Assembly (NCBI GenBank): GCA_002786785.1
Contig: PCUD01000005.1
Location: 2,703 to 45,585 of the forward strand
Origin: Ignavibacteriales bacterium CG18_big_fil_WC_8_21_14_2_50_31_20
GTDB taxonomy: Bacteria; Bacteroidota; Ignavibacteria; Ignavibacteriales; Melioribacteraceae
Length of the DNA: 42,883 bases
Reading direction: 5' to 3'
Part shown: piece after piece, positions 1 to 42,883 of the stretch
Numbering within the stretch: the stretch's first letter is position 1
Layout: the number at the start of each line of letters is the position of its first letter
Notes under the pieces: model-generated
What the model was told of the DNA's origin: nothing
Seen by the model: only the letters and a program-made list of their open reading frames with translations
Database searches by the model: none
Position numbers and translations under genes: made by a program

Positions 1-303
1 GGACTTGACCAAACTGAGACAAAAGTCAAAGTTTATGAGCTTCCAACAATTCAAGGCTTATTTCCAAGAATGTTTTCAACTTTTATTGATAATGGAATGA
101 GAAAAGGAATTCCAAAAGAACTTTGGGGTGGAGTGATTACAATTTATCGTGATGGCTCGGTTATTCAAGAGTTTACTGGAAATGAAAACGGTAACAATGC
201 ACGAGTTTTGGTAATTGATGAAAACGGAAAAGTAATTTATTTTTACGATAGAGGTTTTGCTGTTTCAGCCTTAAACCAACTTAGACAAAAATTAGCAAAC
301 TAG
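1..303 (+). CDS. Partial protein, possibly thioredoxin-fold (C-terminal 100 residues)
   Basis: The reading frame is open from the first base of the window and stops at 301-303, so the N-terminus lies outside. An internal ATG at 70 is unlikely to be the true start because the frame runs through it. The visible part ends with an ARVLVIDENGKVIYFYDRGF segment, a beta-strand pattern reminiscent of the last strands of thioredoxin-like or YtfJ-like proteins. No CxxC motif is in the visible part. It lies 16 bp upstream of the DUF2177 gene in the same direction, so it is probably the upstream member of the same operon. The family call is weak; only the coding status is well supported. Confidence 0.6.
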   Translation, partial: GLDQTETKVKVYELPTIQGLFPRMFSTFIDNGMRKGIPKELWGGVITIYRDGSVIQEFTGNENGNNARVLVIDENGKVIYFYDRGFAVSALNQLRQKLAN

Positions 304-319
304 TTTAGGGAAATTTAAT

Positions 320-727
320 ATGAGCATTTTAAAGATATTTTTAAGTTATTTTTTAACGACAGTTGTTTTCTTAATTATTGACTTAACTTGGTTGGGCTTT
401 ATCGCGAAAGATTTGTACAAAAAATATTTAGGTCATTATTTAACTGATAATGTTAATTGGGTGGCTGCAATAATATTCTATTTACTCTTTATAATTGGAA
501 TTTCAATATTTGCAATTTACCCCGCTGTAAATAAAAATTCGAGCTTAAATGCAGTAATTCTTGGATTTTTATTTGGCTTTTTTACTTATGCAACTTACGA
601 TTTAACCAATTTAGCAACTCTAAAAGATTGGCCTATTACAATAGTTATAATTGATATTCTTTGGGGTTCTTTTCTTACAGCAAGCGTTAGTCTTGCTGGT
701 TTTTACATTATTAAATTTATTAAATAA
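320..727 (+). CDS. DUF2177 family membrane protein
   Basis: This 135-residue integral membrane protein has about four hydrophobic helices. The features that identify the family are DLTWLGF near residue 22 in the first helix and FTYATYDLTNLATLKDWP near residues 90-107. AGGGA 10 bases before the ATG supports the start. The function is unknown. From memory, DUF2177 genes recur next to LitR/CarH-type light regulators or ChrR-type singlet-oxygen regulators, together with DUF1295, folE, photolyase and fatty-acid-modifying genes. The DUF1295, folE and carH genes found 2-4 kb downstream match that company. Confidence 0.85.
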   Translation: MSILKIFLSYFLTTVVFLIIDLTWLGFIAKDLYKKYLGHYLTDNVNWVAAIIFYLLFIIGISIFAIYPAVNKNSSLNAVILGFLFGFFTYATYDLTNLATLKDWPITIVIIDILWGSFLTASVSLAGFYIIKFIK

Positions 728-745
728 CAATTTATCATATAGATT

Positions 746-2545
746 ATGGAAAATATTAAAGAACAATCAATAAATGGAAAACATCTTTATTATGCTTTTA
801 TTGCTGGTGGAAAACAAGTATTACAAAACCAAAATGAGCTAAATCAAATAAATGTTTTTCCAGTTAGTGATAAAGATACTGGAACAAATTTAGCCTCAAC
901 AATTAGGTCCGTGATTGATAACATTAAACCTGATAAATCGTACAAAACAACACTTAATGAAATTGCAAATGCTTCACTAATTGGTGCAAGAGGAAATTCA
1001 GGCGTTATATTTGCTCAATTTTTTTATGGATTAAATCAAAAAACAAATAATAGCCACGTAATAACATTAAAAGAATTAGCGGAAAGTGTTAAAGGAGCAA
1101 TTCCATATATTTATCAAGCAATTGCAAATCCCGTTGAAGGGACAATTTTAACAGTAATCAAGGATTGGTCTGATTTTCTAAATTCAAAAATGGATAAAAT
1201 TCACGACTTAAAAACAGTTATGAACGAATCTATAATAATCCTTGAAAAATCTCTTTTTGAAACAACAGCTAAACTAAATATTTTAAATAAGCATAATCTC
1301 GTTGATGCTGGCGCAAAAGGATTTGTTTTATTTATGAAAGGTATAATTGCGCTAATTAATAACATGAACATTAGGGAATTATCCACCGAAATAAGTGAAA
1401 ACATCTCAATAGTTCATTCCGACGAAATATTTGATGAAAACATAAAATACCGATATTGCACAGAGGCTATTTTAAAAAATTTAACTATTAAAAAAGAAGA
1501 CTTAAAACAGTTTTTGAACAATGATGCAGATTCAGTTGTTGTTGCTGGCTCCGAAAGTATTTGTAGAATTCACATCCACACAAATGAACCAGCTGAACTC
1601 TTTTACAAATTGAAAGATTTTGGAACTATAACATTTCAAAAAGTTGATGATATGGTTAGACAGTTTGATATTGCAACAAAACGGAAATGGAATATAGCTT
1701 TAGTAACTGATTCCACTTGTGATTTATCCAAAGAACTTATTGATTTTTATCAGATAAACATGATTCCAATAAATATAAATTTTGGCGACAATCATTATTT
1801 GGACAAAATTACAATGCAGCCAAATCAATTTTATAATTTACTTGAAAGTAGTGATGATTTTCCAAAAACTTCTCAAATTAATGAACAAAGTTTTACAAAT
1901 ATTTATTCTCATCTTGCTTCACATTATGATGCTATAATTTCAATTCATTTAACATCGCAATTTAGTGGCACTTATTTGAGTAGCCAAAAGTCCGCAAAAA
2001 TAATTTCAAAAGAGTTTAATAAGCCTATTTTTACTTTTGATTCTAAAAATTTATCAGGTGCTTTGGGACTTTTAGTTCTAAAAACTGCTCAAAGTATTGA
2101 AGCGGGAAATTCGTTTGAAAGCATAATTAATTCACTGGAAACGTGGAGAAAAAACGCGAAAATATTCGTTAGTGTTAAAGACTTAAAATACATGATAAAA
2201 GGTGGACGTGTTTCTAAACCGAAAGGTTTTATTGCAAATGTTCTTGGATTTAATCCTGTTATTTCAATTGATGAAGATGGAAAATCTTTATTATTTGGAA
2301 ATACATTTAGTCAAATTTCCAGTTTAAATAAAGTATTTAAGCATGTCAAAAAATTGAGTCAATCCAAATCAATTTGGAATTACATTATTTTACATGCACA
2401 CAATTTTGATGGTGCAAAAGAAGCAGAAAATAAAATGTTTAATATTTCTGGCAAAATGGCAATATCAATCGTTGATATTTCGCCTGTAATTGGAATGCAT
2501 GCAGGTAAAGGTTCAATTGCAATATCTTTATTATTTAACAATTGA
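746..2545 (+). CDS. Fatty acid kinase fusion: DhaL/FakA-like domain plus DegV/FakB-like domain
   Basis: This 599-residue protein joins two parts of the bacterial fatty-acid kinase system. Residues 1-205 are a DhaL (DAK2) ATP-binding domain: NVFPVSDKDTGTN keeps the Mg-binding aspartates (D42, D44), followed by GARGNSG and VDAGAKGF. Residues 230-305 match the FakA middle domain with a possible metal site (C238 in RYCTE, H276 and H278 in RIHIHTNEP). Residues 315-599 form a DegV fold, the fatty-acid-binding FakB subunit: TDSTCDL, KTSQINEQSF, LTSQFSGTYLSS, GGRVSKPKG and GMHAGKGS. The C-terminal domain of stand-alone FakA is absent, its place taken by DegV. Expected role: phosphorylating fatty acid bound to its own DegV domain to give acyl-phosphate. 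The TGA stop is embedded in the ribosome binding site of the next gene, so the two are co-transcribed. Confidence 0.88.
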   Translation: MENIKEQSINGKHLYYAFIAGGKQVLQNQNELNQINVFPVSDKDTGTNLASTIRSVIDNIKPDKSYKTTLNEIANASLIGARGNSGVIFAQFFYGLNQKTNNSHVITLKELAESVKGAIPYIYQAIANPVEGTILTVIKDWSDFLNSKMDKIHDLKTVMNESIIILEKSLFETTAKLNILNKHNLVDAGAKGFVLFMKGIIALINNMNIRELSTEISENISIVHSDEIFDENIKYRYCTEAILKNLTIKKEDLKQFLNNDADSVVVAGSESICRIHIHTNEPAELFYKLKDFGTITFQKVDDMVRQFDIATKRKWNIALVTDSTCDLSKELIDFYQINMIPININFGDNHYLDKITMQPNQFYNLLESSDDFPKTSQINEQSFTNIYSHLASHYDAIISIHLTSQFSGTYLSSQKSAKIISKEFNKPIFTFDSKNLSGALGLLVLKTAQSIEAGNSFESIINSLETWRKNAKIFVSVKDLKYMIKGGRVSKPKGFIANVLGFNPVISIDEDGKSLLFGNTFSQISSLNKVFKHVKKLSQSKSIWNYIILHAHNFDGAKEAENKMFNISGKMAISIVDISPVIGMHAGKGSIAISLLFNN

Positions 2546-2553
2546 GGTAAATT

Positions 2554-3330
2554 GTGTTAAATTTATTTTTTGAAGGTGCGCTTTTAATAATTTCACTTTT
2601 AACTATTTTATGGTTGATAAGTGTATTTATTAAAAATGTTAGTATTGTAGATATTTTCTGGGGATTGGGATTTTTATTTATAAATCTTTACTACTTTTTA
2701 GCATCCGACGAGTTTTACACACGAAAAATAATTTTGTTAGTCTTAGTTACACTTTGGGCTCTGCGACTTTCAATTTATCTTGCTTGGAGAAATATTGGCA
2801 AAGGTGAGGATTATAGATATCAAGAATTTAGAAAAAAATATGGTGAAGAACGTTATTGGTGGGTAAGCTTTTTCCAAGTTTTTTTACTTCAAGGTATTTT
2901 AATTGTGTTAGTTTCACTTCCGTTACTTGCAACAAATTTTGAAACACAAAACGATTATCTTAATCTTTTTGATTATTTAGCTATACTTTTCTGGGTAATT
3001 GGATTTATTTTCGAATCAGCAGGCGATTACCAATTATCTAAATTTAAAATGAATCCTAATAATAAAGGAAAAGTTCTAAACACTGGACTCTGGAAATACA
3101 CACGCCATCCAAACTATTTTGGCGATACAATAGTTTGGTGGGCTTATGCTATTTTTTCAATTGCATCACAAAATTATTGGTCATTTATTGGCTCAATAAT
3201 TATGACTTTACTAATCGTTAAAGTTTCCGGCGTTGCTTTGTTGGAAAAATCACTAAAGGATAAAAAATTAGAATATTTAGAATATATCCGAAAAACCAAC
3301 TCATTTTTCCCATGGTTTCCGAAAAAATAA
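2554..3330 (+). CDS. DUF1295 family membrane protein (steroid 5-alpha-reductase/ICMT-like)
   Basis: This 258-residue polytopic membrane protein starts at GTG 2554, with TGAGGTAA just upstream acting both as the end of the previous gene and as its Shine-Dalgarno. Hallmarks are FWGLGF near the N-terminus, a charged loop GEDYRYQEFRKKYGEERYWW, and the C-terminal block TGLWKYTRHPNYFGD that binds the nucleotide or methyl-donor cofactor in this superfamily. The substrate is unknown; relatives reduce or methylate lipids and isoprenoids. Its stop codon directly abuts the stop of convergent folE, with no room for a terminator. DUF1295 is another usual partner of light/singlet-oxygen regulons, from memory. 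Confidence 0.88.
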   Translation: MLNLFFEGALLIISLLTILWLISVFIKNVSIVDIFWGLGFLFINLYYFLASDEFYTRKIILLVLVTLWALRLSIYLAWRNIGKGEDYRYQEFRKKYGEERYWWVSFFQVFLLQGILIVLVSLPLLATNFETQNDYLNLFDYLAILFWVIGFIFESAGDYQLSKFKMNPNNKGKVLNTGLWKYTRHPNYFGDTIVWWAYAIFSIASQNYWSFIGSIIMTLLIVKVSGVALLEKSLKDKKLEYLEYIRKTNSFFPWFPKK

Positions 3331-4005
3331 CTATTTATTATGTACGTAAGAAAGAAATTCCTTTTTTACATCACTATTCAAAAATTTACCCGAATAGCTT
3401 GACGTAACAGTTGAGCTGTTCACATCAGTTACTCCGCGAGAGGCAACGCATAAATGATTAGCATCAATTACAACTGCAACATCATCCGTTTGTAAAGTCT
3501 CTTTCAACTCATTCGCTATTTGTATTGTAAGTCTTTCTTGAACTTGTGGACGTTTTGCGTAATATTGTGCAATTCTATTTAATTTTGATAGCCCAATTAC
3601 ATTATCTTTTGGGAAATATGCAATATGAGCTTTTCCAATAATTGGTACAAAATGATGTTCGCAGTATGAATAAATTGTAATATCTCTTTCTACAAGCATT
3701 TCATTAAAATTGAATTTGTTTGTAAATAGAGTTGGCTGAGGCTTATTGTCTGGATTTAATCCGCTAAAAGTCTCCTTTACATACATTTTAGCTACTCTTT
3801 TGGGTGTATCTCTTAAACTTTCGTCACCTAAATCAAGTCCTAATATTTCCATAATATCTCTAAACTTATGCTGGATTAACTCAATTTTTATATCGTCATC
3901 AAGTTTAAATGCATCATTTCTAAGAGGAGTTTCAATTGAATAAATATTATGGTCGCTTTCTTCTATCTGAAATTCTTTTATATTTGCTGTTCCTGGATCT
4001 CTCAT
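3331..4005 (-). CDS. folE: GTP cyclohydrolase I
   Basis: This 224-residue enzyme would convert GTP to 7,8-dihydroneopterin triphosphate, the first step of folate and pterin synthesis. Zinc ligands are present: C115 and H118 in SYCEHHF and C186 in HLCVASRG. IGLSKLNRIAQYYAKRPQVQERLT and RGVTDVNSSTVTSS are also typical. The N-terminus is about 40 residues longer than the catalytic core, usual for the family. AAAGGGA precedes the ATG. The gene is divergent from the carH-type regulator, and the putative operator at 4052-4073 lies about 50 bases upstream of its start, so light/B12-dependent expression is plausible. Pterins serve as photolyase antenna precursors, which would fit, but no photolyase is in the window. 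Confidence 0.95.
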   Translation of the reverse strand: MRDPGTANIKEFQIEESDHNIYSIETPLRNDAFKLDDDIKIELIQHKFRDIMEILGLDLGDESLRDTPKRVAKMYVKETFSGLNPDNKPQPTLFTNKFNFNEMLVERDITIYSYCEHHFVPIIGKAHIAYFPKDNVIGLSKLNRIAQYYAKRPQVQERLTIQIANELKETLQTDDVAVVIDANHLCVASRGVTDVNSSTVTSSYSGKFLNSDVKKEFLSYVHNK

Positions 4006-4051
4006 TTTATTCCCTTTAATTGTTTTATATTATAAATCAATATATTATTAT

Positions 4052-4073
4052 TTGTATAGATATTGTATAGTTA
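4052..4073. promoter_or_regulatory. Candidate CarH operator (11-bp direct repeats)
   Basis: TTGTATAG occurs at 4052-4059 and 4063-4070, exactly 11 bases apart, in the gap between divergent folE and the MerR-B12 regulator. Read on the minus strand each repeat is A-n-n-T-n-n-A-C-A-n (AACTATACAA and ATCTATACAA). As I recall, this is the pattern and spacing bound by successive DNA-binding domains of Thermus CarH. A third repeat is not obvious at the next 11-bp steps. A weaker TCAAGTTTT pair lies at 4117-4125 and 4127-4135 (10-bp spacing), close to the regulator's own start. The assignment is inference. Confidence 0.5.
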
Positions 4074-4171
4074 TTAAAATTATTTAGACTAAATTTAGCT
4101 TTTTGTTCACTATTTGTCAAGTTTTTTCAAGTTTTCTATTGATATTTCCTAGACATTTATTATATTTACAT

Positions 4172-5101
4172 ATGGAAAATACATCAAAATACAATATAAA
4201 AAGTGTCTCTTTTTTGACAAACTTAAATATTCACACAATAAGAGCGTGGGAAAAACGTTATTCGGCAATAACTCCCGAAAGAACTGAAACCAATAGAAGA
4301 ATGTATTCAAAAGAAGATGTTGATAAACTAAATCTACTTTCTGAAGCGTTAAAAAATGGACATTCAATTGGTTCAATCGCTAATTTATCAATTGAAGAAT
4401 TGAGGAATTTGATACCAAATCAATTCATTTTGTCTCCCAAAAGAGGAGATATTTCAGATAAATTTCAGAGTTTAATTGAACAATCAATTTATCATATTTC
4501 CAATTATGATTACAATAATTTTGAGAATCTTCTTTTAGAAAGTTCAGTTAATTTTTCAAGACAAAGTTTATTGGTTGATTTTATAATTCCATTACTGGAA
4601 GAAATTGGGAATCTTTGGGAAAATGGCAAAATTAGAGTTACACACGAGCATTTTGCCGTTTCTGTTCTGCGCACTTTTCTTGGAAGTATGATTGATAACA
4701 ACTTAAACCCACCAAATGCTCCAAAAATTTTAACAACAACTCCCGAAGGATTTTTGCACGAACTAGGTGCTTTAATTGCTGCATTATATGCAATGGATTT
4801 TGGATGGAATGCAATATTTCTTGGTGCAAATTTGCCTGCAGAAGAAATATCCGCAGCTGCAAAAGCAAATAATGTTAATTCAATTTTATTGAGCTTGGTT
4901 TATCCTTCCGATGACCCAAGAACTGGTCAACAATTGCTAAAATTACGAAAATTTGTTGGTGACGATATGAATATAATTATCAGCGGTCAATCAGCTATTG
5001 GATATTTGAAATTTATTGAAGAAACTAACTCAGTTTTAATTGAACAGCTTAATAAATTACAAAATATTCTTTTAGGAATAAGACAAGAGAAAAATGAATA
5101 G
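4172..5101 (+). CDS. carH: MerR-type B12-binding photoreceptor/transcription factor (CarH/LitR-like)
   Basis: The protein is 309 residues from ATG 4172. An in-frame ATG at 4103 would add a hydrophobic stretch foreign to the family, so the later start is chosen. Residues 5-75 are a MerR helix-turn-helix (HTIRAWEKRYSAITPERTETNRRMYS). Residues 95-180 form the B12 cap domain with the Wx9EH signature (W149, E159, H160) used by CarH proteins to hold adenosylcobalamin. Residues 185-300 are a Rossmann-like cobalamin domain with H196 in LHELG as the expected lower cobalt ligand. Known CarH/LitR proteins repress in the dark as tetramers and release DNA when light breaks the Co-C bond. Likely targets are itself and folE, and perhaps the DUF2177-to-DUF1295 operon. 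It could instead be a B12 sensor without photochemistry. Confidence 0.85.
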   Translation: MENTSKYNIKSVSFLTNLNIHTIRAWEKRYSAITPERTETNRRMYSKEDVDKLNLLSEALKNGHSIGSIANLSIEELRNLIPNQFILSPKRGDISDKFQSLIEQSIYHISNYDYNNFENLLLESSVNFSRQSLLVDFIIPLLEEIGNLWENGKIRVTHEHFAVSVLRTFLGSMIDNNLNPPNAPKILTTTPEGFLHELGALIAALYAMDFGWNAIFLGANLPAEEISAAAKANNVNSILLSLVYPSDDPRTGQQLLKLRKFVGDDMNIIISGQSAIGYLKFIEETNSVLIEQLNKLQNILLGIRQEKNE

Positions 5102-5126
5102 ATAATATTTTTAATTATTATCTATT
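5097..5126. terminator. Bidirectional hairpin terminator
   Basis: AATAGATAATA (5097-5107) pairs with TATTATCTATT (5116-5126) across an 8-base loop, followed by TAATTTTC on the plus strand. It overlaps the stop codon of the carH gene and precedes the end of the convergent helicase gene, so it probably serves both. Confidence 0.6.
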
Positions 5127-5135
5127 TAATTTTCT

Positions 5136-6269
5136 TTAAAAATCAATTTCTGCCGAGTCAATTTTATCAACACGCTTACCCATTTTTTTCTGAATAATTT
5201 TAAAGTGATGCTCATCCTCGTCCGTAATAAATGAAATAGCTTCGCCAGATGATTCAGCACGCCCAGTTCTTCCAATGCGGTGAACATAATCTTTGGGCGA
5301 ACGCGGTAATTCGTAATTTATAACACAAGGTAAAAATTCAATATCAATTCCGCGTGAAAGTAGATCGGTTGCAACTAAAACTCTAAGTTTGCCCAATTTA
5401 AATTTACTTAAAGCATCTGTTCTTGCACCTTGACTTTTTTTACTATGAATCGCAGCGGCATCTATTTCATTTTTTCTTAGTTTATCAGCAATATTATCGG
5501 CTTTATAAACAGAAGACGCAAAAACCAGAACTTGCTTTAATTCTTTACTTTTAATTAAATATCGTAATAAAGGACCTTTCTTTTCTTCTGGAACTAAATA
5601 GGCTACCTGGTTTATTAAATCAATATCTATTGTTTTAGCTTCTACTTTTATTACCAAAGGATTATGCAGCAAAATTTGATTAATGTTTTTTACATCTTCG
5701 CTTAATGTTGCCGAAAATAAAAGATTTTGACGCTTTTGTGGTAATAGCGCAAATATTCTGGTCATCTCTTCTTTAAAACCAAGATTGAGCATTTTATCTG
5801 CTTCATCCAAAACCAATGTGCTAATTTTGGATAAATGAACAGCATTCGATTCAACTAATTCTAATAATCTGCCTGGAGTAGCAACTAAAATGTTAACTCC
5901 ATTCAAAGCCTTCATCTGTGGATTTATAGAAACACCACCATAAACCGCTAAAGATTTAATCCGTTCTGGCAACACTGAAGCAAACACTCGGAAGACTTCC
6001 CTTACTTGAAGCGCAAGTTCACGCGTCGGAAGCAAAACCAAAACATTAACGTGCCTATTTTCCGAAGCAGAAATTCCATTCATATTTGTTAAAATTGGTA
6101 AAACATAACTGGCGGTTTTACCCGAACCAGTTGGCGCAATTCCCAAAATATCTTTTCGGTTTAAAATTGCTGGTATTGCTTGCTTTTGAATTGGATATGG
6201 CTGATTGTAATTTTGATTAGCCAATTCATCTAGTAGAACTTGCGGTAAACCTAATGAAGTAAATGACAT
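5136..6269 (-). CDS. DEAD-box ATP-dependent RNA helicase (RhlE-like)
   Basis: This 377-residue two-domain helicase core has little extension. In order it shows a Q motif (YPIQKQAIP), Walker A APTGSGKT, PTRELALQ, GG, TPGRLLE, DEAD (LVLDEADKML), SAT (LFSATLS), then domain-2 motifs VATDLLSRGID and HRIGRTGRA. It unwinds structured RNA, probably during ribosome assembly or RNA decay, especially in the cold. It lacks the long basic C-terminal tail of many RhlE or CsdA proteins. The start at 6269 gives the canonical FTSLGLP opening. It is separated from the restriction operon by 47 bases and reads in the same direction. Confidence 0.93.
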   Translation of the reverse strand: MSFTSLGLPQVLLDELANQNYNQPYPIQKQAIPAILNRKDILGIAPTGSGKTASYVLPILTNMNGISASENRHVNVLVLLPTRELALQVREVFRVFASVLPERIKSLAVYGGVSINPQMKALNGVNILVATPGRLLELVESNAVHLSKISTLVLDEADKMLNLGFKEEMTRIFALLPQKRQNLLFSATLSEDVKNINQILLHNPLVIKVEAKTIDIDLINQVAYLVPEEKKGPLLRYLIKSKELKQVLVFASSVYKADNIADKLRKNEIDAAAIHSKKSQGARTDALSKFKLGKLRVLVATDLLSRGIDIEFLPCVINYELPRSPKDYVHRIGRTGRAESSGEAISFITDEDEHHFKIIQKKMGKRVDKIDSAEIDF

Positions 6270-6316
6270 AATTTGGGTTTTTATAATAATTTGAAATATT
6301 TTATGGATTCTTAATT

Positions 6317-7057
6317 TTAATGCTTGCCAATTGCTGAGTTTAACTGAACTAACTTTTTCCAGTTAATTGAACCATTGTTTTCACAAAATTCATTGGTAAA
6401 TTCTTTTGTAAATCTATTTATTATTTGTGAATAAGATTCCATAAATATATCGTTTTTTTCTTTAGCTTTATGTCCCAAAGGTTCAATTATTTCAATGTAA
6501 AGATTTGGATCTCCCGAAATAAACTCCCAGAACCTTTGACCACAATACTTAAAATAATCTCCTTTATCAGGATTATTATCCCTTCCATAACAACAACCAT
6601 TAACAAAAACCACATGTAAACCAGAATTACTCGTCCTTAAAGTTTTTCCAGCCGTTTTAAAATCAGAAATCATTTTTGCAATTTGAGAACTATTTCCCCA
6701 ATTTGGGCCTGATTTGATATTAACAACATTTCTAACGCCTTCATTATCAAACTCAAGGTCAATACCATTAATTCCCGATTTGTATCCTCCGTAAACTTGT
6801 CCATTAATAAAAATAGCAAGTCCTTCCAACCAATCGCCAAAAATTGTTTCTTCATTTGAAGAAATATGGGCATCAACTATTCCTCTAATTATTTGGTCGG
6901 CAGTTAAAACATTTTTTGCTTTGAATAAATAAGGATTTTTTCTTTTTATAACTTTTGAGAGTTTTAAAGTATCCAAACTCTGAATTCTCTTCTCATGAAA
7001 AGTGGCAATATTTTGTTCAACATACTTATTTACTGATTCTATGCTTAGTTTTTTCAT
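6317..7057 (-). CDS. Type II restriction endonuclease (PmeII-like)
   Basis: The protein is 246 residues from ATG 7055-7057, which has AAAGG at a good distance; an upstream in-frame ATG at 7090 lies deep inside the methyltransferase gene and lacks such a site. Distinctive blocks are KNPYLFKAKN, SSNEETIFGDWLEGLAIF, GGYKSGINGIDLEF and VVNIKSGPNWGNSSQI. The last two resemble the catalytic D...xK core of PD-(D/E)xK nucleases, with the glutamate possibly supplied from the upstream EET or LEG helix. From memory, the IKSGPNWGNSSQ signature belongs to the PmeII restriction family. It overlaps the methyltransferase end by 32 bases, so the two are translationally coupled. Recognition sequence unknown. 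Confidence 0.82.
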   Translation of the reverse strand: MKKLSIESVNKYVEQNIATFHEKRIQSLDTLKLSKVIKRKNPYLFKAKNVLTADQIIRGIVDAHISSNEETIFGDWLEGLAIFINGQVYGGYKSGINGIDLEFDNEGVRNVVNIKSGPNWGNSSQIAKMISDFKTAGKTLRTSNSGLHVVFVNGCCYGRDNNPDKGDYFKYCGQRFWEFISGDPNLYIEIIEPLGHKAKEKNDIFMESYSQIINRFTKEFTNEFCENNGSINWKKLVQLNSAIGKH

Positions 7058-7892
7058 ATTTAACCTTTGGTTCAAGTAAATAAGGTTCAAACTTATTTAA
7101 TTTTTCTTTTACCATTTCATAATATTCTGGAATAATTTCAATACCAATGGAATTTCGCCTCATTCTTTCAGCAACAAATAAAGTAGTTCCTGAACCAGCA
7201 AATGGATCCAAAATAGTATCAAATTCCTTTGTAAATAATTTGATAAACCATTCTGGTAACTCTTCTGGAAATGCTGCACTATGATTTTTATTATTGCAAA
7301 CTGTAGCGAAATTTAAAACATTATTAGGATACACCATTTCGCGACCAATCCAATTAGAAATATTTTTTCCAAAACCACTTCCATTTTTGGAATTATCTCT
7401 CATTTTATCTGTTTCGCTTAATTTTTTCAATCTCCCATTTGCCCAATCACCGACAGGTATCATCACTTCTTCTTGATACATGTTAAATTTTTTTACTTTA
7501 TTAAATTGAATACATCTTTCCCAAGCATCTCTAAAACGATTTGGCCATTTTCCAGGATATGAATTTTTTTTATGCCAAACATATTCTTCTGTCCAAAGCC
7601 AGCCTTGATTGCGCAATGCTAAAATTAATTCGATTACATAAGTGTGGCGTTCTCCATTTTCGGCTTTTTCTTTAATATTGAGGATAAAAGTTCCAGTTGG
7701 CTTTAAAACTCTTAATAATTCTTCTGAAATTTCTAAAAACCACTCGACATATTTTTCGGGTTTAATTCCACCGTAAGTATTTTGTCTTCTATCAGCATAT
7801 GGAGGTGAAGTAACAATTAAATCTATCGAGTTTTCCTCAATAGTCTTTAAAATATCTTTACTATCACCAAATAATATTTTTGTATCAATCAT
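7026..7892 (-). CDS. Site-specific DNA methyltransferase (beta class, N4-cytosine or N6-adenine)
   Basis: This 288-residue modification enzyme has the beta-class motif order: the catalytic motif IV TSPPYA (28-33) lies near the N-terminus and the AdoMet-binding motif I DPFAGSGTT (229-237) near the C-terminus. The region between, with WPNRFRDAWERCIQF and a variable stretch around 140-180, is the probable target-recognition region. TSPPY is commonest in N4-cytosine methylases but also occurs in N6-adenine ones, so the base cannot be decided here. It protects host DNA from the nuclease encoded downstream. Its start overlaps the end of the 68-residue upstream gene by 8 bases. Confidence 0.92.
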   Translation of the reverse strand: MIDTKILFGDSKDILKTIEENSIDLIVTSPPYADRRQNTYGGIKPEKYVEWFLEISEELLRVLKPTGTFILNIKEKAENGERHTYVIELILALRNQGWLWTEEYVWHKKNSYPGKWPNRFRDAWERCIQFNKVKKFNMYQEEVMIPVGDWANGRLKKLSETDKMRDNSKNGSGFGKNISNWIGREMVYPNNVLNFATVCNNKNHSAAFPEELPEWFIKLFTKEFDTILDPFAGSGTTLFVAERMRRNSIGIEIIPEYYEMVKEKLNKFEPYLLEPKVKYEKTKHRISK

Positions 7893-8091
7893 ATATATTT
7901 ACTTCTTGAGCTTCATTTATTTTACAATCAATATTCTCAATTTTAAAACTATATTTTTTTTCATCAAAATCTGATGAAATATTTTGAATATCGCCCGTAA
8001 AAAACTCTGAATACTCTCTTGCTTGCAATTCATCTTTTGCTTTTATTTTTACAATATATGATTTTGTTAAAACTACTTCATATGTTTTCAT
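7885..8091 (-). CDS. Small protein leading the restriction-modification operon (possibly DpnD-like)
   Basis: This 68-residue acidic protein opens with MKTYEVVLTKSYIVKIKAKD followed by an alpha-helical QAREYSEFFTG and a second beta-rich half ending NEAQEVNIYD. The beta-strand start and the EFFTGDI helix recall small DpnD/PcfM-like proteins found beside restriction genes, but the match is from memory and weak. There is no helix-turn-helix, so it is not an ordinary C-type controller protein. Translational overlap with the methyltransferase suggests a joint role, perhaps an accessory to modification or expression timing. Confidence 0.65.
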   Translation of the reverse strand: MKTYEVVLTKSYIVKIKAKDELQAREYSEFFTGDIQNISSDFDEKKYSFKIENIDCKINEAQEVNIYD

Positions 8092-8402
8092 TGTGCCTCA
8101 AATTTATAATTTATCGAACAAGATTTTGGTCTAGCTTAGTTAAAAATCAATTTTACTTGGTACTTAATATACAAGATTAAATATAAATTGGAAAACCAAA
8201 ATGGTTTTTAATTTAGTTATGTTATCAATTGTTTAACAATTAATTCTATCCCAAATTTAAAATAAACAGAAAATACAGAATAAAAATTCCATTAATAACA
8301 ATATTTTTTTGAAAGTAGATAATTACTTATCACAAAACATTTAAAATTAAAGTAGTAAATCTGTATCTTTGAAAATTAAAAAAACAAATTAATTGGACTT
8401 TT
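8092..8402. other. Intergenic region between divergent restriction operon and purM
   Basis: These 311 bases carry no credible gene. They are very AT-rich and must hold the promoters for both directions. Visible elements are a small hairpin AAAACCA/TGGTTTT (8192-8208), a near-perfect palindrome AATTGTTTAACAATT (8227-8241) that could be an operator, and the promoter element at 8364-8371. Confidence 0.6.
8364..8371 (+). promoter_or_regulatory. Candidate Bacteroidota-type -7 element for purM
   Basis: TATCTTTG matches the TAnnTTTG -7 consensus known for Bacteroidota housekeeping promoters and lies 31 bases before the purM start. A clear upstream TTTG box is not seen at the usual distance. Confidence 0.45.
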
Positions 8403-9398
8403 ATGAGCACTTCTTATAAAGATTCTGGCGTTGATATTAAAGCTGGCGAAGAAACCGTTGACAAAATAAAGGAAATTGTTAAGTCAACTTTTAATAAAAA
8501 TGTACTTTCTGGCATTGGACATTTTGGAGCGTTTTATGAAATAGATTTTAAAAAGTATGAAAACCCGGTTCTTGTATCAAGCGTTGATGGTGTTGGCACC
8601 AAACTGAAGGTGGCTTTTATGATGGATAAGCACGACACCGTTGGTCAGGACCTTGTTAATCATTGCGTTAATGATATTGCTGTTGGTGGAGCAATTCCAC
8701 ACTATTTTATGGATTATATGGCATTTGGCAAACTTGACCCAAAAGTTGCCGAAAAAATTATGGAAGGCTTTGCAAAAGCTTGTCGTGAAAATGGTGTGGC
8801 TTTAATTGGTGGTGAAACTGCCGAAATGCCTGGTCTTTACGATGAAAAAGAGTACGATATGTCAGGAACAATAGTTGGTATTATTGAAAAAGCTAAAATT
8901 CTAAATGGTGATAAAGTAAAAAAGGGTGATATACTTGTGGGATTTCCGTCAACTGGATTGCACACAAACGGATATTCGCTTGCAAGAAAAGTGTTATTTG
9001 CCAATTATTCGGTTAACGATAAACCAGAAGGATTTGATAACAGCATTGGCGAGGAACTGCTAAAAGTTCATAAATCATATCTGAATTTAATTCAAACAAT
9101 TATTAACAAAATGGACGTTCATGCATTTTCCCATATTACCGGTGGTGGAATTTTAGGAAACACAATGCGCGTGGTACCAAATGGATTAAGCTTAAATATA
9201 GATTGGAATGCTTGGGAACTTCCACCAATTTTTAAGCTCATTAAAAATACTGGCAATATTTCTGATGAAGAAATGCGAAAAGCATTTAATCTTGGAATTG
9301 GACTTATAACAATTGTTGATAAAAATGAAGTTGAAAAATTAAAATCAATTGCCGAAGATATGAATGAAAAATATTTTGTAATTGGAAGTGTGGAGTAA
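8403..9398 (+). CDS. purM: Phosphoribosylformylglycinamidine cyclo-ligase
   Basis: The protein is 331 residues, close to the usual AIR synthetase length. It closes FGAM to 5-aminoimidazole ribonucleotide with ATP in purine synthesis. Diagnostic stretches include YKDSGVDIKAGEE, SVDGVGTKLKVA, DLVNHCVNDIAVGGA, GGETAEMPGLY, GLHTNGYSLAR and SHITGGGILGN. No other purine genes are nearby. The next gene begins 81 bases downstream in the same direction. Confidence 0.97.
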   Translation: MSTSYKDSGVDIKAGEETVDKIKEIVKSTFNKNVLSGIGHFGAFYEIDFKKYENPVLVSSVDGVGTKLKVAFMMDKHDTVGQDLVNHCVNDIAVGGAIPHYFMDYMAFGKLDPKVAEKIMEGFAKACRENGVALIGGETAEMPGLYDEKEYDMSGTIVGIIEKAKILNGDKVKKGDILVGFPSTGLHTNGYSLARKVLFANYSVNDKPEGFDNSIGEELLKVHKSYLNLIQTIINKMDVHAFSHITGGGILGNTMRVVPNGLSLNIDWNAWELPPIFKLIKNTGNISDEEMRKAFNLGIGLITIVDKNEVEKLKSIAEDMNEKYFVIGSVE

Positions 9399-9479
9399 AA
9401 ATTCAATTTCAAATTACTATTTAACTAAGTAAAATATATTTAAACTTAGAATTAACAAATTATATAAAGAAAGCTAAAT

Positions 9480-10838
9480 ATGTTTATAGATACACACACA
9501 CATCTTTTCTTTAAAAATTTTGATGAGGATAGAGCAGATGTAATACAAAATGCAATCGATTCTGGAATTAAATTTATGATAGTTCCAGGTACTGATATTG
9601 CAACTTCTAAACAAGCTGTTGAATTAGCAGAAAAATACACATCCGTTTATGCTGCTGTTGGCGTTCATCCTCACGATACAAAAGATTGGAATGATAATTT
9701 AATTGATGAATTACGCGAGCTTGCTAAACACGAAAAAGTTGTTGCAATTGGAGAAATAGGTTTAGATTATTTTTATGATTTTTCTCCAAAAGATAACCAA
9801 CATCAAGCGTTTGATAAACAAATTAAATTGGCTTTGGAACTTAATCTTCCAGTAATTATTCACAATCGTGATTCTAATGAAGATATTATGGAATTTGCCC
9901 GAAAGTATAAAAACACTCCTCTTAAAGCACAATATCATTGCTTTGCTGGATCAGTTGAAAATGCACGAGAACTTGTTGAAATGGGACATTTTATTTCGTT
10001 TACTGGAAATATTACATTTAAAAAAGCAAATTCAATTCGTGAAGTTATTTCAAAAGTAAGCATCGAAAACATATTATTGGAAACCGATTCTCCATTTCTT
10101 ACTCCAGAACCATACCGTGGAAAGAGGAATGAGCCTAAAAATATTCCAATAATAGCACAAGTTATTGCCGAAACTCAGCATCTTAGAGTTGAAGATGTTG
10201 CAAGAACAACTTCCTGGAATGCCTATAAACTTTTTGGAATAGGGGAGAAAATGAAACTTAGTTTTACGTACCAAATTGGCGAATCACTTTATATAAATGT
10301 AACCAACCGCTGCAACTCCGATTGTATTTTTTGCGACAGAAAAGGCGATGCCGTAATAAATGGATATAGTCTTAAAATGACAAAAGCCCAAGAACCTGAA
10401 GCTGAAACATATATTTCAGAAATTGGCGACCCCAAAAAATATAAAGAAATTGTTTTTTGTGGCTATGGCGAGCCAACTATTAGATGGGATGTTGTAAAAC
10501 AAATTGCAAAATATGTAAAAGTAAATGGTGGTAAAACTCGTATGAATAGTGATGGACACGGCAATTTTATTAACAAACGTGATATAACTCCCGAGTTAAA
10601 GGGAGTTATTGATACAATTTCTATAAGTTTAAATTCCACTGACAAAACTCAATATGCCAAACTAATGCGCGTTGATGAAAGTCTGCACGCCGAGATGATT
10701 GATTTTGCAAAAAAGGCTAAGGAATTTACTAACGTGGTTATGTCAATTGTTGGCTTAAGTTCGGTGGATACCGAAAATGCAAAACAATTTGTCAAAAATG
10801 AAATTGGAGTTTCTTTTAGAGAACGGGAGTATTTCTGA
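9480..10838 (+). CDS. TatD family hydrolase fused to TatD-linked radical SAM domain
   Basis: The protein is 452 residues in two parts. Residues 1-256 are a complete TatD metal-dependent hydrolase: DTHTHLF (H6, H8), GEIGLDY, VIIHNRDS, YHCFAG and ETDSPFLTP supply the metal ligands. Residues 258-452 are a short radical SAM domain with VTNRCNSDCIFCDR (Cx3Cx2C cluster motif) and GYGEPT, matching the family normally encoded as a separate gene next to tatD (TIGR04038 as I recall). Stand-alone versions are about 195 residues and begin exactly at the internal M258, which still has its own ribosome binding site. TatD proteins act as 3'-5' exonucleases or D-aminoacyl hydrolases; the radical SAM reaction is unknown. 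It overlaps dacB by one base. Confidence 0.92.
   Translation: MFIDTHTHLFFKNFDEDRADVIQNAIDSGIKFMIVPGTDIATSKQAVELAEKYTSVYAAVGVHPHDTKDWNDNLIDELRELAKHEKVVAIGEIGLDYFYDFSPKDNQHQAFDKQIKLALELNLPVIIHNRDSNEDIMEFARKYKNTPLKAQYHCFAGSVENARELVEMGHFISFTGNITFKKANSIREVISKVSIENILLETDSPFLTPEPYRGKRNEPKNIPIIAQVIAETQHLRVEDVARTTSWNAYKLFGIGEKMKLSFTYQIGESLYINVTNRCNSDCIFCDRKGDAVINGYSLKMTKAQEPEAETYISEIGDPKKYKEIVFCGYGEPTIRWDVVKQIAKYVKVNGGKTRMNSDGHGNFINKRDITPELKGVIDTISISLNSTDKTQYAKLMRVDESLHAEMIDFAKKAKEFTNVVMSIVGLSSVDTENAKQFVKNEIGVSFREREYF
10241..10253 (+). promoter_or_regulatory. Internal ribosome binding site and possible second start in the TatD-radical SAM gene
   Basis: AGGGGAG at 10241-10247 lies 3 bases before the ATG at 10251-10253, which begins the radical SAM half (MKLSFTYQIGESLY). 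It is among the better Shine-Dalgarno sequences in the window. It may allow separate synthesis of the radical SAM protein or be a relic of two genes that merged. Confidence 0.5.
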
Positions 10839-12259
10839 TGAAAAACATTTTTGTGTTTTGCTTAATTTTATTTCAAACTTTTTCTTTAGCACAAGAAAAA
10901 CAGTTTACAACAGCCGATGAGTTATCATATCTTTTGAAAGACCCATTTTTTAGCAGGTGTCAAATTTCAATTGATGCTTATAATATTTCCCAAAAGGAGA
11001 TTATATTTAGGCACAACGAAAAGCTATTATTTCATCCCGCATCTAATATGAAATTAATTACTACTTCTACTGCGCTTCTATTTCTTGGACCAGAATATAA
11101 TTTTACAACTCAAGTAAAATATGATGGTGAAATTAATGATGGTGTGTTGAATGGAAATCTATATTTTGTTGGCGGCTTTGACCCAGATTTTACTTCTGAA
11201 GATTTAGATACTTTAATTTCCAAAATAAAAGAAGAAGGCATAAATAAAATTAATGGTAATTTATACACCGATATCTCAAATATGGATTCATTGGAATGGG
11301 GATTGGGCTGGATGTGGGACGATGATCCTTCGTTAGATTTTCCACACTTGACTCCATTGCCTATTAATAAAACTGTAGTGAAAGTTGCCATTGAGCCATC
11401 ATTTATTGGACAAAAAGCTAAACTTAAATTAATTCCTGAATCAAATTATTTTAAGTTTGTAAACAACATTGTTACAGTGGATAATGATACCACCGATTTA
11501 TTGATTTCTCGCGATTGGATAAATGATAGTGACTCACTGATTTTTGAAGGTGGATTGTTTTTTGAGGCTGAACCTGATACTGTAAACATCAATATTAAAA
11601 ATACAAATCAATATTTTTTGCATTTAGCAAAAGAAACATTGTTAAAAAATGAAATTGCATTTAATGGAAAATGTGGCATAAAAATTATTCCAGAAAATTC
11701 ATTACCAATTGCTTCAAAGCACCGTTTATATAAAAATGTAATAATAAATTTAAACAAGGATAGCGATAATCTTGGTGCTGAAATGAGCTTAAGAGCATTA
11801 GCTTTTGATAAATATGGCAAATATGCTTCTGCGCAAAAAGGAATTGAATTAATTGATAGTCTTATTACTGAAGTTGGATTAAATCCTGAAGATTATAGAT
11901 TAGTAGATGGCTCTGGTGTGTCGCATTACAACTTGGTATCTTCTGAGTTGCTTAACGAAATTTTGATTTATATGCATCAATATCACCCTGAATTATTTCA
12001 AATTCTTTATCACTCATTTCCAATTGCAGGTGTTGACGGAACCCTTAAAAGTAGGATGAAAGCTGGCAAAGCTTTTAATAACGTGCACGCAAAAACTGGG
12101 ACATTAAGTGGCGTAAGTTCGCTTTCGGGATATTTAAAAGCTAAAAATGGTGACCTTATTTCATTTTCAATTAACACACAGAATTATATTGGAAGCGCAA
12201 GAAAGGCACAAAATTTTCAAGATAAAATTTGTGAAATTCTTTCAAATATGGAGGAATAA
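10838..12259 (+). CDS. dacB: D-alanyl-D-alanine carboxypeptidase/endopeptidase (PBP4 type)
   Basis: This 473-residue secreted or periplasmic penicillin-binding protein starts with a signal peptide ending FSLAQ. The three serine-peptidase motifs are present: SNMK (S69-K72), SDN (309-311) and KTG (419-421, in HAKTGTLSGVSS). A large insertion between the first two motifs is typical of PBP4 (peptidase family S13). It trims or cleaves D-Ala cross-links in peptidoglycan. The ATG overlaps the TGA of the TatD fusion by one base, and its TAA overlaps the prmA ATG, implying coupled translation across three functionally unrelated genes. Confidence 0.94.
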   Translation: MKNIFVFCLILFQTFSLAQEKQFTTADELSYLLKDPFFSRCQISIDAYNISQKEIIFRHNEKLLFHPASNMKLITTSTALLFLGPEYNFTTQVKYDGEINDGVLNGNLYFVGGFDPDFTSEDLDTLISKIKEEGINKINGNLYTDISNMDSLEWGLGWMWDDDPSLDFPHLTPLPINKTVVKVAIEPSFIGQKAKLKLIPESNYFKFVNNIVTVDNDTTDLLISRDWINDSDSLIFEGGLFFEAEPDTVNINIKNTNQYFLHLAKETLLKNEIAFNGKCGIKIIPENSLPIASKHRLYKNVIINLNKDSDNLGAEMSLRALAFDKYGKYASAQKGIELIDSLITEVGLNPEDYRLVDGSGVSHYNLVSSELLNEILIYMHQYHPELFQILYHSFPIAGVDGTLKSRMKAGKAFNNVHAKTGTLSGVSSLSGYLKAKNGDLISFSINTQNYIGSARKAQNFQDKICEILSNMEE

Positions 12260-13110
12260 TGAAGACGCACAAACAATTTAATATTTCTACTTCTCCATAT
12301 AATGTTGATTTACTAAGCGGTATTCTTTGGCAGTTGGATATTGAAGGTATTAATGAGGACGATAATTCTCTAATTATTTTTGCTAAAGAAGAAAGTAATG
12401 TTTCAAAATCAGAAGTTGAATCACTCCTTTCAAAAATGCGATTCGAAAACTTGATAGAAAGTTTTGCCGTGATAGAAAGCAATATTGAAGAAGTAAATTG
12501 GAATGAAGAATGGGAAAAGAAAATAAATGTAATTGAAGTAAGTGATAAAATTGTAATAAAGCCAACATTTAGAGAATACTCACCAAAAGCAAATCAGCTT
12601 GTAATTACCATTGACCCCAAAATGTCGTTTGGAACAGGCGAACATGAAACAACAAAATTAGTTTTACAACTACTTGATAAGCACATTAATAATTCAAAAA
12701 GAGTTTTGGATGTTGGCAGTGGAACAGGTGTTCTTGGAATTGCAGCCTCTCTTCTTGGAGCTGAACATGTTGTTGGAATTGACAACGATGAATGGTGCAT
12801 CGAAAATGGAATTGAAAATATTGAACTAAATAATGTGCAATCAAAAGTTGAAGTTCGTCTTGCAGAAATTGACAAAGTAAAAGATGAACCTTTTGATTTA
12901 ATTTTGGCAAATATTAACAGACATATTTTAATCGATATTTCAAAATCGATAATGCTGCTTTCAAAAAGTAATGGCATATTAATATTATCGGGATTGCTTT
13001 ACACAGATCGAGAAGATATTCTTAAACTTTATTCTGGAATTGGATTTAATTTAGTTGATGAAAAACGCATGGGCGAATGGATTGCTTTGGTTTTTATCAA
13101 TCAAAAGTAG
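12259..13110 (+). CDS. prmA: Ribosomal protein L11 methyltransferase
   Basis: This 283-residue AdoMet methyltransferase trimethylates ribosomal protein L11. It shows an N-terminal L11-binding region with VNWNEEWEKK, then DPKMSFGTGEHETTKL, the AdoMet loop LDVGSGTGVLGIAA and the LANINRHIL catalytic region. A strong GGAGG inside the end of dacB precedes its ATG (overlap TAATG). A hairpin terminator follows 42 bases after the stop. Confidence 0.95.
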   Translation: MKTHKQFNISTSPYNVDLLSGILWQLDIEGINEDDNSLIIFAKEESNVSKSEVESLLSKMRFENLIESFAVIESNIEEVNWNEEWEKKINVIEVSDKIVIKPTFREYSPKANQLVITIDPKMSFGTGEHETTKLVLQLLDKHINNSKRVLDVGSGTGVLGIAASLLGAEHVVGIDNDEWCIENGIENIELNNVQSKVEVRLAEIDKVKDEPFDLILANINRHILIDISKSIMLLSKSNGILILSGLLYTDREDILKLYSGIGFNLVDEKRMGEWIALVFINQK

Positions 13111-13151
13111 AATTCAGTCAGCTTATATTTAAATGTTAAATGATTGTAATT

Positions 13152-13194
13152 AAAAACATTAGCAAAATGATAATTAAATTTCGCTAATGTTTTT
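13152..13194. terminator. Bidirectional terminator between prmA and MarR gene
   Basis: AAAAACATTAGC (13152-13163) is perfectly complementary to GCTAATGTTTTT (13183-13194), and pairing continues inward after one mismatch. A-rich and T-rich flanks on both sides suit termination in both directions for these convergent genes. Confidence 0.75.
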
Positions 13195-13206
13195 AAAGAA
13201 TAGATT

Positions 13207-13635
13207 TTAATTATGTAGTTTTGACAATAATTCAACAAGGGTTTTCTTTTCATCTTCTGTTAAATTTTTTGTTTCCTCTTCCATCGATTTTAAATAGATT
13301 GGGGTTAATTTTTTAACAACATTTTTGCCTTCTTTTGTTAACTGAGCATTTATAATTCTTCTATCGTTAGTAGACGGAATGCGTTCTGCATAATTTCTTT
13401 TTTGTAAATTATCCATTACACAAGTAATATTTGCTCCTGTAACATTCAACTGCTTGCTAATGTGGTTTAGTGGCATTGCCCCATTTTCATATAATGAGGA
13501 TAAGACGCTGAATTGGGGATTTGTTAAATTCAAATGTGCTATTCTTTTAGCATGTGATTTGTCTATATACTCAAAAGTGTTTGTTAATTCCCTCCATAAT
13601 TCAAGCGACAAATTGCTTCCTGTTTTTGTTGACAT
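13207..13635 (-). CDS. MarR family transcriptional regulator
   Basis: This 142-residue winged-helix regulator has LTNPQFSVLSSLYENGAMPLN leading into the recognition helix region VTGANITCVMDNLQKRNYAER, then the wing PSTNDRRIINAQLTKEG and C-terminal dimerisation helices. Its start is preceded by AAGGA. MarR proteins usually repress their own gene and neighbours and respond to small phenolic or oxidative ligands. No efflux pump or oxidoreductase sits beside it, so its target is not evident. A palindrome upstream (13667-13681) is a candidate own operator. Confidence 0.92.
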   Translation of the reverse strand: MSTKTGSNLSLELWRELTNTFEYIDKSHAKRIAHLNLTNPQFSVLSSLYENGAMPLNHISKQLNVTGANITCVMDNLQKRNYAERIPSTNDRRIINAQLTKEGKNVVKKLTPIYLKSMEEETKNLTEDEKKTLVELLSKLHN

Positions 13636-13666
13636 TTTTTTCCTTTAATAATTAAAAATAAAAATA

Positions 13667-13681
13667 TGTATGATTTATACA
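13667..13681. promoter_or_regulatory. Candidate MarR operator
   Basis: TGTAT-GATTT-ATACA is a perfect palindrome with a 5-base spacer 31 bases upstream of the MarR start, where an autorepressor would bind. A second palindrome AGTATTT-ATTA-AAATACT lies at 13732-13749. Both are short and AT-rich, so chance occurrence is possible. Confidence 0.35.
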
Positions 13682-13853
13682 AAAACTATACCAGTTGAAA
13701 TATTTTGTAGTTGTTGTAATATGCCCTCCAAAGTATTTATTAAAATACTATAAACCAAACCTTATACAAGGTTATTCTGATAAATACGAATTAAAATTAT
13801 AACCAATAGGTAAAATTTACTTTTTTAACAGAAAATATTACTACTGTTAAATA

Positions 13854-14318
13854 TTACTTTTTACTTAATTTCATAATTTCATTAAACTCGTTTTTATCTA
13901 TTGGCATTACGGATAAACGATTTCCTCTTTGAACTAACTTCATATTTTGCAGTTTTGAATTACCTTTAATTTCATCTAATGCAACAGGTCGTATAAACTT
14001 TTCGATAATTTTAATATCAACCATTATCCATGTTGGGCTATCTATTTTGCTTTTGGGGTCAAAGTGCTTATCCTCCGGATCAAACGCTGAAAAATCTGGA
14101 TAGCCTTCTTTTGCAACTTCACAAACACCAACTACTGCTATAGGCTCTGCGTTGCTATGATAAAACAGTACTTTGTCGCCAAGTTTCATTTCGTCACGCA
14201 TATAATTTCGTGCTTGATAATTTCTAACTCCATCCCAATGTGTTATTTTATCATGCATTAAATCATCTATTGAATATGCACTAGGTTCAGATTTTACCAA
14301 CCAATATTTTGCTGCCAT
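13854..14318 (-). CDS. EVE domain protein
   Basis: This 154-residue protein consists of a single EVE domain (PUA-like fold). KYWLVKSEPSAYSIDDL opens it, followed by WDGVRNYQARNYMRDEMKLGD, VLFYHSNAEPIAVVGV and a hydrophobic PTWIMVDI strand. EVE domains bind modified bases in DNA or RNA, and similar stand-alone proteins are widespread in Bacteroidota. GAGGAAA precedes the start. No modification enzyme is adjacent; the restriction-modification operon lies 6 kb away. Confidence 0.93.
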   Translation of the reverse strand: MAAKYWLVKSEPSAYSIDDLMHDKITHWDGVRNYQARNYMRDEMKLGDKVLFYHSNAEPIAVVGVCEVAKEGYPDFSAFDPEDKHFDPKSKIDSPTWIMVDIKIIEKFIRPVALDEIKGNSKLQNMKLVQRGNRLSVMPIDKNEFNEIMKLSKK

Positions 14319-14414
14319 AACTATTTCCTCGCTATATTTTCTTTAAAACACAAAGTTATAAAAAATTGTAAATTGTATTTGTAAATAAAACAAATAATTG
14401 ATTAAAGATTTTAT

Positions 14415-14951
14415 ATGACTCAAAAAAATTCAACTACCAAAAAGCTTTATGCAAAAATTGTAAGTGGAATAATTATAGTTGCTTTTTTATTATTCCTTGT
14501 TTTTTTTAACTTACCACAAAAAAATAAAAGTGAAAAGAATAACGTGACTAAATCAACTATAAAATTTCAGAAAGATGGTGAACTTACTTTCCAATCTTCA
14601 AATGGGAAATATATTTCAACGATTGATATTGAAATTGCCGATGATGATGATAAGAGAACAAAAGGATTAATGGACAGGCTATCAATGGTGGAAAATCAAG
14701 GGATGCTGTTTTTGTTTCCTTATGAATCCATCCAATCATTTTGGATGAAGAATACAGTAATTTCATTGGATTTACTATTTGTTAATAGAAATAATGAAAT
14801 AGTAACTATTCATAAAAATGCAATTCCTTTTGATACAAGTCATTACCCATCAACAAAACCTGCATCGCAAGTTGTGGAAGTAATTGCAGGTTATACCGAT
14901 CTATATAAAATAAATGTTGGTGACAAAATTGTGTGGCGAAGACATCAATAA
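14415..14951 (+). CDS. DUF192 family exported or membrane-anchored protein
   Basis: The 178-residue protein begins with an N-terminal transmembrane segment (about residues 15-35, VSGIIIVAFLLFLVFFNL), a Lys-rich linker, then a DUF192 domain: KRTKGLMDRLSM, GMLFLFPYESIQSFWMKNT and ISLDLLFVNRNNEIV followed by VVEVIAG. The segment is longer than a typical cleavable signal and has no obvious cleavage site, so anchoring is likely. The function of DUF192 is unknown. Confidence 0.92.
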   Translation: MTQKNSTTKKLYAKIVSGIIIVAFLLFLVFFNLPQKNKSEKNNVTKSTIKFQKDGELTFQSSNGKYISTIDIEIADDDDKRTKGLMDRLSMVENQGMLFLFPYESIQSFWMKNTVISLDLLFVNRNNEIVTIHKNAIPFDTSHYPSTKPASQVVEVIAGYTDLYKINVGDKIVWRRHQ

Positions 14952-15053
14952 AAACATGTTAATTGCTAATTGTTAAAATCAATTTTTTGCATTTTAACTA
15001 TTTAATAATTTTAATTTGTTTTAGAAAAGAATATAATTTAATAGTTTTTAATT

Positions 15054-16331
15054 ATGGAAAATAATTTTTATAAAGATTTTGATTTTGAACGCATTTCACA
15101 AAGCGTACGTGAGGAAGATTACAGAACTCCTTTCCAAATTGATCGTGATAGGTTAATTCATTCGTCAGAATTTAGAAGACTACAAGGTAAAACTCAAGTG
15201 TTTTTGCCAGGTGAAAACGATTACTATAGAACGAGGTTAACTCACTCAATTGAAGTTTCTCAAATTGGTAGATCAATTACAAATTACATTACTAAAAAAT
15301 ATCCTATTTTTTTTAGTGATTCATATTTTATTGATCAAGATTTAGTTGAATCTGCTTGTCTTGCTCACGATTTGGGGCATCCCCCTTTTGGGCACGCTGG
15401 AGAAAGAACCTTAAATAATTTAATGAAAGATTATGGTGGATTTGAAGGAAATGCTCAAACTCTTAGGTTAATCTGTGACACTTTTTATACAATTGGTGAA
15501 AGCCGAAGAGGAATGAAACCAACTCGTGCTTTTGTTGATGCAATATTAAAATATAAATCAATCCACTCAAAATTTAATAGTCCAAAGAACCATTTTGTTT
15601 ATAATTATCAACAAGAATACATAAATTTTGTATTTGGTAATAACAGTTTACCAGAACCACTAAATAATACCAATGCATTAAATAATTTTAAGAGTATTGA
15701 ATGCCAAATTATGGATTGGGCTGATGATACGGCTTATGCAGTTAATGATTTAGTTGATTCAATTTCTGGTGGATTTATAAATATTGCAAAATTGCAAAAA
15801 TGGAGAAAAGTAAATGCTGATTCATTAACCGAGCAAAAAATTGAATCGCTTAACAAAATTGAAAAATGGATTAAAGAAGACACGTATAAGTCCAAATTTG
15901 GCAGCGAAATTGGTAAATTTATCCTTGCTTGTAAACTTGAGGAGCGAGAATCATTTATGGACAAGTTAACAAATCGCTATAAATATTTGCTTACTGTTGA
16001 TGAAGATAGTTTTCAACGAATTGAAATGTATAAAAAAATTGCTGTCGATTTAGTGTTTCGTTCGCCACAACTTCATCAAATGGAGTTTAAAGGCAATAAT
16101 ATGATTACTAAAATGTTTAATGTGTTTGCCGAAAATTATATAAATGAAATTACTGGAATTGAGCTTCTTCCAAATTTTACAAATAATTTAATTAAGCAAG
16201 AAAACACTAAAAATGGAAGAGCAAGGTTAGTTTGCGATTATTTAGCTGGCATGACTGACGCATTCGCATTAACAAATTATAAAAGACTATTTGACCCAGA
16301 TTATAGTTCTATTGCAGATATATTTAAATAA
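15054..16331 (+). CDS. dgt: dNTP triphosphohydrolase (dGTPase-like HD protein)
   Basis: The 425-residue HD-superfamily enzyme would cleave dNTPs to deoxynucleosides and triphosphate. The N-terminal DYRTPFQIDRDRLIHSSEFRRLQGKTQVF and the HD residues RLTHSIEVSQ and CLAHDLGHPPFGHAGE are clear, followed by EGNAQTLRL and a second conserved Asp region MDWADDTAYAVND. It may control nucleotide pools or restrict phage DNA synthesis; the sequence alone cannot tell which. Confidence 0.93.
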   Translation: MENNFYKDFDFERISQSVREEDYRTPFQIDRDRLIHSSEFRRLQGKTQVFLPGENDYYRTRLTHSIEVSQIGRSITNYITKKYPIFFSDSYFIDQDLVESACLAHDLGHPPFGHAGERTLNNLMKDYGGFEGNAQTLRLICDTFYTIGESRRGMKPTRAFVDAILKYKSIHSKFNSPKNHFVYNYQQEYINFVFGNNSLPEPLNNTNALNNFKSIECQIMDWADDTAYAVNDLVDSISGGFINIAKLQKWRKVNADSLTEQKIESLNKIEKWIKEDTYKSKFGSEIGKFILACKLEERESFMDKLTNRYKYLLTVDEDSFQRIEMYKKIAVDLVFRSPQLHQMEFKGNNMITKMFNVFAENYINEITGIELLPNFTNNLIKQENTKNGRARLVCDYLAGMTDAFALTNYKRLFDPDYSSIADIFK

Positions 16332-16382
16332 AACGTAGCACAGAGTAGTATTATTTACAAAATGAATGAAAGGCATACATAA

Positions 16383-16721
16383 ATGTTAAGTCCACAAAAA
16401 ATTAAAAAAAATGATCAAGAATCAATTACAATAACTTGGAAAGATGGAAGAGTTCATACAATTCCGTTAAAATTTTTACGTGATGAATCACCTGATGCAG
16501 GTAATAAAGGCGAAACAATACTTTGGACACATTACAAACCTGAACCACAAGGACCAGATAAACCCGGGAAATATGAAGTTAATAACATTAAAGTTGTTGG
16601 AAGTTATGCAATTCAAATAACATGGGGAGATAATTACGACCATGGAATTTATACTTGGGATTTGCTCGAAAAATGGGGTGAGTTTTGGGAAATGAAAAAC
16701 GAATTAAATAAGGAAAATTAG
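16383..16721 (+). CDS. DUF971 domain protein
   Basis: This 112-residue single-domain protein shows SITITWKDGRVHTIPLKFLRDE, then SYAIQITWGDNYDHGIYTW and LLEKWGE. This is the small domain also found at the N-terminus of gamma-butyrobetaine hydroxylases and in some iron-sulfur cluster carrier (Mrp/ApbC) proteins. An insertion after residue 35 with GETILWTHYKPEPQGP is usual in Bacteroidota and Ignavibacteria versions. It follows dgt by 51 bases and may share its transcript. Function unknown. Confidence 0.9.
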   Translation: MLSPQKIKKNDQESITITWKDGRVHTIPLKFLRDESPDAGNKGETILWTHYKPEPQGPDKPGKYEVNNIKVVGSYAIQITWGDNYDHGIYTWDLLEKWGEFWEMKNELNKEN

Positions 16722-16756
16722 TATTTAATTGATTGCAAAAACAGTTTCAAATTAAA

Positions 16757-17155
16757 TTATACCCAGTTTAATACAGTTAATTGTTTAATTCTTCTAAATT
16801 CTTGCTCATTATTTGTAACTAAACTATAATCAAGCGAAAGCGCATGAGCCGCAATTAGCATATCATTTGAGCCGATTATATTACCGGATTTCTCCAATTC
16901 TGCTCTAATTTCGCCATATTTTATTGCAGCATTTTCGTCATAAGGTAAAATTTTAATTGTTGAAAGAAATCCTAAAAATGCGATAATATTTTTTTCAACA
17001 AATTTGCTTTTATAAATTCCGTACCAAATTTCTGAAGCTGTAATTGAAGAAATAAATACATTTTCTGGAGGAATTGATTCTAAATTTTGTTTAACAGAAG
17101 TTGGTTTATTGTTAATAAGATAAATACAAATATTTGTATCAAGCATATATTTCAT
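16757..17155 (-). CDS. vapC: VapC-type PIN-domain ribonuclease toxin
   Basis: This 132-residue PIN protein has MLDTNICIYLINNKP (catalytic D4), ITASEIWYGIYKS (second acidic residue), NDMLIAAHALS (third Asp) and LVTNNEQEFRRI. Members cleave tRNA or rRNA when freed from antitoxin. It starts inside the 3' end of the antitoxin gene (4-base ATGA overlap), the standard arrangement. All four acidic positions look intact, so it should be active. Confidence 0.93.
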   Translation of the reverse strand: MKYMLDTNICIYLINNKPTSVKQNLESIPPENVFISSITASEIWYGIYKSKFVEKNIIAFLGFLSTIKILPYDENAAIKYGEIRAELEKSGNIIGSNDMLIAAHALSLDYSLVTNNEQEFRRIKQLTVLNWV

Positions 17156-17385
17156 TGAAATATATCCCCACGTTCTTGAATTTCGGGCTGATTTCTTTCT
17201 ATCATAAAATCATCCGAAAATTGTTCTAAGCTATTAAAAAAATTACTCCAACCGTGTTTTGGGGGGAAAATTACAATTGCATCTCCAATTTTGGAAATAT
17301 TTGCTACATTTCCATCCAAACGGTATTTTTTTGGCAATCTTATTGCTTGACTGTTTCCACTTTGAAATATTTTTACTGTTTCCAT
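17152..17385 (-). CDS. vapB: VapB-type AbrB/SpoVT-fold antitoxin
   Basis: This 77-residue protein has an N-terminal swapped-hairpin DNA-binding domain (VKIFQSGNSQAIRLPKKYR, NISKIGDAIVIFPP) and a C-terminal acidic tail that would wrap the toxin. It neutralises VapC and autoregulates the pair. A 9-base direct repeat immediately upstream (17398-17419) is a likely binding site. Confidence 0.92.
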   Translation of the reverse strand: METVKIFQSGNSQAIRLPKKYRLDGNVANISKIGDAIVIFPPKHGWSNFFNSLEQFSDDFMIERNQPEIQERGDIFQ

Positions 17386-17397
17386 TTTAATCTCATA

Positions 17398-17419
17398 AAT
17401 ATATACGCATAATATATAC
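17398..17419. promoter_or_regulatory. Candidate VapB operator (direct repeat)
   Basis: AATATATAC occurs at 17398-17406 and again at 17411-17419, starting 13 bases before the vapB start codon, where toxin-antitoxin autoregulation usually acts. The AT-rich composition lowers confidence. Confidence 0.4.
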
Positions 17420-17465
17420 TTTTGTAATTCTTATGTCAAGTTATTAGCACATTTTAAATGGAAAA

Positions 17466-18305
17466 TTAGTTGATTTTCCAAAATAAATAGCTATCATATC
17501 TATTTAATGGACAACCACATTTTTTGGATGGACATTTTATTAATTCATCAGAAAATGAAAATCCTTCGTAAATATTGCCAATTTTTGTCTTAATTTGATG
17601 ACAAGGATAAATATTTCCATTTGAAAATACAACAGCTGCATTAAAACCAGCATTACAAATATTGCCTTTTTGAGCAAAACAAGAGATTTCTGATTGAGAA
17701 ATTCCAAACAAATCCAAATCATTATTAGTATAACTTTCAGGATAATTTTTGCCTCCAAAATTTCCATAAAATGGAGCAAAAGCAAAATCTATTGAATTCT
17801 CTTCAGCAAATTTGGAAATTTCTTTAATTCTATTTGTTATTTTTGGATAAGCAATAGTTTCGGAATAAATGTTAAATCCCATATTTTTTAGCAAATTGTA
17901 ATTATGAGCAAATTTATCCAATAATTTTCTTTTCAATAATTCATCGTAATGAAATGAAGCGTGAATGTGCAGAATTCTATCAGGATTTATTTCCGCAGCA
18001 AATTTTGCAATATTATTTGATATAAGATTGCTGTTAAATGAAACAAAGTGTTTTTTTGTAATTGATTTACAAACTTCAACAAAATTTGGAATTAAAGTCG
18101 GCTCGCCACCTGTAAAACTGATTTTGTAAATTTTCCCATTTTTATCCAATGTTTCAAGCAGCAAATCAATTTTTATTGAATTGACTTTTATGCTAGTATC
18201 AGTAATTTTTCCAAAACAATATTCACAATCCAAATTACAACGCTTTGTTACATCCCAATGAAGCCAAGCATCATAATTTTGATTTTTGTTTTTAAGTATT
18301 TTCAT
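17466..18305 (-). CDS. Radical SAM protein with C-terminal auxiliary cysteines (SPASM/twitch-like)
   Basis: The 279-residue enzyme has the cluster motif TKRCNLDCEYCFG (C23, C27, C30) and the SAM-binding SFTGGEPTLIP. Its C-terminal third carries extra cysteines (SCFAQKGNICNAGF, YPCHQIK, CPSKKCGCP), the pattern of SPASM/twitch domains that hold auxiliary 4Fe-4S clusters in peptide- or protein-modifying enzymes. No precursor peptide, peptidase or partner is adjacent. It lies 84 bases downstream of the cellulase gene and 80 bases upstream of vapB on the same strand. The substrate cannot be inferred. Confidence 0.87.
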   Translation of the reverse strand: MKILKNKNQNYDAWLHWDVTKRCNLDCEYCFGKITDTSIKVNSIKIDLLLETLDKNGKIYKISFTGGEPTLIPNFVEVCKSITKKHFVSFNSNLISNNIAKFAAEINPDRILHIHASFHYDELLKRKLLDKFAHNYNLLKNMGFNIYSETIAYPKITNRIKEISKFAEENSIDFAFAPFYGNFGGKNYPESYTNNDLDLFGISQSEISCFAQKGNICNAGFNAAVVFSNGNIYPCHQIKTKIGNIYEGFSFSDELIKCPSKKCGCPLNRYDSYLFWKIN

Positions 18306-18389
18306 CCACTTATAAATCTATGTTAATATCAAATGCAACTCGTAAATAACATTTTACTTGTTATATTCAATTTACATACTCATATATAA

Positions 18390-20357
18390 TTATTGAATAA
18401 TTATTTTTCTTATTGGAAGAATTTGGTTATTTGTGGTGATTCGTAAAAAATAAAAGCCACGCGCCAAATTGTTTAAATCTATCTGTGATGATTCACTTGC
18501 AATTTTTATATCTCTGACTTTTTGACCAAGTATATTGAAAACTGTTATTTCGCTATTACCTTTAATGTTGCTCATTTTAACATTCAAGTTTCCCCGCACT
18601 GGATTTGGATAGACATTAAATTCAACCAAATTATTCGTCAATTTAACTGAGTTTGGATTTTGGGCAACAAAAACAATTTTATCCAAATTAAATGGTTCTG
18701 CCGAAATAAAATTTATTCGCAGAATTTGAACCCCAAAATTTAAAGTTATAGGCACAGAAACTGACGTTAGGTTTGTCCAACTATTTGTTTTAGGAACAGT
18801 AATTGTTTCAGATAATTTATTACCAACTTTAATATTTAGTTTACCACCTCCATCAAGAGAAGCAAGAAATACATTTAAAAAATAATCCCCACTTTGTTCA
18901 ACATTTACCGTGTATTCAAGCCACTCTCCAGCAGAAATGTATGCTATTTGATAACCATCTGGTCTCGATTCTATATCCACAGATTCGTTAGGCCTGTAAG
19001 CACCCGGAATATTGTCTGCGTCTGTATCGTGAAAAGTTAAACCTTCACCACCAATGTCAAAATTTTCGGCTTCAATTGTTCCTGGAATATTAAATGGACT
19101 TCCTAAAAATGAAGAGCGTTTATTGGGGAGATAAAATTTTACTGGATATGAATAGTAATCCTCTTTATCATTAAAATTAGTTATCACTCTGTAATAATAT
19201 GTATTATTTGATTTTACGCTTGTATCATAAAATATAGTTGCGGTTGAATTAAGTTCGGCAAAGTTTACAAAATCTTCATTTCCAATTTTACGTTGTATAA
19301 TAATTCCATCAGAATCTGTAATTCTATTTTGCCAAAATATAGCTAAAGTAGTATCGTTTGATTTAATGATATTTAATCTTGTTGGTCCATCGGGATAAGT
19401 TTTGGTTAAAATATCCTTTACTCCACTCCATTTTCGAGTATCTCTTTCATAAATTCCAAAATTGCCCCCATCATCCCAAACTTGAAAAGCAATTCCTTTT
19501 GATAAAGATTCCTCTACATACGATGAATAGTGATACATTCTTGAATTATAATCGCAAGCTTTAACTGCACCAAATTCACTTATCATTACGGGAATATTAT
19601 TTATAGCCGACCATTGATAAACAGATTGAAATTGTGCCTGAAGTGCATTTCTATCAACTACTGTTCCCCACGTTCCAGTACCTTCCCCAGCAAAACTCCA
19701 TGGATCGTATGAATGAAAATAAGCCATAATGTATTTGTCATTTGGAATTGACGCAGACATCATTTGAGATGAGCCTGTGTAATCATTTCCAGAATAAATT
19801 AAAATTCTTGTTGGATTAGTTTTTCTAATTATTGGAATTAATCTTGAATTTAAGTCATCAACTTCTGCGGTAGTCATTCCAAAAGGTTCGTTGATTATTT
19901 CAAAAAAGAGTTTTTCCGATTTATCCTTAAATCGTGTTGCCACTTGACTCCAGATGCTATCAAAACGTGCTTTATACGTTGCATTTGAATAATTTTGCTT
20001 TAACCAATCTTCGTGATGTGCATTTACAATTATGTATAAATCTCTTTTTAGTCCCCAATCAATAATTTGTTCAACCCTAGAAAACCAAGTTTCATTAATG
20101 TTAAAAGGAGCAGAAGTTGCTGTATGCTTATCCCAACGAACTGGAATGCGGATGCATGTAAAGCCAGCTTCTTTATAATCATCAAAATAATACTCTTGAA
20201 GAAAACCATTATTCCATTCACCTTCGTTTGGTGGTTCTAAAGTATTCCCAATATTAATGCCTCTATTAATTTCTTTAATTGCATCTTGGGGTTTTAATTG
20301 TGCTAACAATGGGATGTAAATAATTGAAATGAATAGAATTAATAGTTTCAACTTCAT
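18390..20357 (-). CDS. Secreted modular cellulase: GH5, Fn3-like, CBM6-like, type IX sorting domain
   Basis: The 655-residue enzyme begins with a signal peptide ending LLAQ. Residues about 25-330 are a glycoside hydrolase family 5 domain (GINIGNTLEPPNEGEW; acid/base Glu in FFEIINEPFG; nucleophile Glu in MISEFGAV), an endo-beta-1,4-glucanase fold. An Fn3-like linker (about 340-425), a CBM6-like carbohydrate-binding module (about 430-570, IEAENFDIGGEG, GEWLEYTVNV) and a C-terminal sorting domain (FNVYPNPVRGNLNV, GQKVRDI, GFYFLRITT) follow. The last directs export by the type IX system and surface attachment. This is the clearest phylum-level marker in the window. Confidence 0.95.
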   Translation of the reverse strand: MKLKLLILFISIIYIPLLAQLKPQDAIKEINRGINIGNTLEPPNEGEWNNGFLQEYYFDDYKEAGFTCIRIPVRWDKHTATSAPFNINETWFSRVEQIIDWGLKRDLYIIVNAHHEDWLKQNYSNATYKARFDSIWSQVATRFKDKSEKLFFEIINEPFGMTTAEVDDLNSRLIPIIRKTNPTRILIYSGNDYTGSSQMMSASIPNDKYIMAYFHSYDPWSFAGEGTGTWGTVVDRNALQAQFQSVYQWSAINNIPVMISEFGAVKACDYNSRMYHYSSYVEESLSKGIAFQVWDDGGNFGIYERDTRKWSGVKDILTKTYPDGPTRLNIIKSNDTTLAIFWQNRITDSDGIIIQRKIGNEDFVNFAELNSTATIFYDTSVKSNNTYYYRVITNFNDKEDYYSYPVKFYLPNKRSSFLGSPFNIPGTIEAENFDIGGEGLTFHDTDADNIPGAYRPNESVDIESRPDGYQIAYISAGEWLEYTVNVEQSGDYFLNVFLASLDGGGKLNIKVGNKLSETITVPKTNSWTNLTSVSVPITLNFGVQILRINFISAEPFNLDKIVFVAQNPNSVKLTNNLVEFNVYPNPVRGNLNVKMSNIKGNSEITVFNILGQKVRDIKIASESSQIDLNNLARGFYFLRITTNNQILPIRKIIIQ

Positions 20358-20611
20358 AAATATTCCATAAAATTAAATAATGGTTACAATGCAGAAATTG
20401 TACCAAAAAATATTCTTATAATTTTATATAAAATGATAAGTTAGGAGAAGTAAAAATTTTTTTTCAGTTGAAATAATAATAGATTATTATCAGAATAATA
20501 ACCCATTGTTTCCAAAACAATTTTGGATTAAATTAATTTTATTAAACAGAATAGTTTGATTTACTAATCAGATAGAATATATTTATATTTTAATTAATTG
20601 ATTATTAGTAT

Positions 20612-21430
20612 ATGGTAGAAAGCATAGTTACAGTTTTACTCATAGGTTTTGTTGCTGGCTTTATTTTTTCAATGCCAATTGCTGGTCCTATTAGCATTCT
20701 TATAACATCCAATGCACTAAAGGGCAACAGACGCTTTTGTATAAGAACCGCACTTGGCGCTACAATAGTAGAGTTTGTTTTTGTCTTGGTTGCAGTTTTT
20801 GGTATGACCATTATTTTCTCAGCTTATAGTTCAATAATTCCCTATCTATTAATAATTGGCTCAATATTTCTTTTTTTTGTTGGAATTAAGATATTTTCGA
20901 GCAAACTAAAATTAGAGGATTTTAACGAAACAACAGAGGATATAGATATTGTAAAAGCAGAAGATAGAGGTGGATTACGAACTGGTATAATTATTAACCT
21001 AACAAATCCTTCTCTCTTTTTCGGAATTTTAGCGTCCTCTTTTCTTATACTTTCATTTGCCTCATCTATCGGCTTAAACACAGGTGGATTAGATCTTTTA
21101 GTTCAAGAGAATCTTACTTCAATTCAAGAAATAACTGGTGATGCAATAAAAGGAATCGATTCGACATTTATTGACTCAAACAATGAGTCAAACAACGTGG
21201 TGCATTCTACATACACACTTTTGCTTAGTATAGTTTATGCATTTTCTTTGGCTTCTGGTGGATTTGTTTGGCTTTATATTTTAATGCTCTTACTTATTAA
21301 ATATAGAACTATTATTAAAATGAATTATTTAAATTGGATAATTCGTAGTTTAAGTTTTACCCTGTTTGCCATTAGTCTTTATCTAGTATACACAGCTATT
21401 AAAATAATAATTGTTCAAATAACTATTTAA
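20612..21430 (+). CDS. LysE-like multi-pass membrane exporter
   Basis: The 272-residue protein has about six hydrophobic helices. The first ends in FSMPIAGPISILITSNALKG, like the Px-GP motif of LysE/RhtB amino-acid exporters, and LRTGIIINLTNPSLFFGILASSF resembles the second conserved block. A poorly conserved soluble loop (about residues 155-195) interrupts the second half and is longer than in LysE. It precedes the aminotransferase gene by 77 bases, so it may export or flip a product of that cluster. The substrate is unknown. Confidence 0.75.
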   Translation: MVESIVTVLLIGFVAGFIFSMPIAGPISILITSNALKGNRRFCIRTALGATIVEFVFVLVAVFGMTIIFSAYSSIIPYLLIIGSIFLFFVGIKIFSSKLKLEDFNETTEDIDIVKAEDRGGLRTGIIINLTNPSLFFGILASSFLILSFASSIGLNTGGLDLLVQENLTSIQEITGDAIKGIDSTFIDSNNESNNVVHSTYTLLLSIVYAFSLASGGFVWLYILMLLLIKYRTIIKMNYLNWIIRSLSFTLFAISLYLVYTAIKIIIVQITI

Positions 21431-21507
21431 TTAAACTTTTCTTTGTAATAAAATAATTCTTTATTTTTACTCTTTAAATTATTTAAATACTTAACTAAAG
21501 GCTTAAT

Positions 21508-22545
21508 GTGGAAACAGTGTATCTTGATAGGAATGAAAACAATTATGGCCCATCACAAGAATGCCAAGATGTATTAAAAACAGCAACTCCAGATTTATTT
21601 TATATGTATTCAACAGCCTACAAAGAAGGATATAAAAGTTTATTATCCAACAGACTTGCAAATGAATTTAGAATTACTGAAGATCGAGTTCTGTTAGGAT
21701 ATGGAGCGGAAGATTTACTGAAACAAGTTGTTCAAACATATCTAAATAGAAAAAGGAAAAAACTATTAATCCCCGACCATTCTTGGTGGTATTACAAAGA
21801 AATATCAAACGAAGTTAAAGGTACAAGTATTGAATATCCAATTGTAGAAGGCAAAGATTCTTACGAATATGATATTAATAAACTTATGGAAATATATGAA
21901 AACGAAAATCCAGAAGTCGTTTTTCTAGCTTCTCCAAATAATCCCACAGGAAACTCTATATCAGATGAGCAATTAACTTATGTGCTTGATAAAATGGAAA
22001 ATTCAATTGTTGTGCTTGATGAAGCTTATTGGTTTAGCAACAACAATAGCAAAGCTACGGCACTTGTAAACAAATATCCAAACCTAATAATTATTAGAAC
22101 TTTTTCGAAACTATACGCCCTTGCGGGTATTCGTATTGGTTATGCATTAGTTGGTGCTGGATTAAAACGGATTAAAAAATTATCAAACCGTTATCTTGGC
22201 TATAGTAGAATTTCAGAAAAAATTGCAATTGCTGCAATGGACTCTGTAAATTATTATAACGATATAGCAAAAAAAATGACTGACGATAGAGAGCTTTATT
22301 TTACTGAATTAAATAAAATTGATGGCTTAAAGGCTTATAAATCTGATGCAAATTTTGTTTTAGTTAAAGTTCCAAAAGAATCTATGAATAAATTAAAAGA
22401 GTTTCTTTTAAAAAAAGGATTGGTTGTTAAATTTATGAATGAGAAATTAGTAAACTCTCATTTACGAATTTCACTAGGAACACAAGAGCAAAATAGGCGT
22501 GTAATTAATGCAATTACAGAATTTTATAAAACTTATAGTTCATGA
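21508..22545 (+). CDS. HisC-like PLP-dependent aminotransferase or decarboxylase
   Basis: The 345-residue fold-type I enzyme starts at GTG 21508. LDRNENNYGPS, LASPNNPTGN, VVLDEAYW and RTFSKLYALAGIRIGYAL (Schiff-base Lys in FSK) place it in the HisC/CobD group; LRISLGTQEQNRRVI supplies the substrate-carboxylate Arg. No other histidine genes are nearby. It overlaps the CDP-alcohol phosphatidyltransferase gene by 4 bases (ATGA) and is followed by a nucleotidyltransferase, so a role in making an amino-alcohol phosphate or similar headgroup precursor is more likely than histidine synthesis. CobD-like members decarboxylate phosphothreonine or phosphoserine. That function is inference. Confidence 0.88.
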   Translation: METVYLDRNENNYGPSQECQDVLKTATPDLFYMYSTAYKEGYKSLLSNRLANEFRITEDRVLLGYGAEDLLKQVVQTYLNRKRKKLLIPDHSWWYYKEISNEVKGTSIEYPIVEGKDSYEYDINKLMEIYENENPEVVFLASPNNPTGNSISDEQLTYVLDKMENSIVVLDEAYWFSNNNSKATALVNKYPNLIIIRTFSKLYALAGIRIGYALVGAGLKRIKKLSNRYLGYSRISEKIAIAAMDSVNYYNDIAKKMTDDRELYFTELNKIDGLKAYKSDANFVLVKVPKESMNKLKEFLLKKGLVVKFMNEKLVNSHLRISLGTQEQNRRVINAITEFYKTYSS

Positions 22546-23420
22546 GCTGGTTTCAAGAATATAAATCCTCGCTAAAATTAATTGAGGTTGAAGAGGTGTT
22601 AGATTTATTTTTCTACCGTCCTCTTGCATTTGTTTTTGTAAAGACAATTTACAAAACAAATATAACACCCAATCAAATTACAACAATTGCTTTAATTGTT
22701 GGAATGATTGGAGGCGTGTTTTACTTTTTCAATACCCATATTGCAATTACTATAGGTGCCATTTTATTAATTATATACGATGTGCTTGATTGCAGCGATG
22801 GTATGGTTGCACGTCTTAAAAAAAACGGAACGTTTTTTGGCAGAATCCTTGATGGAATTGCAGATTATTTTGTTACAGTTACTGTTTATCTCGGTATTGG
22901 ATTTGGTTTTGCAAGTAATTCCGGAAACCCACTGTTTTATTGGATGCTTCTTGGTTTAGCTGGAGCAAGTAATATTATTCATGCCATTACACTTGATTAT
23001 TACAGAAATAAATTTTTAGATTTTGCATTTCACCGCAATTCCACTCTTGGCGAAAATTTGGATGAATTTGAATTAGAGTTAGCTAAAATAAAAAAAAATG
23101 GTGGTAAATATTTTCAAAGAATAATTATTTGGATTTACTTAAAATACTCCGCTTTACAAGTTAATGCTTCATCAAAAAATACAAAAATTAGCAAACCCAA
23201 TTACAACAAAGAGGATTACTTAAAAAAGAACAAACAAATTATCCATTTTTGGACATATCTTGGTCCAACAACTGAATTAACTTTGATTATAATTACATCA
23301 TTTTTTAACAGACTTGATTTATTTATGTGGACAATGATTGTTATTGCTAATTTTTATGCTCTTACACTTTTGATAATTCAAACCAACATTAACAAAAACA
23401 TAAAACTAGACGAGATTTAA
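22542..23420 (+). CDS. CDP-alcohol phosphatidyltransferase family membrane enzyme
   Basis: This 292-residue integral membrane protein carries the full active-site signature DCSDGMVARLKKNGTFFGRI with LDGIADY following (pattern D-x2-DG-x2-AR-x8-G-x3-D-x3-D). Such enzymes exchange CMP for an alcohol, making phospholipids or related phosphodiesters. An extended cytosolic loop (about residues 160-230) exceeds the family minimum. It overlaps the upstream PLP enzyme by 4 bases and the downstream nucleotidyltransferase by one, a strict three-gene unit in which the nucleotidyltransferase could supply the CDP-activated alcohol. Confidence 0.93.
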   Translation: MSWFQEYKSSLKLIEVEEVLDLFFYRPLAFVFVKTIYKTNITPNQITTIALIVGMIGGVFYFFNTHIAITIGAILLIIYDVLDCSDGMVARLKKNGTFFGRILDGIADYFVTVTVYLGIGFGFASNSGNPLFYWMLLGLAGASNIIHAITLDYYRNKFLDFAFHRNSTLGENLDEFELELAKIKKNGGKYFQRIIIWIYLKYSALQVNASSKNTKISKPNYNKEDYLKKNKQIIHFWTYLGPTTELTLIIITSFFNRLDLFMWTMIVIANFYALTLLIIQTNINKNIKLDEI

Positions 23421-24151
23421 TGAAGGCTGTTATACTTGCTGCTGGTGTGGCTTCTCGATTAAGACCACTTACAAACAATATTCCAAAATGCTTATTAAAA
23501 GTGGGCGATAAGTCAATACTTGAAAGAACAATTGATAACTTGGTTAAAAATAAAATAAGTGAAATAATTGTGGTTACTGGATTTTTGAGAGAAATGATTG
23601 TGGATTTTCTGACTCAAAAGTACCCAAAACTTAAATTCACTTTTATTTTTAACGAAAAGTATGATTCAACAAATAATATTTATTCCCTTTGGCTAGCTAA
23701 ATCTGAAATGCTTGGTTATGAAATGCTGCTAATGGATAGTGATATTATTTTTGACAGCAGAATTATTGGTCAGTTAATTTCTTCGGAATATGAAAATAAT
23801 TTAGCATTACGTTCATCAGAAAATTTGAGCGAGGAAGAAATTAAATGTCTATTAAATAATGATGGCAGCATAAAAGAAATTGGAAAATTAATAAATCCGG
23901 AAGAAGCAGTTGGTGAATCTATTGGGATTGAAAAATTTTCTAAAGAATTGGTTCTTCGATTATATACAATTTTAGATAGAAAAATATTAGATGAAAAGGA
24001 AGTAAATATTTTTTACGAAGCAGCCTTTCAAGATACCATGAATAGTGGAGCAAAAATATTTCCAGTAGATGTAAAAGAATATAAATGTATGGAAATTGAT
24101 ACAATTGAGGATTTTGAAATTGCAGCTCAAGTTGCAAAAAAAATGATGTAA
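23420..24151 (+). CDS. Sugar- or choline-phosphate nucleotidyltransferase family protein
   Basis: This 243-residue protein has a GT-A-like NTP-transferase fold. MKAVILAAGVASRLRPLT and PKCLLKVGDKS form the nucleotide-binding loop; NNIYSLWLAKSEM, LLMDSDIIFD and the C-terminal ECKCMEIDT-like EYKCMEIDTIEDF are typical of LicC-like (CTP:phosphocholine) and PntC-like cytidylyltransferases. It probably charges a small phosphorylated or phosphonate alcohol with CMP for the adjacent transferase. Its stop directly abuts the convergent UPF0126 gene. Confidence 0.9.
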   Translation: MKAVILAAGVASRLRPLTNNIPKCLLKVGDKSILERTIDNLVKNKISEIIVVTGFLREMIVDFLTQKYPKLKFTFIFNEKYDSTNNIYSLWLAKSEMLGYEMLLMDSDIIFDSRIIGQLISSEYENNLALRSSENLSEEEIKCLLNNDGSIKEIGKLINPEEAVGESIGIEKFSKELVLRLYTILDRKILDEKEVNIFYEAAFQDTMNSGAKIFPVDVKEYKCMEIDTIEDFEIAAQVAKKMM

Positions 24152-24760
24152 TTATTCCTTTCTGTAATCAAATCGTGGGAGAGATAATTTTTTCTTCAAG
24201 GCAAAAAGTCTTAATCCAAATCCTAAAAGGACACTTAAAACCATTCCCAAATTAGTGGAAATATTTAGTGATTCAGATATATAAAATAAAATTCCACTTA
24301 AAAGTGCAATTGTTGCATAAAGTTCCTTTCTAAATATAAGTGGCATTTCATTACTCAATACATCACGTGTAATTCCACCAGCTACTCCGCTAAGCATTCC
24401 CATTATAATTGATATCCAAGCACCATGTCCCAACATTATTGATTTCTGAACACCAAGAACTGCAAAAAGCGTAAGTCCAAAGGCATCTGCAACAACAAGA
24501 ACTTTATACGGGAATTTAATTTTATTAGAAATAAGCAGTGTTATAAAACTTATTACTATTGATAGAATTATGTATGTAGGATTTATAACCCAAAAAACTG
24601 GTGTGGAACCAAGCAGAAGATCTCTAAGAGTTCCTCCACCAAGTGCAGTTACAATTCCCAAAATAATAGCACCAAACGGATCCATCTGTTTTTTACCGGC
24701 AGCCAAAACTCCCGAAATTGCAAATACTGAAACACCAAATAAATCAAGCCAATAAAGCAT
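24152..24760 (-). CDS. Trimeric intracellular cation (TRIC, UPF0126) channel family protein
   Basis: This 202-residue seven-helix membrane protein is built of two inverted repeats, each ending in a glycine-rich kink: GGGTLRDLLLG and GVAGGITRDVL, the hallmark of prokaryotic TRIC channels. LDLFGVSVFAISGVLAAGKKQMDPFG is the usual opening. TRIC proteins conduct monovalent cations as trimers. It is downstream of, and in the same direction as, the AI-2E family transporter gene, 22 bases apart. Confidence 0.93.
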   Translation of the reverse strand: MLYWLDLFGVSVFAISGVLAAGKKQMDPFGAIILGIVTALGGGTLRDLLLGSTPVFWVINPTYIILSIVISFITLLISNKIKFPYKVLVVADAFGLTLFAVLGVQKSIMLGHGAWISIIMGMLSGVAGGITRDVLSNEMPLIFRKELYATIALLSGILFYISESLNISTNLGMVLSVLLGFGLRLFALKKKLSLPRFDYRKE

Positions 24761-24782
24761 ATTTAAACAACTTTTAATAACG

Positions 24783-26042
24783 TTAATATATTATGTAATA
24801 TGCTTTCGCCTGTCTATAAACAGTTGAAATAACAACTTTAAATATTACAATTGTTGGAATAGCAAGAAGCATCCCCCAAAATCCAGCAATAATTGAACCG
24901 CCAGTAACCCCAATAACCACAACCAATGGATGAAGATTAACAGCTTTGCCTAAAACTAGTGGTTGAAAAACAGCATTATCTAAAAATTGAGCCAATGAAA
25001 CGACAATTAAAACTCCAAGAACTGCGTTATCTGGTAAAAAAGGTAAAATGGGATCAATACCTTCAACAATCATAGCATATAAAATTCCCGTTCCTAATCC
25101 AATGATTGGACCTAGGAATGGAATTGCATTTGATATACCTGCAATTATTCCAATTAGCAAAGCTGCTTGAATTTTAAAACCAATAAATAATAATCCAAGA
25201 AAAATTGTTAATCCAACTAATGATGATTGTAAAAGAGTTCCACGTAAATAATTTCCTATTGCTTTATCAACATTGGCAAAAGTTGCAAAAGCCATTTCAA
25301 AATATCTATTTGGAATAATTCCAAGAAAAAAACTTTTAATTTCACCTTCATCAACTAATATAAAAATAAAAATGAATGGAAGAATAATCCATGTTGATAC
25401 TGCATTTAAAAATAAAGCAATTTTAGAATTGGCCTTAAAATTTGAATTATCAGAAGATGTATTTTTAGTACTCGTTGCATCTTCTAATTTAGGTGCTGGC
25501 AAAATAGGGTGTTTTAAGTTTTCAACGTAAAAAAACAGAATCCGTTCAGATACCAATGAGCTATCTATATAATTTTGGAATTCAGTAACTTCCATTTCGT
25601 TTAATGCTAAAAACGAAGTTACACTTTGGAAAATTTGGTAGAGTTCATCACCAACTAAATTATCAATAATATTTCCTTCGCTAGAGTAATCCTCTTTACC
25701 AAGAAATGCCAAAAAATTTTCGTCTAATTTATATTGAAGTTGTATTCTTAATTCCAAATTTTCTTTTTCATTAGGAATTGCAGATACTACCTTTTGCCCA
25801 ATTACAAATACTACAAAAGACAAAACACCTAAAAGAATAATTATAGCAGCACTTTTAGGAATGCCCTTTCTTTTTAAATAATTTATACCTGGCAATGAGA
25901 TATATGCTGCTAAAATTCCCATAAATATAGGTAAAATTAAATTTTGCAAAACTATTAAAAGGTAGCCCAAAACTATAGCCAAAAAAAGGAACAATGAAAA
26001 ATAGAAGATTCTTGATCTATTTAATCGATCATTGTTTATCAT
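24783..26042 (-). CDS. AI-2E family transporter/permease
   Basis: This 419-residue polytopic protein shows the family layout: N-terminal helix pair, a long extracytoplasmic region (about residues 85-205), then five helices with IGNYLRGTLLQSSLVGL, AGISNAIPFLGPIIG and VVVIGVTGGSIIAGFWGMLLAIP. Despite the name, members include Na+/H+ antiporters and lipid-related permeases. Its start overlaps the cNMP-binding protein gene by 14 bases, so the two are translationally coupled and may work together. Confidence 0.92.
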   Translation of the reverse strand: MINNDRLNRSRIFYFSLFLFLAIVLGYLLIVLQNLILPIFMGILAAYISLPGINYLKRKGIPKSAAIIILLGVLSFVVFVIGQKVVSAIPNEKENLELRIQLQYKLDENFLAFLGKEDYSSEGNIIDNLVGDELYQIFQSVTSFLALNEMEVTEFQNYIDSSLVSERILFFYVENLKHPILPAPKLEDATSTKNTSSDNSNFKANSKIALFLNAVSTWIILPFIFIFILVDEGEIKSFFLGIIPNRYFEMAFATFANVDKAIGNYLRGTLLQSSLVGLTIFLGLLFIGFKIQAALLIGIIAGISNAIPFLGPIIGLGTGILYAMIVEGIDPILPFLPDNAVLGVLIVVSLAQFLDNAVFQPLVLGKAVNLHPLVVVIGVTGGSIIAGFWGMLLAIPTIVIFKVVISTVYRQAKAYYIIY

Positions 26043-26586
26043 TTAACAATCCTTTTAGTTTATTAATTTCATTTTCCATTTGCATAACATGAGTGGTTGT
26101 AGTCTTTAAACGCTGTCCCGTAATAATTGCAAGATGCATCATTATTTTCCCACCAATATCTGGATGGGTTTTGAGGAGATTATTTAAATCCTCTCTAAAT
26201 ATTGCAATTGCTCTTGTAGGTTTAGAAACTAGTGCCCCAGCAGATCGTGGGGAACTATCCAATAATGCTAACTCTCCTAAAATATCACCATTTTGAAAAA
26301 CAGCAATTTCAATAAACTCATTTGCGTCATTCTTTTTTACAATTTTAACTTCACCTTCTTTTATTATGAACATTGCAGCGCCAGGTTGCCCTGCTTCAAA
26401 AATAAATTCGTTAATCTCATAAGTTCGCTCATAAGCAAATTTTGAAATTATTTTCAATTCACGCCTACTTAAATCACTAAGAAGCGGAATTTTTTTTAGA
26501 ATATCAACAACAGATTTACTTTGACTGGTAAATAGTTCTCTGCTAAAATCCTTCCAAAGACTTTTGGTTTTTATAATATCTTCCAT
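26029..26586 (-). CDS. Cyclic-nucleotide-binding domain protein
   Basis: The 185-residue protein contains one cNMP-binding beta-roll (about residues 30-150: EFIFEAGQPGAAMFIIKEGEV, phosphate-binding cassette GELALLDSSPRSAGA) and a C-terminal coiled coil. There is no DNA-binding or enzyme domain, so it is not a Crp-type regulator; it may sense cAMP/cGMP or have lost ligand binding and gate the permease encoded 14 bases into its 3' end. Confidence 0.9.
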   Translation of the reverse strand: MEDIIKTKSLWKDFSRELFTSQSKSVVDILKKIPLLSDLSRRELKIISKFAYERTYEINEFIFEAGQPGAAMFIIKEGEVKIVKKNDANEFIEIAVFQNGDILGELALLDSSPRSAGALVSKPTRAIAIFREDLNNLLKTHPDIGGKIMMHLAIITGQRLKTTTTHVMQMENEINKLKGLLNDKQ

Positions 26587-26754
26587 AAAATTCTTCTTTT
26601 AGAAATAATAAATTATTTTGATAATGGACAATATAAGAGATATTTATTAAAAATATAATATTAATTTAACCAAAAGGTAATTAATATTTTTTTGTAGAAA
26701 TAGATTTGAATATTAAATTTGTAAGTAAAATCTATACTTTTTGAAAGGATAAAA

Positions 26755-27204
26755 ATGAAGACTATTATTATAAATGTTTTATTATTTGTTGCATTAAATT
26801 TTTCTATAAATGCACAAAGTAGTGGTTTTGGAATTGGATTAGTGTTTGGCGAACCAACTGGTATTTCGGCAAAATTGTGGAATGGAAATACAACTGCATT
26901 CCAGGGTGCAATTGCTTGGTCTTTTGGAAAAAATGATGCTTTAAGATTACAAGCTGACTATTTATGGCACTTTCCTGGTCTTGAAATAGCTGTGGGAAAA
27001 TTGCCGTACTATTTAGGAATTGGAACGAGTGTTACATTAGCTGACGAATTAGTCTTGACTGCAAGAATTCCTATTGGAGTAGATAATCAATTTTTTAATT
27101 TGCCTTTGGATATATTTGTAGAAGTTGTGCCTGGATTGAATTTAATACCAGATGTTGATTTAAATATTGATGCTGGTCTTGGTGTAAGATATTTTCTCAA
27201 ATAA
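26755..27204 (+). CDS. Small outer-membrane beta-barrel-like protein (DUF3996-like)
   Basis: The 149-residue exported protein has a signal peptide ending NFSINAQ. The mature part alternates hydrophobic and polar residues in strands (GFGIGLVFGEPTGISAKLW, RLQADYLWHF, LVLTARIPIGVD) and ends in a strand finishing with YFLK, consistent with an eight-strand barrel. From memory it resembles DUF3996 proteins of spirochaetes and Bacteroidota. AAAGGA precedes the ATG. Function unknown. Confidence 0.75.
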   Translation: MKTIIINVLLFVALNFSINAQSSGFGIGLVFGEPTGISAKLWNGNTTAFQGAIAWSFGKNDALRLQADYLWHFPGLEIAVGKLPYYLGIGTSVTLADELVLTARIPIGVDNQFFNLPLDIFVEVVPGLNLIPDVDLNIDAGLGVRYFLK

Positions 27205-27247
27205 AATATCTTAAAGAGTCATTAAAAATCATTTTATGGCCCATTAA

Positions 27248-28171
27248 TTATAATACTGTTACAATCCACCACCTAAAAAGTGCGATTAGAACGATAATAA
27301 ATCCTTCTATTTTAGTAATTCGCCATCCTATTCTCATTAAAACAAATAGAAAAACCAAATATAATGCCAATATTAGTAAACTGTAAAAATCACTTTGCGA
27401 AATTGTTAAAGGACGGATTATTGAAGCAACTCCAAGAACACCAAGAATATTAAAAATATCGCTTCCAATTAAATTACCAATTGAAAGACCATATCTTCCT
27501 TTAAATAATGCAACCAGAGATGTAGCAAATTCTGGGATAGATGTGCCAGCCGCAACTATAGTGATTCCAATCATCCATTCAGAAATCCCAAATTCGCGGG
27601 CAATTTCTGATGCTGAGTTTACAAGTAAATGGGCACTTCCAATAATTGCTAAAACTCCAACAATTAAAACAGGTACATCATACCATTTAAAATTTCCTTC
27701 TGGAATTACCTCATCTAAATTAACTTTTGAGCGTATAAGAACAACTACATAACCTACAAGGAGTGAAACGAAAATAATTCCCTCAAAAGTAGAAAGGACT
27801 AAATCTCGGAAGAAAAAAAGCAAAAGAATTCCTGAAATAACTAATGCAGAACCATCGCGAAAAAGCAAAGTTTTATTAGTAATAACTGTGCCAAAAATTG
27901 CAACAAAGCCTAAAATAATTCCAAGATTAAAAATGTTTGAACCAACAACATTTCCAACAGAAATTGCCATTTTGTTTGCTATTGCAGCCGAAACAGTTAC
28001 TGCGAACTCCGGGGTGGAGGTAGCAAAAGCGACAATTGTTAAGCCAATTACCAACTCAGACATGCCAAGTTTTTTAGCAATTTTGGAAGCAGATTCAACA
28101 ACAAAGTGTGCGCCTCCCCAAAGTCCGAAAATGGTACAAATTATAATCAGTAGGTTTAATAAAATTGCCAT
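27248..28171 (-). CDS. Calcium/sodium antiporter (YrbG/CaCA family)
   Basis: This 307-residue membrane protein is made of two homologous halves, each with the alpha-repeat: GLTIVAFATSTPEFAVTVSAA with VGNVVGSNIFNLG, and GITIVAAGTSIPEFATSLVAL with IGNLIGSDIFNILG. These hold the ion-binding glutamates. It exchanges Na+ for Ca2+ or similar. The short cytoplasmic loop matches bacterial members. A single-gene unit. Confidence 0.95.
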   Translation of the reverse strand: MAILLNLLIIICTIFGLWGGAHFVVESASKIAKKLGMSELVIGLTIVAFATSTPEFAVTVSAAIANKMAISVGNVVGSNIFNLGIILGFVAIFGTVITNKTLLFRDGSALVISGILLLFFFRDLVLSTFEGIIFVSLLVGYVVVLIRSKVNLDEVIPEGNFKWYDVPVLIVGVLAIIGSAHLLVNSASEIAREFGISEWMIGITIVAAGTSIPEFATSLVALFKGRYGLSIGNLIGSDIFNILGVLGVASIIRPLTISQSDFYSLLILALYLVFLFVLMRIGWRITKIEGFIIVLIALFRWWIVTVL

Positions 28172-28208
28172 AAAATTTTGTTTTAATAATTAAATAAAAA
28201 TGATGTGT

Positions 28209-28278
28209 AAGTAACCTAAAAAACGTTACTTATTCAAGTAGGAATTTTGAGTAATATAAGCCCGAATTAAATCGGGCT
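28209..28278. terminator. Two hairpins between the 72-residue gene and the antiporter
   Basis: AGCCCGA/TCGGGCT (28259-28265 with 28272-28278, 6-base loop) is a GC-rich hairpin 7 bases past the stop of the minus-strand 72-residue gene, a likely terminator. A second, AAGTAAC/GTTACTT (28209-28215 with 28225-28231), lies closer to the antiporter start. Confidence 0.6.
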
Positions 28279-28285
28279 AAAATTA

Positions 28286-28504
28286 TTAATCCTCTGGATT
28301 ATACGAAAGTTCAATTTTTATATGGAAATCAGCACCACTAAACATGGTATATTTTACATCGCCAATTGTACATTTGTAATCTTCACCAACAAGTCCGCTT
28401 ACAACTTTTGCTACTCCGTTTTCAATATCGGCAATGCTAATTGCTTTAAGTTTATTTTGTAATAGTTTGTTAACATCAATTGTTTTTTCGTTTTTATCGG
28501 GCAT
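28286..28504 (-). CDS. Hypothetical small protein
   Basis: The 72-residue protein is not recognised. It is soluble, opens with a polar KNEKTIDVNKLL helix, then ISIADIENGVAKVVSGLVGEDY and a beta-rich GDVKYTMFSGADFHIKIELSY. A good GAGAG ribosome site, a 9-bp hairpin in the 5' leader (28522-28545, one G-T pair) and a GC-rich terminator just past the stop support a real single-gene transcript. Confidence 0.7.
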   Translation of the reverse strand: MPDKNEKTIDVNKLLQNKLKAISIADIENGVAKVVSGLVGEDYKCTIGDVKYTMFSGADFHIKIELSYNPED

Positions 28505-28700
28505 TTTCTCTCTCCAAATTTATTTGTCGTTTTTAGACGATAAATATATGTATTTGTTTATCAATTATATAAATTAAGTTATCTTTACACTTTTTCTTAA
28601 TTTTTAGAAATTTCAATAATCTTGCTTCTAATTATTTTTTAATTACAAAAGAGAATTAAAAATTAAGATTAAGCAAATATTAATCATAGAAAATTAAAAT

Positions 28701-30047
28701 TTAACTTCTGATTAAAGTAAGTAATTCTTCTGTTTTTGCTTTCATTAATTCTTCATCACCTTTAGATTCAACATTTAAACGCAATAAAGGCTCCGTGTTG
28801 CTCATACGCACATTAAATCTCCAAGTATCATATTCAACACTAACTCCATCAATTTCGTCTAGTTTGCCGTCGGAATATTTTGCTTTTAATTCGGCAATTT
28901 TTGCTTTTGGATTTTCTAAAGTTGTATTAATTTCGCCTGAACAAGGATATTTGGCAATCATATCACCAACTAATTCCGAAAGCTTTTTCCCCTCTTCTGC
29001 CATTAACTGAATAACAAGAAGAAATGGAATCATACCACTATCAGAATAAGCATTTTCGCGGAAGTAATGATGTGCAGACATTTCACCGCCATAAACAGAA
29101 TTAACTTCGCGCATTTTTTCTTTTATAAATGCATGTCCACTTACAGAAACAACAGCTTCTCCACCAGCTTTTTCAACTACATCAAGTGTATTCCAAATTA
29201 ATCTTGGGTCGTGGACAATTTTTCCACCAGGGAAACTTCTTAAAATTGATTTTGCTAATAATCCAACAATATAATATCCTTCAATAAAATCACCATTTTC
29301 ATCAAAGAAAAAACATCTATCATAATCTCCATCCCAAGCTACACCAAGATTGGCTTTATGTTTTTTAATTGCGTCAACAGTTGGCTGTCTATTTTCTGGT
29401 AGCAATGGATTGGGAACTCCATTTGGAAAAGTTGAATCTGGTTCATGAAAAACCTTAATCATTTTAATAGGCAATTTATTTTCAATTGCGTCTAATGCCG
29501 GACCAACACAACCATTTCCAGCATTTACAACAACTTTTAATGAATCAATTTTTTTTGCATCATAAAATTGATTAAGATTTTCAATAAATGCTTCCATTAC
29601 ATCTTTATTTTCAATTTTTCCTTTTGTAGTTGCAAGTTTGCCTAAATCATTATTTAAAATCATTTGCTCAACTTCACCAAGCCCAGATGCATAGCCCATT
29701 GGAACTGAGCCTTTTTTTACAAATTTTAATCCATTATATTCTGGTGGGTTGTGGCTTGCAGTAATCATTACTCCACCATCGGCGTCAAAGTATGGAGTTG
29801 AAAAATAAATCATTTCAGTTCCACACATCCCTAAATCAATTACATCGCATCCAGCATCAGTTAAACCATTAGCGAGTGCTTTTGATAATTCAGGGGATGA
29901 GGTTCTAACGTCCATTCCAATAACAACTTTTTTTGCATTGTTTAGTTTAACAAATGCACGACCAACTTTATATGCAATATCTGTATTTAATTCTGAAGGG
30001 ACTTTCCCCCTTATATCATAAGCTTTAAATCCTGGAATGCTTGCCAT
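28701..30047 (-). CDS. Phosphomannomutase/phosphoglucomutase
   Basis: This 448-residue alpha-D-phosphohexomutase has all four domains: FKAYDIRG at the N-terminus, the phosphoserine loop TASHNPPEYNGLKFV, the metal loop WDGDYDRCFFFDENG, the sugar-binding GEMSAHHYFRENAYSDSG and the phosphate-binding RMSNTEPLLRLNVE. It interconverts hexose 6- and 1-phosphates for polysaccharide and glycolipid synthesis. GEMSAHHYF is typical of enzymes acting on both mannose and glucose (ManB/CpsG type). A good AGAGGAAA site precedes the start. Confidence 0.95.
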   Translation of the reverse strand: MASIPGFKAYDIRGKVPSELNTDIAYKVGRAFVKLNNAKKVVIGMDVRTSSPELSKALANGLTDAGCDVIDLGMCGTEMIYFSTPYFDADGGVMITASHNPPEYNGLKFVKKGSVPMGYASGLGEVEQMILNNDLGKLATTKGKIENKDVMEAFIENLNQFYDAKKIDSLKVVVNAGNGCVGPALDAIENKLPIKMIKVFHEPDSTFPNGVPNPLLPENRQPTVDAIKKHKANLGVAWDGDYDRCFFFDENGDFIEGYYIVGLLAKSILRSFPGGKIVHDPRLIWNTLDVVEKAGGEAVVSVSGHAFIKEKMREVNSVYGGEMSAHHYFRENAYSDSGMIPFLLVIQLMAEEGKKLSELVGDMIAKYPCSGEINTTLENPKAKIAELKAKYSDGKLDEIDGVSVEYDTWRFNVRMSNTEPLLRLNVESKGDEELMKAKTEELLTLIRS

Positions 30048-30176
30048 TATTTTTCCTCTAAAAATATTTACAATTAATTATTTAAGTAATGCAAAATATT
30101 GGTAATTAGAATAAATTACAAGGAGAGCTTTGTAAGATTAAATTGTATTTATTCCCACAATAATGAATAACAAAAA

Positions 30177-30770
30177 TTAGTATCTGATTAATTCTTTATA
30201 ACTATCTATATTATCAATATCATTTAAGATTTCTGGATACTCACAATTCCAATGTTTTTTTCTAATATTATTTACGCTTGATATTTCTTTTAAATTACAA
30301 GTAACCGGTGATGATGTAATTATTTTAATTAGTCGTTTATTTAATAATATTGGATGCCCATTTTTTTGTTCAAATTCAGGCTGAATCCAATCGAATAAAT
30401 TATCTGTTTGGCAAAGTAAATTTTCATAAAACGATATTGGCAAATTTGGTTGATCAATAAAATGATATAAAATCCAATCCGCATTCAATGAATTTCTTAA
30501 TCCTGTTTTTAGTGACGAAAACATTCCTTCTTTAAAGTTTTCATTAAATATGGTCTTTATCTTTTCAATATTTTTGAACGATTTAATTTCAGTTTCAATT
30601 AAATTTGCATTATGCCCTGTAATAATAACCACTTCATCACAAATTGGATTTAATTTATCCACAATATTTTCAAGAAAAGATTTTCCACGATAATCCAAAA
30701 GCGGTTTAAAATCACCCATTCTGGATGAAAGACCCGCCGCAATTATTAAACCAATAATTTTGTCATTCAT
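30177..30770 (-). CDS. MobA/MocA-like nucleotidyltransferase
   Basis: The 197-residue protein starts with LIIAAGLSSRMGDFKPLLDYRGKSF, the nucleotide-binding signature of molybdenum-cofactor guanylyl- or cytidylyltransferases, and later has HFIDQPNLP and QKNGHPILLNK, which favour the MocA/XdhC-associated type that makes molybdopterin cytosine dinucleotide. No xanthine dehydrogenase or Mo-cofactor genes are in the window, so the substrate is uncertain. It sits 48 bases downstream of threonine synthase on the same strand. Confidence 0.85.
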   Translation of the reverse strand: MNDKIIGLIIAAGLSSRMGDFKPLLDYRGKSFLENIVDKLNPICDEVVIITGHNANLIETEIKSFKNIEKIKTIFNENFKEGMFSSLKTGLRNSLNADWILYHFIDQPNLPISFYENLLCQTDNLFDWIQPEFEQKNGHPILLNKRLIKIITSSPVTCNLKEISSVNNIRKKHWNCEYPEILNDIDNIDSYKELIRY

Positions 30771-30818
30771 TTAACTTCTATTCATAATTGTTTTTTTAAC
30801 TAAACGCAGTGTTGTTGG

Positions 30819-32006
30819 CTAAATTTTTAAAGATTCTACATCTTTTAATCCATTTCCTGTAATTAAAAGTAGTACCGTTTTATTTTGTAGCCTATTTTCG
30901 TCCAAAAATATTTTATAAGCTGCATAAGTTGCGGCGCTTGAAGGCTCGCACAAAACTCCAGTTTCAACAATAAATTCTTTTTGGCTTTGTAAAATATTTT
31001 TATCCGAGACCGAAATTGCTTCACCAAAACTTTCTTTAATTGCATTTACTGCAAAATATAAATTACGAGGCGCACCCGCACTAATACTATCTGCAATTGT
31101 TGTTGCTGGTTTGTAAACAAATTCATTATTATTTATGTATCGCACTACGGCATCACTTTTCTCCGATTGCACTCCAATTAGCTGTGGCAGTTTTTCAATC
31201 CATCCAAGCTTTAATAATTCTGAAAATCCTTTATATATTCCAGAAATAATAACTCCATCTCCAACTGGAACAAATATTACATCTGGAATCTTTCCATTAG
31301 TTTGGATAAAAATATCATAAGCAGCTGATTTTTTGCCTTCAATTGTTAATGGATTATAAGCTGTATTTCTATTATACCAATTATTTGTTTTTGAATCTTC
31401 AAGGCATTTATCAAACGCAAAATCATAATCGCCATCAACAACAACAATATTGGCTCCATAGGCTTCAATTTGAATTCGTTTAGCATTGGGGATATTTTTA
31501 GGAACATAAATATGCGATTTTAAACTAAGTCGTGCGCAAATTCCTGCTAACGATGAGCCTGCATTTCCAGTTGATGCTGCTGCTATTTCATTAATTCCAA
31601 GTTCAATAGCTTTTAATGCAACAAGACTTGAAGCTCTATCCTTGTATGAAAGGGTTGGATTGCGTGTTTCATCCATTATGGAAAAAGTGATTCCATTTAT
31701 AGTTTGTGTCAATAAGTTATTAGCAGGAAGCGTTAATTTTTCTAAAATTGTTTTTGTGAATTCACTATAATTAATTGGCCAAAGTTGTGGATATAACCAA
31801 GGTTTACCAGCTTCCAAATTTAGAAAATCATGTCGTAAAATACTTTTACTTATTGAAACATAATCATAATCAATTTGTAGAACTCCAATCAGGGGTAGAT
31901 TTTTTTCTGCCTTTCCACATTTTGGACACAGATAATGGAAGTTATTTTCAATGAAATTTGAGTCGAATTCTGATTTGCAGTTTTTACATTTGTAAGTATA
32001 ATTCAT
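30819..32006 (-). CDS. thrC: Threonine synthase-type PLP enzyme
   Basis: The 395-residue fold-type II enzyme opens with an N-terminal zinc ribbon (YKCKNCKSEF and YLCPKCGK), then the PLP-lysine motif NPTLSYKDRASS and the phosphate-binding loop AASTGNAGSSLAG, ending LLITGNGLKD. This matches short threonine synthases, which convert O-phosphohomoserine to threonine. Other fold-type II enzymes with the same zinc ribbon exist, and no homoserine genes are adjacent, so a paralogous role is possible. Confidence 0.88.
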   Translation of the reverse strand: MNYTYKCKNCKSEFDSNFIENNFHYLCPKCGKAEKNLPLIGVLQIDYDYVSISKSILRHDFLNLEAGKPWLYPQLWPINYSEFTKTILEKLTLPANNLLTQTINGITFSIMDETRNPTLSYKDRASSLVALKAIELGINEIAAASTGNAGSSLAGICARLSLKSHIYVPKNIPNAKRIQIEAYGANIVVVDGDYDFAFDKCLEDSKTNNWYNRNTAYNPLTIEGKKSAAYDIFIQTNGKIPDVIFVPVGDGVIISGIYKGFSELLKLGWIEKLPQLIGVQSEKSDAVVRYINNNEFVYKPATTIADSISAGAPRNLYFAVNAIKESFGEAISVSDKNILQSQKEFIVETGVLCEPSSAATYAAYKIFLDENRLQNKTVLLLITGNGLKDVESLKI

Positions 32007-32119
32007 AATAGGTCTTTAAAGTGAATTTTTAGTTTATAATTTTAATTAGCAATTTAACGATTAATTCGTTTAGTTTTCCAATAAGACAATATTGATTTGA
32101 TAACAATATAGAGTAAAAA

Positions 32120-33232
32120 ATGAAAAACAAAATTATTTTTCTTGTAATAATACTTATACAATTATCTATTAGCGGTATTTTTGCACAAGATGTAACAACG
32201 GTTGAGGCTTTAAGTAAAGATATAAGTGATAATTTGGACTTGGAAGCTGTTGCTTCAATTTTTGGTGAATCGGAGGATTTAGAAGATTTTGAAAGAAAAT
32301 TAAATGATCCAGACATTCAAATTTGTAACTTGGACTTAAACGAAGATGGTGAAGTTGACTATCTAAGGGTTCTGGAAACAGCCGAAAAAAACACTCATCT
32401 TATTACAATTCAAGCGGTAATTGGAAAAGACCTATATCAGGATGTTGCAACAATTGATGTTGAAAAGGATAATTCTGGTGAAACAAAAGTGCAGGTTGTT
32501 GGCGATGTTTATCTTTATGGAAATGATTATATAATTGAGCCAGTTTATATTCATCGCCCAGTATTTTTTGTTTATTTCTGGGATGCTGGATACAATCTAT
32601 GGTATTCCCCTTATTATTACAATTATTATCCAACATATTATAATCCTTGGCGACCATATCCAATACACAGATATCAGCGTTTTGTCCATAATTATGTGAA
32701 CAGAGATAATCGTTATAATTATGCTAAATCGCGCAGAAGCAAAACTTCTGTTGTTTTACACGAAAATTTAAGAAGAAATGATTATGAAAAAAGAAATCCA
32801 GAAAAATCTTTTGTTAAACGCACTAAAGGAATTACAAACAGATTTAAGTTAGAAGAAACTAGAAAAATTAATGGAGCACGTGATTCTAAAGAGATGAGAG
32901 AATTTACTGGGAAAAAAGTACGAAAAGATTGGACTCCAAATTCATCATCATTAAAAGAAATGGATAAAATTCCGCGTATTGATAAAAAAGCTAAAAATGA
33001 TAATAACCAGATTAGAGAAAAACAAATACGTAAAAATAGAGAAATTCAAAAAAATGACACACCCGCTCGGGATAGAAACAAAAGCCAAGTTAGACCTTCA
33101 ACGAGGAGACCCGAAATAAAGAATAATGAAGTTCAACGAAATAGTAATCCTGAAAGAACTCCAAAACAAAATAGAGTTGAACAAAGCAATTCAAGAAATA
33201 GTGAAAGGACAAAAAAGACAGACAGAAATTAA
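32120..33232 (+). CDS. Exported protein with Tyr/Pro-rich centre and basic disordered tail
   Basis: The 370-residue protein has a signal peptide ending SGIFAQ. The N-terminal domain (about 25-150) is acidic, with a calcium-loop-like DLNEDGEVDYLRVLE, then VGDVYLYGNDYIIEPVY. Residues about 155-190 are very rich in Tyr, Trp and Pro (YSPYYYNYYPTYYNPW). From about 200 to the end it is Lys/Arg/Asn-rich and low complexity, probably disordered. Similar exported proteins are common in Bacteroidota with no known function. The composition shift suggests an anchor that binds acidic polymers or cell wall, which is inference. Confidence 0.82.
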   Translation: MKNKIIFLVIILIQLSISGIFAQDVTTVEALSKDISDNLDLEAVASIFGESEDLEDFERKLNDPDIQICNLDLNEDGEVDYLRVLETAEKNTHLITIQAVIGKDLYQDVATIDVEKDNSGETKVQVVGDVYLYGNDYIIEPVYIHRPVFFVYFWDAGYNLWYSPYYYNYYPTYYNPWRPYPIHRYQRFVHNYVNRDNRYNYAKSRRSKTSVVLHENLRRNDYEKRNPEKSFVKRTKGITNRFKLEETRKINGARDSKEMREFTGKKVRKDWTPNSSSLKEMDKIPRIDKKAKNDNNQIREKQIRKNREIQKNDTPARDRNKSQVRPSTRRPEIKNNEVQRNSNPERTPKQNRVEQSNSRNSERTKKTDRN

Positions 33233-33297
33233 ATTTTATAATTTTAAGGCTATTTTGTTTTTGAATTTATTATACAGTTAAAGAAGAGATATGGAAA

Positions 33298-34317
33298 ATG
33301 GATAAAAAAATATTACAGATAGAACCATTAGGTTTTCCTTGGAAAACATTAGATCCGTTTCTTTTTTGTGCATATCACAAGGACGATTTTCCAAAAGGAA
33401 ACGAAAACATGGAACCTGATTCCTCACTATTATTAGGTAGAAATATTGGTGAAGATTTTACAATAAAAGATGGCTGGCGAATGTATCATGGCGATAAAGT
33501 GCCTGGATTCCCAAGTCATCCCCATAGAGGATTTGAAACAATTACGGTTGTTGAAAAAGGAGTTGTTGATCATGCTGATTCTCTTGGTGGTGCTGGTCGT
33601 TATGGGAAAGGTGATATTCAGTGGATGACTGCAGGTAGAGGAATTCAGCATTCTGAAATGTTTCCACTTTTAAATATGGATAAAGATAATCCACTTGAAA
33701 TGTTTCAGATATGGTTAAACCTGCCAAAAGCAAGCAAATTAGTTGAGCCGCATTTTGCTATGATTTGGGATTCTTCAGTTCCAACTTTGCGTGAAGAAGA
33801 TAGCAATGGGAAATTAACAGAAATTAGGGTAGTATCTGGTGAAATAAAAGGAGTAAAATCTTTATCACCAGCCCCAAATTCTTGGGCTTCAAATCCCCAA
33901 AATGAAGTTTTAGTTTGTACAATTAAAATGGAAGCGGGAGCAAAATTCGTAATACCAAAAACAAATTCGTTCGTTAACAGAGCTTTATATTTTTATAAGG
34001 GAAGTTCTATTAATATTGACGATACAAAAATTAACAGTTCTAATTTTATATCTGTAAAATCTGATATGGAAATTGATATTCAATGCGGTGATTCCGATGG
34101 ACAAATATTAATACTTCAAGGTAAACCAATTAATGAACCAGTCGCACAATATGGTCCCTTTGTAATGAATACAAAGACAGAGATTCAATCTACATTTGAC
34201 GAATATGAAAAAAATCATTTTGGAGGTTGGCAATGGGCAAGACGTGACCTAGTACATGATAGAAAAAAATCATGTTTTGCATTGCATTCAGATGGCAGAT
34301 TAGAAAAAAAACAATAA
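33298..34317 (+). CDS. Pirin family protein
   Basis: The 339-residue bicupin starts at ATG 33298; the ATG at 33291 is out of frame and stops after four codons. The metal site of the N-terminal cupin is intact: SHPHRGFETIT (two His), a third His in WMTAGRGIQHSEMF and the following Glu. Bacterial pirins are Fe-dependent quercetinase-like dioxygenases or redox sensors; which applies is not clear. The C-terminal NHFGGWQWARRD region is typical. Confidence 0.94.
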   Translation: MDKKILQIEPLGFPWKTLDPFLFCAYHKDDFPKGNENMEPDSSLLLGRNIGEDFTIKDGWRMYHGDKVPGFPSHPHRGFETITVVEKGVVDHADSLGGAGRYGKGDIQWMTAGRGIQHSEMFPLLNMDKDNPLEMFQIWLNLPKASKLVEPHFAMIWDSSVPTLREEDSNGKLTEIRVVSGEIKGVKSLSPAPNSWASNPQNEVLVCTIKMEAGAKFVIPKTNSFVNRALYFYKGSSINIDDTKINSSNFISVKSDMEIDIQCGDSDGQILILQGKPINEPVAQYGPFVMNTKTEIQSTFDEYEKNHFGGWQWARRDLVHDRKKSCFALHSDGRLEKKQ

Positions 34318-34391
34318 TTGAAAATATTCAGTCAATTTATTATTTAAATAAACTTATTTTGGCAAACTATATTTATTAATTAATAATAAAT

Positions 34392-34399
34392 TAGATTTG
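34392..34399 (+). promoter_or_regulatory. Candidate Bacteroidota-type -7 element for the carbonic anhydrase gene
   Basis: TAGATTTG matches TAnnTTTG and lies 28 bases before the start codon, downstream of an AT-rich stretch. No clear upstream TTTG box at standard spacing. Confidence 0.4.
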
Positions 34400-34427
34400 T
34401 TCTTTATTATTTATAAAATGGAGGTAA

Positions 34428-34970
34428 ATGGAAAGGTTAATAGATATAAAATCTTATAACGACATTTTAGCTGAATATCAAGAAACCCCTATTGGATTGT
34501 TACTTGAATATCACAATCTAAATAAAGAATATGATACATATTCTGAAGCTCAAATGTTGATTGGAATGTGTATGGATAATAGAAAACATTTACATATCCC
34601 TGATAATTTTTCATTTATTTTACGAGCTGGTGGAGCTAATTTGCGTCATAGTGAATTTAAAGTTTCTTATGCAATTGCTGTTGGGGGTGTTAGATATATT
34701 GCAATTATTGGACATAACAACTGTGGAATGGTTAATCTTAAATCACGAAAAAACATTTTTATTGATGGACTGGTTGATTTTGCTGGCTGGAATGCAGAAG
34801 ATGCCAAAAAGCATTTTGAAGCATCAGAACCAATTTTTGAAATTGATAATGAAATAGATTTTGTAATTAGTGAAGCACAACGTCTTAGATTAAGATATCC
34901 AAAAGTTAAAGTAGCTCCTATGTTTTATAATGTTAATGACAATAGACTTTATTTAATTAGAGAGAATTAA
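34428..34970 (+). CDS. Beta-carbonic anhydrase-like protein
   Basis: This 180-residue protein keeps the beta-class zinc site: C48, D50 and R52 in MCMDNRK, and H96 and C99 in GHNNCGM, with RAGGAN between. It should interconvert CO2 and bicarbonate. It is a little shorter than typical beta enzymes (about 200-220), lacking most of the N-terminal arm. A strong GGAGG 4 bases before the ATG fixes the start. Confidence 0.88.
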   Translation: MERLIDIKSYNDILAEYQETPIGLLLEYHNLNKEYDTYSEAQMLIGMCMDNRKHLHIPDNFSFILRAGGANLRHSEFKVSYAIAVGGVRYIAIIGHNNCGMVNLKSRKNIFIDGLVDFAGWNAEDAKKHFEASEPIFEIDNEIDFVISEAQRLRLRYPKVKVAPMFYNVNDNRLYLIREN

Positions 34971-35034
34971 TTTTATTTACTATATCAAATTTTAAAATTG
35001 ATGTTTTGGATTGTCATATTTCAATATCGATTTA

Positions 35035-36279
35035 TCACTTAAAGTTAAATAGTATTGGAAAAATGAATGTGACTAATATTGTCCATAAACCATAAATTGG
35101 TAAAAACGAAGCAATACTTTTTTCTACATTCATAATTTCATTTCTGTTTTTAAGTGTCTTCAATAGACTGTATGTAACCATTATAAGGTTTATCAGAATT
35201 AGAATATTTCCACCTAAAACCGCAAGTCTGTTTGGTGTAATACCCCATTCAGAAATTCTGAATAAAATTGCAGATAACGCAATTCCATTTAATATTACCG
35301 TAACAATTGATAACATAAACAATAATAAAGTTTCTATCCTGTTGTCAGAAAGTTTTGTGGATTCAGCTACTGAGAAAAAAATAATTGCCAATACTCCAAT
35401 TAATAGAAGATTAAAAATTAAAAGAAATTCCCTATCGTTATATGGGTCTTTGCCTGTATAAATTACGGCAATAAGATAAATTACGAGTGTTAAAAGTACT
35501 ATTGGTGTAAAAACCTTTGCTATTACTGGGGAGACTTTATTTACCAGTTGAGGATTTGTTCTAACAAGATATGTCCCAACTATTGGTGCGGAAGCAACTC
35601 CCCAAATTGCAATATATTGAGAGTAAAACTCTTCAATTTTAATATCAATTAGTTCAAATAATCCAAATGTAATGCCTGATAATAATCCACCTGAAATCAG
35701 TAGAATTGTTGTCATCACCACTAAATCACCATTATATCGAAGAAAATCCAAACGCTTTTGATAGTTTTCTAATTGGTCACCAACAAACATAAAACCCAAA
35801 GCAGTCCATAAAAATAATGGAAGATGAATACACGCCAAAATTAGTGTGTCGCTTTTGATATTATTAGGAAGAAAATTAATGTATAAAATAGAAATTAGAA
35901 AGACTGCCAAAACAATAAATATTTTTTTGGGTTCGATTTTTTGTTTCCAAGCAAAATATGCTGTCAAAAAAGGAAAAACAACAAATGAGAGATTTCGTGG
36001 ATAAAAAAAGTCTTTTTCAATTCCAGTCAACTCAGGTATTTTGACTATGAGTCCTGCAAAAAATGCAGTTACAATCACAAATATTAACTCGTTTTTTGTA
36101 CCCCATGAAATTTCATCAAGTTCAAAATTCAGTCTTTCATTCCAAATTTGAGCTACTGTTTTTTCCTGGATGCTTGGATAAATTAGGTTGAACTCTCTTT
36201 TAAAAGTGGTTTTGTTATCCCGATACAATTTTTCAAGTTGCGTAGGATTGTCTAAGTTATTAATGATTTCATCTTTCAT
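35035..36279 (-). CDS. DUF4153-like polytopic membrane protein
   Basis: The 414-residue protein has a charged cytoplasmic N-terminus (about 70 residues) followed by roughly ten or more transmembrane helices. ISEWGITPNRLAVLGGNILILINL near the C-terminus and FNLLLIGVLAIIFFSVAE resemble DUF4153 proteins. Function unknown. It lies convergent to the carbonic anhydrase gene and downstream in orientation from the decayed kinase. Confidence 0.72.
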   Translation of the reverse strand: MKDEIINNLDNPTQLEKLYRDNKTTFKREFNLIYPSIQEKTVAQIWNERLNFELDEISWGTKNELIFVIVTAFFAGLIVKIPELTGIEKDFFYPRNLSFVVFPFLTAYFAWKQKIEPKKIFIVLAVFLISILYINFLPNNIKSDTLILACIHLPLFLWTALGFMFVGDQLENYQKRLDFLRYNGDLVVMTTILLISGGLLSGITFGLFELIDIKIEEFYSQYIAIWGVASAPIVGTYLVRTNPQLVNKVSPVIAKVFTPIVLLTLVIYLIAVIYTGKDPYNDREFLLIFNLLLIGVLAIIFFSVAESTKLSDNRIETLLLFMLSIVTVILNGIALSAILFRISEWGITPNRLAVLGGNILILINLIMVTYSLLKTLKNRNEIMNVEKSIASFLPIYGLWTILVTFIFPILFNFK

Positions 36280-36451
36280 ATTTTTCTTCGCTTAAACTAA
36301 ATTTTGATTCCATTACTTTTGTTTCCTAAAAAGTAAATTCATAAATCTTGTACATTATATTGTTACTTTCTTGCTTTTTTAATGAATTCTTTATCAAATC
36401 ACTCATAGATTTTTTATCAAGCTATATTTTTTAAATGCATTTATTCTTGAT

Positions 36452-36700
36452 GTGCTCTTTAACAACTTGTTAGTTACCAATGTTTCCAGCATTGGGTATA
36501 ATAATATTACGATTATTATAAATTCTTTCGTGATTAAAATAATTATATCAAATATGCTAATCAATTTAATTAAGCACAATTTAAAAAATGGGGAAATTTT
36601 TATAACCTTAGGTGATGCCACAACTACTGATTCTACAAGATTGGGACTTTCAATTGTTTAAAAAATTTGTGAACTTAACGCATTTGAAATTATCTATTAA
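36452..36700 (+). pseudogene. Decayed histidine kinase C-terminal (HATPase) fragment
   Basis: The frame reads ISNMLINLIKHNLKNGEIF, which matches the N-box of a Bacteroidota-type HATPase (NLLxNAIKHNxxNGEI). It then jumps to DSTRLGLSIV, a stop (TAA 36659-36661) and KICELNAFEIIY, matching the G2 box and last strand (TGLGLSIVKKICEL). The 30 or so residues normally between these motifs are missing, the GTG of the G2 box is altered, and the stop splits it. No dimerisation His box can be read upstream. A one-frame shift after 36700 leads into a possible tail ending ILEKE at 36750. The locus is therefore a relic, not a gene. Confidence 0.6.
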
Positions 36701-36705
36701 ACATG

Positions 36706-36881
36706 GATAATGTAATAGGATTAAAACAAACAATTTTAGAAAAAGAATAATTAATATATAAGCAAACTTGCCCAGACATACTCATTCTTAGCGTTTGTAC
36801 CCAAAAGGTTAAGTGAAAAATGGTATAAACGCTTAGAGTGAGTTAGTCGAATATGCATTAATGCTTTTCTAATGCAGATTT
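36706..36881 (+). repeat. 176-base structured repeat, copy 1
   Basis: About 85% identical by eye to 40883-41059, same orientation. It starts with codons that could encode a short protein tail ending GLKQTILEKE-stop, then a spacer, then a long imperfect hairpin: arms 36780-36801 and 36822-36843 (22 bases, one mismatch, two G-T pairs, 20-base loop). A small hairpin TGCATTA/TAATGCA near 36854-36876 follows. No inverted terminal repeats or target duplications were seen. Confidence 0.75.
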
Positions 36882-36909
36882 AGTTAAATTTTAATAAAAG
36901 TACTGAACA

Positions 36910-37731
36910 TTGAAAAATAAAAAAAATTTTCTTCTTGTAATTTATTGCTTTACAGCTACAATATTATTTGCACAACCTCAAAATAAAAACAATAATATTG
37001 TTCAGATATTTAGTGAGGATTTAAACCACTTTTTTGGTGTTGGAATTGGTTTAGTAAAAAGTCCATCCAATTTTACAACATCTGATTTATATACAACAGG
37101 CATTGTTGTTTTTGGCACAACTAGTCTTTTTGCTGTTGATAAAAATGTAAGAGAATTTTCGACTTCATATAACACAAATTTTCAAGATAACCTTTTCAAA
37201 ATAGATGATTATTATGGCAGTTTTTACACAACACTTTTACCAGTTAGTTTGTATGGATTTGGATTATTTACTGAAAATACTAAAATTAGGCAACTTGGAC
37301 TTAAAACAGCGGAAGCTTTTATTTATTCTGGAATAATAACTGGAATTTTTAAAATTATTATTGGAAGAAGAAGACCTTATGCTGGGGATAGTAATATGTT
37401 TTTCAAACCATTTCAGTTTACAAATAACGATTATCAATCATTGCCAAGTGGTCATACAACAGTTGCTTTTGCTGTCTCAACTGTAATGGCTAATTATTTG
37501 GACAATTTTTATTGGAAAGTATTTTGGTACGGCTCAGCTTCTATGGTAGCTTATTCAAGAATGTATCACAACCAACATTGGGTATCGGATGTTGCGCTTG
37601 GAGCCGCAATTGGATTTTTTGTTGGTAAATATGTTGCCAACTTCGATAATTCTCACAAAAATGAAAGTTTAGGAATAAGGATTAATCCATTTTTCACTTT
37701 TAATAGAATTGGGTTTGCTGTTACTTTTTGA
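36910..37731 (+). CDS. PAP2-family membrane-associated phosphatase
   Basis: The 273-residue protein starts at TTG 36910, chosen because a signal peptide (KKNFLLVIYC to LFAQ) begins right there; no ATG fits. Phosphatase motifs are complete: KIIIGRRRPYAG, LPSGHTTVAF and SRMYHNQHWVSDVALG. Members dephosphorylate phosphatidic acid, undecaprenyl-PP or lipid A. The predicted C-terminal strand FNRIGFAVTF ending in Phe hints at outer membrane location or barrel fusion. It follows repeat copy 1 by 28 bases. Confidence 0.9.
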   Translation: MKNKKNFLLVIYCFTATILFAQPQNKNNNIVQIFSEDLNHFFGVGIGLVKSPSNFTTSDLYTTGIVVFGTTSLFAVDKNVREFSTSYNTNFQDNLFKIDDYYGSFYTTLLPVSLYGFGLFTENTKIRQLGLKTAEAFIYSGIITGIFKIIIGRRRPYAGDSNMFFKPFQFTNNDYQSLPSGHTTVAFAVSTVMANYLDNFYWKVFWYGSASMVAYSRMYHNQHWVSDVALGAAIGFFVGKYVANFDNSHKNESLGIRINPFFTFNRIGFAVTF

Positions 37732-37845
37732 TATAGTGTTAATTTAGTTTAATAATAATAGAGTTTCTGCAAAATAATGACTTTCAGCAAGATAATTTAT
37801 ATTTTCACTGTATATAAATAGTCAAATATGCAATTTTTAGGATAA

Positions 37846-39123
37846 ATGATGAACAAAAATATTTTGATAAAATCAGCATCTAATTTCATCAGTTTTGTAA
37901 TGATAATTGCTTTCTTTGTTTTCTCTGTTTTTGTTCCGTTTAACCAAGTATTTCCGCAAATAGTCTCTAATTATTATAATTCGCTTGGTTGGATTGTAAA
38001 CCTAATCTTTATTTTTGATTTAGCATTAAAACTAATTCTACTTGCAAATAAAAAAAATAATCTTGGGCTCTTTTCTGAAGAGAGTCTTGCAGATTATTTA
38101 AAAACTTATTTTATTTTTGATCTCTTGTCAATATTCCCAATTGCTCTTTTCCCAACTAACTCATTATGGCAATTTGTTCCTTTAATCAAAATATTTTCGG
38201 TTTTTAATCGTATTTCATTTATTCGTCAAATTATTTTAAAATTTGCCCCATTTGCTGTTGTTGTGCAATTCCTTTATTGGTTTATTCAAATAACACATTG
38301 GATTGCTTGCGGGTGGATTAAAATTGATGGTATCAATGAACAGCATTCTATTTCTTCTAATTACATCACAGCATTATATTGGACTACCACAACATTAACA
38401 ACTGTTGGGTATGGCGATATTGTTCCTCACTCTAATTTCGAAAAACTGTATTCGGTTGTTGTTATGATTATCGGTGTTGGTCTCTACGGATATTTAATTG
38501 GTAATGTAGTTTCTGTAATAACAAAACGCGACCCAACACACGAACACTTTATAAGCAATTTAGAAAATCTTTCTTCGTTGGTGAGATATAGAAATTTACC
38601 TAAGAGTTTAACAGCAAGAGTAAAACAATATTTCTTATATATTTGGAAAAATCGGTTAGAACATAACGAAAGTAGTTTTTTACAAAAGCTTCCAGATGGA
38701 TTAAAGTTGGAAGTCATTACTTTTTTAAAACAAGATTTTATTGAAAAAGTGAATTTATTTAAAGATGCTGGCAACGAATTTATTTCAGATTTAGCTGAAA
38801 ATTTAAGAGAAACTGTAATTACGCCAGATGAATTTGTGTTTCACGAGGGTGATTTTGGCGAAAAAGTATATTTTGTAATTGAAGGTCAATTATCCGTTTT
38901 GACAAAAAACAGTAACAAAGAAATTGCCAAAATTAAGAAAGGTGATTTTTTTGGTGAAATTGCTTTATTTAAGAATAGACCCAGAAACGCAAGTGTAAAA
39001 GCAATTACTTTTTGTCATTTGTATTATTTGGATAAAAATTCATTTGATTTGCTTATCCCAAAATATCCTTTAATTTCAAAAAAAATTGAAGAAAAGGTTT
39101 TAGAGCGCGAAAAACAAGATTAA
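37846..39123 (+). CDS. Cyclic-nucleotide-gated potassium channel
   Basis: The 425-residue channel has six transmembrane helices (about 10-220), with the selectivity filter TTVGYGDIVP in the pore loop, a C-linker (about 225-305, LTARVKQYFLYIWKNRL) and a cNMP-binding domain (about 305-420: EFVFHEGDFGEKVYFVIEGQL and cassette GEIALFKNRPRNASVKA). The arginine that binds the cyclic phosphate is present, so ligand gating is likely. The fourth helix has few regular arginines, suggesting weak voltage sensing. Two ATGs are in tandem at the start; either could be used. Confidence 0.93.
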   Translation: MMNKNILIKSASNFISFVMIIAFFVFSVFVPFNQVFPQIVSNYYNSLGWIVNLIFIFDLALKLILLANKKNNLGLFSEESLADYLKTYFIFDLLSIFPIALFPTNSLWQFVPLIKIFSVFNRISFIRQIILKFAPFAVVVQFLYWFIQITHWIACGWIKIDGINEQHSISSNYITALYWTTTTLTTVGYGDIVPHSNFEKLYSVVVMIIGVGLYGYLIGNVVSVITKRDPTHEHFISNLENLSSLVRYRNLPKSLTARVKQYFLYIWKNRLEHNESSFLQKLPDGLKLEVITFLKQDFIEKVNLFKDAGNEFISDLAENLRETVITPDEFVFHEGDFGEKVYFVIEGQLSVLTKNSNKEIAKIKKGDFFGEIALFKNRPRNASVKAITFCHLYYLDKNSFDLLIPKYPLISKKIEEKVLEREKQD

Positions 39124-39264
39124 AAACTATTTAATTACCTTTTAGAAAAAATTAGATAATTTAACAGTAGTACCAAATCATATTTTTTTGAATAGATATT
39201 CTAAAAATTTAAATTTTAATATTTTTATTTGCATTTTAAAAAATAAATAACAATTTTAGCACCT

Positions 39265-39315
39265 ATGAAAATACAATTATCAAATAATAACAATTGGTGG
39301 TGGTGGTACTTTTAG
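39265..39315 (+). CDS. trpL: trp leader peptide (four consecutive Trp codons)
   Basis: The 16-codon frame reads MKIQLSNNNNWWWWYF followed by TAG, with four successive TGG codons at 39295-39306. Tryptophan is normally rare, so four in a row just upstream of a tryptophan synthase gene, followed by terminators, is the signature of a leader peptide on which ribosomes stall when charged tRNA-Trp is scarce. The ribosome site is weak (AGCACC). A small hairpin (ACTTTTAG with CTAAAGT, about 39308-39332) spans its stop codon. Confidence 0.85.
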   Translation: MKIQLSNNNNWWWWYF

Positions 39316-39350
39316 TTCTGCTGTCCTAAAGTTATATAAATTTTAATAAT

Positions 39351-39386
39351 GCCGTGGATAGTAGAATACCATCCACGGCTTTTTTG
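39351..39386 (+). terminator. Attenuator terminator 1 upstream of trpB
   Basis: GCCGTGGAT (39351-39359) pairs with ATCCACGGC (39371-39379), followed by T6 at 39380-39385. The 3' arm plus adjoining bases (TACCATCCAC, 39367-39376) could alternatively pair with the Trp-codon run (GTGGTGGTA) with one bulge, offering a switch between terminator and another fold. Confidence 0.75.
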
Positions 39387-39390
39387 TTTT

Positions 39391-39420
39391 AAAGCCGTTT
39401 GTTTAAACGGCTTTTTTTTT
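39391..39420 (+). terminator. Attenuator terminator 2 upstream of trpB
   Basis: AAAGCCGTTT (39391-39400) and AAACGGCTTT (39405-39414) form a 10-bp stem with a 4-base loop and run into T9 (39412-39420), a textbook intrinsic terminator. It lies 33 bases before trpB, so transcription of trpB must pass it. Confidence 0.8.
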
Positions 39421-39453
39421 GCACAAAATTATTTACTAATTCACAATTAAATT

Positions 39454-40827
39454 ATGGAGAACAAAATGCGAGACAATCAAATCTATCTTAACCCAAGTGA
39501 AATGCCAACAAAATACTACAACATTCTTCCCGATCTACCAACAGCATTGGCTATGCCATTAAATCCAGCAACTAAACAACCGGTTAGCCCAGATGATTTA
39601 GCTCCCCTTTTTCCCGAAGAATTAATTATGCAGGAAATGAGTCAAGAAAGGTTTATTGATATTCCAGAAGAAGTTCTAGAGTTATATTCATTAAGCCGTC
39701 CTACTACAATGCACAGAGCTTTCCGTTTAGAAAAAGCTTTAGGAACACCAGCTAAAATTTATTTTAAGTATGAAGGAAGCAATCCTGCAGGCAGCCATAA
39801 AACAAACACAGCAATTGCACAAGCATATTACAATAAACGAGCGGGAATTAAAAAAATTGTTACTGAAACTGGTGCAGGGCAATGGGGCAGTGCTCTTTCA
39901 ATTGCAACTCAACATTTTGGAATTGATTTGGAAGTATATATGGTAAAAGTTAGTTATGAACAAAAACCATATCGCAGAACATTAATGCAGTTGCACGATG
40001 CAAAAGTATATGCTTCGCCATCAAATAGAACAAATTCTGGGCGACAGATTTTAGCTCAAGATCCAAACTCACCAGGTTCTCTTGGCGTTGCAATAAGTGA
40101 AGCAGTTGAAATTGCAGCATCAAATAAAGACACTAATTATGCGCTTGGCTCAGTGTTAAATCATGTTATGCTTCACCAAACAATTATTGGAGAAGAGGCT
40201 CGTTTGCAATTAGAAAAAGTTGGAGAGTATCCCGATATTATTATTGCCTCAGCCGGTGGTGGAAGTAATTTTGCGGGACTTAGCTTTCCATATCTTCGTG
40301 ACAAACTTTCTGGATTGAAAAAAGATTTAAGAGTAATTGCTGTAGAACCTTCTTCATGCCCTACTTTAACAAAAGGAAAATTTGCTTATGATTTTGGTGA
40401 CACAGTTGGATTTACTCCACTATTAAAAATGTTTACACTCGGTCATACATTTATTCCCCCTGCAATTCATGCGGGTGGATTACGCTATCATGGTATGTCG
40501 CCAATAGTTTCAAATCTTTACGAAAATAAAATTATTGAAGCTGTTAATTATCATCAAATTGAAGTTTTTGATGCGGCTAAATTATTTTTAACAACCGAAG
40601 GAATTTTGCCTGCACCAGAAAGTGCACATGCAATTAAAGGTGCAATTGAACAAGCAAAAATTTGTACCGAAAAAAATGAGGCAAAAACAATTCTTTTTAA
40701 TCTTTCTGGTCATGGATTTTTGGATTTAGGTTCCTATGGTTCTTACATAGATAATAAATTGGAAGACTATAAACTACCAGATGAAGTAATTATGCGCTAC
40801 TTTGCCGATTTACCAATCGTCGATTAA
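39454..40827 (+). CDS. trpB: TrpB2-type tryptophan synthase beta subunit
   Basis: The protein is 457 residues, longer than classic TrpB (about 395), with the extended N-terminus MPTKYYNILPDLPTALAMP characteristic of the TrpB2 class. The PLP lysine is in YEGSNPAGSHKTNTAIAQ; ETGAGQWGSALS holds the catalytic Glu, and SAGGGSNFAGL is the phosphate loop. It makes Trp from indole and serine and usually acts without TrpA. The real start may be ATG 39466, since GGAG (39456-39459) lies 6 bases before it and nothing precedes 39454. Upstream regulation is by the leader peptide and terminators. No other trp genes are in the window. Confidence 0.95.
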   Translation: MENKMRDNQIYLNPSEMPTKYYNILPDLPTALAMPLNPATKQPVSPDDLAPLFPEELIMQEMSQERFIDIPEEVLELYSLSRPTTMHRAFRLEKALGTPAKIYFKYEGSNPAGSHKTNTAIAQAYYNKRAGIKKIVTETGAGQWGSALSIATQHFGIDLEVYMVKVSYEQKPYRRTLMQLHDAKVYASPSNRTNSGRQILAQDPNSPGSLGVAISEAVEIAASNKDTNYALGSVLNHVMLHQTIIGEEARLQLEKVGEYPDIIIASAGGGSNFAGLSFPYLRDKLSGLKKDLRVIAVEPSSCPTLTKGKFAYDFGDTVGFTPLLKMFTLGHTFIPPAIHAGGLRYHGMSPIVSNLYENKIIEAVNYHQIEVFDAAKLFLTTEGILPAPESAHAIKGAIEQAKICTEKNEAKTILFNLSGHGFLDLGSYGSYIDNKLEDYKLPDEVIMRYFADLPIVD

Positions 40828-40836
40828 TCTTTTTTT

Positions 40837-40872
40837 AGATTTCGTATCCTAAATTTTTAGGATGCGAAATCT
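40837..40872. other. Long hairpin downstream of trpB
   Basis: The 17-base arms AGATTTCGTATCCTAAA (40837-40853) and TTTAGGATGCGAAATCT (40856-40872) are complementary with one G-T pair. No T-run follows on the plus strand, so it is a poor intrinsic terminator; it may stabilise the trpB mRNA 3' end. Confidence 0.55.
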
Positions 40873-40882
40873 GATTATCCTA

Positions 40883-41059
40883 GATAATGCAAAAGGATTA
40901 AAATTAACAATTTTAGAAAAAGAATAATCAATAAAGAAGCGAACTTGCCCATACTTACTCGGTCTTAGCGTTTGTACCCCAAAGGCTAAGTGAACAATGG
41001 TGTAAACGCTTTGAGCGAGTTAGTCGAAAATATGCATAATGATTTTCTAATGCAGATTT
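40883..41059 (+). repeat. 176-base structured repeat, copy 2
   Basis: It aligns end to end with 36706-36881 in the same orientation. The tail-coding part reads NAKGLKLTILEKE-stop. The hairpin arms are 40957-40978 and 40999-41020. Relative to copy 1, one base pair changes from A-T to G-C (compensatory) and one from A-T to G-T, while two pairs are lost. The loop sequence (AAAGG-TAAGTGAA core) is conserved. The sequence stops matching after GCAGATTT. Confidence 0.75.
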
Positions 41060-41142
41060 TGGGATTATTTTTATAGCTTTAAATTAGTGTTAGAAACAAC
41101 CCACTGCAAACTAAAATTACATCATTCCAAAAGCAACTAAAA

Positions 41143-41185
41143 AAACCTCCAAGATTTTTAAAAACCTTGGAGGTTTGGCTTTTTA
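41143..41185 (+). terminator. Strong intrinsic terminator
   Basis: AAACCTCCAAG (41143-41153) pairs with CTTGGAGGTTT (41166-41176), followed by GGCTTTTT. No gene ends within 300 bases other than trpB, so it likely ends the trpB transcript after repeat copy 2, or a transcript from the repeat itself. Confidence 0.75.
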
Positions 41186-41328
41186 TTCCAAAATTCCCAA
41201 AAGTCTTTCGCCATTTTATTTATTTGATAAAACACTCTTATTTTGTAGTTTAACAAAAATAATTAATTGTATTATTTAGATGGTAAAAAATAAATGAGTA
41301 TTATATAATAACAAAAAAAGGGTAAGTT

Positions 41329-41955
41329 ATGAAAAAGTTGTGCATTTTATTTTCAGTTGGTTTACTGATATTTTCACTTAGTTGTAGTGAAGATACACCA
41401 ACTGAACCACAAAACAATCCACCCAAAATTATTAGTATAACAGTTAGTCCACCAGAAATTAAAATTGATGAAACAATATCTCTTTCTTGCGTCGCTACTG
41501 ATGCTGATGGTGACGATCTAACTTATATATGGTCTTCAGATTTTGGTACATTCCCAGATGGAGCAAGCGGTCCATCTGTAAATTGGAAAGCACCTAGCGT
41601 TGATGGTGTTTTTAATATTATTGTAGTAGTGAGTGATGTTAAAGAAACTGCTCAAACAGAAAAAATCATTATTATTAATTCAAATAATAGTCTATCTGGT
41701 ATTATTACTTTAAAAGATAAAAGCCTTCCCATTAGTGATGTAAAAATTGAAGTTGGAGAATTATCCACATTTTCCAAAGAGGATGGCTCTTATATTATTG
41801 AAAGTATTCCTTCTGGTGAAATAACAATTAAAGCATCAAAGCTAGATTATGAAATCTTTGAAAAACCTATTACTATATCAGCTAGTGAATCAGCTATTCA
41901 AAATATTGAAATGATTGGTTCAATAAAGATTTCTGGAAAAGTAAGTAATAGTTAA
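41329..41955 (+). CDS. Lipoprotein, N-terminal part of a split gene (Ig-like and carboxypeptidase-regulatory-like domains)
   Basis: The 208-residue segment has a lipoprotein signal (LLIFSLSCSED, acylated Cys near 19), then an Ig/PKD-like domain (about 35-120: DADGDDLTYIWSSDFG) and a carboxypeptidase-regulatory-like beta-sandwich (about 125-195: SGIITLKDKSLPISDVKIEV, EDGSYIIESIPSGEITIKAS). It ends at TAA 41953-41955 in the middle of a second copy of that sandwich (ISGKVSNS), which continues in frame immediately after. AAAAGGGTAAG precedes the start. Confidence 0.8.
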   Translation: MKKLCILFSVGLLIFSLSCSEDTPTEPQNNPPKIISITVSPPEIKIDETISLSCVATDADGDDLTYIWSSDFGTFPDGASGPSVNWKAPSVDGVFNIIVVVSDVKETAQTEKIIIINSNNSLSGIITLKDKSLPISDVKIEVGELSTFSKEDGSYIIESIPSGEITIKASKLDYEIFEKPITISASESAIQNIEMIGSIKISGKVSNS

Positions 41956-42108
41956 ACAAAAGCAAATATAAGTGATGTTAAAATATCAATTAATGGTAAA
42001 TCAACTCTAACAGACAATAATGGTTATTTTGAATTTCTAAATTTTGCACCTGGCTCATATACACTTACAGCACAAAAGGAGTTTTATCTTTTTTATGAAA
42101 ACCAATTT

Positions 42109-42738
42109 GTGTTATCAGGGAGTTCAAATTTAATTGATTTTGAAATGACACCATGGCATTGTCTCGGAATTCCAACCATAACTTACTATGGACAAACATA
42201 CAACACAATACAAATAGGCACTCAATGTTGGCTTAAAGAGAACTTAAACGTTGGCACAATGATAAATAGCACAACTAGTGGTTATCAACAAACAGATAAT
42301 AGCATCACAGAGAAGTACTGCTATGACAACAATGAATCTAATTGTGATGTATATGGTGGTTTATATGAGTGGACGGAAGCAATGCAGTATGCTACAACAG
42401 AAGGCGCCCAAGGCATTTGCCCAACTGGCTGGCATATACCAACTTATGCAGAATATCAAATTTTAGAAATCCATGTAAACGATGAAGCCAAACAACTGCT
42501 CGCAGTCGGTCAAACAACATCTGCAACTAACGAGACCGGTTTTCCCGGATTATTGGCGGGCCTACGGTATGACAATTTTGATAGTTACGTTTTTTTAAGT
42601 TCCCGTGCTTACTTTTGGAGCTCCACGGAAAGTGGCATTAATGCTATTAGCATGGACCTGTTCAATGATTATTCCATTGTTGATTCTAGCAACACCAGCA
42701 AGGGTTACGGTTTTAGTGTTCGCTGCTTGAAGGATTAA
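42109..42738 (+). CDS. FISUMP domain, C-terminal part of the split gene
   Basis: The 209-residue open segment, counted from a GTG at 42109, is in the same frame as the lipoprotein upstream. TYYGQTYNTIQIGTQCWLKENLN, YCYDNNESNCDVYGGLYEW, GICPTGWHIPT and a C-terminal YFWSSTESG...SVRCLKD form the Fibrobacter succinogenes major paralogous (FISUMP) domain, a surface domain widespread in Bacteroidota and Fibrobacterota. It has no signal peptide or ribosome site of its own, so it is probably not translated independently. Function of FISUMP domains unknown. Confidence 0.7.
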   Translation: MLSGSSNLIDFEMTPWHCLGIPTITYYGQTYNTIQIGTQCWLKENLNVGTMINSTTSGYQQTDNSITEKYCYDNNESNCDVYGGLYEWTEAMQYATTEGAQGICPTGWHIPTYAEYQILEIHVNDEAKQLLAVGQTTSATNETGFPGLLAGLRYDNFDSYVFLSSRAYFWSSTESGINAISMDLFNDYSIVDSSNTSKGYGFSVRCLKD

Positions 42739-42742
42739 GTTT

Positions 42743-42771
42743 ACCCGCCATCTTGTTGGGCGGGTTATTTT
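42743..42771 (+). terminator. Intrinsic terminator
   Basis: ACCCGCC (42743-42749) pairs with GGCGGGT (42759-42765), followed by TATTTTTC. It lies 4 bases past the FISUMP stop, showing that the split gene was organised as one transcription unit. Confidence 0.8.
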
Positions 42772-42866
42772 TCAATTTACCCCAACTGGTTTTTTTTTGA
42801 CAAAAAACCTTGTATGTTATATAAAAGAAGTTATTTACAAAGTTAAAAGAAATGGTTAACTAACGG

Positions 42867-42874
42867 AAAGGAGG
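42867..42874 (+). promoter_or_regulatory. Strong ribosome binding site at window edge
   Basis: AAAGGAGG 9 bases before the window end is the strongest Shine-Dalgarno sequence seen here. The start codon of the gene it serves must lie just outside the window. Confidence 0.55.
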
Positions 42875-42883
42875 AAAAAACCT

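Follow-up and report, generated by a model that had tools for sequence, protein, structure and literature searches.

The question raised by this locus is what controls trpB2, a stand-alone gene for a TrpB-like enzyme that is located outside the trp operon and preceded by a short, Trp-rich reading frame. The locus lies within a window of 42,883 nucleotides, i.e. the whole stretch of DNA that was analyzed, from the genome of an Ignavibacteriales bacterium (contig PCUD01000005.1). A preliminary description had proposed ribosome-mediated Trp attenuation of this orphan gene, and the elements on which it relied, namely a 16-codon ORF with four TGG codons upstream of two intrinsic terminators and trpB2, were recovered concordantly by translation, a terminator scan and profile scores. 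The following features were distinguished:

39228-39259, plus strand: putative promoter with a −33 TTTG (39228-39231) and a −7-like box AATTTTAG (39252-39259), from a motif scan
39265-39315, plus strand: leader peptide ORF, 16 codons, MKIQLSNNNNWWWWYF and stop, from translation (2-5 Trp at the same place in relatives)
39295-39306, plus strand: segment 1, the run of four TGG codons, which forms the 5′ side of the 1:2 hairpin, from 1:2 covariation
39314-39327, plus strand: segment 2 (AGTTCTGCTGTCCT), partner of either segment 1 or segment 3, from folding energies and covariation
39351-39368, plus strand: segment 3, shared by terminator 1 (5′ arm) and the antiterminator (3′ arm), from 2:3 covariation
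39368-39385, plus strand: segment 4, made up of the terminator 1 3′ arm (39368-39379) and the U-tract (39380-39385), from 3:4 pairing
39351-39379, plus strand: terminator 1, GCCGTGGATAGT/ACCATCCACGGC, followed by the U-tract TTTTTT at 39380-39385, from sequence and terminator scan
39375-39398, plus strand: proposed 4:5 helix, ACGGCTTT (39375-39382) with AAAGCCGT (39391-39398), a hairpin in the scan
39391-39420, plus strand: terminator 2, AAAGCCGTTT...AAACGGCTTT-TTTTTT, composed of segment 5 (39391-39400), segment 6 (39405-39414) and a U-tract (39415-39420), from terminator scan and 5:6 pairing
39466-40827, plus strand: trpB2, TrpB-like PLP-dependent enzyme, from profile matches (start at 39454 according to the ORF finder)

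The trpB2 product was assigned on the basis of its scores against NF009057 (709.6 bits; cut-off 366) and TIGR01415 (631.5 bits; cut-off 518.9). The ATG at 39466 is more likely to be the start of the gene than position 39454, because GGAG at 39456-39459 would then constitute the ribosome site, as judged by inspection of the sequence alongside the aligned relatives. The amino acid encoded by the codon run is Trp, and the product of the controlled gene is a TrpB-like enzyme, so both belong to Trp metabolism.

Leaders of the same type were found in numerous relatives. In all 16 genomes of the first search, the window included, the same leader accompanied a trpB2 like that of the window (66-100% identity). 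A covariance model built on 16 leaders and searched over 164 genomes of the order gave matches in 39 genomes, one per genome, and in 37 of these tblastn placed trpB2 directly downstream. The distance from the end of the match to trpB2 is mostly 34-105 nt (−9 in L189, counted from an extrapolated start). The remaining two matches comprise L181, cut by a contig end, and L195, which is weak and located just before trpE. At the level of the phylum (395 genomes) and of the class (294 genomes), the strong matches of the model again preceded trpB2; outside the order, two matches, L134 and L238 (the latter from another family of the class), are also located before this gene. Weak phylum-wide matches away from trpB2 (L129-L133 and L135) adjoin unrelated genes and were taken as chance terminators. 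All leaders carry 2-5 Trp, and the remaining peptide sequence diverges. The trpB2 leader L233 (genome G506), which has a promoter and a terminator without a Trp run, represents a natural degenerate case.

As the preliminary proposal implied, alignment of the regions upstream of trpB2 in relatives revealed a conserved Trp ORF and covarying hairpins. Pairing of the Trp codons with segment 2 (1:2) is found in 93.2% of cells across 37 leaders, and that of 2:3 in 88.3% of cells across 37 leaders (30-54% in slid controls). Two-sided cells number 30 for 1:2, versus 11.6 in shuffles (0/500), and 33 for 2:3, versus 10.8 (0/500); given the relatedness of the sequences, these shuffle counts should not be read as probabilities. 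The 3:4 stem is paired in 96.3% of cells (16 leaders), and terminator 1 is kept in every aligned leader. Judging from the alignment, 1:2, 2:3 and 3:4 are conserved with two-sided base changes, and the predicted 2:3 antiterminator is mutually exclusive with the terminator. RNAalifold recovers 1:2 together with 3:4 unprompted. Median energies are −9.2 kcal/mol for 1:2, −16.3 for 2:3, −18.6 for 3:4 and −15.4 for 4:5. In the window, the antiterminator read from the sequence comprises 12 pairs (39315-39326 with 39356-39367), and the energies of 2:3 and 3:4 are −18.1 and −16.6 kcal/mol, respectively. Compared with dinucleotide shuffles, the leader region folds with a z of −3.6.

Ribosome positions were modelled by constrained folding, with an assumed footprint extending from the P-site minus 15 to the A-site plus 12 and with folding considered before segment 4 is made. 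With the A site at the first or the last Trp codon, 2:3 forms in 37/37 leaders, and a ribosome on the stop codon blocks it in 35 of the 37, the exceptions being L168 and L169, genus mates in which segment 2 is incompletely masked. Segment 2 encodes the end of the peptide (..LS or ..PS, stop) in most leaders, with the stop codon ending 2 nt beyond this segment; leaders of the window's genus have an earlier stop codon, yet segment 2 is still within reach of the footprint. Under a shortage of charged tRNA-Trp, the ribosome would thus stall on the TGG run and leave segment 2 free to capture the emerging segment 3, which would prevent formation of terminator 1 (3:4) and allow trpB2 to be transcribed. 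With ample Trp, translation would proceed to the stop codon, where the ribosome covers segment 2, so that 3:4 forms and transcription ends. In equilibrium folds of the full leader the terminator outcompetes 2:3 in most leaders, even when the ribosome is stalled, and the mechanism therefore requires co-transcriptional folding. Attenuation in general depends on such folding.

The fate of the untranslated leader bears on another part of the preliminary description, according to which the Trp-codon run can pair with the 3′ arm of terminator 1 and the switching logic might therefore differ from the enteric one. This pairing is real in the window. It dominates, however, in only 2/37 untranslated full leaders (the window and its close relative L167, which form 1:4 and 2:3), whereas the other 35 form the ordinary 1:2 hairpin and terminator 1, which speaks against a different logic. 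As the main switch, the pairing was rejected for want of conservation. In the modelled folds 1:4 matters only for untranslated RNA, and absence of translation would lead to termination in most leaders through 1:2 and 3:4.

The occurrence of the leader in 39/164 genomes of the order, the covarying pairings and the stall modelling uphold the proposed attenuation of orphan trpB2, and we are highly confident that the leader is a canonical ribosome-mediated transcription attenuator which senses charged tRNA-Trp and controls this gene. Alternatively, the two hairpins might simply terminate transcription of the upstream gene, with the Trp-rich ORF being a chance frame. A gene on the same strand does stop at 39123, and intergenic terminators are common; however, relatives differ in their upstream neighbours and yet retain the Trp ORF, segment 2 and the terminator. 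Across genera, the Trp run and the pairing segments are moreover conserved jointly, and the covariation of 1:2 and 2:3 likewise contradicts a chance ORF. In shuffled regions upstream of diverse trpB2 genes Trp-rich ORFs arise in approximately 3% of cases, compared with 10 of 76 diverse trpB2 loci of other phyla, among which a clear leader with a hairpin was seen in one genome each of Caldithrix, Neomarinimicrobiota and Bacteroidota (L064, L077 and L080). We consider this explanation extremely unlikely.

It is also very improbable that the region acts as a riboswitch or a protein-binding attenuator (TRAP-like, or the Rfam trpB motif) within which the ORF is incidental. The Rfam search of the region gave no family at gathering score, and the one match pointing in this direction, to RF04312 ‘trpB’, is weak and far under the cut-off (26.9 vs 59 bits); as far as the available part of its description goes, that motif comes from Firmicutes and Fusobacteria (PMC11109978). 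Apart from the segments, the aligned leaders contain no aptamer-like conserved core, and what they conserve are the Trp codons and the position of the stop codon. No T-box match was obtained with Rfam in the region, even at a permissive threshold, and a PF01371 search revealed no Trp repressor in the genome, its one weak match (TrpR) being an HTH protein of the antitoxin/RstR type. Finally, free Trp could stall the ribosome at the end of a TnaC-like arrest peptide, in which case trpB2 would be regulated in the opposite direction. Trp-Pro leaders without terminators do occur upstream of some trpB2 genes in another family of the order, but leaders of the window type have no conserved residues except the Trp run and region 2, and they possess a real terminator and antiterminator, with occupancy of the stop codon predicting termination. 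We find such an arrest peptide hardly credible here.

A scan for E. coli-type sigma-70 promoters gave nothing above chance, and a Bacteroidota motif fits instead. TTG and a TAnnTTTG-like box (≤2 mismatches) are located shortly upstream of the start codon in 30/37 leaders, compared with a mean of 3.5 and a maximum of 10 in shuffles. The spacing between them is nearly always 20, and 4-8 nt separate the end of the box from the leader start codon in close matches. In the window, TTG and the box are 20 bp apart, and the latter, with 2 mismatches, is a poor −7 box. In Flavobacterium this box covers positions −12 to −5 (PMC9723704), and transcription would therefore begin at, or 0-4 nt upstream of, the start codon, so the leader mRNA is probably near-leaderless. 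Such short 5′ ends are rare, constituting approximately 3.7% in Bacteroides (under 10 nt), while 5.5% are leaderless in Flavobacterium (PMC9723704).

Terminator 2 raises a further question, since the switch would not work if this terminator acted constitutively. Pairing of its stem (5:6) is seen in 76.1% of cells. Between arm 4 (..CACGGCTTT) and arm 5 (AAAGCCGTG..) there is also complementarity, and the resulting 4:5 helix is paired in 83.8% of cells across 33 leaders (at most 40.1% when slid); two-sided changes are few, at 4 pairs (4/500 shuffles, again a count and not a probability). Some leaders have both 4:5 and 5:6, others 4:5 without terminator 2 (L120, L170, L188, L191 and L192) and others neither (L125, L128, L172 and L180); terminator 2 without 4:5 was not found among the leaders compared. 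Every leader with terminator 2 has a 4:5 helix of −9.7 kcal/mol or stronger, and in many leaders 4:5 is stronger than 5:6. An arm 5 complementary to arm 4 is also kept in five leaders of one genus that lack terminator 2.

By analogy with the his leader, 4:5 may thus be a second antiterminator which cancels terminator 2. As arm 5 is not synthesized until terminator 1 has been passed, 4:5 would act on terminator 2 and not on terminator 1. The tandem terminators could then form one coupled switch (1:2, 2:3, 3:4, 4:5, 5:6) in which a single decision of the ribosome sets both, a proposal to which we give about even chances. Formation of 2:3 would free arm 4 to capture arm 5, so that in leaders with a second terminator this is probably switched off too; formation of 3:4 would leave arm 5 available for terminator 2, which would catch leakage. 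Given the resemblance between arms 3 and 5, duplication of a terminator could also have produced 4:5 incidentally.

The same genome carries the trpEGDCFBA operon on another contig (gene order from translations), preceded by a leader, MHPIMKNLLNISTLNKNNNWAWWQFIL, with its own terminator:

G000:C127 (L032), approximately 11434-11733, minus strand: WAWW leader and terminator of trpEGDCFBA, unlike the trpB2 leader in sequence

In relatives, the leaders of trpE operons contain WAWWWW, WWWW or WW. Since trpEGDCFBA has an attenuator of its own, the genome appears to contain at least two Trp units under separate attenuation, TrpB2 being one of them. The leader of trpB2 suggests that this enzyme belongs to a Trp-starvation regulon. 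The attenuator points to Trp-starvation control in the biosynthetic direction, with which the salvage of free indole, suggested in the preliminary description, and a second Trp synthase fit equally; salvage by TrpB2 is a possible role. A tryptophanase-subfamily gene and a tyrosine phenol-lyase gene are also encoded, and an internal source of indole is therefore possible. The role of stand-alone TrpB2 is unsettled where trpA and trpB1 exist, the activities put forward being that of a serine deaminase (found poor) and indole scavenging (suggested) (PMC1854888, PMC11917138). Although the mechanism is a textbook one, its conservation on a stand-alone trpB2, parallel to the trpEGDCFBA switch, provides genomic evidence linking this poorly understood enzyme to Trp supply rather than breakdown.

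Other leaders were observed during the comparison. In another family of the order, trpB2 is preceded by a second kind of Trp leader (L228, L229, L232, L234, L235 and L026), with peptides ending in WWPKGL, WWPR, WWPQGL, WWPPRGL or WNWPR. Its Trp-Pro codons lie inside a small GC hairpin (e.g. GGCCTCGCTGAGGCC), often accompanied by a second hairpin without a U-tract, and Rho-dependent or arrest-peptide control is possible in this case. The order contains two TrpB2 groups, delimited by sequence identity alone; in the other group, leaders of some members (L021, L199-L202, L019/L222) end in WPWRR or WWWLSC with no evident terminator, and most remaining members are without a Trp leader. A Dehalococcoidia trpB2 (L108) is preceded by a sequence that appears T-box-like by eye (GGGTGGCACCGCG), and may be under another RNA control. 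A conserved terminator was also noted upstream of an ABC exporter gene in families f15 and f16 of the class (L240, L241, L242 and L244); at least two of these terminators follow short frames, e.g. ..NPWNYRRYIE-stop, in a likeness to antibiotic-sensing exporter attenuators.

The E. coli trpL region comprises a leader peptide with Trp codons, alternative 1:2, 2:3 and 3:4 pairings, a stop codon whose occupancy masks segment 2, and a terminator with a U-tract; without a ribosome it forms 1:2 and 3:4. The trpB2 leader has the same leader peptide, hairpin set, stop placement and terminator as trpL of E. coli and other Proteobacteria, but it controls a stand-alone gene outside the trp operon in another lineage, often has two terminators and is predicted to be part of a near-leaderless mRNA. 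Classical attenuation is thereby extended to this lineage, for which no report was found in the literature searched (most subscription papers lay outside the search). As far as the available part of the source goes, leader-peptide attenuation precedes amino-acid operons in Flavobacterium psychrophilum, and the mechanism is thus expected in Bacteroidota; the genes described there are others, with no mention of trpB2 (PMC9723704). The trpL/rnTrpL of Sinorhizobium meliloti, with a WWW leader and an mRNA starting at the ATG, controls trpE(G) (PMC7298713); its peptide is similar in style (cf. A. tumefaciens MNIVSKNIANWWWSSFLRP), whereas the controlled gene differs, and the likeness is probably convergent. 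The Trp attenuators of Actinobacteria, including a candidate before trpB2A of Corynebacterium diphtheriae, share the Trp leader and triples of complementary segments, but trpB2A forms an operon with trpA in a different phylum (PMC1262725), unlike the stand-alone trpB2. The RF04312 motif likewise places a terminator before trpB-type genes, with no Trp ORF in the available part of its description (PMC11109978). The enterobacterial his attenuator, with stem-loops AB, CD and EF and the alternative DE (PMC10989985), is a six-segment chain of alternative pairings, like the chain proposed here with 4:5. In the trpB2 leader, however, 3:4 and 5:6 both carry U-tracts and provide two terminators in the chain, which, if indeed coupled, would constitute a two-terminator variant of classical attenuation.
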